Part shown: positions 1 to 49,046 of the stretch, piece after piece
How positions within the stretch are numbered: the first letter of the stretch is position 1
How the letters are laid out: every line of letters begins with the position of its first letter
Assembly: GCF_000425285.1 (NCBI RefSeq)
Contig: NZ_AUDD01000022.1
Location: 1 to 49,046 of the forward strand
DNA: 49,046 bases
Source of the DNA: Acidipropionibacterium jensenii DSM 20535
GTDB lineage: Bacteria > Actinomycetota > Actinomycetes > Propionibacteriales > Propionibacteriaceae
Direction of reading: 5' to 3'
Program-made: the position numbers and the translations under genes
The notes under the pieces: model-generated
What the model saw: only the letters and a program-made list of their open reading frames with translations
Database searches by the model: none
What the model was told of the DNA's origin: nothing

Positions 1-119
1 GCGTGGTACTCGGCGGCCTCCGCATCGGTCAGCGCATGACTGCGCGATCCGGCGCCGCCGTGCACGGCCAGCGAGTAGGCCATCTTCGGCGTGCCAGCAG
101 GGATGGCTCGAAGTTCCAC
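1..119 (-). CDS. Isoaspartyl peptidase / L-asparaginase, N-terminal fragment
   Basis: Partial gene running off the left edge; about 39 residues are visible. After a short lead the protein reads MAYSLAVHGGAG, and the AVHGGAG motif is the N-terminal hallmark of plant-type (Ntn-hydrolase) isoaspartyl peptidases, which cleave isoaspartyl dipeptides and asparagine after self-cleavage at a Thr that lies beyond this window. I chose the GTG at 119 because AAGGAG sits five bases upstream; the ATG at 83 is in frame but has no close ribosome binding site. It follows the GH4 gene on the same strand, 150 bp downstream. Family call is from one short motif, so moderate confidence. Confidence 0.65.
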   Translation of the reverse strand, partial: MELRAIPAGTPKMAYSLAVHGGAGSRSHALTDAEAAEYH

Positions 120-273
120 AGGATCTCCTTCATCGAGGTGCAAGAGCGGGCGCTGACCCGGGGGTCGGCTGTGATGGTCCACCGACTGCCGGTCCACCGA
201 CTGCCGGGCCAGTCCTGCAGCACCGCGGCCCGGGGCCGCGGCCCATCGGTCATCATCCCAGCGGCGTCGGCGA

Positions 274-1575
274 TCAGTGCTGCGGCCAGAATGCCTCGGT
301 CAGCTTCTCGGCGATCTCCACCGACCCCACCAGAGGGTGCTTGGCCAGTGCCTCGAAGGCCAGCCCGCGATCCTGCTCCAGAACGGCGCGGATCGCCAGC
401 TGCTCGACGGCCTTCATCTGCATCATCAACCCCAGCTCGGCCCCACCCGGCGGCTCGGTCGACAGCGGATGGGCCCCTGCGGCGTCCACCAGGCAGGGAA
501 CCTCGATCACCGCATCGGGCGGCAGCGCGGCCAGGGTGTGGCCGTTGCGCACATTGACGATCATCTCGGCCCGCTCACCCAGCGCAATGGCGCGCATCAG
601 GGCCAGCGCCACCCGCTCGTACCCGCCACCGGTCAGGTCGGGGCGCTCCTCACCCTCGTCGCGGGCCTCGGCCATATAGGTCGCCTCCCGCTCATCGTGG
701 GTCGCCGTCCACAGCTCCAGCGCCCGCGCCGGCTCTGCGGTGGCGGCGCGATAGAACCGGCTCTGCTGAGCCTGCAGGAACTCCCCGCGAGTGGCATCGG
801 CCGACAGGATGGACGCCACCGCCTCGCGATTGCAGTACCAGTAGTAGAGGTACTCGTTGGGCAGGGCACCGAGCCGCTGCATCCACTCGATGGGGAAGAC
901 GTCGGCCTCCTCCAGGCGCGCCAGCTTCTCGGGTTCGGCGAGCACCTCGGCGACCAGATCGCGCCCGTGGTACCAGGCGTGCCGCAGCCAGCCCAGGTGG
1001 TTGAGCCCGACGTAGTCCAGGGACAGTTCGAACTCGCTGGCGCCGTACAGCGCCCCGACCCGGTTGCCCAGTCCGGAGGGGGTGTCGCAGATCCCGATCA
1101 CCCGCTGGCCCAGCACGGTCTGCATGAGCTCGGTCATGATCCCGGCCGGATTGGTGAAGTTGATGACGAAGGCCTTCGGCGCCTCGGCGGCAACGGTCCG
1201 GGCGATCTCCAGAGCCACCGGGCCGGTCCGCAGCGCGAAGGCGATCCCGGCCGCGCCGGTGGTCTCCTGGCCCAGCACCCCCAGATCCAGGGCCGCGCGC
1301 TCATCGTGGACCCGGCCCGCCAGTCCCCCGACCCGGATTGCCGAGAAGACGAAGTCCGCCCCCCGCACCGCCTCGGCGAGATCGGTCGTGGTGTGCAGGG
1401 TCGGCCCGGGGCGATCCCCCTGGGTCTGGGTCAGGACGTTTTTGATGACCTGGAGTCGATCGGCCTCGGTGTCGTGGAGCCACAGATCATCGATGAGCTC
1501 ACCGTGCTGGGACAGCAGGGCATTGAAGACCAGTGGCACACGGAACCCGCCGCCACCGAGCAGAGCCAGCTTCAT
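274..1575 (-). CDS. Glycoside hydrolase family 4, probable 6-phospho-beta-glucosidase
   Basis: A 433-residue cytoplasmic enzyme of the NAD- and divalent-metal-dependent GH4 family, which hydrolyses phosphorylated disaccharides delivered by PTS systems through a redox mechanism. Seen: an N-terminal Rossmann start (LALLGGGGFRVP), NFTNPAG with Asn142, GICDTPSGLGNR with Cys163 and YVGLNHLGW with His193; the Cys and His are the usual metal ligands. Length is normal. The ATG at 1575 has GAGGA seven bases upstream. Sequence style (FRVPL, GLNHLGW) suits the phospho-beta-glucosidase branch rather than alpha-galactosidase, but substrate is inferred. No PTS gene is visible nearby, so the transporter must lie elsewhere. 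It is divergent from ppk2. Confidence 0.88.
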   Translation of the reverse strand: MKLALLGGGGFRVPLVFNALLSQHGELIDDLWLHDTEADRLQVIKNVLTQTQGDRPGPTLHTTTDLAEAVRGADFVFSAIRVGGLAGRVHDERAALDLGVLGQETTGAAGIAFALRTGPVALEIARTVAAEAPKAFVINFTNPAGIMTELMQTVLGQRVIGICDTPSGLGNRVGALYGASEFELSLDYVGLNHLGWLRHAWYHGRDLVAEVLAEPEKLARLEEADVFPIEWMQRLGALPNEYLYYWYCNREAVASILSADATRGEFLQAQQSRFYRAATAEPARALELWTATHDEREATYMAEARDEGEERPDLTGGGYERVALALMRAIALGERAEMIVNVRNGHTLAALPPDAVIEVPCLVDAAGAHPLSTEPPGGAELGLMMQMKAVEQLAIRAVLEQDRGLAFEALAKHPLVGSVEIAEKLTEAFWPQH

Positions 1576-1745
1576 ACCGTCGTCCTCATGCCTGTCGCCT
1601 CACGTCTCATCCTCGATCTGACCGGGCATTGCGCCCGACCCGGACGGCGGCACCCCCGCCACAACCGCGGTCAACGGCGCCGCCAGACGTCGGCGAGCAT
1701 AGTCGAGACGCCGGCGGAACCGGCCCCGTGAGGACCTCTCCCGCC

Positions 1746-1751
1746 TAGGCT
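1746..1751 (+). promoter_or_regulatory. -10 box of leaderless ppk2
   Basis: TAGGCT ends six bases before the ppk2 ATG and no Shine-Dalgarno sequence intervenes, so transcription probably starts at or next to the A of the start codon. No convincing -35 box was seen. Confidence 0.55.
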
Positions 1752-1757
1752 GCCCTC

Positions 1758-2558
1758 ATGGCCAAAGCGGAGCGCATCCCCAAGAAGATCTACGAGCGTG
1801 AACTCAAGAAGCTGCAGGCGAAGCTGGTCGACATGCAGGCCTGGGTGCAGGACACCGGCGCCCGGATCATCATCATCTTCGAGGGCCGGGACGCCGCGGG
1901 CAAGGGCTCGACCATCAAGCGGGTCAGCGAGTACCTCAATCCCCGCGTGACACGGATCGTCGCGCTGCCCACCCCGACCGAGCGGGAGAGGACCCAGTGG
2001 TACTTCCAGCGCTATGTCGCGCACCTGCCGGCGGCCGGCGAGATCGTCCTGATGGACCGCTCCTGGTACAACCGGGCCGGGGTGGAGAAGGTGATGGGCT
2101 ACTGCACCAATGACGAGTACCAGCGCTTCCTGCGCCAGGCGCCCATTTTCGAGCGGATGCTCGTCGAGGACGGCATCATCCTGCTCAAGTACTGGTTCAG
2201 CGTCTCCGATGTGGAGCAGGAGAACCGGTTCAGATCACGGGCCGACGACCCGATGCGCCGGTGGAAGCTCAGTCCCAATGACATGGTCTCCATCACCAAG
2301 TGGGAGGACTACTCCCGGGCCAAGGACGCGATGCTCATCCACACCGACATTCCCGAGGCCCGCTGGTTCGACGTTGACAACGAGGACAAGCGCCGCGGCC
2401 GGCTCAACATGATCCACCACCTGCTGAGCCAGGTGCCCTACACCGACATCGAGAGAGCGCCGATCGAGATCCCGAACCGTCCACCCTCCAAGGGCTACGA
2501 GCGCCCACCGCTCTCACAGACCCGGCGGGTCCCCGACTACGCTGCCACCCTGCTCTGA
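1758..2558 (+). CDS. ppk2: Polyphosphate kinase 2 (PPK2)
   Basis: A 266-residue single-domain PPK2, which uses polyphosphate to phosphorylate nucleoside diphosphates (or the reverse) in the cytoplasm. Seen: Walker A FEGRDAAGKGST at residues 41-52, a Walker B/lid segment VLMDRSWYNRAGVE at 97-110, the FERMLVEDGIILLKYW strand and the SPNDMVSITKWEDYSRAKD stretch typical of the family. Size fits a class I, one-domain enzyme; ADP versus GDP preference cannot be read. The gene appears leaderless, with its -10 box six bases before the ATG. It stands alone, divergent from the GH4 gene. Confidence 0.95.
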   Translation: MAKAERIPKKIYERELKKLQAKLVDMQAWVQDTGARIIIIFEGRDAAGKGSTIKRVSEYLNPRVTRIVALPTPTERERTQWYFQRYVAHLPAAGEIVLMDRSWYNRAGVEKVMGYCTNDEYQRFLRQAPIFERMLVEDGIILLKYWFSVSDVEQENRFRSRADDPMRRWKLSPNDMVSITKWEDYSRAKDAMLIHTDIPEARWFDVDNEDKRRGRLNMIHHLLSQVPYTDIERAPIEIPNRPPSKGYERPPLSQTRRVPDYAATLL

Positions 2559-2708
2559 CCCGCGGAGGTCGTTCACCACGTGTCTCGCCGGTCCCACCCC
2601 TCGTCCAGGCCGAGCACCTCAGCCGGCCGGGATTCTGCGGCACCGATGCGTGCATGGCGGAGAGCGCCGGCGACGTCGTGGAATCGCGGCTGCGACACTG
2701 GAGAGGTC

Positions 2709-3422
2709 ATGCGTCGCGCGGACCGATCGTTCCGCACTGACATCGTTCTGACACGGAGACTCATGGAGATCGACGATGCGCGGGCATCGCCCCCGCCTCC
2801 TGACGACGAGGACGTGGACGTGGCACGGCTCGCGTCCAGGGGCACACACCGGGTCGCGGCTGCGGTGGCCCGGATCCTCAGCCCGCCGTACGTCGTCTCG
2901 CTGGTGTGGGTCGTCGCCTGCCTGACCACGTCGGCGGATCCCCGCGTCCGGCTCACCTGCCTTGCCGTGGGGCTCGTCTTCCTGGTGGGAGGCCCGTACC
3001 TCACGCTGGCGGTGCTGTTGAGGATCGGTGCGGTCAGCGATGCCCAGGTGGTCCGTCGCGCCGAACGCCATGGGTTGTACGGCCTCATTCTGGTGTGGGT
3101 GCTGATGGGCGCAACAGGCCTGCTGATCATCAGAGCTCCCAGTGAGTTGGTGGCGGTCGCGGCTGCGATGTTCACGGGTCTTGGACTGGTGGGACTGGCC
3201 AATCTGGTGACCAAGGCAAGTTCTCACCTGGCGACCCTTGCCGGGGCAGCCGTCGTCCTGTGGCTGCTGTGGTGGCCTGCCGGGCTCTGCTGCGCGCTGG
3301 CCGTGCCGGTCGCCGGCTGGGCTCGAGTCGATGAGGGGCGTCACTCCTGGCCCCAGGTCATTCTGGGCACAGTTCTCGGCGGGGTGGGTGGGGCCTGCTA
3401 CCTGCTCTACGCGAAGGTCTGA
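2709..3422 (+). CDS. PAP2-like integral membrane phosphatase-family protein
   Basis: About 237 residues with five or so hydrophobic segments. The C-terminal part has a PAP2-like signature: KASSHLATLAG, then GWARVDEGRHSWPQVILGTVLG, resembling the K...SxH and R..GRH...V..G phosphatase motifs, so the fold is probably type-2 phosphatidic acid phosphatase, acting on a lipid phosphate or pyrophosphate at the membrane. The open frame extends upstream to 2580, but the ATG at 2709 has GGAG five bases before it; the ATG at 2763 (also preceded by GGAG) is a second possibility. Substrate is unknown. The gene runs alone toward the GmrSD-family gene. Confidence 0.62.
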   Translation: MRRADRSFRTDIVLTRRLMEIDDARASPPPPDDEDVDVARLASRGTHRVAAAVARILSPPYVVSLVWVVACLTTSADPRVRLTCLAVGLVFLVGGPYLTLAVLLRIGAVSDAQVVRRAERHGLYGLILVWVLMGATGLLIIRAPSELVAVAAAMFTGLGLVGLANLVTKASSHLATLAGAAVVLWLLWWPAGLCCALAVPVAGWARVDEGRHSWPQVILGTVLGGVGGACYLLYAKV

Positions 3423-3454
3423 TGACCTGAGCGTCCCCCGGGTGGCGGCGGTCG

Positions 3455-5920
3455 TCAGTTGTCGATGGAGCCGTCGACCTCGTCATCGAACACGGCCTCA
3501 TTGGACAGCGAGGATGCAAGAAATCCAGGCCGCGGCCGGTCTTCCAAGTCCACTCCCGGAGCAGAGTTGAATCGCAGTCTCAGCTCCTTCCTGAGCTCCT
3601 CGTCGGTGAACGGCTCTCGCCGGGCCAAGTACTGGAAGACCACCTCGACCTTCCCGGTCGGGGACAGTGCAATCGGCCAGATATGGTCGCCGTTGGCATC
3701 TGCCATGAAGAACGCGGTCACCGATGCACCGGTTCCGTACTGAACCCAGCCGCGCATTGCCCAGTGGTTCATCAAGCGGTGAACGGCCTCTACGGTGCTT
3801 GGCTCCTGGTGTTGGGAAAGTTGAGCCTCAAAGCGCTCGGCAGCTGTCTCAGGGACAGTGATTCCACATTCCAGGGCGAGGTCCTCGACCGACATTTCCT
3901 GCTCGGGGGCAGCGTGGCCACTGGCATCGAACCGGACCCCATCAGCTTCGAGGAGTTGCTTGGGCTCGATCTTGCGCGCTGAATCCATCCATTCGGACCT
4001 GTCCGGGATCGTTCCTCCCGACTGGATGACCCGATAGGCCTCACGGATCCCGGTCGTCGCCAAATGGCTGTCAAGCAGAACCGCGTCCGTACCCACCAGC
4101 GTCGCCACCGCATCGCAGGTCGTCCACCGGCCAGCGGGAATGGCGGAAATGATCATGGCAGCAGTCCTCCACATCTCCGACGTCTGATCGCCGCTGCGCA
4201 CCATCAGTGACTCATCCGGCCCGGGCCATAGTGTGATGATCTCTTCCGCCAGAGTGTCCGCCCGGTGTGCGATCTGCTCGGGCCCCCAAGACTCCTGGTC
4301 CGCAATCGACTGGTTCATGAGCAGTCCACTGTGCTGAAGCCTCGGCCGCTTCACAGCGAACACGCCATTGGACATCTCACTGTTGTAACCCGTGAGAGTG
4401 AGGTTCCCGAGAGTGTGCAGAGCTTGCCGATGCATTTCGTCAACATCGGCCCCAGGTTCGATCTCACCCTCAAGGGCCTTCCGCCATTCAGCAGACAGAC
4501 TCTGTGGCATCACATGCTCGATGGTCAATCCCTTCGAGTCAACGTGCTCCTTGCTTCCCAGACCCTCGTCGAGCCACATCAGGATCAGCTTCCGCTGCGA
4601 GGCTCGCCCCTGTAGGTAGAAGGGCACATGATGCACAGCATCCCTGACCTGTGCGTCGGTCGCGAAGTGGCGGCGACCACCCGACAAATAGGTTCTCAAC
4701 CCCTCAGCAGGGACCTCCGCGTCATGCACAGGTTCAACTGCTTGAGCAAGAATTCTGTTGAGCACGGTCGTGGCCGTCGCAGTGACCACGCGCCGCACGA
4801 GGTAACTTTCCAGGACCGTCAGTGCATCTGCGACCTGGACCGAGGTCGCAGTCTGTGCCTCACGACGCCTCAACAATTCGAGCACGACAGGGTAGGCCGC
4901 TGTCACTCCCCAGGCCACGATCCTTGACAGGTGTCGACGCACCTCCGGGTCCGCCTCGCTGCTGGGCCTCAGAACTGTCTCCAGCAGTTCCCCCAGCTTT
5001 GCGATCCGACCAACCTCTCGCTCAAGTTGATCAACTGTGGAGAGCTTGCTGAGTCGGCGCTGTTGACGTTCAAACGTGTCTGCGCGGCGTGCCCGGTCGT
5101 CATCACTCAGTACATCCAGCCAGAAGAGCAGCTCAAGCTCGTCAGAGCTCAGCCGCTTCTCCAGAGGACGCCAGGTCGACTCGTAGACCTGCTGGCCTCG
5201 ATCACCCAACCGCATGAACAGGTAGTTCTTGAGCAGATCGGCCTGTGTCAGCTTCAGTCCCGTGTTGTTCAGGGACTCGAAGATCCGGAAGGCATTGTCC
5301 TCTTCGCTCGCGGTGACCGCTACCAGTGACAATCCCGACAACACTGTGGACTCGACATTTTTGACAGTCAGCCCCATGCCCTCACAGTCCGGCTGAGCAG
5401 CGGCGACATCAAGCTCGACCAGCTTTGTCTGAAACCGGTGATACGCCTCCTTGACACGACTTTGTCTCTCCGCTGCTGGGACCCGACGGATGACAGCGAG
5501 ATAAGCCTCTCGGTCGGCTGAGGTGGGAAGGAGCTTCGTAGGCTGACCGGGCTCCCACTTGTTGATGAGGTACTGCTCATCGATCCGGTCCGGAGTCGCC
5601 TCCTGTCCGCTGGCGACCAAGTGGTCACGAATAGCCGCCAACAGCAGGGTGAGTGTGGTCAGTCTCTGCTGACCGTCCACCACCAAGTACTTGTTGAGTC
5701 CTGCGGGACCAATATCCGGGGTGGTCGCAAGAACAAGGGAACCAATGAAGTGCGTGACGTGCGGTTGGGTGAGGCGAGTCTCCGCGGTTTCAACAATGTC
5801 GTCCCACAACTGATCGATCTGCTTGCTGCTCCACGAGTAGACCCGCTGGAATAGCGGTACCTGCTACTGCTTGGATCCCTCAAGGATCTTCCTCAGGGTC
5901 GTCTCCTGGGCAGCTACCAC
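3455..5920 (-). pseudogene. GmrSD/DUF262-DUF1524 type IV restriction-like protein, interrupted by TAG at codon 19
   Basis: An ~820-codon gene. The GTG at 5920 follows a strong GGAGGTGA. The frame runs VVAAQETTLRKILEGSKQ, meets TAG at 5866-5864, then continues QVPLFQRVYSWSSKQIDQLWDDI, the canonical DUF262 opening (VPxFQRxYSW). Tyr is expected at the stop, so one TAC-to-TAG change explains it. Downstream are VVDGQQRLTTL (about residues 80-90), FESLNNTGLKLTQADLL (~214-230), the DUF1524 HNH-like motif IEHVMPQ (~467-473) with HTLGNLTLT (~502-510), and a C-terminal alkyltransferase-like segment (~590-638). Relatives (GmrSD, BrxU-like) restrict modified phage DNA. Without readthrough only a TTG at 5809 could restart, losing the QR motif. 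A sequencing error is possible. Confidence 0.85.
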
Positions 5921-6028
5921 AGCTGCTCACCTCCGCAGTGTCCATGGCTCGGTGTGCTCATTCTAGAAGCAGAGAAATGGCCTCCGCGACGTGCGCGGAT
6001 CGCTCGGCGGACCGGCCGGGCCCACACC
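5921..6028. other. Short spacer upstream of the GmrSD-family gene
   Basis: Contains the GGAGGTGA ribosome binding site and presumably the promoter of the GmrSD-family gene. The P-type ATPase gene ends at 6029 on the same strand. No hairpin or further gene was seen. Confidence 0.5.
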
Positions 6029-7933
6029 TCAGCGTCGACCGCGTCCGGGGATCAGACGCGCCGAGTTGAGGATGAATGCGGTCTCCGAGCCGACGTGCAC
6101 CATCGCGGCGAGCACTGGGGTGAGGTAGCCGAACGCCGCCAGCACCATCCCGATCAGATCGACCAGGATCGTGCCCACGAAGTTGGCCATCACGATCCGA
6201 CGGGCCCGGCGCGCAGTGCCGACCGTGCGCACCAGATCGGTGAGGTCGGAGCTGATCAGGACGACGTCGGCGCTCTCGCGGGCGATATCGGTGCCCGATC
6301 CCATCGCGATCCCGACATCGGCACGCGCCAGGGCCGGCGCGTCATTGACCCCGTCGCCGACCATCGCCACCTTGTGACCGGCGGCACGTTCGGCCTCGAT
6401 GACCGTCAGCTTCCCGTCGGGAAGCAGCCCCGCCCGCACCTCGCCGACACCGATCTGCCCGGCCACCGCGCGGGCGGTCTGCTCGACATCCCCGGTGAGC
6501 ATCAGGGTCCGCAGGCCCATCCGGTGCAGCTGTGCCACCGATCGGGCGGCGGACTCACGCACCGCGTCGGCCAGCAGGATCGTCCCGATGTACCGACCAT
6601 CGACCCCCACGTGCACGGCGGTGGCCACCTTCTGGTCGGCCGTCTGCTCCGGGGCGCCGGGCACCATCTCGCGGTTCCCGGCGTCGACCCTTCGACCGGC
6701 CACGGTCGCCGTGACCCCCCTGCCCGGCTGATAGCTGAACCCCTCGCACGACCCGACCGCCAGACCCTGCGCACGGGCGTGGGCGACGATGGCCTGGCCC
6801 AGCGGGTGCTCGGAGTAGGACTCCGGGGCGGCAGCGGCGATGAGTACCTCGTCCTCCGAGACTCCCTCGATCGCCTGCACCCCCACCACGACGGGAGCTC
6901 CGACGGTGAGTGTTCCGGTCTTGTCGAAGACGATGGTGCCGACGGTCGACAGCGCCTCGAGGTGCGCGCCGTCCTTGACGAAGGCACCGGCCCGAGCGAT
7001 CCGGGCGATCGCCGCCAGCACTGCCAGCGGGGTCCCGGCAGCGATCCCGCAGGCCCCGGCCACCACGATCACCGAGATGGTCGCAGTGAGATCGCGGGTG
7101 ACCAGATAGGTGATCGCCGCGCCGATCAGCGCGAGATAGACCAGCCAGGCCGCCAATCGGTCGGCCAGCCGCTGCACCGGGGGCTGGGAGGACTGCGCCT
7201 GGCGCACCGCCGCCACGATCCGCCCGTAGGAGGACTCCGCGCCGACCCGTTGCGCCCGCACATCCAGGGCGCCTGTCTGGTTGATGGATCCGGAGAAGAC
7301 GTCGTCCCCCACCCCGACGGTCACCGGCAGCGACTCCCCGGTGATCCGGGACTGGTCAACGGTCGACTCCCCGGTCACCACCACACCGTCGACGGGGACC
7401 CGCCCGCCCGGCGCGACCACCACCACCTGCCCCGGGGTCAGCTCGGACAGCGACACCTCCGCCACGCCACCCGGCTGTCTCACCTGCACCGTGGCAGGCA
7501 GGAAGGACATCAGGTCGGTGAGAGCATCCCGGCCCCGATCCATCGAGAGATCCTCGAGGATCTCCGCGGCCAGCACGAAGACCGCGATCACCAGAGAGGT
7601 GACCCACTCCCCGATCGCCGCGGCGGCCGCGATCGCGATGAGCATCGACAGCTCCATGCTCATCCGCCGGTGCCAGACGTCCTGCCAGGCCTCGACCAGG
7701 ATCGGCCAGCAGCCGATCAGCAGACCCGCCAGCGCGAGGATCGGCACCCGCGGCGAGGGCCAGCTCACACCGAGGCCTACCGCCACCGCGCAGGCGATGA
7801 CGACGGCGATCCGGGCCAGGTCGGCGCGGTCGATGCGGGCCCACAAACCCTGCGAGCCGGTCCCGTGTTGGCCCGTGGCCTGCTGTCCGGTGGGGGTAGA
7901 GACCGCAGAGGCGAGACCCTGCATGGGGATCAT
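6029..7933 (-). CDS. Heavy-metal (P1B-type) P-type ATPase exporter
   Basis: A 634-residue membrane pump exporting a transition metal with ATP. Seen in order: two N-terminal TM helices, the HRRMSMELSMLIAIAAAAAIGEW segment typical of Zn/Cd/Co-type P1B pumps, the actuator TGES at about 198, the phosphorylation motif DKTGTLT at 337-343, an SEHPLGQAIV segment and the MVGDGVNDAPALA hinge. There is no N-terminal HMA domain. The TM metal motif, normally CPC or SPC, reads GACGIAAGTP (residues 293-302): one Cys and no Pro, so metal selectivity is atypical. The ATG overlaps the stop of the ArsR gene as ATGA, indicating translational coupling. The KmtR-like sensor suggests Ni or Co (inference). Confidence 0.93.
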   Translation of the reverse strand: MIPMQGLASAVSTPTGQQATGQHGTGSQGLWARIDRADLARIAVVIACAVAVGLGVSWPSPRVPILALAGLLIGCWPILVEAWQDVWHRRMSMELSMLIAIAAAAAIGEWVTSLVIAVFVLAAEILEDLSMDRGRDALTDLMSFLPATVQVRQPGGVAEVSLSELTPGQVVVVAPGGRVPVDGVVVTGESTVDQSRITGESLPVTVGVGDDVFSGSINQTGALDVRAQRVGAESSYGRIVAAVRQAQSSQPPVQRLADRLAAWLVYLALIGAAITYLVTRDLTATISVIVVAGACGIAAGTPLAVLAAIARIARAGAFVKDGAHLEALSTVGTIVFDKTGTLTVGAPVVVGVQAIEGVSEDEVLIAAAAPESYSEHPLGQAIVAHARAQGLAVGSCEGFSYQPGRGVTATVAGRRVDAGNREMVPGAPEQTADQKVATAVHVGVDGRYIGTILLADAVRESAARSVAQLHRMGLRTLMLTGDVEQTARAVAGQIGVGEVRAGLLPDGKLTVIEAERAAGHKVAMVGDGVNDAPALARADVGIAMGSGTDIARESADVVLISSDLTDLVRTVGTARRARRIVMANFVGTILVDLIGMVLAAFGYLTPVLAAMVHVGSETAFILNSARLIPGRGRR

Positions 7934-8418
7934 CCCCGCGGGCAGGTCGCCGCGGGACGGCCCGGTGCGAGGCCCTTGGAGGCCTGATCATCCATGCTGG
8001 CATCGGGTACTCCGGGAGCAGGCTGGGGGGCACTGGCCTCGAGGGCATCTCCGGCGATCGGCAGCCCATCGGCGCCCAGATGATGGACCGGAATCCCGTC
8101 GACGACGTGCTCGGCCTGGAACACCGCATGGCTCACCAGCTGTCGGGCGTGCTCATCGAGCAGGCTGTAGAAGACCCGGTTGCCCTCCTTGCGAGTCTCC
8201 ACGATCTTGCCCCACCGCAACTTGGCCAGGTGCTGCGAGACGACGGTCGGCGACTTCCCGACCCGCTCCGCCAACTCACCGACCGGCAGCTCTCCGTCTC
8301 GCAGGGCCAGGATGATCCGGACCCTGGTGGCGTCCGACAGCAGTGTGAAGACCTCAGCCGCGAGATCGGCGTACGCGCTCTCCGCGTCGAAGGTGCATTT
8401 CCTTGTATGTGCGCACAT
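7930..8418 (-). CDS. ArsR/SmtB-family metal sensor, KmtR-like
   Basis: A 162-residue winged-helix repressor; family proteins release operator DNA when metal binds. The recognition helix region is SPTVVSQHLAKLR (56-68), followed by a wing ETRKEGNRVFYSL. Potential ligands are His90, Glu103, His104, His112 and His113; from memory, M. tuberculosis KmtR (Ni/Co sensor) uses His88, Glu101, His102, His110 and His111, the same spacing with a shift of two. Cys2, His4 and Cys8 at the N-terminus are extra candidates. The last ~45 residues are a Pro/Ala-rich tail. First gene of a two-gene operon with the ATPase; probably autoregulated via the palindrome at its start codon. Confidence 0.92.
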   Translation of the reverse strand: MCAHTRKCTFDAESAYADLAAEVFTLLSDATRVRIILALRDGELPVGELAERVGKSPTVVSQHLAKLRWGKIVETRKEGNRVFYSLLDEHARQLVSHAVFQAEHVVDGIPVHHLGADGLPIAGDALEASAPQPAPGVPDASMDDQASKGLAPGRPAATCPRG

Positions 8419-8430
8419 GCTTAGATAGTA
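8407..8430 (-). promoter_or_regulatory. arsR leaderless promoter and overlapping palindrome
   Basis: Read on the minus strand, TACTAT (8430-8425) lies six bases before the ATG at 8418, and a perfect 12-bp palindrome ATGTGCGCACAT (8407-8418) covers the start codon. A sensor bound there would block initiation at the transcription start. The promoter lies at the 3' end of glsA. Operator role is inferred. Confidence 0.5.
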
Positions 8431-8439
8431 CGCCCACAG

Positions 8440-9438
8440 TCAGCGCTTCGCAGGTGCCGATCGCAGAATGTCGAGCCCGAGCTCGCGCGACAGCAGTCGA
8501 GCCGCCAGGCCCGCGCGCACACTGTTGCCCTGGGCGTCCAGTAGCGGGGAGAAGGCACCGAATCCTCCCTTGCCCGGGGAGGACGCCGTGATCCCGCCTC
8601 CGATGCCGCTCTTGCCGGGGACCCCGACCTGGAGCATCCACTCCCCCGAGGTCTCGTAGAGACCGGCCACGCCCATCGCGACCAGGGCGACGCGGGTGGC
8701 CTCGGCACCGACCACCTGCTCACCGGTGAGCGGGTTCACCCCGCCGTCGGCCAGCGTGGCGCCCATCACGGCTAGGTCCAGGGCGGTGACCTCCAGACAG
8801 CACTGGTCGGTGTACAACTCCACCGCCTGCTGCGGATCGCCCCACAGTGCTCCCTTGGTCTTGAGCAGCAGGGCAAGCGAGCGGTTGCGGAGGTTCGTGG
8901 CACGCACCGCCTCGACGGTGTCGGCGTCCAGCCTGAGGTCGCGTCCGGCGAACCGGCACAGACCGTCGCGGACGAACTCCCAGCGCTTCTCGAAGCCGTC
9001 CCCCGGGACCATGCTCGTGGTGGCGATCGCTCCCGAGTTGACCATCGGATTGGTGCGACCTCTCGGTGCCCGGTCGACCGGTTCCATCGAGTTGAACGGC
9101 AGCCCGGTGGCATTCATGCCCACCAGATCGTCGATCGCCTGGGCCCCGATCGCCTCGCAGACCAGGGCCAGCACGAAGGGCTTCGAGACGCTCATGATGA
9201 GGAACGGGACCTGCGAGTCGCCGGCCTCGAAGGTGGATCCCCCGACGTCGGCCAGGGCCAGACCGAAGTGACTGCGGTCCGCCCCGGCCAGTGCCGGGTA
9301 GACCGTCGAGAGCTCCCCCTCGCCGACCCCGGCCAACTCGTCGTGGGCCCGCCGGAGGAGGTCCTCGATCCGGGCATCGGCCGGCAGCGACCCGGTCGAG
9401 ACATAGGGCGTGCTGCCCTTGGACAGTGGGGTGCGCAT
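8440..9438 (-). CDS. glsA: Glutaminase (GlsA family)
   Basis: About 332 residues of the serine-beta-lactamase-like glutaminase family, converting glutamine to glutamate and ammonia in the cytoplasm; in many bacteria it supports acid resistance. Seen: the catalytic SxxK motif SVSK (residues 83-86), the NPMVNSGAIA motif, ELYTDQCCLEVTALDLAVMGATLADGGVNPLTGE, and GKSGIGGGI near the C-terminus; all are family signatures. Of two in-frame ATGs, 9438 has AAGGA seven bases upstream while 9456 has none, so the shorter form is preferred. A 24-bp perfect palindrome sits 36 bp upstream. The gene stands between pepD and the metal-export operon on the same strand. Confidence 0.94.
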   Translation of the reverse strand: MRTPLSKGSTPYVSTGSLPADARIEDLLRRAHDELAGVGEGELSTVYPALAGADRSHFGLALADVGGSTFEAGDSQVPFLIMSVSKPFVLALVCEAIGAQAIDDLVGMNATGLPFNSMEPVDRAPRGRTNPMVNSGAIATTSMVPGDGFEKRWEFVRDGLCRFAGRDLRLDADTVEAVRATNLRNRSLALLLKTKGALWGDPQQAVELYTDQCCLEVTALDLAVMGATLADGGVNPLTGEQVVGAEATRVALVAMGVAGLYETSGEWMLQVGVPGKSGIGGGITASSPGKGGFGAFSPLLDAQGNSVRAGLAARLLSRELGLDILRSAPAKR

Positions 9439-9473
9439 GATGGCTTCCTTCTCCATCTGGAGGGTGGACGCCG

Positions 9474-9497
9474 CCGGGTGTCGAGCTCGACACCCGG
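9474..9497. promoter_or_regulatory. 24-bp perfect palindrome upstream of glsA
   Basis: The half site CCGGGTGTCGAG is followed immediately by its exact reverse complement, with no loop. Lack of a loop or T-tract favours a protein-binding operator for glsA over a terminator for pepD, which ends 70 bp upstream. Function is inferred. Confidence 0.55.
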
Positions 9498-9566
9498 TGG
9501 TGTCGCAGCAGGGTCACAGCAGGACGGCACCCGCCGAGCTCGGGCCTCTGCGGCCGGTCGCGGCCC

Positions 9567-11228
9567 TCAGTTGTCGGACCGGGAGAACCGGTTGGTCATG
9601 AGATTGCTGGAGATCTCCAGAACCTTCCCCAGCAGCTCGTCGGTCCGGGTCCTCACGAGCTCGGCGATCGCCTCGTTGGCGGCCTCCAGAAGCTGGCGGA
9701 TCTCGGTCTCGCCGGCCACCCTCCCGGCCGCAGCCGAAACCCCAGTACCGGCGTCCCCACCACTGGATCCGGCCAGCCCGGCATCGGTCACCCGCAGGTT
9801 CGCGTGCCCGGCGGCCAGGGTCGTCTCCTGATAGCGCTCGATCTCGGGGATGATCTCGTTGAAGTGGCCATCGGCCAGCGCCGCGATAATCCGTTGGGCC
9901 CAGTAGAGGCTGTCGGTACTGACCCGTCCGGTGGTGTTGGCCAGGTAGTCCGGGGTCCTTTCGACATTGGTGTACAGCGGCACCAGGGTGTTGAACGGGT
10001 TCGAGGCGAATGCCACCCACTGGATCGCCCGGTACTCCTGCGGCCGGTAAGGACGCACCTGGAGGATCGACAGCTCGGAGTGACGGTTGATCCCGATCGG
10101 TCGAAGCAGGTGCCTCTGGGCCTCCGACCCCAGCGCCGAGTAGGGGTCGAATGGCGTCCCCTGGTAGTGCAGGCTCAGCACATACTTGACGTCCTCGAGG
10201 GTGAGCTTGCGCTCGGGAGTCCGTCCCCAGGCGATGTCATCGCTGGCCGGGGTGTGGCGCGCCGAGAGTCCGTCCCAGTCGTCATGGGGATTGAGGTGGC
10301 GCTGCATGATCCAGGCCCGTGGCGAGTTGTAGACATGGTCGGCATCGGTGTGCGAGCCGAAGGCCTCCCGAGGATTGAAGACGCCACCGGGCAGGGCGCC
10401 CCTCGACCCACCGGCTGGCCCGCCGGCCACGCCACCCTCGGACCCATGCTCCGGAAGGCTGATCGACCGGGCTGCCAGGAACCCGCTCGGCCCCGCTCCG
10501 GGCAGCCGCAGATCCAGGAAGTTCTCGGCCATGAACTCCCGCAGATCGGAGCTGGCCAGGTACTCGCGAGCCGGCCCGAAGGCGTCGTCCAGATCGAAGG
10601 AGTCGATCCCCAGCTGATTGGGCATCGTGACGTACCAGTCGTCGGGCACCCGACGGGCGATCCAGTGGTGACCGCCGACAGTCTCCAGCCACCAGATCTC
10701 GTCGGAGTCACTGAAGGCGACGCCGTTCATCTCATATGTGCCGTACTGCTCCAGCAGGGCGCCGAGTCTCAGCACCCCCTCGCGGGCAGTGCGGATGTAC
10801 GGCAGCACCAGGGTGAGGAAGTCCTCCTCGCCGATCCCACCGGCCACTGCGGCGCGATAGCCCTCGGACCCCGCAGCCCCCGTCGCCGGCTGATACTCAA
10901 CCATCGGATCGGCGCCGAGCACCCGCTCATTGCTGGTGAGGGTCTCGGTGGCGCTCATCGCGACATTGGCGGCGTTGATGCCGGCCTCTCCCCACACCCC
11001 CTCGTCGGGGATGGCGTTCGGCGCGGCGGTGTAGCGCAGCGGGTCGTCGGGGAGGTCGATGGTGAGGTGCGCAAGGACGCTGGTGTAGCTGCGGGGCTGG
11101 TCGGCGGGGGAGACGATGACGATCCGCTTGGGATTCCACTCCCCGTTGGCCGAGTCCTCGTTGCGCGCCACGATCGGCGACCCGTCGTAGCTTGCGTCCC
11201 TACCCACCAGAATCGTTGTGCAGCCCAC
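9567..11228 (-). CDS. C69-family dipeptidase (PepD-like)
   Basis: About 553 residues. The N-terminal MGCTTILVGRDASYDGSPIVARNEDS is the C69 Ntn-hydrolase start, with the Cys (residue 3) as predicted nucleophile; the body holds the TMPNQLGIDSFDLDD and FGSHTDADHVYNSPRAW segments of the family. It should cleave dipeptides in the cytoplasm. The frame stays open to a TTG at 11267, but that codon lies inside a TAGGCT -10 box (11267-11272). The GTG at 11228 is preceded by AGAGAGG and brings the Cys next to the initiator, so it is the better start. Residues 480-510 form a Gly/Ala/Ser-rich linker before a short helical C-terminus. Confidence 0.9.
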   Translation of the reverse strand: MGCTTILVGRDASYDGSPIVARNEDSANGEWNPKRIVIVSPADQPRSYTSVLAHLTIDLPDDPLRYTAAPNAIPDEGVWGEAGINAANVAMSATETLTSNERVLGADPMVEYQPATGAAGSEGYRAAVAGGIGEEDFLTLVLPYIRTAREGVLRLGALLEQYGTYEMNGVAFSDSDEIWWLETVGGHHWIARRVPDDWYVTMPNQLGIDSFDLDDAFGPAREYLASSDLREFMAENFLDLRLPGAGPSGFLAARSISLPEHGSEGGVAGGPAGGSRGALPGGVFNPREAFGSHTDADHVYNSPRAWIMQRHLNPHDDWDGLSARHTPASDDIAWGRTPERKLTLEDVKYVLSLHYQGTPFDPYSALGSEAQRHLLRPIGINRHSELSILQVRPYRPQEYRAIQWVAFASNPFNTLVPLYTNVERTPDYLANTTGRVSTDSLYWAQRIIAALADGHFNEIIPEIERYQETTLAAGHANLRVTDAGLAGSSGGDAGTGVSAAAGRVAGETEIRQLLEAANEAIAELVRTRTDELLGKVLEISSNLMTNRFSRSDN

Positions 11229-11266
11229 TTCGATGACCTCTCTGTATCTCGTGTTCTCAGTAGCCA

Positions 11267-11272
11267 AGCCTA
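11267..11272 (-). promoter_or_regulatory. -10 box of pepD
   Basis: TAGGCT on the minus strand, about 38 bases before the chosen GTG. It gives a leader of roughly 30 nt carrying AGAGAGG, and rules out the upstream TTG start. Confidence 0.5.
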
Positions 11273-11439
11273 TGTCTGCGGCTCAACGACCCACGCTGCC
11301 CCACCCCCAGCCAACGAGCAGCCCCGAGGCCCCGGACACGACCACAAACCCGGCGAGCCCCCAACCTGCAGAATCCCGACACCCGCTTCGGGCGTGTCGC
11401 GATGTCGGGGTCGTTTTCACGATGGTAGACAGACGAGGG

Positions 11440-12810
11440 ATGAGACTTCGGCAGTTTTCCCCAGACCTCGCCCGCCGCGCCCGACACGTCGCCTCCGGCG
11501 CGGTGGTTCTCGCCATCGTGGCCGGCGCGGGGTCGGCGGGAATCGCTCACGCCGAGTCCGACAAGGACCGCCAGAATCGTCTCGAGACCGCGCTGGCGAC
11601 CTCCCAGGACTCGCTGAAGAACAGCAAGGCCGAGGCTGCAACCGCCCAGCAGAATCTCACGACCTCCCAGCAGCGCCTGGCCAGTCAGCAGGCCGTCCTC
11701 TCCCAGGCGAAGTCCGACGTCGCCATCGCCAAGCAGAAGGACACCCAGCTGGCCGGCAAGCTCGCCGCCGCCCAGGACGCCCTCACCAAGGCCAACCAGG
11801 CGGTCGCCACCGGGAAGGCCGAGCTCGACGCCGACCGGAAGACCTACGCGACGTCGATGAACCGGCTGGTCCAGCAGTCCAGCCCGCTGCAGAGCATCGC
11901 CGTGTTCACCACGAACCTCACCACCAACGACATGAACCAGCGGACCCAGTGGTCGACGGTGGCCACCAACGTCAGCAAGGAAGCGGTCGAGGAGATCTCC
12001 CGCAAGGTCGTCACCCTGCAGGCCGCCGAGAAGGCCCAGGCCGGGGCCACCCGGCAGGCCGCCGAGCGCAAGAAGGACTCCGCGGCCCACCTCCAGACCA
12101 CCCGGACCCTGGAGCAGGAGGCCGAGTCGGCCGCCGAGGCGGTCGCCGCCACGGTGAAGCTCAACGCCGCCACCGCCGCCCAGAAGCAGGCCCAGCTGGA
12201 CGCCGACCGGGCCAGGACGAGTAGCCTCACCAGCCAGGTCTCCCAGGTCAAGACCTCCATCGCGAGGGCCGCAGCCCGACAGGCCGCAGCGGCCAAGGCA
12301 GAGGCCGAGGCACGACGTCAGGCGGAGGCGGCGTCCAACAAGCTGGCGACCGCCGCCGCCTCCGCCGACCGCACCCGCTCCGGCAGCGGCCAGTCCTCGT
12401 CGAGCACCGCCGGCAGCTACGGGGCCGTCGCCAACTACAACGGCGTCGACCCGTGGGGCTTCTACTGGGGCCAGTGCGTCTCCTACGCCGCCTGGAAGGT
12501 CCGCTCGACGACAAACTGGTCGAACTTCCAGAACGACACCAACGGCGTCCACTTCGGCAACGCGGTCAACTGGGGAGCCGCCGCCCGCGCCATCGGAGTG
12601 CGGGTCGACACCTCCCCGTCAGTCGGCTCGGTCGCCTGGCGGACCAGCGGGTACGCCGGCCACGTCGCCTGGGTGACCGCCGTCCACGGCGACGGGACGA
12701 TCGACGTCTCCGAGTACAACTTCGAGGTTCCCGGCGGCTTCGACACCCGATCGCGGGTGAACTGGAGCTCCGGCGGCAGCGCCGGTTTCGACGGGTTCAT
12801 CCACTTCTGA
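11440..12810 (+). CDS. Secreted coiled-coil CHAP-domain peptidoglycan hydrolase
   Basis: About 456 residues. A positively charged start and hydrophobic core (VVLAIVAGAGSAGIAHA) form a signal peptide ending at AHA. Then comes a long Ala/Gln/Lys-rich coiled coil (about 40-310) resembling PcsB-type regulators, a Ser/Gly linker, and a C-terminal CHAP domain with Cys346 (GQCVSYAAW), His408 (AGHVAWV) and a downstream SEYNF. CHAP domains cleave peptidoglycan peptides or cross-bridges, so a role in daughter-cell separation is likely. Start choice is uncertain: ATG 11422 (six residues longer) is also possible; neither has a convincing ribosome binding site, though TAGACA eight bases before 11440 could be a -10 box. 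Divergent from pepD. Confidence 0.85.
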   Translation: MRLRQFSPDLARRARHVASGAVVLAIVAGAGSAGIAHAESDKDRQNRLETALATSQDSLKNSKAEAATAQQNLTTSQQRLASQQAVLSQAKSDVAIAKQKDTQLAGKLAAAQDALTKANQAVATGKAELDADRKTYATSMNRLVQQSSPLQSIAVFTTNLTTNDMNQRTQWSTVATNVSKEAVEEISRKVVTLQAAEKAQAGATRQAAERKKDSAAHLQTTRTLEQEAESAAEAVAATVKLNAATAAQKQAQLDADRARTSSLTSQVSQVKTSIARAAARQAAAAKAEAEARRQAEAASNKLATAAASADRTRSGSGQSSSSTAGSYGAVANYNGVDPWGFYWGQCVSYAAWKVRSTTNWSNFQNDTNGVHFGNAVNWGAAARAIGVRVDTSPSVGSVAWRTSGYAGHVAWVTAVHGDGTIDVSEYNFEVPGGFDTRSRVNWSSGGSAGFDGFIHF

Positions 12811-12829
12811 GAGGTTCCCGACCTGCGCC

Positions 12830-13801
12830 TCAGCGACCGCTGGGCATCGCCATCGGAGACGCCTTGGACGGTCGCTCGACGGTGCTCGTCCCCTTCGAGG
12901 CCGGCGTCACATCCTGCGTGGAGCCGCCCTGCCTGGAGCCGCTGCTCTCGCCGCTCGAGGTTGGCTCGGTGGCGGGCTTCTCACCAGCGGTCGAGGACCC
13001 GGACGAGTGCTCCGGGGTGACCTCCGAGGACCCCTCGGGAGTCGGGGTGGAGGTCCCGTTGCCGGTCGGAGTCGTCGGAGTGGGCGTCGGGGTGGGATGA
13101 TGCGTCTCGGGAGTCTTCGGGGTAGTCGGCCGACTCGAACCGGTCGCGGTGCCGGTCTCCGTGCCGCCGGTCTGCTTCGGCCGGGTGACGGGGGCGTCGG
13201 ATCCGGGGACGGCGGGCGTCGTCCTGGTGCTCCGGCCGGGGCTGCCCGGCTGACCGGTTCCCGACGTCCGACCGGTGCGATCGGGCCTGTCTGTCGACCT
13301 CTCGGACCGCCCGTCGGCCTGCGACGAGTGGCGCGAGTCGTGGTCCGACCCGGCAGGCCCGCGCGCATCCTGGGGGCCGGCGGGCTGGGAGGTGAGGTCG
13401 ACCGTGACCGTGGCCCACCGACTGAAGGCCCCCGCGGCACTGACCGAGGCCACCCGCACCCTGATGCTGTCCACCGAGTCCGGCCAGCTGAGAGTGGCCG
13501 AGGGGACGCCGACCCGGATCGGATCGCCGCCCTCGGGGTAGACCTCGAAGACCGAGGCGCCGCTGCCGGCCACCCATGCCAGGGTGAACCGGACACCGTC
13601 ATTGGCCATCAGGCGAAGATTCTGGACGGGAGCCGGGGCGGCCGGTGCGCTTCCTGAGGAAAGCGCGGCAGCACTCGGAAGGGTGTCGATCCGGTGCACC
13701 GAGGTGGCGGTGTCACGCGAGCCGATGTGGACGGCAGTAGCCACGGCGGCTGTCCCGAAGGCAACAGCCGCCGCGATCAGCACAACCCAGCGGCTCCTCA
13801 T
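12830..13801 (-). CDS. Secreted or anchored Ser/Thr/Pro-rich protein, function unknown
   Basis: A 323-residue protein with an N-terminal hydrophobic segment (WVVLIAAAVAFGTAAVATAV) acting as signal or anchor. Residues ~55-140 look like a fibronectin type III-style beta domain (PVQNLRLMANDGVRFTLAW ... DSIRVRVASVSAAGAFS). The remainder, to the end, is low-complexity Ser/Thr/Pro/Gly sequence, typical of extended cell-wall stalks; no LPXTG motif or C-terminal anchor is visible. TAGAAT lies eight bases before the ATG, so the gene may be leaderless. It converges on the CHAP hydrolase gene with only 19 bp between stops. Specific function not recognised. Confidence 0.72.
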   Translation of the reverse strand: MRSRWVVLIAAAVAFGTAAVATAVHIGSRDTATSVHRIDTLPSAAALSSGSAPAAPAPVQNLRLMANDGVRFTLAWVAGSGASVFEVYPEGGDPIRVGVPSATLSWPDSVDSIRVRVASVSAAGAFSRWATVTVDLTSQPAGPQDARGPAGSDHDSRHSSQADGRSERSTDRPDRTGRTSGTGQPGSPGRSTRTTPAVPGSDAPVTRPKQTGGTETGTATGSSRPTTPKTPETHHPTPTPTPTTPTGNGTSTPTPEGSSEVTPEHSSGSSTAGEKPATEPTSSGESSGSRQGGSTQDVTPASKGTSTVERPSKASPMAMPSGR

Positions 13802-13949
13802 AGGGAGCCATTCTATGCGAAACCCGGCCAGAACCTAAGAAATTCTCCACGGAACTCTCAGATCCGCTGGCAGCGTGGACACTCTCCCGCCGCGCACCCC
13901 TCCCCTCGGGCCATGACGGCGCCTCGCCCGGGAGCGGGGACGGCCCCGA

Positions 13950-14885
13950 TCAGCTGAACTGGTAGGAGTCGTAGCCCTTGCCCAGCGCCTCGGCGGCGAA
14001 GATCCACGAGCCCCCGTCATGGCCGAAGTCATTGGTGCAGATCAGCAGGGTCGAGGTGCCCGGGATGATCATCGGATGGGTGGAACGCCGGTTGCGCCCC
14101 TGCTCCCGGTCGGGCAGCAGGATCTGCTTGGCCAGCACTCCCTCGGGGGTGAAGCACAGCACCCGACCCTGCTCGTACATCGCGACGTACAGGTTGCCGT
14201 CGGCGTCGATCGAGCAGGAGTCCGGACCCTCCAGGCCCGAGAAGGTGTAGGGCACCGAGGTGCCGTAGGGCGGGATGGAGACGCGGTCGTCGCCGAGCTG
14301 GATGAAGTGCAGCCGGTTGGCGGCCATCTCGGTGACCCACAGGACGTGCTCGTCGGGGGAAAGCGCCAGCCCGTTCGGGGTGGCCAGGTTCGGCACCACG
14401 CAGTCGACCGAGGACCGGTCGGCGGGCACATGGTAGATCCCGCCGGTGGGGTTGAAGACCGGCCCGGTGAAGTCGGAGAAGTAGAACCCGCCGTCGGAGT
14501 CGAAGACCATGTCATCGGGCACGAAGCCGAGTCCGCCGTCGATGATGGTCTCCAGCTCCCCGCCGTCGGGGTCCATCGCGACGATCGAGCCGTTGTCGCG
14601 CATATTGGCCAGACAGCAGACGAACAGCCGGCCGTCCTGGTGAATCTTCAGCGCCGCAGGATTCTGCCCCTCGAGGGTGCGCAGTACGCTCAGCTTCTGA
14701 GACGTCAGCTCCAGCTTGTAGACATTTCCCTCGAAGACGTCGACCAGATGGAGATCCCCGGCCCGGTCGAAGCACAGCCCCTCGAGCTGCTTGTTCTCCG
14801 GGCTCACCTGGAACCAGGGTTCGGCCACCTCGGCCGGCACGCCCTGCTCGCTCTGCGGGATTCCGGACAGTTCCTTGACGCTCAT
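13950..14885 (-). CDS. SMP-30/gluconolactonase-family protein
   Basis: About 311 residues forming a six-bladed propeller of the SMP-30/Gnl/LRE family (DRP35-like), enzymes that usually hydrolyse lactones with a bound divalent metal. Seen: ENKQLEGLCFDRAGDLHLVD near the start, FVPDDMVFDSDGGFYFSDFTG, TPNGLALSPDEHVLWVTE and GPDSCSIDADGNLYVAMY; the acidic and Asn positions in these strands are the usual metal ligands. No signal peptide, so cytoplasmic. A GTG two codons upstream (14891) is an alternative start. It is divergent from an MHS transporter, hinting that the two handle the same sugar-acid or lactone substrate (inference). Confidence 0.85.
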   Translation of the reverse strand: MSVKELSGIPQSEQGVPAEVAEPWFQVSPENKQLEGLCFDRAGDLHLVDVFEGNVYKLELTSQKLSVLRTLEGQNPAALKIHQDGRLFVCCLANMRDNGSIVAMDPDGGELETIIDGGLGFVPDDMVFDSDGGFYFSDFTGPVFNPTGGIYHVPADRSSVDCVVPNLATPNGLALSPDEHVLWVTEMAANRLHFIQLGDDRVSIPPYGTSVPYTFSGLEGPDSCSIDADGNLYVAMYEQGRVLCFTPEGVLAKQILLPDREQGRNRRSTHPMIIPGTSTLLICTNDFGHDGGSWIFAAEALGKGYDSYQFS

Positions 14886-15246
14886 CGTCACTCACTCTCG
14901 ATCTTCGACACTGCGCTTCTCACCACGGCGCCCCCGGGGACGCCGGGCCCCGCGACACTGCGCCCGCCAGCACTGCGACCTCACGACCTCGGCACCAGGG
15001 GCAGGACGTCGTCCGCCCCGGACAGCCGGCGGCGACGCCGGCACCCGGACCCCGCGACGACGTCGTCGACATTCGAGGTCCCGGACGGGCCGCTCCAGAC
15101 TATGCGATCGGCAGGACCCCGAGTCGGCGTCACGCCCGATGACGTCCCGGACCGCCGTCGGCGAGGGTCCGATCGTGAGACGGCCCCGGCGCCCGCGCCG
15201 ATGTCGGGCAGACTTCGCCCCAACCCGCAGCAAGGAGAACCCCGCC
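14886..15246. other. Divergent promoter region, lactonase / MHS transporter
   Basis: A 361-bp non-coding gap. It holds a perfect 14-bp palindrome, CGACGACGTCGTCG (15055-15068), two copies of CGACACTGCGC (about 14909 and 14959) and a third CACTGCG nearby. These could be operators controlling both genes. No clear -35/-10 pair and no small gene were found. Confidence 0.45.
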
Positions 15247-16611
15247 ATGACCGCGCCCGCGTCAGGCACAGCCCCTCGGACCCGACCCACCTCCCCCCGC
15301 GAGATGCGTCGCATCGCGTTCGCCGGAGCCTTCGGCACCGGCATCGAGCTCTATGACTTCCTGGTCTTCGGGCTGGCCGCCGGACTCGTCTTCCCGCACC
15401 TGTTCTTCCCGCAGTCGGACCCGCTGATGGGCACCCTGCAGTCCTTCATGGCCTTCGGCGCCGGGTTCATGTCCCGCCCGCTGGGCGGCATCATCTTCGG
15501 CCACTTCGGCGACCGGGTCTCGCGCAAGACGATGCTCGTCATCACCCTGCTCGCGACCGGCACCTGCACCGTGGCGATGGGCCTGCTGCCCACCTACGCG
15601 ACGGTCGGCGCCCTGGCCCCCGCCCTGCTGGTCGGGCTGCGGGTCCTCCAGGGGGTCTTCATGGGAGGCGAGCAGAGCGGCGCCTTCATCATGGTGACCG
15701 AGCACGCCCCCCAGGGACGCAAGGCCCTGCTGGGAGCGTCGGTGACCGCCGGCTCCCCGATCGGCAGCCTGCTCGGCATCGGCACCTTCCAGATCGTCGT
15801 CCTGGCGACCGGGGACGCCTTCTCCCAGTGGGGCTGGCGGATCCCCTTCCTGGCCTCCGCGGTGCTCATCGGCATCGGCCTCTACGTGCGGGTCGGGATC
15901 AGCGAGAGTCCCGAGTTCGAGCGACTCCAGGCGGAGTCGAAGACCCGGAAGGTGCCGATCGCCGGCGTCTTCTCCCACGCCCTGATCTTCCTGGTCGCGG
16001 GCATCCTGGTGAACCTGGGGTTCAACCAGTTCATCTTCATCGTCAACTCCTTCACCACCTCCTACGCCGCCCAGACCATCGGTTTCAGCCAGAGCGAGGT
16101 GCTGCTGGCCGGCCTGGTCGGATCCGCCGGGATGCTCGTGGTGGTCTTCATCGCCGGCCATCTGGCCGACCGGTTCGGGATGGCCAGGGTGATGGCGGTC
16201 GGCGCGCTGTTCCAGATCGTGTGGGCCTTCCCCTACTTCTGGCTCATCAACAGCGGCAGCCTGCCGGGGCTCTTCCTGGCGATGGTGGCGGCCTATGTCG
16301 GGCTGAGCTTCGTCTTCGGGCCGATGGCCGCCTACTACGTCAGCCTGTTCCGGCCCGAGCACCGGTACTCCGGGGTGGCGCTGTCCTACAACCTCGGCGC
16401 GGTGCTGGGCGGGGGCCTGTCCCCCTCCATCGCGACCGCCCTGCTCGGTCACTTCCACGGCAGCGTGGGGATCTCGGTGTACGTGGCGATCGGCGGCGCG
16501 CTGACCCTGGCCGGACTGGCGATCAGCTCCCGGCACCTCAACCGCAGGGACGCCACCACCGACGACCAGGTGACGCCGGCAGAGCTTCAGGGGGCCGGGC
16601 AACTCGGCTGA
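15247..16611 (+). CDS. MHS-family (metabolite:H+ symporter) MFS transporter
   Basis: About 454 residues with twelve predicted TM segments. The N-terminus REMRRIAFAGAFGTGIELYDFLVFGLAAGLVF is the hallmark of the MHS branch (ProP, ShiA, KgtP relatives), and GHFGDRVSRKTML is the loop 2-3 MFS motif. The family imports organic acids, shikimate or betaines with protons. The frame is open far upstream, but the ATG at 15247 has AAGGAG at a good distance. The lactonase gene across the divergent promoter suggests import of a sugar acid or an aromatic/organic acid; the exact substrate cannot be told. It is followed by the separate siderophore-interacting protein gene with its own iron box. Confidence 0.88.
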   Translation: MTAPASGTAPRTRPTSPREMRRIAFAGAFGTGIELYDFLVFGLAAGLVFPHLFFPQSDPLMGTLQSFMAFGAGFMSRPLGGIIFGHFGDRVSRKTMLVITLLATGTCTVAMGLLPTYATVGALAPALLVGLRVLQGVFMGGEQSGAFIMVTEHAPQGRKALLGASVTAGSPIGSLLGIGTFQIVVLATGDAFSQWGWRIPFLASAVLIGIGLYVRVGISESPEFERLQAESKTRKVPIAGVFSHALIFLVAGILVNLGFNQFIFIVNSFTTSYAAQTIGFSQSEVLLAGLVGSAGMLVVVFIAGHLADRFGMARVMAVGALFQIVWAFPYFWLINSGSLPGLFLAMVAAYVGLSFVFGPMAAYYVSLFRPEHRYSGVALSYNLGAVLGGGLSPSIATALLGHFHGSVGISVYVAIGGALTLAGLAISSRHLNRRDATTDDQVTPAELQGAGQLG

Positions 16612-16648
16612 GTGCCGACCGGACCCGATCACTGCGACACCCCTGAAG

Positions 16649-16680
16649 TGAGGTAACCCTTACCAACCCGCAACTAGGCT
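16649..16680 (+). promoter_or_regulatory. Candidate DtxR/IdeR iron box and -10 box
   Basis: TGAGGTAACCCTTACCAAC (16649-16667) contains the inverted repeat GGTAA-ccc-TTACC and agrees at 13 of 19 positions with the DtxR consensus TTAGGTTAGCCTAACCTAA. TAGGCT (16675-16680) follows, seven bases before the ATG. Repression under iron sufficiency is inferred. Confidence 0.6.
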
Positions 16681-16687
16681 TCAGGGC

Positions 16688-17545
16688 ATGGCGAAATCGA
16701 TACAGCAGGTCCGGGTGACCGCCGTCACACGGCAGGTCCCCGGAGTCGTCTCGATCGACTTCGAGCCAGGTGGTCTCTCCCCGCGGGTCTGCATCGACGA
16801 CCACGTCAAGATCATGCTGCCCGCCCCCGACTCCGAGCGCCTGCCCGCCCCCGACTCCCAGACCCTGCCCGCCGCCGGCTCCGAGACCCTCTCGACGCCA
16901 GATCCGGCGGCCCCGGCAGCCCAGGCAACCCAGCCGGCCCCGGCCCCCGCGCCGTTGCTGCGGACCTACACCCGGCGTCGCGCCGACCCGGCCACCGGCG
17001 CCTGGGGGATCGACGTCCTCCGGCTGCCGCACGACGGGCCGGGAGCGCGCTGGGCCGACTCGGTGGCGCCGGGCGACGTCGTCACCGTGCGCGGCCCGGG
17101 CGGGCACTGGCAGATGCCGGACTCCACCGAGCCGATGACCGTGCTCATGGTGGGTGACGCGGTCGCCCAGCCGGCCATCGCCAACGCCCTCGAGGCGCTG
17201 CCGGCCGACTCCTCGGCGGTCGTCCTGGTGGAGCAGGGGGACCTCCACTACCCGCTGCCGCAGCGTCCGGGGGTCCGGATCGTCCCGGTGCCGGTCTCGC
17301 CGGGAGGGGCGGCCCTGGTGGACGCGGTCCGCGACCTGGCGACGCCGTCGGGGCCGTGGTGGGCCTTCGTGCACGGCCAGGCCGAGATGGTCCGGCCGCT
17401 GCGCCGCCATCTGCGGGTGGACCGGGGGCTCCCGAAGGATCGGATGCACCTGTCGGCGTACTGGTTCTCGGGTCGCGACACCGAGGCGTGGCGGGCGATC
17501 AAGAGCCGCTTCAACAAGGCGATGATCGCCGAGTCGGGAGACTGA
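16688..17545 (+). CDS. Siderophore-interacting protein (FAD-dependent ferric reductase, ViuB-like)
   Basis: About 285 residues. The RTYTRR motif (92-97) is the flavin-binding signature of SIP-family reductases, which reduce ferric siderophores in the cytoplasm to free Fe(II). The C-terminal half has the NAD(P)H-domain pattern: TVLMVGDAVAQPAIANALEALP, HYPLPQ, PWWAFVHGQAEMVRPLRRHL and KDRMHLSAYWFSGRDTEAW. Between the first beta strands and RTYTRR lies an insertion of three 8-residue repeats (LPAPDSER type) and an Ala/Pro tract, encoded by 24-bp tandem repeats; this loop is normally short. The upstream iron box indicates iron-responsive control. No siderophore transporter is adjacent. Confidence 0.9.
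   Translation: MAKSIQQVRVTAVTRQVPGVVSIDFEPGGLSPRVCIDDHVKIMLPAPDSERLPAPDSQTLPAAGSETLSTPDPAAPAAQATQPAPAPAPLLRTYTRRRADPATGAWGIDVLRLPHDGPGARWADSVAPGDVVTVRGPGGHWQMPDSTEPMTVLMVGDAVAQPAIANALEALPADSSAVVLVEQGDLHYPLPQRPGVRIVPVPVSPGGAALVDAVRDLATPSGPWWAFVHGQAEMVRPLRRHLRVDRGLPKDRMHLSAYWFSGRDTEAWRAIKSRFNKAMIAESGD
16817..16888 (+). repeat. Three tandem 24-bp repeats inside the siderophore-interacting protein gene
   Basis: Units begin CTGCCCGCCCCCGACTCC at 16817 and 16841, and a diverged copy begins at 16865. They keep the frame and encode LPAPDSER, LPAPDSQT and LPAAGSET, a loop before the FAD motif. Confidence 0.85.
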
Positions 17546-17672
17546 GAGACCGTCCGAGGAGGGATGTCGGGGCACCCCCGCCAAGGGCCCGGAGGAGCCG
17601 CCCGTGAGAGGCTGTCCCGACGGGCGGCGTCCACCGGAGTGCTCGTCGATCCATCGCAGGGAGAAGGCAGGA

Positions 17673-18326
17673 ATGGACATCCAGGAACCGATCTCGGTGA
17701 CCGTGGCCAATGACTACCCGGTCATCGCCCACGGCCTGGCGCAGATGCTCAACGAGGACCCCCGCTTCGAGGTCCTCGAGTCGCTGGCCCGGGCGACGCC
17801 CTCCTCCCCGGTGGACATCGTGCTCTTCGACGCCTTCGCGCGACGCGAGGACGATGCCGAGCTGATGGCCCTTCTCCACAACACCGCGTGCAGCAGGATC
17901 GTCATCTACAGCGGCAACCTCGACCCGCAGCGGGTCCGTCAGGTGCTGGACGCCGGAGTCCGCGGATACCTCTCCAAGGCCCTGGAGAGACGCCAGCTCG
18001 GAGACGCCCTGGTGCAGATCTACCGCGGGGAGGACGTCGTCGTGCTGGACCCCTGGACCGCCGAGGTCCAGTCCCACCCGTGGCCGGGGCAGGAGACTGG
18101 GCTGTCGCCCCGGGAGGCGGAGATGATGGCGCTGATCTGTCAGGGCGCCACCAACGACGAGATCGCCCGGTCCTGCTATCTCACGATCAACTCGGTCAAG
18201 ACGTACATCCGCAACGCGTACCGCAAGATCGGCGTCGAGCGCCGCAGTCAGGCGATCCTCTGGGGTGCGGCGCACGGCATGGTGCCGTCCAGCAGCGCCG
18301 AGACGGTGGGCAGCGGCCAGGCCTGA
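17673..18326 (+). CDS. NarL/LuxR-family response regulator, orphan
   Basis: About 217 residues. The N-terminal receiver domain has VANDYPVIAHGL (Asn13/Asp14 in place of the usual acidic pair), Asp53 in VLFDAF as possible phosphoacceptor and a SKAL lysine near residue 107. The C-terminal LuxR HTH reads GLSPREAEMMALICQGATNDEIARSCYLTINSVKTYIRNAYRKIGV. The ATG at 17673 has a GGAGAAGG-type ribosome binding site; the frame extends upstream to 17604 without support. No histidine kinase is adjacent and the acid pocket is altered, so control may not be classic phosphorylation. The target is unknown. It converges on the ChaB-like gene. Confidence 0.9.
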   Translation: MDIQEPISVTVANDYPVIAHGLAQMLNEDPRFEVLESLARATPSSPVDIVLFDAFARREDDAELMALLHNTACSRIVIYSGNLDPQRVRQVLDAGVRGYLSKALERRQLGDALVQIYRGEDVVVLDPWTAEVQSHPWPGQETGLSPREAEMMALICQGATNDEIARSCYLTINSVKTYIRNAYRKIGVERRSQAILWGAAHGMVPSSSAETVGSGQA

Positions 18327-18330
18327 GGCG

Positions 18331-18362
18331 CCGGCCGGCACCCGGCCGGCACCCGGCCGGCC
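18331..18362. repeat. Three tandem 11-bp GC-rich repeats in a convergent intergenic gap
   Basis: Units CCGGCCGGCAC, CCGGCCGGCAC and CCGGCCGGCC follow the response-regulator stop. Each is self-complementary (CCGGCCGG), so the RNA folds strongly; this may end transcription from both sides. Three copies of CTGTGAG follow at about 18362, 18386 and 18409. Confidence 0.5.
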
Positions 18363-18422
18363 TGTGAGGCTCGGGCAGCGCTGCCTGTGAGACCGGGCGG
18401 AGTCTTCTGTGAGGCGCCGGGG

Positions 18423-18632
18423 CTATCTCCCGGCGCCCTGCTCGGTGACGGCCGTCCCACTCCGGACGGCGTCCTGCCCGCTTGTCGTGGTGTCGGTGTC
18501 GGGGTGCTGGCCCTCGGGCGAACCGGGACACCCCACTCCCCGGTTGTAGGCCGCGCGGTAGATCTCCTGGGCGTGGAGCGGCAGGGTCTGGCGCAGGAAG
18601 TCCGGAAGATCATCAATGCTCGTGTACGCCAT
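18423..18632 (-). CDS. Short ChaB-like protein
   Basis: A 69-residue protein. The first 33 residues, MAYTSIDDLPDFLRQTLP followed by LHAQEIYRAAYNRG, match the N-terminal half of the ChaB fold (DDLP..vR..LP.HAQeIY..A.N). The expected second half (ETA..VAW.AVK..Y) is absent; instead a Gly/Thr/Asp-rich tail follows. Neither alternative frame restores it convincingly, so this is a truncated or diverged ChaB protein. ChaB-type proteins are linked to cation transport regulation and phage or stress contexts. AAGGGA lies about five bases before the ATG. The neighbour upstream is a GlsB/YeaQ stress-membrane protein, which fits a stress-response pair (inference). Confidence 0.65.
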   Translation of the reverse strand: MAYTSIDDLPDFLRQTLPLHAQEIYRAAYNRGVGCPGSPEGQHPDTDTTTSGQDAVRSGTAVTEQGAGR

Positions 18633-18634
18633 CT

Positions 18635-18688
18635 CGGTCCCTTTGTCGGTTCGGTTTCTTTGCAGGTTCGGTCCCTTGGTCGGTTCGG
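18635..18688. repeat. Direct repeat pair at the ChaB-like gene start
   Basis: Two near-identical 20-bp copies, CGGTCCCTTTGTCGGTTCGG (18635-18654) and the same with one G for T (18669-18688), spaced 34 bp. The first covers the ribosome binding site of the ChaB-like gene. They could be paired operators or a small duplication. Confidence 0.45.
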
Positions 18689-18765
18689 ACTCGCTGCGCA
18701 GCGTTGCGGCGGCGCCCCGAGGGGTGACGCGGCAGACCCCGGAGGGGCCCACCGCGCGATCGGTG

Positions 18766-19044
18766 TCAGGCCTTCGACCTGCTCCTGATCCATCCCCAGA
18801 CGAACGAGAAGATGATGGCGCCGATCACGGCCGTGATGAATGACCCCCACGACCACGGGTTGGAGAATGTCGCACCGACTCCACCGCCTCCGAACAGGCC
18901 GCCGATGAGTCCGCCGACAATGGCTCCGATGAGGCCGAGCACCATGGTGCTGAACCAGCCGCCCTCCTGCTTTCCCGGAAGAATGAGTTTGGCCACGGCT
19001 CCGGCCAGAATTCCGATAATGATCCATGAGATGATGTTTCCCAC
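18766..19044 (-). CDS. GlsB/YeaQ/YmgE-family small stress membrane protein
   Basis: A 92-residue hydrophobic protein beginning MGNIISWIIIGILAGAVAKL, with ILPGKQEGGWFSTMVLGLIGAIVGGLIGG and a final TM helix FITAVIGAIIFSFVWGWIRSR: the full three-helix pattern of the transglycosylase-associated (YeaQ/YmgE) family. These proteins are often induced by envelope, acid or osmotic stress; the biochemical role is unknown. The start is a GTG at 19044 with AGGA seven bases upstream. It lies between transketolase and the ChaB-like gene on the same strand. Confidence 0.93.
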   Translation of the reverse strand: MGNIISWIIIGILAGAVAKLILPGKQEGGWFSTMVLGLIGAIVGGLIGGLFGGGGVGATFSNPWSWGSFITAVIGAIIFSFVWGWIRSRSKA

Positions 19045-19215
19045 GACTGATCCTTTCCTTTGTGTGTCAATTCCCCATGATGTCTGGGGACTTTTCCGGG
19101 ACCGGTGCCGCGACCCGCTCCTCCAGGAATGAGGAGGTGCTGGTCGCGATTCGCCGGCCCCACGTCTGTTCCGACCCGCTGCTTACTCGCTGCCGTTCCG
19201 CTGCCGACTCGCTGC

Positions 19216-21273
19216 CTACCGGACGTTGCCCTGGGCGTCGTGCTCGGCGTCACGCTCGTCGAAGAGCTCGCGTGCGGCCCGGGCTATCCGACCGGCCGAG
19301 AGACCGGCCGCCTCGAGCAGTTCGGCGGCCGTGCCGGAGCCCGGCAGGTCGCGGACCGCCAGGTGCCGCACAGACAGTGCGCCGACGTCCTCGACGTCCG
19401 TCAGCGCTGCGATGACCGCCTCTCCCAGGCCGCCCTCGGGGTGGTGGTCCTCGGCGATCACGAGCCGGCCCCCGGTGTGCCTGACGGCCTCGGCGAGAGT
19501 GTCGACGTCGATCGGCTTGACCGAGTAGCAGTCGATCACCCGCGCCCCGATGCCCTCGCGGGCGAGCAGGTCGGCGGCTCCGATGCACTCGTGGACCGTG
19601 ACCCCGGCACCCACGACGGTGACGTCGTCCATCCCGTTGGAGCGCAGAATCTTCGACCCGCCGATCGGGAACTCCTCCGCCGGACCGTAGATGACCGGGT
19701 AGGACCCCCGGGTGGTCCGCAGATAGCTGATGCCGCCGATGTCCGCCATCTGGGCGACCAGTGCGACCGTGCTGGGCGCGTCACTGGGGTAGAGGACCGT
19801 CGAGCCCAGCACCGAGCGCATCATCGCCAGGTCCTCCAGGGCCATCTGGGACGGGCCGTCCGCACCGATCTCCACGCCGGCGTGGGAGCCGACGATCCTG
19901 AGATCGGCGCCCGTGATCGCACCCATCCGGATGAAGTCGAAGGCGCGGCTGAGGAAGGCCGCGAAGGTCGAGGCGAAGGGCTTGAAGCCGCGCACGGCCA
20001 TTCCAGTGGCCGCCGCGATGAGCTGCTGCTCGGCGATGAACATCTCGAAGAACCGGTCGGGGAAGGCCTCGGCGAAAGCCCCCGCACCGGTGGAGTTGGA
20101 CACCTCGGCATCCAGTCCCACCACCAGCGGGTCGATCTCGCCAAGAGCCACAAGCGCCGCCCCGTAGGCCTTCCTGGTGGCCACCCGGTCGCTGTGCCGG
20201 TAGCGCGGCATCACGGCCCCGGACCGCTGAGACGAGGCGGTCGCGGTGGCCGCGTCCGGCTGCGAGGAGTGCTGTTCTGCACCCGCGCCCGTGTCAGGGG
20301 TAGCGGCAGGGTCCGTGTCAGAGCTGGTGTCGGAGCTCGTGTCAGAGCTGGTTGCGGGACTCTCGGCGGGACTTTCTGCGGGGCCCTCGACGGACTCTGC
20401 CTGCGGCGGGGCGATGCTGGTGACCGTCATCTCTCGGACGCCGCCCAGGGCCTCGATCGCCTCCTCGGCGAGGTCGCCCGGCAGCGGCTTGCCGTGCCAG
20501 TCGGGACTGTCCTCGACCTCGGCAACCCCCTTGCCCTTGACCGTCCGCGCCAGGATGACCGTGGGTCGGTCGTCCTGGCCCGAGTCCACATCGTGCAGTG
20601 CTGCATCGATGGCGGCGAGGTCGTGGCCGTCGACCGTCAGCACCCGGGCGCCGAAGGCCTCGGTGCGCCGTGCGTAGGCGTCGAGGTCCCAGCCCAGTGC
20701 GGTGGCACCCCGTTGACCGAGCCGGTTCACGTCGACGATCACGACGAGATTGCCGAGCTCGTAGTGCGAGGCCTTGTCCAGCGCCTCCCAGATCGACCCC
20801 TCGGCCATCTCGGAGTCTCCGCACAGCACCCACACCCGGTAGGGGAGCTTCTCCAGATACTTGCCGGCCAGGGCGATTCCCACCCCGTCCGGCAGCCCCT
20901 GCCCCAGCGAGCCGGTGGCGACGTCGACCCACGGAAGGACCGGTGTCGGGTGGCCCTGGAGTCGCTGCCCGAAGCGCCGGTATCCGGTGAGGAGCTCCTC
21001 CTCGCTGATCTGCCCGGTGGCCCGCAGCACGGAGTAGACGAGCGGGGAGGCGTGCCCCTTGGAGTAGATCAGGTGGTCATTGGTGGCGGTCGACGGGTGA
21101 TTCCAGTCGTAGCGCAGATGACGAAGGACCAGCACCGCCAGCAGATCGGCGGCCGACAGGGATGACGTCGGATGGCCTGAGCCCGAGCTCGTGCTGGCGC
21201 GGATGGAGTCCACGCGCAGCTGCGCCGCCAGATCTGCAGCCTCCGCAAGACTTCTGGTGTCGTCCTCGGCCAT
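19216..21273 (-). CDS. tkt: Transketolase with an extended repetitive interdomain linker
   Basis: About 685 residues in one chain; ThDP-dependent transfer of two-carbon units in the pentose phosphate pathway. Seen: SGSGHPTSSLSAADLL, SKGHASPLVYSVL, GSLGQGLPDGVGIALAGKYL, the ThDP/Mg motif GDSEMAEGSIWEALDKASH...LVVIVDVN (152-183), GHDLAAIDAAL and the pyrimidine domain (VSNSTGAGAFAEAFPDRFFEMFIAEQQLIAAATG). The ThDP and pyrimidine domains are joined by ~60 residues of low-complexity sequence (about 290-352) with SSDT triplets, encoded by short tandem repeats. Domain spacing matches a fusion of the split TktA/TktB form. ATG at 21273 has AAGGAG six bases before it; a TTGACT/TAGTGC promoter lies at 21448-21475. 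Confidence 0.95.
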   Translation of the reverse strand: MAEDDTRSLAEAADLAAQLRVDSIRASTSSGSGHPTSSLSAADLLAVLVLRHLRYDWNHPSTATNDHLIYSKGHASPLVYSVLRATGQISEEELLTGYRRFGQRLQGHPTPVLPWVDVATGSLGQGLPDGVGIALAGKYLEKLPYRVWVLCGDSEMAEGSIWEALDKASHYELGNLVVIVDVNRLGQRGATALGWDLDAYARRTEAFGARVLTVDGHDLAAIDAALHDVDSGQDDRPTVILARTVKGKGVAEVEDSPDWHGKPLPGDLAEEAIEALGGVREMTVTSIAPPQAESVEGPAESPAESPATSSDTSSDTSSDTDPAATPDTGAGAEQHSSQPDAATATASSQRSGAVMPRYRHSDRVATRKAYGAALVALGEIDPLVVGLDAEVSNSTGAGAFAEAFPDRFFEMFIAEQQLIAAATGMAVRGFKPFASTFAAFLSRAFDFIRMGAITGADLRIVGSHAGVEIGADGPSQMALEDLAMMRSVLGSTVLYPSDAPSTVALVAQMADIGGISYLRTTRGSYPVIYGPAEEFPIGGSKILRSNGMDDVTVVGAGVTVHECIGAADLLAREGIGARVIDCYSVKPIDVDTLAEAVRHTGGRLVIAEDHHPEGGLGEAVIAALTDVEDVGALSVRHLAVRDLPGSGTAAELLEAAGLSAGRIARAARELFDERDAEHDAQGNVR

Positions 21274-21585
21274 GTCGCACTCCTTCCCTGCTCGGGCTCC
21301 AGCGGTCTCGCCGGCCGCCCGGTCCTGGGGCGGGCTGCCCGACACTGCGGGTGCCGTGCGGGCCCAGCGGCCCCAGTACCTGACCAGACTTCCCTTCGGC
21401 CGAGCCGGCGGGTACACCCCCGAGGGTGTGATGGTCCGGCTGTTGGCGCACTACGGGGTGGTGGGCACGAGTCAACACGGGAGAACGCCCGAGCAGGGGC
21501 CCGACACAGGGGGTATCGGCGCGGGCCCAGCAGGGGTCCGTGCGCCCGAGCCCGGCGGGATCCACCCCCGCTCAGGGACGCTGGC
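21274..21585 (-). other. Intergenic gap with tkt promoter
   Basis: A 312-bp gap between thiE and tkt on the same strand. A plausible promoter, TTGACT (21475-21470), 16-bp spacer and TAGTGC (21453-21448), would give a leader of about 170 nt to tkt. No gene, clear riboswitch or T-tract terminator for thiE was recognised. Confidence 0.45.
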
Positions 21586-22248
21586 TCAGGGGTGCGGGAA
21601 GGCCCTGAGAATCTGGTGGACGACGTCCTCGGGTTGGTCGGCGGTCATGATGGCGCGCACCACCGCGACCCCGGCCACCCCGGTGGCGGCCAGGGCGGGT
21701 GCGTCGTGGGGGCCGACGTCGCCGATCGCCACCATCGGCAGCCGGGTCTCGGCGACCAGCGGCCGGTATCCCTCCACCCCCAGCGGGGTGCGGCCGGAGT
21801 TCTTGGTGGGGGTGGGCCGGAAGGGTCCGCAGCCGAGGTAGTCGATGTACTCCGACAGCGCGTCGGCGCGCCGGACCAGGTCTGCGGTGCCGGTGGTCAG
21901 CCCGATGATCGCGTCGGGTCCGAGCATGGCGCGGGCCGCCTCCACGGGCAGGTCGTCCCAGCCGAGGTGGACGCCGTGCACCGGCGCGCCGGCATGCATC
22001 GCGGCGAAGGCGACGTCGGCGCGGTCGTCGACCACGACCCGGGTGGCGGGGGCCGCCCGGTGCACCGCCTCGGCCACCGCGGTCAGCAGCGCCAGCAGCT
22101 CAGCGGTGGGCAGCTGCTTGGCGCGCACCTGCACCATTCCGGCGCCGGCGGCGGCGGCACGGGCGGCCGTCTCGACGGTGTGCCGGTCGGTGCCCGAGGT
22201 CACCAGGTAGCAGCGGATGTCCAGCGGTTCGGTGTGCGTCATCGGCAT
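21586..22248 (-). CDS. thiE: Thiamine-phosphate synthase
   Basis: A 220-residue TIM-barrel enzyme joining HMP pyrophosphate and thiazole phosphate to make thiamine phosphate. Seen: YLVTSG start, AGAGMVQVRAKQLPTAEL, VVVDDRADVAFAAMHAGAPVHGVHLGWDDLP (substrate and Mg residues), IIGLTTG, DYLGCGPFRPTPTK and MVAIGDVGPHDAPALAATGVAGVAVVRAI. Final gene of the thi operon; it starts four bases after the thiM stop, consistent with coupled translation. Feedback is expected from the TPP riboswitch at the operon head. Confidence 0.95.
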   Translation of the reverse strand: MPMTHTEPLDIRCYLVTSGTDRHTVETAARAAAAGAGMVQVRAKQLPTAELLALLTAVAEAVHRAAPATRVVVDDRADVAFAAMHAGAPVHGVHLGWDDLPVEAARAMLGPDAIIGLTTGTADLVRRADALSEYIDYLGCGPFRPTPTKNSGRTPLGVEGYRPLVAETRLPMVAIGDVGPHDAPALAATGVAGVAVVRAIMTADQPEDVVHQILRAFPHP

Positions 22249-22252
22249 CTCC

Positions 22253-23212
22253 TCAGATCTCCAGGCCCCGGTCGGCGTCCAGCCTCTCGGCCGCCTCGCC
22301 GACCTCGTCGAGGGCGTCCAGCAGGGCCATTCGGAAGCTGCCGGGGCGGGCGGCCCGCCAGCCGGCGAGCTCCCCGGCGAGGTTCATCCACACGGTGGCG
22401 GCCAGGGCGGCGGTGGCGGCGCGGGTGGGATCGGGCACCGAGGCGGACGGGACGGTCGTCGGCGCGGACTCGGCAGCGAGATCCGTCCCGGGCCCCGAAC
22501 TGGCCGCGATCGCCGGGGACCCCGGAGTCGAGTCCGATGTCGAGGCCGGCGTCGAGGCCACCAGGCAGGCGGCGACCAGACCGCCGAGCAGGCATCCGGT
22601 CCCGGTGACCCGCGCCATCATCGGGTCCCCGCGGGCGACCCGTCGGGGCTCTCCGGCGCCAACCACCAGGTCGACCCGCCCGGAGACCGCCACCGCACCG
22701 CCGGTCTGCCCGGCGACCGTCTCGGCGGCTCCCCGCGCGTCCTCCACCGGGTCCTCGGAGTCGGCCCCGCGGCCTCCCCCTCCCCCGGTCAGCGCCAGGA
22801 TCTCGGAGGCATTGCCCCGCACCACCGCCGGCCGGCCGGCCAGCAGGTCGCGGGCCATCCGGGTGCGGATCGGGGCGGCCCCGATGGCCGTGGGGTCGAG
22901 CACCCAGAGATGTCCGGCCCGGCGGGCGGCCTCGACGGTGGCGGGGATCCCGTCCATCGCGTCGGTGCTGAGGGTGCCGAAATTGACCAGCAGGATGTCG
23001 GCGATCCCGGTGACGGCGGGCGCCTCCTGGAGGGTCTCGGTCATCACCGGCCGGGCGCCGGCGGCCAGCAGTCCGTTGGCGACCAGGTCCATCGAGACGG
23101 CCGCCGATATGCAGTGCACCAACGGGGGACGCCGCCTGGTCCGGGCGATGACGTCGGCCACCTCGGCGAGGTCCCGGTCCTCGGCCAGGTCCGGGTGCAG
23201 TCCCCAGCTCAT
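22253..23212 (-). CDS. thiM: Hydroxyethylthiazole kinase
   Basis: About 319 residues. It phosphorylates the salvaged thiazole alcohol for thiE. Seen: PPLVHCISAAVSMDLVANGLLAAGARPVMTE, ADILLVNFGTLSTDAMDGI, LDPTAIGAAPIRT, VRGNASEILAL, AVSGRVDLVV and VTGTGCLLGGLVAACL, the ribokinase-like ATP and catalytic Cys region. Two low-complexity insertions occur: a poly-Gly stretch after EILAL and a Ser/Thr/Pro/Ala run (TPASTSDSTPGS) before the last helices. The ATG overlaps the MFS stop as ATGA, so translation is coupled. Read as one frame the open stretch extends far upstream, but that is a shadow of the MFS gene. Confidence 0.93.
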   Translation of the reverse strand: MSWGLHPDLAEDRDLAEVADVIARTRRRPPLVHCISAAVSMDLVANGLLAAGARPVMTETLQEAPAVTGIADILLVNFGTLSTDAMDGIPATVEAARRAGHLWVLDPTAIGAAPIRTRMARDLLAGRPAVVRGNASEILALTGGGGGRGADSEDPVEDARGAAETVAGQTGGAVAVSGRVDLVVGAGEPRRVARGDPMMARVTGTGCLLGGLVAACLVASTPASTSDSTPGSPAIAASSGPGTDLAAESAPTTVPSASVPDPTRAATAALAATVWMNLAGELAGWRAARPGSFRMALLDALDEVGEAAERLDADRGLEI

Positions 23213-24768
23213 CGCGAACCCGCCGACGTCGGTACCCGGAGGGCCCGGCGGCGGGTCGAGGCGTGGGCCACCTCGTCGATCCCGGCGTCGATGTCGGAGG
23301 GTCCCAGTCGCGGCCCGCACAGCGCGCCGATCACCACGAGGATCCCGCCCAGGGCGACCAGACCCATGATCGCCTGGTGCGACCCGACAGCCCTCTCCAG
23401 GGTGGGCAGGTAGAACGGGTAGAGGGCCGGCACGATGAGCGAGAGGCTGTATCCCATCCCGTAGCCGGTGGAGCGCACCTCGCTGGGGAACCGCTCCGAC
23501 AGGTAGGCCGAGACGGGCCCGTAGGCCGACACGGTGATGACCTGCAGGACGGCGGCCAGGATCGCGGCGCGGCCGAGGGTGTGGGAGTTGACGGTCGCCC
23601 ACCACAGTCCCGGGCCGGCCAGCGCGGCGACGGCTCCCCAGACGACCAGCAGGTTGCGTCGTCCGGTGAGGGTCGAGAGGTGACCGGCGACGGCCATCAG
23701 GATGGCCTGGGCCACCGATGCCACACCCATCGCCACCGAGACGCCGGTGGCCGGGAGTCCGGCGTCGGTGGACAGTCTGGCGGTGAGCATGATGACGACG
23801 GCGTTGGTGAGCAGCCACAGGCCGCTCATCAGGGTGAAGACCTGCCAGAAGGCCGGTGCCCAGCGTCCGACCAGGACCTCGCGCACTCCGGCAACGGGAC
23901 GATCGGCGGCGGGTCCGGTCTGCGGCGTCCGGGAGTCGGCCGGGTGGGTGGAGCTCGCCTGGGCAGTGCCCGAATGGGCAGTGTGCGCCGGGGACGCCGC
24001 CTGGCGGTGGAGGACCGGGGCGTCGACCACCCGGTAGCGGTAGTAGATGAGCATCCCGAGGGAGCACAGCGCGCCGACGACGAACATCAGCCGCCATCCC
24101 CAGGCGGCGTAGCGCTGGGGTCCGAGTCCCACCAGCAGGCCGGCGGTGGCGAAGGCGATGGACCCCTGCGCCCAGGGCGCCATCGACAGGATGAGCCCGC
24201 TCATCAGGCCGCGGCGCTTCGGCCGCGACCACTCCATGGCCAGCGGAATCGCCGCCGAGTACTCGCCGGCGACGAAGATCCCGCCGAGGAAGCGCAGCAC
24301 CAGGATCACCGCGATGGTGCCGGCCCCGAGAATCTCGTGGGTGGGCACCGCGGCGATCAGCAGGGCGCAGCAGGCGGTTCCGGTGATCGCGATCCGGGTG
24401 GTGCGGGTGCGACCGAGCCGGTCCGAGACGCGCCCGAGGATCATCCCTCCCAGCGGACGGCCGAGCATCATCGCGATGACGATGACGGCGCCGGTCGAGG
24501 CGGCCACCCCGGGTCCGGCGATCACCGCCAGCGCGGGGGCCAGGGCGGTGAGCGGAAGGAAGACGTGGACGTTGTCGATCCAGTTGCCGACCACACCGGC
24601 GCGCAGCGCGGCACGGCCGGCGGCAGGCATCCGCTCGGCCTGCTCGACGTCGAGAACCCGGCTGGACGCTGTGGCACCGGTGGACGTCGTCGTGGACGAT
24701 GCGGCGGTCGACGTCCTGGTGCTGGATGCGGCGCGGCTGGACGTTCTGGTGCTACCTGCCGGGGTCAT
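23209..24768 (-). CDS. MHS-type MFS transporter in the thiamine operon
   Basis: A 519-residue transporter with twelve predicted TM segments and the MFS loop motif GRVSDRLGRTRTTR. It lies between thiD-tenA and thiM with four-base ATGA overlaps on both sides and sits under a TPP riboswitch, so it probably imports a thiamine precursor such as HMP or thiazole (inference from context; the family alone does not show it). The first ~40 residues are a Ser/Thr/Ala/Arg repeat tract (SSTRTSTAASSTTTSTG) unlike other MFS proteins; a Met at about residue 47 could be an alternative start, but only the long form preserves the coupling. A second Ser/Thr/Ala-rich loop (~255-300) separates the two six-helix halves. 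Confidence 0.88.
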   Translation of the reverse strand: MTPAGSTRTSSRAASSTRTSTAASSTTTSTGATASSRVLDVEQAERMPAAGRAALRAGVVGNWIDNVHVFLPLTALAPALAVIAGPGVAASTGAVIVIAMMLGRPLGGMILGRVSDRLGRTRTTRIAITGTACCALLIAAVPTHEILGAGTIAVILVLRFLGGIFVAGEYSAAIPLAMEWSRPKRRGLMSGLILSMAPWAQGSIAFATAGLLVGLGPQRYAAWGWRLMFVVGALCSLGMLIYYRYRVVDAPVLHRQAASPAHTAHSGTAQASSTHPADSRTPQTGPAADRPVAGVREVLVGRWAPAFWQVFTLMSGLWLLTNAVVIMLTARLSTDAGLPATGVSVAMGVASVAQAILMAVAGHLSTLTGRRNLLVVWGAVAALAGPGLWWATVNSHTLGRAAILAAVLQVITVSAYGPVSAYLSERFPSEVRSTGYGMGYSLSLIVPALYPFYLPTLERAVGSHQAIMGLVALGGILVVIGALCGPRLGPSDIDAGIDEVAHASTRRRALRVPTSAGSR

Positions 24769-26387
24769 CGCAGACCGTCCATCCGCAGTGCCTGCTCGAA
24801 GAACTCGAGCTCATGGCGGCACGAGATGAGGAAGGCACGAGCGGCCGCCGACCTCTGGGCGGGCGCGGCCACCTCCATCGCCTTCTCGACGTGACCCAGC
24901 GCGGTGGCGGTGGCCGTGATGAAGGCGTCGTCGCGATAGGTCGCCAGCCATCCGGCGTAGCGGTGGTCGTCGGGGACCTGCGGGAGGGAGGCGCCGACCT
25001 GGGCGTAGAGCCAGTAGCAGGGCAGCACCGCGGCGGCGCCGACCGGATGGTCGTCCCCGAGTGCCCTGGCCATCAGGAAGTCGACATAAGCCCTTGTCAC
25101 CGGGCTGGGAGCGGGCGGCCGGGAGTCGGCACCGAGCCAGTTGCGGTGCAGTTCGGCCTCGACGACCTGGCTGGCGGTGGCTCCGGCGGCCCAGTCCGCG
25201 GCCTCGGCGGGATCGGTGGAGGAGGCGGCGACCGCCGCCAGAGCACGGGGGTACTCGGCCAGGTAGCAGGCGTCCTGGCCGAGGTAGAAGGAGAAGATGC
25301 CGGGCGACAGGGTGCCGTCGACCAGGGCGGTGACCAAGTCGCAGTCGGCGATCCGGCGGGCCAGGTCCGACCCGGCGCGCCACAGGGCCGCGGTCCATGG
25401 GCCGGCGGCGGGTACTGCTGAGGCTGGGACCTCGGGTGCGGTCGGCGTCGCGGCTGCGGGAGCGTCGGTCGTCGGGTCGAGCTGGTCGGGGGTCACCAGG
25501 GTGGCGGGGACGTCGTCCGCCGTCAGCCAGGCGACGGGCTGCCCGGCGGCCGCGAGCCGGCGCATTCGGTGGCTGTGGTCGACCGGACCGTGGCCGTGGC
25601 CCACGACGAGTTCGCTGCCGTGGAGGATCGCCTCGTGGAGCCATTCAGTGGTCCAGACGAGGGCTGTGGCGGGGTCGTCTCCGGCGGCGAGCCGGGTGGC
25701 CAGGGCCGAGGACAGCGAGCATCCGGTGCCGTGGGTGCTGGTGGTGTCGACCCGGATGCAGGGCACCTCTGCGAGGGGGCCTTCGGGGCCGACCCACAGG
25801 TTGGTGGCCAGCCGGGAGTCCAGGTGTCCGGTCTTGACGATCACCGCGACACCGGTGTCGGCGGCCCACGCCCGGGCCTGGGCGACCGCGGCGTCCTGGT
25901 CGGGAGCGGGGTCGTCGTCGACCAGCACGGCGAGCTCTGGGATGTTGGGGGTGATGACGGTGGCCCGCCGGCAGAACCGGCTCATCGCGGCCTCGGCGTC
26001 GGGCTCCAGGAGGCGGTCGCCGCTGGTGGCGACCATCACCGGGTCGACGACGAGGACCGGCGGCTGATGGACGTCGAGCCACTGCTCCACCGTCTCGATG
26101 ATGGCGGCGGTGCCGAGCATCCCGGTCTTGACGCCGTCGACCACGACGTCGTCCCCCACGGCCTTGAGCTGTGCGGCGAGGAAGTCGGTGGGCGGGGTGT
26201 GGATGGCGCGCACACCGGTGGTGTTCTGGGCGACCAGGCAGGTGACCACGGTCATGCCGTAGCCGCCGGCCGCCGTGATCGACTTCATGTCGGCAGCTGT
26301 GCCGGCTCCCCCGGAGGGATCGGTTCCGGCGATGGAGAGCACCCGTGGCAGGGCGCCGGGAACCGATGGGTGGATGGTGGAGGTCAC
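24765..26387 (-). CDS. thiD: ThiD-TenA bifunctional fusion (HMP-P kinase / thiaminase II)
   Basis: A 540-residue two-domain protein. The N-terminal ThiD domain (1-265) has VLSIAGTDPSGGAGTAADMKSITAAGGYGMTVVTCLVAQNT, VDPVMVATSGDRLL and the anion-hole motif TTSTHGTGCSLSSALA; it phosphorylates HMP and HMP-P. An Ala/Pro/Thr linker (~300-325) leads to a C-terminal TenA domain (~330-540) with LGQDACYLAEYPRALA, VLPCYWLYAQVG (catalytic Cys in PCYW) and ISCRHELEFFEQAL, which recovers HMP from degraded thiamine by hydrolysis. Both act in pyrimidine salvage, so the fusion is logical. The start is a GTG at 26387, immediately after the riboswitch. First gene of a four-gene operon. Confidence 0.95.
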   Translation of the reverse strand: MTSTIHPSVPGALPRVLSIAGTDPSGGAGTAADMKSITAAGGYGMTVVTCLVAQNTTGVRAIHTPPTDFLAAQLKAVGDDVVVDGVKTGMLGTAAIIETVEQWLDVHQPPVLVVDPVMVATSGDRLLEPDAEAAMSRFCRRATVITPNIPELAVLVDDDPAPDQDAAVAQARAWAADTGVAVIVKTGHLDSRLATNLWVGPEGPLAEVPCIRVDTTSTHGTGCSLSSALATRLAAGDDPATALVWTTEWLHEAILHGSELVVGHGHGPVDHSHRMRRLAAAGQPVAWLTADDVPATLVTPDQLDPTTDAPAAATPTAPEVPASAVPAAGPWTAALWRAGSDLARRIADCDLVTALVDGTLSPGIFSFYLGQDACYLAEYPRALAAVAASSTDPAEAADWAAGATASQVVEAELHRNWLGADSRPPAPSPVTRAYVDFLMARALGDDHPVGAAAVLPCYWLYAQVGASLPQVPDDHRYAGWLATYRDDAFITATATALGHVEKAMEVAAPAQRSAAARAFLISCRHELEFFEQALRMDGLR

Positions 26388-26392
26388 TGGGA

Positions 26393-26461
26393 CATCCCTT
26401 CGCTAGTCCGAACTAGATCAGGTTCCACGGGTGTGATCTCAGCGCAGCGGCGCACCCCGTG
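26393..26461 (-). promoter_or_regulatory. TPP riboswitch (THI element)
   Basis: On the minus strand the conserved blocks appear in order: ACGGGGTGC, CTGAGATCACACCCGT, GAACCTGATC and GACTAGCGAAGGGATG. These are the diagnostic parts of the thiamine pyrophosphate aptamer. The only purine-rich ribosome binding sequence for the GTG at 26387, GAAGGGA, is part of the aptamer 3' strand, so control of translation initiation is likely (inference), although premature termination is not excluded. Confidence 0.93.
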
Positions 26462-26471
26462 TCCACGCAAC

Positions 26472-26515
26472 ACAATGCCACAGGGGGCCCCGGACAATGC
26501 CACAGGGGGCCCCGG
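26472..26515. repeat. Perfect 22-bp tandem duplication upstream of the TPP riboswitch
   Basis: Two adjacent identical 22-bp copies (26472-26493, 26494-26515), each holding AATGCCACAGGGGGCC. Read on the minus strand each copy ends in CATTGT, a possible -10 box, so the promoter of the thi operon may be duplicated. Confidence 0.7.
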
Positions 26516-26532
26516 CGTCTGCCGGGACCCCC
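26505..26532 (-). terminator. Strong hairpin downstream of uppP
   Basis: GGGGG-c-CCCGGC, loop GTCT, GCCGGG-a-CCCCC: an 11-bp GC stem with one mismatch, 84 bp past the uppP stop. There is no T-run on the exit side, so it is a probable, non-canonical terminator that separates uppP from the thi operon. Confidence 0.55.
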
Positions 26533-26615
26533 TTGTCAGCGATGACTGTGAGCGACGACCCCTCACGCACCCAGGATTCCGCCCGGGGTCGCAAGGGGTC
26601 GTCCCTCTGCCTCAA

Positions 26616-27485
26616 TCAGACAGCCATCAACCCGGTGAACGCGAGGACCAGGAGCACCACGCCGAGCACGATCCGGTACCAGATGAAGCCGGTGAACTTG
26701 TTCGAGGAGACGAACTTCAGCAGCCAGGCGATCGAGAAGTAGGCAACGACCAGGGAGACCAGGGTGGCGATGATGGTCGGCCCCCAGCCGATCACGCCCA
26801 TCCCGCCGTCGATCAGGATGTCGGTGGAGGCGGTGATGTGGGAGGCCTCGGTGATCGCCTCGAAGATGCCGGCGGCCACCAGTGCGGGGATGCCCATGAA
26901 GAAGGACAGCCGGGTCGCGGTCGTCCGGTCGAACTTGCGGAACAGGCCCGCGGAGATCGTCGCGCCGGATCGGGAGATGCCGGGGAACAGCGGGGACAGT
27001 GCCTGGAAGCAGCCGATGATGGTGGCGTCGACCAGGGTGACGTCCTTCATCCCGCGACCGAGATCGGTACGACGGTCGGCGGCCATCATCACGAAGCTCC
27101 AGATGATCAGCGCCCCGGCGACCACCCAGATCGACGACAGCGGGCCCTGGATGGCGTCTTTGAAGACCAGCCCGACGACCGCCACCGGAATCGATCCGAT
27201 GATGATCCCCCAGCCGAGGGTGTAGTCGGGATCGTCGCGTCCCTCCTTGTTGAACAGACCGCGGAACCAGGCGGCGACGATCCGGACGATGTCCTTCCAG
27301 AAGTAGATGATCGCCGCGGCGATCGCACCCACCTGGATGATGGCGGTGAACGCCGTGATGCCCACGCCCTGGGTCTTGAACCCGAGAAGGTGTTCGACGA
27401 TGCGCAGATGCCCGGTACTCGATACCGGCAGAAACTCGGTGATGCCCTCGACGATTCCGAGGATGACAGCCTGCCACCAGTTCAC
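26616..27485 (-). CDS. uppP: Undecaprenyl-diphosphatase (BacA/UppP)
   Basis: About 289 residues, an integral membrane enzyme that dephosphorylates undecaprenyl pyrophosphate to recycle the cell-wall lipid carrier; it also gives bacitracin resistance. Seen: GIVEGITEFLPVSSTGHL (catalytic Glu-rich motif) at residues 9-26, and PGISRSGATISAGLFRK for the second motif, plus multiple TM segments. The open frame begins at 27539, but that ATG directly follows a TAGGCT -10 box (27545-27540), so it cannot be inside the transcript. The GTG at 27485 starts exactly at the conserved N-terminus (NWWQAVILG) and has AAAGG upstream. Confidence 0.95.
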   Translation of the reverse strand: MNWWQAVILGIVEGITEFLPVSSTGHLRIVEHLLGFKTQGVGITAFTAIIQVGAIAAAIIYFWKDIVRIVAAWFRGLFNKEGRDDPDYTLGWGIIIGSIPVAVVGLVFKDAIQGPLSSIWVVAGALIIWSFVMMAADRRTDLGRGMKDVTLVDATIIGCFQALSPLFPGISRSGATISAGLFRKFDRTTATRLSFFMGIPALVAAGIFEAITEASHITASTDILIDGGMGVIGWGPTIIATLVSLVVAYFSIAWLLKFVSSNKFTGFIWYRIVLGVVLLVLAFTGLMAV

Positions 27486-27539
27486 GGAGCAGAGACCTTT
27501 CTGTGGGGGACGCGCACCGGCCCGGGCGCACAGGCCCAT

Positions 27540-27545
27540 AGCCTA
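27540..27545 (-). promoter_or_regulatory. -10 box of uppP
   Basis: TAGGCT on the minus strand, about 55 bases before the GTG at 27485; it implies a leader of roughly 48 nt with AAAGG. Confidence 0.5.
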
Positions 27546-27893
27546 GATCGTCGGGACGACGTCGCCGCCCTCCCGCGTGTCGGCGATTCCCCGGTGGCCG
27601 GTGGGCCCCGTGATTCGGTTCCGGGTGGGGACTACGCGCTGAGACTCGGCGACGATCGGACCAGCAATGCCCCCGGAGCACAGGAGGGTACGACGAAGGG
27701 GCCGCGCCCCGAGGACGCGACCCCTTGTCGGATCTGTGTCAGCAGATCTGCCTCAACAGACCTGTGTAAACAAACCTGTGCCAGTCGTGACGAAGCCGCC
27801 CGGCGAACCGGACGGCTCTCATCAACCGTGACCGACGGCCGTCACCGACACGTGCAGATCGCCCTGCGCGGACCGGCGTCGGCCGTCGTCAGC
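27546..27893 (-). other. Intergenic gap between rplI and uppP
   Basis: A 348-bp gap with no gene. It holds two hairpins downstream of rplI: 27794-27817 and 27696-27726. Between them are short degenerate repeats of the type CAGATCTG / CAACAGACCTGTGTA / AACAAACCTGTGCC (about 27735-27785). Confidence 0.5.
27794..27817 (-). terminator. Probable terminator of the rpsF-ssb-rpsR-rplI operon
   Basis: AGCCGcCCGG, loop CGAA, CCGGaCGGCT: ten paired positions with one mismatch, 77 bp after the rplI stop. No T-tract follows. A second hairpin at 27696-27726 (AAGGGG-c-CGCG with its complement, 9-nt loop) may back it up. Confidence 0.5.
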
Positions 27894-28340
27894 TCACTTG
27901 GCGACGGTCTCGACCGCGACGTGGCCCTTGACGGCCTCGTGCAGCTTCACGCCTACGGAGTGGGTGCCGATGGTCTTGATCGGCTTGTCGATCTCGATGG
28001 ACCGCTTGTCGAGGGCGGGGCCACCGGCGCGCTTGACGGCGAGCACGATGTCGGCGGGAGTGACGGCGCCGAAGAGGCGACCGGTGTCTCCGGCCTGAAC
28101 CGGGATCTGGACCTTGAAGTCCTCGAGCTGGCCGCGGACCTCCTCGGCCTGCTCACGGGTCTTGATCTCCTTGGCGTCACGCGCCCGCTTGATCTGCCCG
28201 ATCTGGGTCTCGGCGCCACGGGTCCACCGGATGGCGAAACGATGCGGCAGCAGATAGTTGCGGCCGTAACCGTCCTTGACCACCACGATGTCACCGGGCT
28301 CCCCGAGCTTGGGGACGGGTGCAGTGAGAATGAGCTTCAT
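27894..28340 (-). CDS. rplI: 50S ribosomal protein L9
   Basis: A 148-residue L9, binding 23S rRNA at the base of the L1 stalk. Seen: MKLILTAPVPKLGEPGDIVVVKDGYGRNYLLPHRFAI (signature GxxGxxVxVKxGYxRNxLxP), the central connecting helix and a C-terminal domain ending VSVGVKLHEAVKGHVAVETV-like sequence. AAGGAGG precedes the ATG. Normal length, last gene of the rpsF-ssb-rpsR-rplI cluster, 14 bp after rpsR. Confidence 0.97.
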   Translation of the reverse strand: MKLILTAPVPKLGEPGDIVVVKDGYGRNYLLPHRFAIRWTRGAETQIGQIKRARDAKEIKTREQAEEVRGQLEDFKVQIPVQAGDTGRLFGAVTPADIVLAVKRAGGPALDKRSIEIDKPIKTIGTHSVGVKLHEAVKGHVAVETVAK

Positions 28341-28354
28341 GTCGGACCTCCTTC

Positions 28355-28594
28355 TCAGCGTGCGGTCGAGGCGTAGGGAAGAAGCGCGAGCTCGCGCGCA
28401 TTCTTGATCGCGATGGCGACCTTGCGCTGATCCTGGACAGTCAGCCCAGTCACGCGGCGGGCGCGGATCTTGCCACGCTCGGAGATGAACTTGCGCAGCA
28501 GGGCGATGTCCTTGTAGTCGACCTCGCCGATGTGCACGGTCTTGACGGGAACGACCTTCTTCTTGTTCACAGGCTTACGCTGTGGACCGGCCAT
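28355..28594 (-). CDS. rpsR: 30S ribosomal protein S18
   Basis: A 79-residue S18: [50 protein letters not shown] is the full family signature; it pairs with S6 on the small subunit platform. No N-terminal CxxC pair is seen, so this is the zinc-independent (C-minus) form. ACAAGGAG lies upstream of the ATG. Third gene in the conserved cluster, downstream of ssb. Confidence 0.97.
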
Positions 28595-28735
28595 TGTGGT
28601 GCTCTCCTTGTCTACGGGATCACTCCCGTGAAAGCCCGGCTCTCGCCGGAATGTGCCTGTCCGTGTCCTCGTCGACGATCAGCCTGGGCCGTCGCCGCCG
28701 GGAGCGGAACTTGACGTTGCTTGAAAGGGTGCGGA

Positions 28736-29389
28736 TCAGAACGGAGGTTCGTCGCTCTGGGCCTGGGCCCACGGGTCGACGCCGCCTCCGCGGTTGTCCG
28801 CTCCCTGGTTGTAGGACCCCTGATTCCCCTGATTCCCCGACGGAGCTCCCGACTGGCGTCCGGGCTGGTTGCCCGACTGGCTGTTGTCCCAGCCACCCGA
28901 GTTGCCACCCTGAGGCTGCTGACCCCAACCGCCGGAGTTTCCTCCCTGGTTACCGGAGCCACCGCCCTGGTTGCCGGAGCCGCCACCGGACCATCCGCCG
29001 CCCTGACCACCCTGGCCGCTGCCCGAGGGATTGCGGGTGACCTTCGCCGAGGCGTACCTCAACGACGGACCCACCTCCTGGACATCGAGCTCATGGACGG
29101 TGCGGCGGTTGCCGTCGCGATCCTCGTAGGAGCGCGCCTTCAGGTTGCCCTGAACGACGACGCGCATCCCCTTGGACAGCGACTCGGCGACATTCTCCGC
29201 GTAGTTGCGCCACACGGAGCAGTTGAGGAACAGCGCCTCACCGTCACGCCACTCATTGCTCTGGCGATCGAAGGTGCGCGGGGTGGACGCAACGGTGAAG
29301 TTGGCCACCGGCACCCCGTTGGGGGTGAACCGCAGCTCAGGATCAGCAGTGAGATTGCCGATCACGGTGATGGATGTTTCGCCTGCCAT
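28736..29389 (-). CDS. ssb: Single-stranded DNA-binding protein
   Basis: A 217-residue SSB. The OB-fold (1-115) contains [66 protein letters not shown] and [17 protein letters not shown] Gly/Asn/Gln-rich disordered tail follows, built of NQGG and SGGW repeats (~120-200). The final residues DEPPF are the acidic tip that recruits replication and repair partners. Position between rpsF and rpsR is canonical. Confidence 0.97.
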
Positions 29390-29534
29390 GTGACTCTCCG
29401 AATCGGAACGGGGTACGACGTCGTGTCCCCCAGACTGCCAGCCGCCACTGACACTTTCAGCAGCGGGTCCAAGCGATCGGGGCGGACGGCGTCAGAACCG
29501 TCGTTACAAGGGTTCTTGAGATGTGTCCGACGTC

Positions 29535-29825
29535 TCAGTGGACGTCCGGGCGCATCACCTTGGTGCGCAGGATCTTCTCGTCGATCGCGAACAGGCGGTC
29601 GACTTCCTGGACGGTCGAGGGCTTGCAGGTGACATCGAGAACGACATACACCGCCTCGGACTTCTTCTGGATCTCGTAGGACAGGCGACGCTTGCCCCAC
29701 ACGTCGACCTTGTCGACAGATCCCTTCTCATCGGTGACAACCTTCAGGTAGCGCTCCATGAGGGAATCGACCTGATGCTCGTCAACGGTCGGGTCAATGA
29801 GAATCATGACCTCGTACTTACGCAT
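29535..29825 (-). CDS. rpsF: 30S ribosomal protein S6
   Basis: A 96-residue S6: MRKYEVMILIDPTVDEHQVDSLMERY, VWGKRRLSYEIQKKSEAVYVVLDV and LRTKVMRPDVH are the family signature. It binds S18 in the 30S platform. First gene of the rpsF-ssb-rpsR-rplI operon; GGAGGTGGAG precedes the ATG. A hairpin and a promoter are seen upstream (29856-29876 and 29955-29984). Confidence 0.97.
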   Translation of the reverse strand: MRKYEVMILIDPTVDEHQVDSLMERYLKVVTDEKGSVDKVDVWGKRRLSYEIQKKSEAVYVVLDVTCKPSTVQEVDRLFAIDEKILRTKVMRPDVH

Positions 29826-29855
29826 ACGCTGACTCCACCTCCTCTGGTCTCGGCG

Positions 29856-29876
29856 GCCACGGGAAGGTCCCGTGGC
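29856..29876 (-). promoter_or_regulatory. Hairpin in the rpsF leader
   Basis: A perfect 9-bp stem, GCCACGGGA with its complement around a 3-nt loop, about 20 nt upstream of the rpsF ribosome binding site. Position fits an autoregulatory S6:S18 leader element, but the known consensus of that RNA was not confirmed. Confidence 0.45.
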
Positions 29877-29954
29877 AGGAGGGCGATATGCCCGTCGCAG
29901 TGACCGATATAGCCCCGCGACGTCGCTGCCCCGGCACGGGACAGCCAGCTGGAC

Positions 29955-29984
29955 ACTCTACGCCAGCCCACCATCGATCGCCAA
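29955..29984 (-). promoter_or_regulatory. Promoter of the rpsF operon
   Basis: TTGGCG (29984-29979), 18-bp spacer and TAGAGT (29960-29955) on the minus strand; the leader to rpsF would be about 120 nt. Confidence 0.5.
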
Positions 29985-30087
29985 CGCCTGTGGTGTCGCG
30001 GTCGCCAGGGTCTGGCTTCCGCTGGCGCCTACCGGTCTTGATGCCGGCGCCAGGGGCCCATCGATCATCACTTCCCCCGGTCTGGCC

Positions 30088-30207
30088 TGAACCTTTCACT
30101 CGAGGAACCGCCCATCGCGGCCCCCACGCGCCAGATCCCCCAGTTCCCCGAGTGAAATGTGCACAGATCAGGCCACCACACCCCTGAAAGAGCCTCCCGC
30201 CGATCCC
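30088..30207 (-). repeat. Duplicated efeB 3' end with hairpin, distal copy
   Basis: About 120 bp closely matching 30302-30421, 214 bp away. On the minus strand it begins with a diverged remnant of the last efeB codons and includes an inverted repeat: TTTCACTCG-n-GGAAC ... GTTCC-n-CGAGTGAAA (30094-30157), a 14-bp stem with one mismatch. It does not encode a protein on its own. Confidence 0.8.
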
Positions 30208-30275
30208 CGCCCCCACCGACTCCAAGGAGCACCGGTGATGACACGCAGCCGCAGTCGGACCCCCGTCTGGGCCCG

Positions 30276-31775
30276 TCAATCGTCGGAACCAGGGGTCGGA
30301 GTGAACCTTTCACTCGCGGAACCACCCATCCCGGCCCCCACACGCCAGAACCCCCAGTTCCCCGAGTGAAATGTGCACCGATCAGGCCACCACACCTTTG
30401 AACAGCTTCTCGGCGATCCCCTGCTCGGCCGCCCCACACCCGGCGGGATGGCGAAGAGCGCCGAGGCCTGGTGCTGGAGGTACTCGGTGAGGGCGTCGGA
30501 GGTGGTCATCCTCATGAGGATCGGGTAGAAGTTCGTCCTCGGGTCGCGCACGAAGGCGATGAAGAACAACCCCGCATTGAGTCTCCCCAGGGAATCGATC
30601 CCGTCGGTGTAGTTGTACCCGCGCCGCAGCATCCGTCGCCCCTTGTTCTGCTCGGGAGAAACGATCGCGACATGGGCATCGGCGGCCACCATCGGCACTC
30701 CCCCCTGCTGGGCCGACAGGTCCACCGCGGTGAACTCCTGGCGGGCGGAGCTGGGGCTGGCCACCGACTGCGGGGCGCCGAACATCTTGTCGCGCCCGAT
30801 GGTGTCCTCCTGCTCCGCAAGCCTCAGCCGGTCCCAGATCTCCAGGAACATCCGGATCCGGCGGGCCACGAAGTAGGTGCCTCCGGCCATCCAGTCGCCC
30901 TGGTCGTCACCGTGCTGGACCCACAGGTGCTCGTCGAGCTGCTCGGCGGGGGCCTCGGCCTTGAGGTTGTTGGTGCCGTCCTTGAAACCGAAGAGATTGC
31001 GCGGGGTCTGCTGGTCCTTCGAGGTCGAGGAGGTGCGTCCGTACCCCACCTGGGTCCATCGCATCACCGCCCGCCCGAAGGCGATCCGGGTGAGATTGCG
31101 GATCGCGTGCACCGCCACCTGGGAGTCATCGGCACAGGCCTGGATGAGCAGATCCCCGTCGGACTGGCCGGACTGCAGTGCCTCGTTGGCGAACCGGGGC
31201 ATCCCCTCGGCGAGGATCTTCGGCATCCGCGACTTCAACCCGAACCGGTCGCGCCCCTTCTCGTCGACGAACAGCCCCCGGCCCACCCCGAAGGTGATCG
31301 TCAGCCCCGAGGGCGGGTAGTCCCAGGCGTCACCGGTGTCGGTGGGAGCGGCCTGCCGGTTGGCCAGCGGCTGCCCGCCGACCAGCTCCCCGGCCATCAT
31401 CTGCTCGGCGGCGGTCGACCAGTCGCGCAGCAGGCTGCGCACCAGCCGGACGTCGACGTCGCGCATGTCGAAGGCGGCGGTGAACATGGAGTCCTGGGCG
31501 GGGGTGAGGATGCCGCTCTGGTGGACGCCGCGGAAGGGGTAGCTGGTCTCGGTGGGATGGCCGGAGCCGGCGGAGTAGCCACCGGAGTCGGAGCCGCCGA
31601 GGTGGTGTCCCAGTGCGAGTCCGCCCAGCCCGAAGGCCGCCGCGGCTCCCCCGGTCCCGGCGAGCATGGCCCGGCGGGACACCGAGTGGCCCGCGTCTCC
31701 GCGACTCCCGCCGGGAGACGTCTCCCCTCCAGCAGATGTCGGCCTTCCGGCGTCCCGATCCTGGTTCTCAGTCAT
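30276..31775 (-). CDS. efeB: EfeB, Tat-exported DyP-type haem peroxidase; probable 3' frameshift
   Basis: As read, 499 residues. A Tat signal (SVSRRAMLAGTGGAAAAFGLGG, RR at 34-35) precedes a DyP peroxidase domain with FGVGRGLFVDEKGRDRFGL, the distal GFKDGTNNL motif, DQGDWMAGGTYFVARRIRM and RRGYNYTDG. EfeB works outside the membrane with EfeU and EfeO in iron uptake. After ALFAIPPGVG the frame runs 50 residues into repeat DNA. In the other frame the sequence reads AAEQGIAEKLFKGVVA and stops at 30382, like the normal EfeB ending. Adding one G to the GGGG run at 30432-30435 would restore this. So the true gene is probably 30382-31775 with a one-base deletion or assembly error. Confidence 0.92.
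   Translation of the reverse strand: MTENQDRDAGRPTSAGGETSPGGSRGDAGHSVSRRAMLAGTGGAAAAFGLGGLALGHHLGGSDSGGYSAGSGHPTETSYPFRGVHQSGILTPAQDSMFTAAFDMRDVDVRLVRSLLRDWSTAAEQMMAGELVGGQPLANRQAAPTDTGDAWDYPPSGLTITFGVGRGLFVDEKGRDRFGLKSRMPKILAEGMPRFANEALQSGQSDGDLLIQACADDSQVAVHAIRNLTRIAFGRAVMRWTQVGYGRTSSTSKDQQTPRNLFGFKDGTNNLKAEAPAEQLDEHLWVQHGDDQGDWMAGGTYFVARRIRMFLEIWDRLRLAEQEDTIGRDKMFGAPQSVASPSSARQEFTAVDLSAQQGGVPMVAADAHVAIVSPEQNKGRRMLRRGYNYTDGIDSLGRLNAGLFFIAFVRDPRTNFYPILMRMTTSDALTEYLQHQASALFAIPPGVGRPSRGSPRSCSKVWWPDRCTFHSGNWGFWRVGAGMGGSASERFTPTPGSDD
30302..30421 (-). repeat. efeB 3' end with hairpin, proximal copy
   Basis: The partner of 30088-30207. It holds the natural end of efeB (GIAEKLFKGVVA stop at 30382) followed by the inverted repeat TTTCACTCG ... 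CGAGTGAAA (30308-30371), a likely efeB terminator. Confidence 0.8.
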
Positions 31776-31815
31776 GTCGTCTTCCAGTAGGTAGGTGGCG
31801 GGCGGCGTCGGCCGC

Positions 31816-33183
31816 TCAGTGGAGGATGGTGCCGGGGACCTTCGCCAGCGCCTCGGAGGCGACGTTGACCTCGTCGGAGAACTCGCGCTGCTGGCGGGTG
31901 TAGGCGGAGTCCTTGGGGGCCTGGCCGGCCTCCTTCTGGACCGCGGCGATGGTCGAGTAGTCGACATAGGTGACGTTGCCCATCGAGTCCTTGCCGTTCT
32001 GGTACTTCTTCAGCAGGGCGTCGAGGTCCTTGAAGGACTGGGTGATCTGGGCGTCCAGGTCGGCGTCGGACTTCTTGACCAGCGCCTTGACATTGCCGTA
32101 GGCGACCTCGGCGCCCTCCACATTGGCCTTGAAGTCGGCCAGGTCGGTGTGCGAGAAGGTCTCCTCCTCGCCGACGATCTTGGAGGTGGCGACCTCCTCC
32201 AGCAGGCTCGAGGCGCCGGTGACGACGTCTGCCAGATTGAGCTTGAAGGCTCCCGAGGCGCCGGTGATCTTGCCGTAGACGAGGTTGTAGAGGCTCTGGG
32301 TGTCCTTGTCGAGGCGGTCGGCCGCGGCCCTGCGATCGGCCTGGGAGGCAAACTTGAAGGCCGATCCGTTCTTGGTGAACAGGTCCGCCTCGATGCGGTG
32401 CCAGCCGGTCCACGACTTCAGCACCAAGGGGTCGGTGACCTTCTTCCCGGCGTCGGCGGCGAGGTCCTGGACGCGAAGGTCCAGGGCGGTGTCGAGGTCC
32501 CCGGCCTCCTTGATCCCGAAGGCCTCGGCAGTCGGTTCGATGCGCTCGTAGTGGCTGCGGGCGACCGGGTAGAGCTCACGGGCCCGGACGACGTCGCCCG
32601 CCAGGTAGGCCTTGGTGAAGGCCTGGGTGCCGGTGAGCAGCTGACCCACCTGGTCCCTCACGTAGGCGGTGTAGTTGGTGATCGCCCGCTTCTCCAGGGC
32701 GGCGGTGCCGGAGTCCACCGAGGCGCCCGAGCCGGCGGTCACGGTGATCTTCTGGATCCCCTTGAGGGCGCCGACCATGTTCGGCTTGCAGGCGGTGTAG
32801 TAGGTGCCCTTCTCCAGGGCGGTGGTGAAGGTGGTGGTGACCCCGGGGCCGATGTTCTCCTTCTCCCCGACGATCTGCAGCTGGTTCTCGGTGAGGATCT
32901 CGAACTCGTTGGGGACCGTGCCCTTGTTGGTGATGGTGACGGTGACCACCCCGCCGGGCAGGGTGCTGGTGGACAGCGAGCAGCCGTCGTCGGTGATGGT
33001 GAAGACCGGCCTGACTGCCGTTGCGGATCCGGCGGGGGCTGCGGCGTCGTCGACATTGTCGGTGCAGCCGGTGGCCAGCAGAGCGGTGACGGCGGCGGTG
33101 GCCAGGGCGATGCCGCTCCGGGCGAGACGCCGGTGGGTGCGGTTGCTGCGGGTGGAACTGCTGGATGTGGCGGTGGTGGGCAT
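31816..33183 (-). CDS. efeO: EfeO, iron-binding cupredoxin-M75 lipoprotein
   Basis: A 455-residue exported lipoprotein: lipobox LLATGC with Cys40. The N-terminal cupredoxin-like domain (about 60-150) carries ITDDGCSLSTSTLPGGVVTVTITNKGTVPNEFEIL and TYYTACKPNMVG. The C-terminal M75 (imelysin-like) helical domain has the HxxE motif HRIE in SWTGWHRIEADLF, with RDQVGQLLTGTQAF and KVTDPLVLKSW. EfeO captures iron outside the membrane for EfeU. The ATG at 33183 has GAGGA six bases before it. It lies between efeU and efeB, all under the iron box at 34314. Confidence 0.95.
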   Translation of the reverse strand: MPTTATSSSSTRSNRTHRRLARSGIALATAAVTALLATGCTDNVDDAAAPAGSATAVRPVFTITDDGCSLSTSTLPGGVVTVTITNKGTVPNEFEILTENQLQIVGEKENIGPGVTTTFTTALEKGTYYTACKPNMVGALKGIQKITVTAGSGASVDSGTAALEKRAITNYTAYVRDQVGQLLTGTQAFTKAYLAGDVVRARELYPVARSHYERIEPTAEAFGIKEAGDLDTALDLRVQDLAADAGKKVTDPLVLKSWTGWHRIEADLFTKNGSAFKFASQADRRAAADRLDKDTQSLYNLVYGKITGASGAFKLNLADVVTGASSLLEEVATSKIVGEEETFSHTDLADFKANVEGAEVAYGNVKALVKKSDADLDAQITQSFKDLDALLKKYQNGKDSMGNVTYVDYSTIAAVQKEAGQAPKDSAYTRQQREFSDEVNVASEALAKVPGTILH

Positions 33184-33251
33184 GGATGTCCTCAGGGTTC
33201 GGGGCGTGGACACGCTTCGGGGTGGGGATGAGATGCGGGGATGGAATGGGG

Positions 33252-34271
33252 TCAGGCGAGGGGCCGCGACGTTGTCTCCGGGGACTGCGGCGGTTGGGGA
33301 TGGGGGACCGTCCCGGAGCCGAGTTGCGGCGTCCCGTCCGGGAGAATCGGCGTCGCCCCCGGAGGTACCGGCCTCTCCTCCGGCAGCACCGACGTCGTCC
33401 TCGACGTCTCCCCCTCGTTGGCAGCCCTGGCGCGACCGTGGAGTCGACCGTTGACCTGGGCGATGAACAGCGCCATCACGGGAATCAGGTAGACCCACCA
33501 GGCGATGGTCTGGGCGAGGGTCGGGGCGAGATTGACCTGGAACATCGCCACCGCCACGACGTAGAGCCAGTAGACCGGTGACGACGCGGCCGGCAGCCAG
33601 GCCGACAGGTCCCAGGCGTGGGTCATGATCCCGGGCAGGACGCCGGCCTCCTGAAGGTCGCCGATCCCGTAGGAGACGATGCCGGCCGCCACCAGGATGA
33701 GGAATCCGCCGGTGAGGGCGAAGAAGGCGCGCATGTTGATCCGCACCGCACCCCGGTAGACCAGCCAGCCGAGCAGGACGGCGGCGGCCAGGCCGGTCAC
33801 CACCCCGGCGGTGGTGGCAACCGTGTTGGTCTGGACCGAGGACTTCACCGTCGCCCAGATGAACAGGGCGGTCTCGACCCCCTCCCGGCCGACCGCCAGG
33901 ATGGCGATCCACACCACTCCCCAGCCGGAGCCGTGGCTGCTGAGCGAGCGGGTGAGGTCGGACTCGATGTCGCCCTTGAGCTGCCGGGAGTTCTCCCCCA
34001 TCCAGAACACCATCCAGGTGACCATCGCGACCGCGACCAGGGACAGGACGCCGCCGATGATCTCCTGGGCCTGGAAGGTGAGGGTCTTGGGACCCCAGGT
34101 GAGGACGGCGCCGATGGCCAGCGGGACGAGGGCGGCCAGTCCGACGCCGAGCCACAGTTTGCCGATGAGGTCGCGGCGGTCGGCCTTGACCAGGTAGGCG
34201 TAGATGATGCCGACGACCAGGGACGCCTCGAACCCCTCACGGAGGGCGATGAGAAGGTTGGCGACGAACAT
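33252..34271 (-). CDS. efeU: EfeU, FTR1-family ferrous iron permease
   Basis: A 339-residue membrane protein with seven predicted TM helices. The two iron-binding REGxE motifs are REGFE (residues 11-15) and REGVE (about 128-132) in AVGREGVETALFIW. FTR1/EfeU moves iron across the membrane after oxidation by EfeB. The last ~65 residues are a Pro/Thr-rich cytoplasmic tail (PVPPGATPILPDGTPQLGSG) without recognisable domains. First gene of efeUOB, with the iron box 43 bp before its ATG. Confidence 0.95.
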   Translation of the reverse strand: MFVANLLIALREGFEASLVVGIIYAYLVKADRRDLIGKLWLGVGLAALVPLAIGAVLTWGPKTLTFQAQEIIGGVLSLVAVAMVTWMVFWMGENSRQLKGDIESDLTRSLSSHGSGWGVVWIAILAVGREGVETALFIWATVKSSVQTNTVATTAGVVTGLAAAVLLGWLVYRGAVRINMRAFFALTGGFLILVAAGIVSYGIGDLQEAGVLPGIMTHAWDLSAWLPAASSPVYWLYVVAVAMFQVNLAPTLAQTIAWWVYLIPVMALFIAQVNGRLHGRARAANEGETSRTTSVLPEERPVPPGATPILPDGTPQLGSGTVPHPQPPQSPETTSRPLA

Positions 34272-34313
34272 GGGGGCTCCGTCTCTGTCCCGATCCGGAC
34301 TTACCCGGATCTG

Positions 34314-34332
34314 TTAGGCAAGCCTCACCTAA
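34314..34332 (-). promoter_or_regulatory. DtxR/IdeR iron box of efeUOB
   Basis: TTAGGCAAGCCTCACCTAA agrees with the palindromic consensus TTAGGTTAGCCTAACCTAA at 16 of 19 positions and lies 43 bp upstream of efeU. Iron-bound repressor should silence the operon. Confidence 0.85.
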
Positions 34333-34588
34333 TCATCCCGGCGGGACGTCGTCAACCCCTCCGACAAGGGGATTTCTTGATGTGAGATGCGACATGGTCG
34401 GCTGTCGAGGGGTGGGGTGCCTGCTTTGGAGCCGAGGGAGGTGCCTGTTGCGGACCGGGGGTGCCTGCTGCGGGCGGAGGCGGCCGCCAGGCACACCCAC
34501 CCTCTGGCGCAGGTGACCCCATGCGCCCCGTTCCGACCCTCTGGCGCAGGCCAACCCCATCCACGACACGGCCGCCCCACCTCCAGCC

Positions 34589-34790
34589 ACGGATGCAGGC
34601 AAAAGGCACGGATGCAGCGGAGCTCCACTGCATCTGTGACATTTCCCTGCATCTGTCGGAAGAAGGGGTCATTTCCCTGCATCCGTCAGCCCCAGCACGA
34701 CACTTTCCCTGCATCCGTCAAGACCGAGGCATGTTTCCCTGCATCTGTCGACACCGGAAGACCGCCCGGGAGCCATTCGGCTGCATCTGT
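34589..34790. repeat. Iteron-like array of CTGCATCYGT
   Basis: Eight copies: two inverted (34589-34598, 34608-34617, spaced 19) and six direct (34628, 34647, 34677, 34709, 34739, 34781). Four of the direct copies share the longer core TTTCCCTGCATCYGTC at 30-, 32- and 30-bp intervals, close to three DNA turns. Function unknown; protein binding is the simplest reading. Confidence 0.8.
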
Positions 34791-34821
34791 CGGAGGAAGC
34801 AGGAATTTCCGTCGCGCAGGG

Positions 34822-34953
34822 CACCGGCCCAGCACCGCACCCTGGGTAGAACACCAGCCCAGCACTTCAGCCAGGGGTGCAACACCCGGGATCTGGCCCC
34901 TGAGCAACACCCTCTTGGTAGGACACCGGCCGAGCGACGCCCCCTGGGTAGGG
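34822..34953. repeat. Degenerate 30-bp minisatellite
   Basis: The core CACCRGCCSAGC occurs at 34822, 34852 and 34924, and YTGGTAG or CTGGGTAG at 34842, 34914 and 34944. Units share 30-bp spacing, with one irregular unit of about 42 bp. Confidence 0.65.
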
Positions 34954-34970
34954 CATCCGCCGACAGGGTT

Positions 34971-35055
34971 GACGCTGGGACGCCCTGGTCTGAGCAAGCG
35001 TGGCAAGAAGTCGGCGTTCACCGTCAAGGTGACGCCGGGACGCCCAGGTCTGAGC
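34971..35055. repeat. 25-bp direct repeat spaced exactly 60 bp
   Basis: Two copies differing at two positions begin GACGCYGGGACGCCC at 34971 and 35031. The 60-bp spacing is twice the neighbouring 30-bp period. Confidence 0.7.
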
Positions 35056-35096
35056 CTCTCGGGTCTGACAACCCAGATCTGGTCGACCAGGTCTGC

Positions 35097-35477
35097 TCAG
35101 TGGCGCGGGGGTCCTGGGATGAGGATCTCCCCGCCCTGGCGCCAAGCCCTCAGCCCACCGGTGAGGAAGTCGGCGTCATAGCCCTTGTCACGGATCGCCT
35201 GGACCAGATGACCGGAACGAAAACCGGTGTCGCACACCAGCACGAAATGGGGATCGGGCTCGGCCAGCGGATCGTCGCCGTAGACCGCGGTGAACGGATC
35301 GTCGACCAGCTCCTTGGCCTCCACCAGATGAGCACCTGGCGCATGCCCCGCCTCGTACTCCAGCAGGGTCCGCACATCGACGAGGACCCCTCCGTTCGCG
35401 AGCACGGTGAGGGCGGCCGGCAGGTCGATCCCCCCGGTCGGCATGCCTCGGTTGGCGAGGAAGTTCCGCAGTCCCAT
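35097..35477 (-). CDS. Single-domain rhodanese-like protein
   Basis: About 126 residues. The active-site loop CDTGFRSG (Cys82) and the VLVDVRTLLEYEAGHAPGAHLVEAKEL segment identify a rhodanese fold, carrying sulfur on the Cys. A frame nine residues longer begins at 35504, but a TAGAAT -10 box (35490-35485) lies seven bases before the ATG at 35477, so the short form is probably leaderless and correct. No signal peptide; cytoplasmic. It is followed by the repeat tract. Sulfur acceptor unknown. Confidence 0.88.
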   Translation of the reverse strand: MGLRNFLANRGMPTGGIDLPAALTVLANGGVLVDVRTLLEYEAGHAPGAHLVEAKELVDDPFTAVYGDDPLAEPDPHFVLVCDTGFRSGHLVQAIRDKGYDADFLTGGLRAWRQGGEILIPGPPRH

Positions 35478-35569
35478 GGCGGTGATTCTAGGTGAGTGGG
35501 TCATGACGTTGTCGACGCCATGCCCCGGTGGCCGGCCTGCTGCTCCCCAGTCCTTCGGCGCTCGGCCTG

Positions 35570-37822
35570 CTACTCCCCGGTCCCCCGGTGACCATCCCCA
35601 TGCCCATGACCGTGACCAGCATGACCATGCCCATCCCCAGCATGACCATGCTCAGCCTTCTCATGCTCGGCCTCCTCATGGTCATGCCTCACATGGTCGG
35701 CCTTCCGCAACTTCGCCAACCGGGAGTACATCTCGTCGATGACCTCGGTGAACCGCGTCTCCACCTCGCGCCGGCGCACCTTGAGGGTCGGCGTCAACAA
35801 CCCGTTGTCCTGGGTGAAGTCGTCCCACAGCACCCGCAGGTCGCGGATCTGCTCCTGGTGGGGCAGCTTGGCGGTGAGGTCGGCGACCCGGCGTCGCAGC
35901 TCCTCGACCAGCTCCGGACTGCGCATCGCATCCACCCCCGACAAGCTCAGGTGCAGCTTCTCGGCGAGCTCCTCGACGCGCGGCATGGACGGCTTGACGA
36001 GCAGGGTGAGACACGGCCGGTTGTCGCCGAGGATGACCGCCTGCTCGAACAAGGGGTCGGCCATCAACAGCCCCTCGATCGGCTGGGGGGAGATGTTCTT
36101 CCCGTTGAGGGTGACGATGATGTCCTTGAGCCGGTCGGTGATCACGAGGTACCCGTCCTCATCGACATGACCGACGTCGCCGGTGTGCAGCCAGCCGTCC
36201 TGGATCGTCTGCGCGGTGGCCTCGGGGGCATTCCAGTACCCCTTCATGATGTTGGGCCCCCGGTACAGGATCTCTCCCTCCGCCCCCTCCTTGATCTCGC
36301 TTCCGACAAGGGGTTTCCCGGCAGTCCCGAACTTGTGGGCGCCCGGCGAGTTGAAGCTCACCAGGGGTGACGCCTCGGTCAGCCCGTACCCCTGGCACAC
36401 CAGCAGCCCGACCGAGGCGAAGAACTCCTCGACCTCCTGGCGCAGCGGTGCACCGCCGGCGGCCAGCACCGTCTTGGGTCCGCCGACCGCCGCCCGGACG
36501 GCCTTGAGGACCAGCGCGTCGGCCACCTTGTGGCGCAGCCTCAACCCCAGTTCCGGACGCCGTCCGTCCTCGGAGGCCTGCCACCAGCGTCTGCCGACGT
36601 CGATGGACCAGTTGAACAGCCGGGTCTTGACACGCGAGTCGGAGACCTTCTCATGGGCGACCGTCATCACCTGCTCGTACAGCTTGGGCACCGAGACGAA
36701 CAGGGTCGGGCGCACCTCGACGAGCATCGAGGCGATGGTCTTGGGGTTGGTGACGAAGGTGTTGAGGCAGCCATGGGTGAGCAGCACCATCGACCACGCC
36801 CACTCCAAGGCGTGGGACAACGGCAGGAAGCACAGCGAGTGGTCGGAGGGCCGGATATCGAAAAAGGCGTCCAGAGTCCGCGCCTGGGCCATCGCGGCGC
36901 GATGGGTGATCATCACTCCCTTGGGAGCGCCGGTGGTTCCGGAGGTGTAGATGAGGGAGGCGACGTCGTCACCGGAGGAGGCGGACATCCGCTCCTCGAC
37001 GCCGGTCTTCAGCTCAGCGGTGCGTTCGGGGGTGCGTTGCGGGGAGAGGACGTCGGCCAGGGCGACGACGCGAAGGTCGCCCCCGGCGGCGTCCTGGTTG
37101 TCGTGCGCGCCGCCCGGGACGCTGGGACCGGCGTCCTGGGAGTCGGCAGCAGGGGAGGTCCCGGCGACACCGCCCTCGGTGGCGGAGGAGGTCCCCGCGA
37201 CACCGCCCTCGGTGGCGGAGGAGGTCCCCGCGACACCGCCCTCGGTGGCGGAGGAGGTCCCCGCGACACCGCCCCCGGCGGCGTCCTCGCTCCCCGACCG
37301 ACCGTCCTCGTCGGACTCCCGGGTGTCGATCACCACGACGGCCTTCAGCGAGGGGGTCCGGTCGTGGATCGAGGCCACCAGGTCGCGCTCGGCGGGTCCG
37401 GCGACGCAGGCGATCCGCACTCCGGCGTCGGCGATGATGTGCACCACCTGTTCGCCGGTGCTGGTGGGGTAGATCGGGACCGGCACGGCGCCGACCGTCA
37501 TCACCGCCAGGTCGATCTCGATCCACTCGGGGCTGTTGTGGGAGAAGATCGCCACCCGGTCGCCGCGCGCGATCCCGTGCTCGACCAGGGCCAGGCTGAT
37601 CGCCTCGACCCGACGTCCCATGTCGGCGTAGGTGCGAATCTGCCACTTCTCGCCGACCTTGACCCTCGACGCCGGCCGGTAGGCGTAGCGGGAGACGGTG
37701 TCGCGGAACATGTGGGCCAGATGGACCTCGGCGGGGTCCTCCCCGGCCACCGGAGACCCGAGCAGCGCTGCGGCCGGATCGGCGTCGGTTCCGGGACGGG
37801 AGGAGATATCGGCAACGGGCAT
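35570..37822 (-). CDS. Long-chain acyl-CoA synthetase (FadD15-like), repeat insertion and His-rich tail
   Basis: About 750 residues, AMP-forming ligase activating fatty acids to acyl-CoA. Seen: IYTSGTTGAPKGVMITH (291-307), HALEWAWSMVLL, GYGLTEASPLVSFN, HTGDVGHVDEDGYLVITDRLKDIIVTLNGKNISP with the catalytic Lys region. Two oddities: residues ~180-250 are an insertion of four 11-residue repeats (EGGVAGTSSAT), and the last ~25 residues are rich in His/Gly/Asp (HGHAGDGHGHAGHGHGHGDG), possibly binding metal. ATG 37822 has GAGGAG five bases upstream; an upstream ATG at 37846 does not. Confidence 0.93.
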   Translation of the reverse strand: MPVADISSRPGTDADPAAALLGSPVAGEDPAEVHLAHMFRDTVSRYAYRPASRVKVGEKWQIRTYADMGRRVEAISLALVEHGIARGDRVAIFSHNSPEWIEIDLAVMTVGAVPVPIYPTSTGEQVVHIIADAGVRIACVAGPAERDLVASIHDRTPSLKAVVVIDTRESDEDGRSGSEDAAGGGVAGTSSATEGGVAGTSSATEGGVAGTSSATEGGVAGTSPAADSQDAGPSVPGGAHDNQDAAGGDLRVVALADVLSPQRTPERTAELKTGVEERMSASSGDDVASLIYTSGTTGAPKGVMITHRAAMAQARTLDAFFDIRPSDHSLCFLPLSHALEWAWSMVLLTHGCLNTFVTNPKTIASMLVEVRPTLFVSVPKLYEQVMTVAHEKVSDSRVKTRLFNWSIDVGRRWWQASEDGRRPELGLRLRHKVADALVLKAVRAAVGGPKTVLAAGGAPLRQEVEEFFASVGLLVCQGYGLTEASPLVSFNSPGAHKFGTAGKPLVGSEIKEGAEGEILYRGPNIMKGYWNAPEATAQTIQDGWLHTGDVGHVDEDGYLVITDRLKDIIVTLNGKNISPQPIEGLLMADPLFEQAVILGDNRPCLTLLVKPSMPRVEELAEKLHLSLSGVDAMRSPELVEELRRRVADLTAKLPHQEQIRDLRVLWDDFTQDNGLLTPTLKVRRREVETRFTEVIDEMYSRLAKLRKADHVRHDHEEAEHEKAEHGHAGDGHGHAGHGHGHGDGHRGTGE
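37155..37276 (-). repeat. 33-bp tandem repeats in the acyl-CoA synthetase gene
   Basis: Units at 37155, 37188 and 37221, plus a partial fourth from 37254, share CCGCGACACCGCCCTCGG. The length is a multiple of three, so copy changes keep the frame. Confidence 0.9.
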
Positions 37823-37921
37823 GGGGGCTCCTCGAAGATGACGCACCGATCATCGGGACTCATCCTGCGCCGGTGCTGTGCCCCCATCGTAGGAGGACGC
37901 CGCCAGCGCCGGATCAGCGAC

Positions 37922-38719
37922 TCACAGCCTCTCCCGCAACCACGCGATGTCGGCGGCCTGGTCCTGCGCACCACCCGGGGTCTCGACGACCACCGGGGCC
38001 CCGGCCGCACGGATCACCCGGACCAGCTCATCGGGGTCGATCTGCCCCTGGCCGAGATTGGCATGCCGGTCGCGGCCCGACCCGGCCGGACCCTGGGAGT
38101 CGTTGGCGTGGACCAGATCGATCCGCCCGGTGACGGCATGGATGTCGTCGACCAGGGTGGTCATGTCCAGTCCGGCGGCGAAGGCGTGGCAGGTGTCCAG
38201 GCAGAAGCCGACACTCTCGAATCCCGACGCCGTCCGGATCGCCTCCCAGGTGCCGCGGATCCGCTCCAGCTGGCGGGCCATCGCGTGCTTGCCGCCGGCG
38301 GTGTCCTCGATCAGCAGCGGGACGGGCATCTCCAACCCGTCGACCGCCTTGCGCCAGTTGTCCTGGCCCTTCTCGATCGGCTCGCCCTCGCGGACGTGGC
38401 CGCCGTGCACCACCACCCCGATGGCCCCCATCTCCGCGGCGATGGTGAGGGTCTGCTGGAGCAGCTTGCGCGAGGGGATCCGGATCCGGTTGTTGAGGGA
38501 GGCCACATTGATGACATAGGCGGAATGGACGACGACGGAGATCCCCGCCTCGCCGGCGGCCTCGCGCAGCCCGGCCGCACCGCCCGGATGCTGGACCACC
38601 GGTTTCCGCCACGACTGCGGGTCACCCAGCATCACCTGCGCCAGGGTGGCTCCGCGCTCGCGGGTCTGGGCCACCAGCTCGGCCTCGTCAACGCTTCCGC
38701 CTATCGTCCACTCAGTCAC
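37922..38719 (-). CDS. nfo: Endonuclease IV (apurinic/apyrimidinic endonuclease)
   Basis: About 265 residues, a TIM-barrel zinc enzyme that cleaves abasic sites in base excision repair. Seen: VVVHSAYVINVAS with a zinc His, GVVVHGGHV, LLIEDTAGG (Glu ligand), GFCLDTCHAFAAGLD (Asp and His ligands), LVHANDSQG and RHANLGQGQI, all in the expected order. Two adjacent GTG codons begin the frame; TAGGGT lies six bases before the second (38719), so that is the likely leaderless start. Divergent from the SDR-plsC operon. Confidence 0.93.
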   Translation of the reverse strand: MTEWTIGGSVDEAELVAQTRERGATLAQVMLGDPQSWRKPVVQHPGGAAGLREAAGEAGISVVVHSAYVINVASLNNRIRIPSRKLLQQTLTIAAEMGAIGVVVHGGHVREGEPIEKGQDNWRKAVDGLEMPVPLLIEDTAGGKHAMARQLERIRGTWEAIRTASGFESVGFCLDTCHAFAAGLDMTTLVDDIHAVTGRIDLVHANDSQGPAGSGRDRHANLGQGQIDPDELVRVIRAAGAPVVVETPGGAQDQAADIAWLRERL

Positions 38720-38830
38720 CACTCGACCCTATCCGCCGGTCGTCCCAGAACCCTCCCGGACGCCGGTCCGGTCACTCCCACAGGACGCCGAGACAGCCAT
38801 CGCAGCACGAGAGGTCGTAGATTAAAGCCC
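38720..38830. promoter_or_regulatory. Divergent leaderless promoters of nfo and the SDR operon
   Basis: TAGGGT (38731-38726, minus) is six bases before the nfo GTG; TAGATT (38818-38823, plus) is seven bases before the SDR ATG. The 111-bp gap holds no other recognised element. Confidence 0.55.
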
Positions 38831-39673
38831 ATGTCATCCTGCTTGGTCACCGGTGGTACGTCCGGCATCGGTCGGGAGTTCGTCACGCAGCTCGCCGCCA
38901 GGGGGGACGACGTCATCATCGCTGCTCGCGACGTCGACCGGATGGCGGCCATCAAGGCGGAGATCGAACCCCGGTACGGCGTCTCGGTTGAGATCATCCG
39001 CGTCGACCTGGCGGTGCGTGCCGATGTCGACGCCGTCGCCGCGCGACTGGAGGACCGGGAGCGACCGGTGGACCTGCTGGTCAACAATGCCGGTTTCGGG
39101 CTGCACGCCAAGATCCTGGATCCCGAGACCCTCCCCCTCCAGGAGAAGGCCTTCGACGTGATGTGCCGGGCCGTCCTGATCCTCTCGGCGGCCGCCGGCC
39201 GGGCGATGCGGGACCGCGGGCACGGCGGGATCATCAATGTCGCCTCCTCCAGCGCCTGGATCAACACCGGCAACTACTCGGCCATCAAGGCCTGGGTGCT
39301 CACCTTCACCGAGGGTCTGGCCAATGAGCTCCACGGATCCGGGGTGAAGGTGGAGGCGCTGTGCCCCGGCTGGGTGCACACCGAGTTCCACTCCCGGGCC
39401 CATGTCACCGCCACGAACCTCCCCGAGGTGGTCTGGGTGGACGCCGAGACCCTGGTCCGCGAGTCCCTGTCGGACCTGGCCAAGGGGAAGGTCGTCTCGG
39501 TGCCCACCGCCCGCTGGAAGGCCGCGATCGCGGTCGCCGGGGTCGTCCCCCGATCGACGATGCGGTGGCTGTCGCGCAACCTCACCTCCAGCCGGGACAA
39601 GACCGACTTCCCGTCCCCCCACCCGGACGGCTCGCCGGACCGCGGCCCCTCCGGTGAGGCCGGTGAGCGCTGA
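38831..39673 (+). CDS. Short-chain dehydrogenase/reductase
   Basis: About 280 residues of the classical SDR fold: TGGTSGIG cofactor motif (7-14), AARDVDRM (Arg for NADPH), NNAG (85-88), IINVASSSAWINTGNYSAIK with Ser near 140 and YxxxK at Tyr149-Lys153, and PGWVHTEF. The 30-residue C-terminal extension is polar. It is a cytosolic oxidoreductase of unknown substrate. With plsC three bases downstream, a lipid or acyl substrate is plausible (inference). Leaderless promoter upstream. Confidence 0.88.
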   Translation: MSSCLVTGGTSGIGREFVTQLAARGDDVIIAARDVDRMAAIKAEIEPRYGVSVEIIRVDLAVRADVDAVAARLEDRERPVDLLVNNAGFGLHAKILDPETLPLQEKAFDVMCRAVLILSAAAGRAMRDRGHGGIINVASSSAWINTGNYSAIKAWVLTFTEGLANELHGSGVKVEALCPGWVHTEFHSRAHVTATNLPEVVWVDAETLVRESLSDLAKGKVVSVPTARWKAAIAVAGVVPRSTMRWLSRNLTSSRDKTDFPSPHPDGSPDRGPSGEAGER

Positions 39674-39675
39674 GT

Positions 39676-40515
39676 ATGCCCATCAAGCCCAAGGTCAAGG
39701 ATCGCGGACGCTACACCAGCGACATCAACGCGGTGGCCCGTCAGGCCGCCAACATGCTTCTGCTCAAGCCGCTGGTCTGGCGGGTGACGAAGGTCACCGT
39801 CCACGGTCTGGAGAATCTCGGCGGGCTGGACGGCGCCTATGTCATCACCGCCAACCACTCCTCCCACCTGGACACCCCGCTGATCTTCGGGTCGCTGCCC
39901 AAGCGGCTGAGCCGGTACCTGTCCACCGGCGCGGCGGCCGACTACTTCTTCACGAACTGGTGGCGGGCCTTCACCCCGGTGCTGTTCTTCAACGCCTTCC
40001 CGGTCGACCGCGGCAAGGGACGCACCCGCTCCGGCAGCGCCCCGCACACCCACCGCGGACTCGCCGGATCCCTGCTGACCGACGGCATCCCGCTGCTGAT
40101 CTTCGCCGAGGGCACCCGGTCGCGCACCGGCGGGATGGGCACCTTCAAGCCCGGCGCCGCGGCCCTGGCGATCTCCCGAGGGGTGCCGGTGATCCCGGTC
40201 GCCCTGGTCGGGGCCTTCTCGGCGATGCCCTCGGACCTCCAGGGACTGCCGAAGGGACGACCCCCGGTGCACGTCGTCTACGGACATCCGATGCAGCCGG
40301 CCCCCGGCGAGATCGCCCACGAGTTCTCCGAGCGGATCCGCCGGCAGATCATCACCCTCCACGACCAGACGGCGCGCGCCTACGGGATGCCGACCCAGGC
40401 CGACTACGCACGGACGCTGGCTCTGGGCAAGGCGGCGGACAAGGCCGAGAAAGCGGAGAAGGCGTCGACCGAGAAGGGCGACGAGAGACCGCCCGAATCT
40501 CCCTCGGCCGGGTGA
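39676..40515 (+). CDS. PlsC-family lysophospholipid acyltransferase
   Basis: About 279 residues, membrane-associated 1-acylglycerol-3-phosphate acyltransferase family. Catalytic motif ITANHSSHLDTPL (NHxxxxD, Asn60-Asp66), FAEGTRSRTGGMGTFKPGAAALAI (EGTRS substrate motif) and VPVIPVALVGA. The C-terminal 25 residues are Lys/Glu/Ala-rich and likely disordered. It starts three bases after the SDR stop and ends one base before the next gene, so it is within one operon. It could act in phosphatidic acid synthesis or lipid remodelling. Confidence 0.9.
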   Translation: MPIKPKVKDRGRYTSDINAVARQAANMLLLKPLVWRVTKVTVHGLENLGGLDGAYVITANHSSHLDTPLIFGSLPKRLSRYLSTGAAADYFFTNWWRAFTPVLFFNAFPVDRGKGRTRSGSAPHTHRGLAGSLLTDGIPLLIFAEGTRSRTGGMGTFKPGAAALAISRGVPVIPVALVGAFSAMPSDLQGLPKGRPPVHVVYGHPMQPAPGEIAHEFSERIRRQIITLHDQTARAYGMPTQADYARTLALGKAADKAEKAEKASTEKGDERPPESPSAG

Positions 40516-40516
40516 C

Positions 40517-41041
40517 ATGGCGCCCCCACTCGGCCATCGCGGCTCCCACCGACCCCGCCTGCGCAGGGTCCCCGGGCAGACCGTGCTGGCCGTCTGGCGG
40601 CGTGTGAGCATCGACGACCTGGACTCCTGGATCGACGAGGCCACCGAACTGATGCGGACCCTGGCCCCGGTCGCCGCGGCCCAGTTCGTCATCTACCACG
40701 ACGGCCTGTCGACCGGCCACGACGGCACCGTCGAGGTCTGCCAGCCGATCGCCCCCGACTCCCCCGGACCCGCCGACCTGCCCGACGGCGTCGTCCGCCG
40801 GTTCGAGTCCGGGCGCGTGGAGGCCTACATCACCCTCACCAAGGCCGAGCTCGCCTACCCCGAGGTCGACGAGTTCTACCAGCATCTGGACGACGCCTGC
40901 ACCGCCCGCGGATGGCGTCGCACCGGTCCGCCGCGGGAGCTCTACTGGGCCGACTGGGACGCCACCGCGATGGACGAGCCGGTCTGCGACGTCTGCTTCG
41001 GGATCGAGGAGTCCGGCATCGACCGGGCCGATCTGCCCTGA
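40517..41041 (+). CDS. GyrI-like effector-binding domain protein
   Basis: About 174 residues. The pattern QTVLAVWRRVSIDDLDSW, APVAAAQFVIYHDGLST, DGTVEVCQPIA, RRFESGRVEAYITLTKAELAYPEVDEFYQHLDDACTARGW, PPRELYWADWD and VCDVCFGIE matches the GyrI/SOUL-type small-molecule-binding fold (AraC_E_bind), here without a DNA-binding domain. Such stand-alone domains bind hydrophobic ligands or hydrolyse them. It begins one base after plsC and is the third gene of the operon. Its TGA is the first codon of a 32-bp tandem repeat. Confidence 0.72.
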   Translation: MAPPLGHRGSHRPRLRRVPGQTVLAVWRRVSIDDLDSWIDEATELMRTLAPVAAAQFVIYHDGLSTGHDGTVEVCQPIAPDSPGPADLPDGVVRRFESGRVEAYITLTKAELAYPEVDEFYQHLDDACTARGWRRTGPPRELYWADWDATAMDEPVCDVCFGIEESGIDRADLP

Positions 41042-41142
41042 ACCCGCCCGCGCAGCGCCCGGGTCGCTCCTGAACCCGCCCGCGCAGCGCCCGGGTCGCT
41101 CCTGAACCCGCCCGCGCAGCGCCCGGGTCGCTGCGAACCCGC
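41039..41142 (+). repeat. Three 32-bp tandem repeats overlapping a stop codon
   Basis: Units start TGAACCCGCCCGCGCAGC at 41039, 41071 and 41103, followed by a partial fourth (GCGAACCCGC). The first unit includes the stop codon of the GyrI-like gene, so the duplication arose across the end of that gene. Confidence 0.9.
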
Positions 41143-41217
41143 ATGGTCCAGGGCCCCGTCGAGCCCCGACCGTCGGCTGCTGACCTCCTGTTCCCGGTCG
41201 CACCGGCTCCTCCCCGT

Positions 41218-41223
41218 TAAGGT
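41218..41223 (+). promoter_or_regulatory. -10 box of leaderless femX-like gene
   Basis: TAAGGT ends six bases before GTG 41230. This favours 41230 over the in-frame GTG at 41224. Confidence 0.5.
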
Positions 41224-41229
41224 GTGAGT

Positions 41230-42408
41230 GTGATTCAGGTACGCCAGATCTCTCCTGCCCAGCACCTCGCCTTCCTCCACGACTGGGCCACCCCGGGCTC
41301 GACAGCCGAGGAGACGGTGAGTTTCCTCCAGACCCCGGCATGGGCCAAGGTCAAGCAGGAGTGGCGCTCCGAGTCGATCGGCATCGTCCGCGACGGCGGC
41401 CCCGGCGGCCCGGAGCTGCTCGGCGTCGGACTGGTGCTCTACCGCCAGGTCCCGAAGCTCAAGCGCTACCTCGCCTACCTTCCCGAGGGCCCGGTGCTGG
41501 ACTGGACCAGCCCCGACCTGCCCGAGATCCTCGACGCCCTGCGCGCCCACGCCAAACGGCGTCACGCCTTCGCGCTGCGGATCGGCCCGACCCTGCCGCA
41601 CCGGATCTGGCGCAAGGACACCATCAAGGACGCCATCGCCGACGAGTCGATCACCGCCCTGTCCCAGGCTCCGGCCGATGTCACGAATCTGCACGCCACC
41701 CGGCTGGCCAACCAGCTGCGCCACCTGGGATGGCGTCCCCCCAAGGCCGCCGAGGGATTCGCGGCCGGCCAGCCGAAGTTCAACTTCCAGCTGCCCCTGG
41801 TGACCTGGACCGACGGGGTCCGCACCCGGCTGAGCGAGGACGAGGTGCTCGCCGGGATGAACCAGCTGTGGCGGCGCAACATCCGCAAGGCCGCCAAGAA
41901 GGGGGTCGAGGTGAGCCGGGGCGGCCGCGAGGACCTGGCCGCCTTCCACAAGGTGTACGTGGAGACCGCCGGGCGCGACGGCTTCACCCCCCGCCCACTG
42001 GACTACTTCCAGACCATGTGGGACGCCCTCAACGGCGAGGACCCCGACCGGATGCACCTCTATCTGGCCCACCACGAGGGCGACCTGGTGGCGTCGACCA
42101 CCTGGGTGCACGTGGGCCGTCACACCTGGTACTCCTACGGCGCCTCCACCTCGGCCAAGCGCGACGTCCGCGGCTCCAACGCCATCCAGTGGCAGATGAT
42201 CCGCGACTCGATGGCCGTCGACGCCGACGTCTACGATCTGCGCGGGATCACCGAGGGACTGGCCGCCGACGACCCGGAACTGGGGCTCATCCAGTTCAAG
42301 GTGGGCTCGGGCGGCGAGGCCGTCTCCTACATCGGCGAGTGGGATCTGGTCATCGATCCGCTGCTCTACAAGGTCTTCGACTGGTACATGAACCGGAGGT
42401 CGCGATGA
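41230..42408 (+). CDS. FemABX-family peptidyltransferase (peptidoglycan bridge formation)
   Basis: About 392 residues. Two GNAT-like halves: FLQTPAWAKVKQEWRSESIGIVRDG, VPKLKRYLAYLPEGPVLDW, a LWRRNIRKAAKKGVEV motif, EDLAAFHKVYVETAGRDGF, MHLYLAHHEGDLVASTTWVHVGRHTWYSYGASTSAKRDVRGSNAIQWQMI and YDLRGI are FemX landmarks. Such enzymes add amino acids (often glycine) from tRNA to the peptidoglycan stem; Propionibacteria have glycine bridges with LL-diaminopimelate. The ATGA overlap with the following racemase-like gene couples them. Which residue is added is inferred. Confidence 0.9.
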   Translation: MIQVRQISPAQHLAFLHDWATPGSTAEETVSFLQTPAWAKVKQEWRSESIGIVRDGGPGGPELLGVGLVLYRQVPKLKRYLAYLPEGPVLDWTSPDLPEILDALRAHAKRRHAFALRIGPTLPHRIWRKDTIKDAIADESITALSQAPADVTNLHATRLANQLRHLGWRPPKAAEGFAAGQPKFNFQLPLVTWTDGVRTRLSEDEVLAGMNQLWRRNIRKAAKKGVEVSRGGREDLAAFHKVYVETAGRDGFTPRPLDYFQTMWDALNGEDPDRMHLYLAHHEGDLVASTTWVHVGRHTWYSYGASTSAKRDVRGSNAIQWQMIRDSMAVDADVYDLRGITEGLAADDPELGLIQFKVGSGGEAVSYIGEWDLVIDPLLYKVFDWYMNRRSR

Positions 42409-43529
42409 GCCTGGTGCTCCACGTCGACGGCGCCGCCTGGCGGGCCCATCAGGATTCGGTGGTGGCCGGCGATCCGGGCATCGTTCCGGTGGCCAAGGGC
42501 AATGGCTACGGCTTCGGGCTTGCCCGGCTGGCCGGCGAGGTGACACGACTCGGGCTGGGCTGCCTGGCGGTGGGCACGGCCGAGGAGGTGGCGCTGGTGC
42601 GCGGCAGCGCTGATGAGCACGAGGTGCGCGGCAGCGCTGATGAGCACGAGGTGCGCGGCAGCGCTGATGAGCATGATGTCCGGGCCGGGGACGCCGAGCA
42701 TCCGGGATTCGAGGGGGACGTCGTCGTCCTCACCCCGTGGCGTCCCGGCGACGCCGTGGCCGAGGCGGCGCTCGCCGATCCCGGCGTCATCACGACCCTC
42801 TCGCGCCTCGAGGATGTGGCCGCCGTCGCGAAGGCCCGTCCGGGAGCGCGGGTGATCCTGGAGGTGCTCACCTCCATGCGCCGCTACGGGATGCGGCCAG
42901 ACGAGTTCGAGGCCGCCGTCGCGGCCGCCGAGGGGCTGGAGATCGTCGGCTGGACCATCCACCTGCCGATGATCGGCCAGCATCTGGGCGAGGCCACCGA
43001 CCTGGCCACCGCCGCCCTGTCGGCGTACACGGCTCCACTGTGGGTCTCCCACCTCAGCGCCGCCGATCTGGACCGGCTGCGTCAGACCTTCCACGTCGAG
43101 GTGCGCCATCGCGTCGGCACCGAGCTGTGGCTGGGGGCCCACGACGCCCTGCACTACCGGGCGAGCGTCCAGGACGTCCACGACGTCGCGCCCTCGGAAC
43201 GCGTCGGGTACTGGCAGCGCCGGGCCGGGCGGCGTCACCACCGGCTGGCGATCGTCTCGGGGGGAACCGCCAACGGGGTGGCCATGCAGGCCCCGACGGC
43301 TGCGGCCAACGCCCGGCAGATCGCCCAGACCGTGGCCAACGGCGTCATGGAGGCGGGCCGGATGGCCCTGTCCCCCTACTCGGCCGGCGGCCACAAGCTC
43401 TTCTTCGCCGAGCCTCCGCACATGCAGGCGAGCCTGCTGTGGGTGCCCGGCTCGGTGCGGATCGGCGACGAGCTCGAGGTGACGATGCGCGCCACCACCG
43501 CCACCCCGGACCGGATCATCGTGGAGTGA
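42405..43529 (+). CDS. Divergent alanine racemase-like PLP protein
   Basis: About 374 residues of the fold III PLP type. VPVAKGNGYGFG (Lys31) is the PLP lysine motif of alanine racemases. ILEVLTSMRRYGMRP resembles the MRRxGxxP region, and VSGGTANGV and LFFAEPPHMQASLLWVPGSV are positioned like the C-terminal beta domain. So both domains are present but the C-terminal active-site Tyr motif is not recognisable. Residues 65-91 are three repeats of VRGSADEHE, a solvent loop. It is coupled (ATGA, GGAGGT) to the FemX-like gene, so a D-amino-acid or cell-wall role is likely but unproven. Confidence 0.82.
   Translation: MSLVLHVDGAAWRAHQDSVVAGDPGIVPVAKGNGYGFGLARLAGEVTRLGLGCLAVGTAEEVALVRGSADEHEVRGSADEHEVRGSADEHDVRAGDAEHPGFEGDVVVLTPWRPGDAVAEAALADPGVITTLSRLEDVAAVAKARPGARVILEVLTSMRRYGMRPDEFEAAVAAAEGLEIVGWTIHLPMIGQHLGEATDLATAALSAYTAPLWVSHLSAADLDRLRQTFHVEVRHRVGTELWLGAHDALHYRASVQDVHDVAPSERVGYWQRRAGRRHHRLAIVSGGTANGVAMQAPTAAANARQIAQTVANGVMEAGRMALSPYSAGGHKLFFAEPPHMQASLLWVPGSVRIGDELEVTMRATTATPDRIIVE
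42597..42677 (+). repeat. Three 27-bp in-frame tandem repeats
   Basis: Units GTGCGCGGCAGCGCTGATGA... start at 42597, 42624 and 42651; the third differs at two positions. Each encodes VRGSADEH(E/D). Confidence 0.95.
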
Positions 43530-43632
43530 GGGGACGAGATTCCCGACGGGCCGTCCTTTTCGGTCCGGCCGGGCCGGAAACCCCCGACTGCCGGGAGATC
43601 CGCCACCTGGTCGGGCCTGAACATCGGCGGAA

Positions 43633-43638
43633 TACCAT
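43633..43638 (+). promoter_or_regulatory. -10 box of a leaderless gene
   Basis: TACCAT ends six bases before GTG 43645. Confidence 0.5.
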
Positions 43639-43644
43639 ATCCAG

Positions 43645-44376
43645 GTGAGCGGATTCGACTGGGCGTACCGGAGCAGCGTGCCCGGAGTGGGGTGGACTCC
43701 CCGTGACGAGTCCCTGCTGCGCACCGCCTTCGCGGTGCACTGCATCCTCACCGACCACTTCGACGAGGTGCCGGGCATTCCGGTGCCCTTCGCGGTTCCG
43801 GGGCAGTTCCCGCAGAACCGGGTGATCGCCACAGCCCCCTTCACGCTGTACTCCTTCCAGGCGGCCGGGGACGGCTCCTACGTCCATGACAACGGGTTCT
43901 TCTTCGCCACCGGCGAGTACGGGTTGGCGCTGACGGCCGGCGTCGGGCTCGCCCGGGCCATCGGGAACTCCCAGCGCAGGAATGCCGCCCAGGCCGACGC
44001 CACCCGGATGTGGCGTCCTCTGGACCAGGGGCGGATCTTCATCAACATCGACGGCTTCCACCTACTGACCGCCGGGGATCTGGTGACCTGGGACTGGCAG
44101 AGCATCGACCTGGGCCAGATGGTCCAGCGGGGCCAGTTCGCCATGGTGGGCAATTCGGAGCAGGGCCGGGTGAGCTATGTCATCGAGTCCGATCTCGCCG
44201 AGCTCGTGTTCTTCCTGTGGGCAGCTCACCGGCAGCCTCAGCATCCGCAGCTCTACCAGCGGGTGTGGCTGCTGCCGGAGTGGCTGAACAAGTACGACGC
44301 GGTACGCCGCCCCGACGACATCGACTACTGGAACCAGTCGGTCCTCGGCGACCGGGCTCTGCCCCCGGGTCTCTGA
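43645..44376 (+). CDS. Conserved-looking hypothetical protein, possible PH-like fold
   Basis: A 243-residue soluble protein not assigned to a family. The N-terminal half has RDESLLRTAFAVHCILTDHFDEVPGIPVPFAVPGQFPQNRVIATAPF and YVHDNGFFFATGEYGLALTAG. The C-terminal half (130-215) reads DQGRIFINIDGFHLLT, GDLVTWDWQSIDLGQM, RGQFAMVG, GRVSYVIESDLAELVFFLWAAHR, a strand-rich domain ending in a helix, as in bacterial PH-like or GRAM domains. No signal peptide or TM segment. Start set by TACCAT six bases upstream. Function unknown. Confidence 0.78.
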   Translation: MSGFDWAYRSSVPGVGWTPRDESLLRTAFAVHCILTDHFDEVPGIPVPFAVPGQFPQNRVIATAPFTLYSFQAAGDGSYVHDNGFFFATGEYGLALTAGVGLARAIGNSQRRNAAQADATRMWRPLDQGRIFINIDGFHLLTAGDLVTWDWQSIDLGQMVQRGQFAMVGNSEQGRVSYVIESDLAELVFFLWAAHRQPQHPQLYQRVWLLPEWLNKYDAVRRPDDIDYWNQSVLGDRALPPGL

Positions 44377-44431
44377 ACCCCGTTCTCCTTCCTCCCCTGC
44401 ACCCGTTCCCCCTCCCCCGGGCTCCATTCCT

Positions 44432-44497
44432 CGACGGCATCCAAAACTGGCGGCGGCAGTGGTATTCCACCGCCGCCGCCAACTTTGGATGCCGTCG
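44432..44497. repeat. 66-bp near-perfect palindrome
   Basis: A 31-bp arm and its complement (three mismatches) flank a TATT loop. The left arm begins CGACGGCATCCAAA and contains TGGCGGCGGC; the right arm mirrors it. It sits 56 bp after the hypothetical gene and 99 bp before the flavoprotein start. It may be a terminator, or a dispersed REP-type element. Confidence 0.85.
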
Positions 44498-44520
44498 CCG
44501 ATCTGAGGTGGGGTCGGCAT

Positions 44521-44560
44521 TTGCGCACAAGGCTCTCCGGTGCCGCCTCGTTGCGCGCAA
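44521..44560. promoter_or_regulatory. Paired TTGCGCRCAA sites, candidate operators
   Basis: TTGCGCACAA (44521-44530) and TTGCGCGCAA (44551-44560) are palindromic and centred 30 bp apart, about three helical turns. They lie just upstream of the flavoprotein gene and so may control it. No direct evidence of a binding protein. Confidence 0.5.
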
Positions 44561-44595
44561 CAATGGCCGTGACGATCACCATCGGAGGAGATCCA

Positions 44596-45816
44596 ATGAG
44601 CAGTCCACGAGATGTCGTTGTCATCGGCGGAGGCCTGGCCGGGGCGAAGACCGTCGAGGCGCTGAGGGAACAGGGTTTCGACGGCTCGATCACCCTCATC
44701 GCCGCGGAGCCGAACCTGCCCTACGAGAGACCACCGCTGTCGAAGGGATTCCTGGCCGGCGGCGACTCCTTCGAGGACGCCGTCACCCACCCCCGCGACT
44801 GGTACACCGAGCACGACGTCGACCTTCGGCTGTCCACCAGGGCCACCGCGATCGACACCGAGGTGCATGCGGTGACCCTCGACGAGGGCTCCCCATTGCG
44901 CTACGACAAGCTGGTTCTGGCGACCGGATCCACGCCACGGCGGCTCACCGTATCCGGGGCCGGCGCCGAGCGGGTCCATGTGCTGCGGACCAGGCAGGAC
45001 GCCGAGACGCTGCGCGCCGAGTTCGGCGAGGGGCGCCGTCTCGTGGTGATCGGCGCCGGCTGGATCGGACTCGAGGCGGCCGCCACCGCGAGGGAGAAGG
45101 GCAGCGTCGTCACCGTCGTCGCACCCTCCACCATCCCCCTGGCCCATGCCCTGGGCGATCGGATGGGCACCGTCTACGCGAAACTCCACCGCGAGCACGG
45201 CGTCACCTTCCGGCTGCGGACCTCTGTGGCCGAGATCACCGCGACGGCCGGCCGGGCAACCGGGGTGAGGCTCACCAACGGGGAGACGATCGGGGCGGAC
45301 GCGGTCCTGGTGGGCATCGGCGCCGAGCCGAATGTGGCACTGGCCGAGGCCGCCGGGCTGGCCGTGGACAACGGCGTCCTCGTCGACGCCGGGCTGCACA
45401 CCAGCGACCCGGACATCTACGCCGTCGGCGACATCGCCAATGTGGACCATCCGGTTCTGGGTGCCAGGAGCCGGGTGGAGCACTGGGCCACGGCCCTCAA
45501 CCAGCCCGCGATCGCGGCGACGAACCTGCTCGGCGGGGACGCCCGCTGGGAGGAACTGCCGTACTTCTTCAGCGATCAGTACGACGTCGGAATGGAGTAC
45601 TACGGGCAGCCCGGGGAGGAGGACTCCCTGGTGATCCGCGGGAGCCTCGACACCCGCGAGTTCGTGGCCTTCTGGCTCGACGCGAACCGCATCACCGCGG
45701 TGATGAATGTCAACGTCTGGGATGTCATCGATGCCGTCAAGCCGATCATCGCGGCCCGCAGGCCCGTCGATCCGGCCCGGCTGGCCGATCCGGAGGTCCC
45801 CTTCGCCGAGCTGTGA
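44596..45816 (+). CDS. FAD-dependent NAD(P)H:ferredoxin/rubredoxin reductase
   Basis: About 406 residues. Two dinucleotide-binding motifs, VVVIGGGLAGAKTVEALREQ (8-27) for FAD and VVIGAGWIGLEAAATAREKG for NAD(P)H; PYERPPLSKGFLAGG is typical of ferredoxin reductases serving mono- and dioxygenases; SDPDIYAVGDIANVDHPVLG closes the FAD site. ATG 44596 has GGAGGAG 5-6 bases upstream; an upstream ATG at 44563 is less favoured. No ferredoxin or P450 lies nearby, so the electron acceptor is unknown. Confidence 0.93.
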   Translation: MSSPRDVVVIGGGLAGAKTVEALREQGFDGSITLIAAEPNLPYERPPLSKGFLAGGDSFEDAVTHPRDWYTEHDVDLRLSTRATAIDTEVHAVTLDEGSPLRYDKLVLATGSTPRRLTVSGAGAERVHVLRTRQDAETLRAEFGEGRRLVVIGAGWIGLEAAATAREKGSVVTVVAPSTIPLAHALGDRMGTVYAKLHREHGVTFRLRTSVAEITATAGRATGVRLTNGETIGADAVLVGIGAEPNVALAEAAGLAVDNGVLVDAGLHTSDPDIYAVGDIANVDHPVLGARSRVEHWATALNQPAIAATNLLGGDARWEELPYFFSDQYDVGMEYYGQPGEEDSLVIRGSLDTREFVAFWLDANRITAVMNVNVWDVIDAVKPIIAARRPVDPARLADPEVPFAEL

Positions 45817-45894
45817 CCGCCCGATCCGATGCCTGCCCGGTGCGCATACCCGAGGTGTGCCGGGTAAACCAGCGAGACATGGGGGGTCTGGGAC

Positions 45895-45999
45895 ATGAAC
45901 GCCACAGATCAGCGGCTGTCTCGCTGGATCACCCGGTACCGGTCATCTAGTGAACGGCAGGCGGCCGGGATGCTGGGGCTTGAGACACTGGGTCAATGA
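45895..45999 (+). CDS. Possible 34-residue leader ORF coupled to the aminotransferase
   Basis: An ATG after GGGGGG opens a 34-codon frame (MNATDQRLSRWITRYRSS...), charged, ending in ETLGQ. Its TGA overlaps the next ATG as ATGA, which suggests translational coupling. The upstream gap otherwise holds no gene. It could be a leader peptide or chance; no homology is claimed. Confidence 0.3.
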   Translation: MNATDQRLSRWITRYRSSSERQAAGMLGLETLGQ

Positions 46000-47252
46000 G
46001 TGAGAACGCCGAGGATCTCAACACACCGGCACCCGTCACCGGCCCATGGCGCCGCACGGCCGCCGGTGCCGGGCTGCTGGGAGCCGACGGCCGGGTGGCG
46101 CCGACGATCTTCACCGAGATGACCGCCCTGGCCACCAGCACCGGCGCGCTCAATCTCGGGCAGGGGTTCCCCGACGATCCAGGGCCACACGAGGTGCTCG
46201 ACGCCGCCCGCGAGGCCATCGCCGCGGGCCGTAATCAGTACCCGCCGCTGCCCGGAATCCCCTCGTTGCGCACTGCGATCGCCGCTCACCAGGCCCGCTT
46301 CTACGGCCTGAACGTCGACCCCGACACCGAGATCCAGGTGACCATGGGCGCCACGGAGGCGATGGCCGCGTCCCTGTTGGCGCTGGTGGAGCCCGGCCAG
46401 GAAGTGGTCACGATCGACCCCTTCTACGACGCCTATGCCGCGGTCATCGCCCTGGCCGGCGGCGTGCAGGTCCCCGCCCCGCTGGATCTGACCCACGACG
46501 CAGACGGCCACCCGACCGGCTTCTCACTGGACGTGGCGGCGCTCCGGGAGGCCGTCTCCGACAACACCCGGGCCATCATCGTCAACACCCCGCACAATCC
46601 CACCGGCACCATGCTCGGCCGCGCCGATCTGGAACAGATCCTGGCCGTCGCCAAGGAACATGGCGCCTACGTCATCACCGATGAGGTCTATGAGCACCTC
46701 ACCTTCGCCGGCCCGCACATCCCGATGGCCACCCTGCCCGGGGCCCGCGGCACCGTGGTCTCGATCTCCTCGGCCGGCAAGACCTTCTCGGTGACCGGCT
46801 GGAAGATCGGCTGGATCACCGCCGCACCGGAGCTCATCACCGCGATCCAGGCCGTCAAGCAGTTCCTCACCTTCGCCGGAGGCGGCCCCTTCCAAGTCGG
46901 TGTCGCGGCCGGGCTCGGGCTGGGGGGCGAGGTCTTCGACGCCGTCCGCTCCTCTCTTCAGGACCGCCGCGACCTGCTCGTCTCCGGGCTTCGGTCCGCA
47001 GGCTTCGACGTCATCGTCCCCGACGCCGGCTACTTCACGGTGGCCGACGCCGCCCCGCTGGGCTTCGAGGACGGCGCCCAGCTGTGCCGCGAAATGCCCG
47101 AACGGATCGGCGTCGCCGCCGTCCCCGTCTCGGCCTTCACCAGCGCAGCCGGGCCGAACGCCGCCAGGATGCGCTCCCTGGTGCGATTCGCCCACTGCAA
47201 GTCCGCAGACAGCATCGGCCAGGCGGTCGACCGCCTCCAGAAGCTCCACTGA
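45996..47252 (+). CDS. Class I/II PLP-dependent aminotransferase
   Basis: A 418-residue fold I aminotransferase. LNLGQGFPDDPGP, QYPPLPGIPSLR, TMGATEAMAASLLALV, NTPHNPTGTML, YVITDEVYEHLTFAG and SSAGKTFSVTGWKIGW with PLP Lys262 are seen. The GQGFPD start and GKTFS..GWKIGW resemble kynurenine/methionine aminotransferase and N-succinyl-LL-diaminopimelate aminotransferase (DapC) groups. So a role in amino-acid or lysine/DAP synthesis is possible; substrate undetermined. FAD oxidase follows 20 bp downstream, probably in one operon. Confidence 0.9.
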   Translation: MSENAEDLNTPAPVTGPWRRTAAGAGLLGADGRVAPTIFTEMTALATSTGALNLGQGFPDDPGPHEVLDAAREAIAAGRNQYPPLPGIPSLRTAIAAHQARFYGLNVDPDTEIQVTMGATEAMAASLLALVEPGQEVVTIDPFYDAYAAVIALAGGVQVPAPLDLTHDADGHPTGFSLDVAALREAVSDNTRAIIVNTPHNPTGTMLGRADLEQILAVAKEHGAYVITDEVYEHLTFAGPHIPMATLPGARGTVVSISSAGKTFSVTGWKIGWITAAPELITAIQAVKQFLTFAGGGPFQVGVAAGLGLGGEVFDAVRSSLQDRRDLLVSGLRSAGFDVIVPDAGYFTVADAAPLGFEDGAQLCREMPERIGVAAVPVSAFTSAAGPNAARMRSLVRFAHCKSADSIGQAVDRLQKLH

Positions 47253-47272
47253 CCACCACCAGAAAGATCCTG

Positions 47273-48685
47273 ATGACCACCACCCTCGACCCCGATCTCA
47301 CCGACGAGACCGCTCCCCACCGTGTTGTGACCGCGATGCGTGGCTCACTGCCCGGCATCGACCTCGACGACTCCCCCACCACGCTGGCCGCCCACCGCAC
47401 CGATCGTTCGGCGATGCCGGGCGACCCGGATCCCCTGGTGCTGGCCCGGCCCGCGTCGACCGAGCAGGTCTCGGCCCTGCTGGCCTACGCCAACGCCCAC
47501 CGGATCCCCGTCGTCCCGCAGGGCACCCTCACCGGCGTCGCCGGGGCGGCGTCCGCCATCAGCCGCGCGATCCTGCTGGATCTGACCGCCATGGACGCCA
47601 TCATCCGCATCGACGCCGACGACATGATCGCGGTGGCCCAGCCCGGCGTCATCGTGGCCGATCTTGCGGCGGCGGCCGCAGACCGGGGCCTGTTCTACGC
47701 CCCTGATCCGGCGTCGGCGCAGATCGCCACGCTGGGCGGCAATGTGGCTACCAATGCCGGCGGAATGCGCTGCATCAAGTACGGGGTGACGAGGGAGTCG
47801 GTGCGCTCCCTGGAGGTGGTGCTGGCCGACGGCACCGTCCTGCGCACCCGGCCCAGCACCATCAAGACGGTCGGCGGTCTGGATCTCACCGGGCTGATCG
47901 TGGGCTCTGAGGGGACTCTGGCGGTGGTCACCGAGATCACCGTGAAGCTGCTTCCGGCACCGGGGCCCGAACGCGGCGTGCTGGGACTGTTCCCCAGCGT
48001 CGCGCAAGGATTGAGCGCGACGAACCGGATCGCCGCGGGGCCGCGTACCCCGGCGAGGCTGGAGTTCATGGACGGCCGGTGCCTGGAGGCGATCCGCAAG
48101 CACATCCCCGACGCCCCGGTCCCGGCCGAGGCCAACGCGTGGGCGCTCGCGGTCACCGACGCCCGCGACGGGGCCGAGGAGGACCTGGCGAGCTTCGAGA
48201 AGATCTTCGCCGACGCCGGGGCGACGACCGTGCAACGGGCCGACAGCGCCGAGGAGCTGGAAGCCATCCTGGAGGCCAGGCGCCAGCTCCAGCCGAGCGC
48301 CCGTGGACTGCTCGGCGGGTCGGTGGAGGGCGATATCGCGGTGCCCCGCAGTGCATTGGCCAATTTCAGTGCGCGAGTCGCCGAGGTGGAGAGCGCCTAC
48401 GACGTCACGATCGCGCTGGGCGGCCATGTGGGCGACGGCAATCTGCATCCGATCGTGGCCTACACACCGGCCGAGGGGGCCCGGGAGAGGGCCGATGAGG
48501 CCGTCATGACGCTGAGCCGGCTGGCCCAGGAGATGGGCGGGACGATGTCCGGCGAGCACGGCGTCGGGTTGGAGAAGCTGCCCGCTCTGGACACCGAGAT
48601 GGCTCCGGAGGCTCTGGAACTCCAGCGCCGGATCAAGACGCTCTTCGACCCGAACGGCATCCTCAACCCGGGCAAGAAGTACTGA
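47273..48685 (+). CDS. FAD-linked oxidase, GlcD/D-lactate dehydrogenase family
   Basis: About 470 residues. FAD PCMH domain: PVVPQGTLTGVAGAASAISRAILLDLTAMD, VAQPGVIVADL, LGGNVATNAGGMRCIKYGVTRESVRSLEVVLADG and GLIVGSEGTLAVVTEITVKLLP. The C-terminal cap has LGGHVGDGNLHPIV and GEHGVGLEKL. These enzymes oxidise 2-hydroxy acids (lactate, glycolate, 2-hydroxyglutarate) and pass electrons to quinone or another acceptor. ATG 47273 is 20 bp after the aminotransferase with AGAAAGA in front. No GlcE/GlcF subunits nearby, so single-subunit D-lactate dehydrogenase is plausible. Confidence 0.93.
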   Translation: MTTTLDPDLTDETAPHRVVTAMRGSLPGIDLDDSPTTLAAHRTDRSAMPGDPDPLVLARPASTEQVSALLAYANAHRIPVVPQGTLTGVAGAASAISRAILLDLTAMDAIIRIDADDMIAVAQPGVIVADLAAAAADRGLFYAPDPASAQIATLGGNVATNAGGMRCIKYGVTRESVRSLEVVLADGTVLRTRPSTIKTVGGLDLTGLIVGSEGTLAVVTEITVKLLPAPGPERGVLGLFPSVAQGLSATNRIAAGPRTPARLEFMDGRCLEAIRKHIPDAPVPAEANAWALAVTDARDGAEEDLASFEKIFADAGATTVQRADSAEELEAILEARRQLQPSARGLLGGSVEGDIAVPRSALANFSARVAEVESAYDVTIALGGHVGDGNLHPIVAYTPAEGARERADEAVMTLSRLAQEMGGTMSGEHGVGLEKLPALDTEMAPEALELQRRIKTLFDPNGILNPGKKY

Positions 48686-48854
48686 GCCCGGGCTCGCGGG
48701 CCCTACCGGTAGTGCTCTCGACAGGGGACGACGGCTCTTCGACAGGGTCGTGCTCCTGAGCATGTCCGGCCCTCATGCCGTCGAAGATGACGTCCATCTG
48801 GCTGCTGAACTCCGCCTCCGTCGGCGACGGTTCAGGACGCGAGGTGATTGTCAT
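48663..48854 (-). CDS. Small acidic protein of unknown function
   Basis: A 63-residue frame, MTITSRPEPSPTEAEFSSQM..., Glu/Ser/Pro-rich with no TM segment. It overlaps the small membrane protein gene by 23 nt and, antisense, the 3' end of the FAD oxidase by 23 nt. A TTG at 48860 placed four bases after AAGGAG is an alternative start. Its pairing with the membrane protein supports reality, but nothing in it is recognised. Confidence 0.45.
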   Translation of the reverse strand: MTITSRPEPSPTEAEFSSQMDVIFDGMRAGHAQEHDPVEEPSSPVESTTGRAREPGLSTSCPG

Positions 48855-49008
48855 GTGCAAACCGCTCCTTGATCTCCTGGAGTTCCCGGCGGATCTTCGT
48901 CGTGTTGTATGCGGTGACGATCAGACTGATGAGGATCACGCACGCAACGACGATGCCCACCACCAGTCCGCCGATCGATAATGCGGCAATTGCTGATTCA
49001 GTTCCCAT
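48832..49008 (-). CDS. Small single-pass membrane protein
   Basis: A 58-residue protein: a short N-terminus, a hydrophobic helix (GGLVVGIVVACVILISLIV), then a basic-acidic helix TTKIRRELQEIKERF. GGAG is seven bases before the ATG. Type and function unknown. Found by direct reading, too short for routine ORF cut-offs. It overlaps the downstream acidic protein by 23 nt, so the two may be translated together. Confidence 0.6.
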   Translation of the reverse strand: MGTESAIAALSIGGLVVGIVVACVILISLIVTAYNTTKIRRELQEIKERFAHDNHLAS

Positions 49009-49046
49009 GAATGGTCTCCATTCATATTTCCGTTGACCACGACTAG

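Follow-up and report, generated by a model that had tools for sequence, protein, structure and literature searches.

The window analysed here is the whole stretch of 49,046 nucleotides from Acidipropionibacterium jensenii DSM 20535. Its genome is denoted G000, G000-G004 being the five Acidipropionibacterium genomes compared, and C1 and similar labels denote contigs. An 825-bp gap in the window, between minus-strand genes for an FTR1-family iron permease and a rhodanese-domain protein, contains eight exact copies of the 10-bp motif CTGCATCYGT within 202 bp. Shuffling gives an expectation of 0.27 copies for the entire window, and eight copies were reached by none of 100 shuffles. The initial annotation had described these eight copies, two inverted and six direct, as well as four longer TTTCCCTGCATCYGTC units with spacings of 30, 32 and 30 bp and a 19-bp spacing shared by the first inverted and the first direct pair. 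All of this holds, the long units starting at 34642, 34672, 34704 and 34734. Two further features lie beyond that description: the inner four motif copies form one near-perfect palindrome, and the motif is dispersed throughout the genome. The features of the window are:

33252..34271, minus strand: left neighbour, FTR1-family iron permease (EfeU-like; FTR1 match, 2.3e-54)
34589..34656, no strand: type-A palindrome core, with motifs at 34589(-), 34608(-), 34628(+) and 34647(+), spaced 19/20/19
34677..34790, plus strand: one-sided arm extension, with four outward-pointing motifs at 34677, 34709, 34739 and 34781
35097..35504, minus strand: right neighbour, rhodanese-domain protein (Rhodanese match, 6.5e-13)
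44432..44497, no strand: second palindrome, type B (CGACGGCATCC...GGATGCCGTCG), between two plus-strand genes

The type-A palindrome is centred at 34622/34623, positions 34628-34656 being nearly the reverse complement of 34589-34617, and its core has a single-strand fold z-score of -5.7. Along the arm extension, the spacings counted from 34647 are 30, 32, 30 and 42 bp, and the spacers are unlike each other. The centre of the core lies ~0.35 kb upstream of the iron permease start, and the array lies 3' of the rhodanese gene. Just upstream of the permease start, a TTAGGCAAGCCTCACCTAATC sequence (~34310-34335) bears what we take to be a resemblance to a DtxR/IdeR iron box. In Acidipropionibacterium thoenii DSM 20276 (76% identity), the same two genes are separated by ~290 bp without such a motif. 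Searches of the array against Rfam and against plasmids and phages gave no match, nor did a search of the palindrome core against viral contigs. The sole Rfam match in the window is a TPP riboswitch at 26378-26469 on the minus strand (RF00059, 66 bits). The claim that no replication or partition gene lies near the array is roughly right; ssb, encoding SSB, is ~5 kb away. The type-B palindrome has 31-nt arms that are 90% complementary and a TATT loop, and is close in sequence to a palindrome at G002:C1:150550.

Across G000 there are 60 exact copies of CTGCATCYGT, compared with 6 for the reversed pattern, and most are present in similar clusters. The type-A palindromic core occurs at nine places. 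In eight of these, motifs (allowing up to 2 mismatches) are located at offsets of -34, -15, +5 and +24 from the centre; the ninth is without the motif at +24. Further motif copies that point outward from the core are present at eight of the nine places, often at 19 or 30-32 bp. The biggest type-A array, at L018 ~9060-9700 (G000:C35), has about nine similar units of 30-31 bp on one arm of its palindrome and several 30-bp units on the other. The type-A arrays show 24 distinct spacings (motif with up to 2 mismatches): 11 of 30-32 bp, 3 of 42-44 bp, and the remainder of 8, 14, 18, 19, 19, 23, 52, 54, 64 and 65 bp. The phasing at three helical turns proposed initially is thus upheld in part: the frequent 30-32-bp spacings and a Rayleigh test at 10.5 bp (p ~1e-4) speak for it, but the best-fitting period is 11.4 rather than 10.5, other spacings occur, and several arrays are plain tandem duplications of 19 or 31 bp.

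Among 57 genomes, the 20-bp core with up to 2 mismatches is found in one genus alone, in G000 (9), G003 (1) and G004 (4). A wider pattern combined with reading of the sequences raises the counts to 10 in G004 and 2 in G003 and adds 2 in G002 and 1 in G001, four further genus matches (two in G003, two in G004) being left out of these counts. In the palindromes so found the arms vary and the pairing is mostly kept; one G004 copy (C11) is minus an outer arm. This wider, degenerate pattern matched 41 of the 57 genomes, and control counts indicate that its matches beyond the genus are mostly noise. The exact 20-bp core had no match in the GTDB-220 contigs, a set from which near records are possibly absent. 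Thus, conservation in sister species and clustering elsewhere, whose absence the initial annotation had named as grounds for abandoning its reading, both exist.

The element can be described as a ~68-bp palindrome in which each half has the form N5-motif10-N9-motif10, giving four motifs spaced 19/20/19. A palindrome scan without a sequence model, run over the sampled parts of G000 and 398 kb from G002, revealed two more types in G000: type C, with the motif GGATCAACGC, and type D, with the motif CGAGCATCGT, both at the type-A offsets. In G000, the half-element coordinates have this layout in all five C and all nine D palindromes, and the same palindrome threshold yielded none in 120 kb of triplet-shuffled DNA. 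Position by position, the motifs of the gene-flanking A, C and D versions are 20-60% identical; thus, they are different motifs, for which some distant kinship is possible. Type D is represented in G000 by nine complete palindromes and one half (a lone half at G000:C11:76888, in L068, ends near the centre) and is absent from the four congeners. Type C is represented by five complete palindromes and one half in G000 and by six complete palindromes in G003, with none in the three other genomes of the genus. Consequently, three different motifs are represented in G000 by no fewer than 23 complete palindromes, and the species of the genus differ in which palindromes they have. The nine D copies match almost exactly over 68 bp, and outside this stretch their similarity falls off sharply. 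They have no convincing target-site duplication; one of at most 2 bp (CG) is seen in 2 of the 9, at the palindrome's own edge. Fold-back is strong in the four palindromes folded, with z-scores from -5.7 to -16.

A genome of another genus, G083, has a half-element with a different motif, in 43 copies at 19 places, together with the same gene bracket; this half-element is absent from five congeners. Of the 14 places examined, 13 have a spacing of exactly 19/22/19, and the remaining place has 17 on one of its sides. At 5 of these 14 places there are extra motif copies at 19 bp, which indicates that array growth from a palindrome is not peculiar to G000.

The gap between dnaK and pit holds a palindrome-gene-palindrome arrangement (the D unit) in G000, with ~1.9 kb between matched flanks. 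Without the D unit, the gap measures 0.17-0.36 kb in G002, G003 and G004; the region is rearranged in G001 and is therefore uninformative. The G004 gap contains an imperfect solo palindrome, classed as type E-like by eye from its likeness to the one in L152 and unlisted by the palindrome scan, and the G003 gap contains a different hairpin. In G000, G002 and G004, the gene units with A-like motifs have no flanks in common within the ~1 kb compared, and among 12 loci only the two E loci share flanks. The 3' end of a glpC-like gene carries an almost identical palindrome in G000 and G003 and, in G001, one of differing sequence in which the pairing is largely kept. L033 5720-5800 (A. thoenii) and L189 (the G003 dnaK-pit gap) have a further hairpin, whose arms resemble TGCGCAGATCACTCC...GGAGTGATCTGCGCA and whose loop is ~30 nt; in G000, type A or D elements occupy these two sites.

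When classified by the orientation of the neighbouring genes, 36 palindromes fall into 16 convergent, 18 tandem and 2 divergent gaps, compared with 21 convergent, 81 tandem and 26 divergent among 128 baseline gaps. This amounts to an excess of convergent gaps (p=0.0007) and a lack of divergent ones (p=0.03), orthologous and paired sites not being independent. The classes depend on a crude ORF picker, applied to 42 of 45 palindromes (two from G002 and one from G001 left out); six of the 42 were dropped before the test, three because they lay inside over-extended ORF calls and three because they were unclassifiable.

Palindromes of the same type also occur as pairs ~1.2-1.6 kb apart around one ORF, and the proteins encoded by the bracketed ORFs are relatives of one another. 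The bracketed ORFs and the broken homologues in the genus are:

G000, contig 10: ORF bracketed by type-D palindromes
G003, contig 1: ORF bracketed by type-C palindromes
G004, contig 8: ORF bracketed by A-like palindromes
G003:C4:133016-133908: broken homologue
G004:C10:64502-65393: broken homologue
G002:C1:201752-202503: broken homologue
G001:C1:3082336-3083231: broken homologue

In the five genomes, a palindrome of this architecture lies within 1.5 kb of 8 of the 10 intact homologues (on both sides of 5) and of 2 of the 4 broken ones (on both sides of 1), against a background of 12 in 189 Acidipropionibacterium windows of 3.9 kb (Fisher about 1e-7). The intact genes L145 and L151 have no such palindrome nearby. 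All 10 palindrome-bearing loci (8 intact, 2 broken) have an upstream palindrome; a downstream one is often lacking, the four one-sided loci having the upstream palindrome alone. The broken homologue on contig 4 of G003 is still located between two palindromes, of type G (GGACGAACG). In other genera of the family, 5 of 24 loci have a palindrome (2 on both sides) and 19 are without (p=0.03, with background windows taken from Acidipropionibacterium and not from those genera), and in other families none of 28 loci has one. Both sets consist of the best-scoring loci among the matches listed and are not a random sample; the 24 exclude L186, a truncated near-copy of L187, and the 28 are what is left of 30 after removal of L194 and L196 (same family, own genome). 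Five of the 28 other-family loci have shorter hairpins nearby, which look like ordinary terminators and were not counted. The protein family extends far beyond its association with palindromes, which are absent at 2 of 10 intact genus genes, 19 of 24 genes of other genera and 28 of 28 of other families.

The type-A gene of G000, at C1:138937-139827, has a type-A palindrome directly upstream of its start and is likely to be the partner gene of the array in the window, which is on another contig. None of the three homologues in G000 has a type-C palindrome nearby, yet type C persists in this genome. At L132, L135 and L026, which are flanked on both sides, a single ORF lies between the palindromes with no AbiEii partner, as judged from ORFs.

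The product of the bracketed gene consists of an N-terminal AbiEi-like winged helix (wHTH) and a conserved C-terminal domain. AbiEi_4 is matched by 21 of 32 family members at E <=0.1 (best 7.9e-10), the family consensus scores 34.4 bits against AbiEi (cut-off 25), and PADLOC reports an AbiEi match of 1e-11 for the D protein; those genus proteins that were scanned singly are below Pfam's cut-off for the AbiEi-like domain. Across the 32 sequences, the C-terminal domain contains invariant residues E198, D231, E242, D244, K248 and E266-K267, which form an E...D...ExDGxxK pattern. By eye, this domain may be like the PD-(D/E)XK/DUF559 nucleases, a weakly backed assignment; DUF559 is matched by 2 of the 32 members (best E 0.074) and not by the consensus. 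PDB searches gave no credible match for this domain, and NCBIfam has none for the gene family. The family is present in 110 of 147 Propionibacteriaceae genomes and in 140 of 196 Actinomycetes genomes sampled. Its relatives on plasmids amount to three records with <40% identity, and searches of phages and viral contigs returned none.

Similarity of motif and similarity of protein are correlated. For nine gene-palindrome pairs, with motifs read by eye and one of the proteins being an open N-terminal fragment from a broken gene (L153), the correlation is r=0.54 (p=0.0005) for the 140 aa after the wHTH and r=0.25 (p=0.04) for the 38-aa wHTH itself. With 12 pairs, in which two of the three added from other genera had padded motifs, the values are r=0.30 (p=0.026) and r=0.25 (p=0.042), respectively. 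Such a correlation would be expected of pairs that are inherited jointly, and does not by itself prove which part of the protein recognises the motif. Since the correlation with the motif is weaker for the wHTH than for the remainder of the protein, direct recognition of the motif by the wHTH stays putative.

The array is, with high confidence, an expanded member of a dispersed palindrome family that has a fixed four-motif geometry and a bracketed gene. The gene product probably binds, processes and spreads the palindromes, the whole constituting a selfish system. On the palindrome, paired dimers of the winged helix would bind the motif; the C-terminal domain would nick or cut the palindrome, perhaps as an extruded hairpin; and repair or fold-back copying would carry solo palindromes to intergenic 3' ends, in the manner proposed for the spread of REPs by RAYT transposases. 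Local duplication would produce the extra motif copies at 19 or 30-32 bp, which would hold the protein to one face of the DNA. The copy in the window would be non-autonomous, with G000:C1:138937-139827 as its partner gene. The chances are about even that a broader statement also applies, namely that this is a RAYT-independent second lineage of REP-type selfish palindromes. In this lineage, proteins with an AbiEi-like winged helix and a nuclease-like domain would spread their own 68-bp four-site palindromes, with a motif that diversifies freely, a geometry (19/20/19 or 19/22/19) that is fixed, and arrays that grow from the palindrome. These results suggest that actinobacteria harbour a very small selfish DNA of a kind so far undescribed. 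If this is true, a very common actinobacterial gene family acquires a role, REP-like genome parasites arose with an unrelated protein, and there are many natural protein-motif pairs of fixed geometry with which to study the diversification of DNA recognition. Arrays of this kind can pass for iterons or regulator arrays.

The palindromes might instead be dispersed operators, the sites of an AbiEi-like regulator, in which case the upstream palindrome would serve autoregulation and the array the tuning of efeU or the rhodanese gene. The promoters of AbiEi antitoxins contain paired inverted repeats to which these proteins bind (available part of PMC7319586), the array does lie upstream of the iron permease, and an upstream palindrome that is constant (10 of 10 loci, alone at the four one-sided ones) when the downstream one is often missing also fits an operator. 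However, convergent gaps hold 16 of 36 palindromes and divergent gaps 2 of 36 (21 and 26 of 128 at baseline), and a second palindrome is 3' of the gene at 5 of 10 intact loci. The presence of type D in 1 of 5 genus genomes and of the G083 type in 1 of 6 congeners would also be unusual for a conserved regulon, and the operator reading is rather unlikely. The preference of the palindromes for gene 3' ends would suit hairpin terminators or mRNA 3' stabilisers that are alike via gene conversion and have no dedicated protein, as would the strong fold-back (z-scores of -5.7 to -16 for the four palindromes folded) and the pairing kept at the glpC-like 3' end in G001 despite a sequence unlike those of G000 and G003. 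Yet a stem has no need of two motifs 19 bp apart in each arm, and both the one-sided motif arrays and a gene family bracketed by same-type palindromes are left unexplained by this improbable alternative.

Ordinary REP/REPIN elements, moved by a RAYT (a Y1 tyrosine transposase), have the same organisation, coevolution and species specificity in the available parts of PMC2817692 and PMC3116915. However, a search for Y1_Tnp (PF01797, E 0.001) found no match in G000, G001, G003 or G004 and one in G002, and Pfam gives AbiEi-like domains, not Y1_Tnp, in the flanked proteins. Such an origin is very improbable, and a RAYT is rejected for G000, which has no Y1 match, unless a Y1 gene lies in an assembly gap. 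The initial annotation had likened the array to binding arrays in origins, centromere-like or regulator sites. A protein-binding array is plausible, as a same-motif palindrome is directly upstream of an AbiEi-like winged-helix gene, but an origin or centromere-like function is unsupported: G000 has at least 23 palindromes with three motifs, located beside unrelated genes and seldom in divergent gaps. Replication iterons or a partition site, which a 10-bp motif repeated at near-helical spacing would fit, are hardly credible given many copies of several types at unrelated loci and an array without a plasmid or phage match; dispersal and the several types rule them out. Chance or plain tandem-repeat slippage without function would account for arrays that consist of near-identical 19-bp or 31-bp tandem units. 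This is exceedingly improbable, being contradicted by spacers in the window that differ while the motif is kept, and by a fixed geometry that recurs with other motifs.

The four-motif palindromes and their gene can be compared with several known systems. Like MITEs, the palindromes are short, non-autonomous, dispersed inverted repeats; unlike MITEs, the whole element is one palindrome instead of terminal repeats around unique sequence, and the nine D copies showed no target-site duplication. Short motifs at regular spacing are shared with iterons and parS-like sites, from which the palindromes differ in being dispersed and in having several types per genome; no Rep or Par gene was recognised beside the loci read (mostly from ORFs, with ten proteins by Pfam). 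The N-terminal AbiEi-like domain recalls the AbiE type IV toxin-antitoxin systems. However, L132, L135 and L026 have no adjacent AbiEii (DUF1814) gene as judged from ORFs alone, there is an extra conserved C-terminal domain, and the sites are dispersed over the chromosome. At these three loci the palindromes enclose a single gene, an arrangement unlike that of an AbiE toxin-antitoxin operon. As far as the available text goes, a paper on the A. jensenii genome reports 14 potential CRISPR arrays and makes no mention of such palindromes (PMC6920887), and neither does one on P. freudenreichii (PMC5644110). Judged by titles and abstract openings, a pairing of palindromes with an AbiEi-like gene is not apparent among the literature matches listed.

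The closest parallels are with REP/RAYT systems: intergenic palindromes, species-specific families, a gene flanked by two copies, and coevolution of motif and protein. RAYT genes are described as "always" flanked by two REPs (PMC2817692, available part), with coevolution and species specificity (PMC2817692, PMC3116915, available parts), whereas the non-RAYT gene here has palindromes on both sides at 5 of 10 intact genus loci. Copy number differs as well, each type here occupying ~5-19 places per genome compared with usually >100 for REPs (PMC2817692, available part). REP palindromes have a GTAG or CGTC tag at the foot (excerpt of PMC3733652), and the count table of a REP survey, in the part available, includes A. 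thoenii (PMC12306157). The palindrome here is ~68 bp, with a direct motif repeat at 19 bp in each arm, and the flanked protein has an AbiEi-like winged helix and another domain in place of Y1. Thus, with no Y1 match in G000 and a different architecture of both protein and palindrome, the system resembles REPs in its working and is not itself a member of the REP group.
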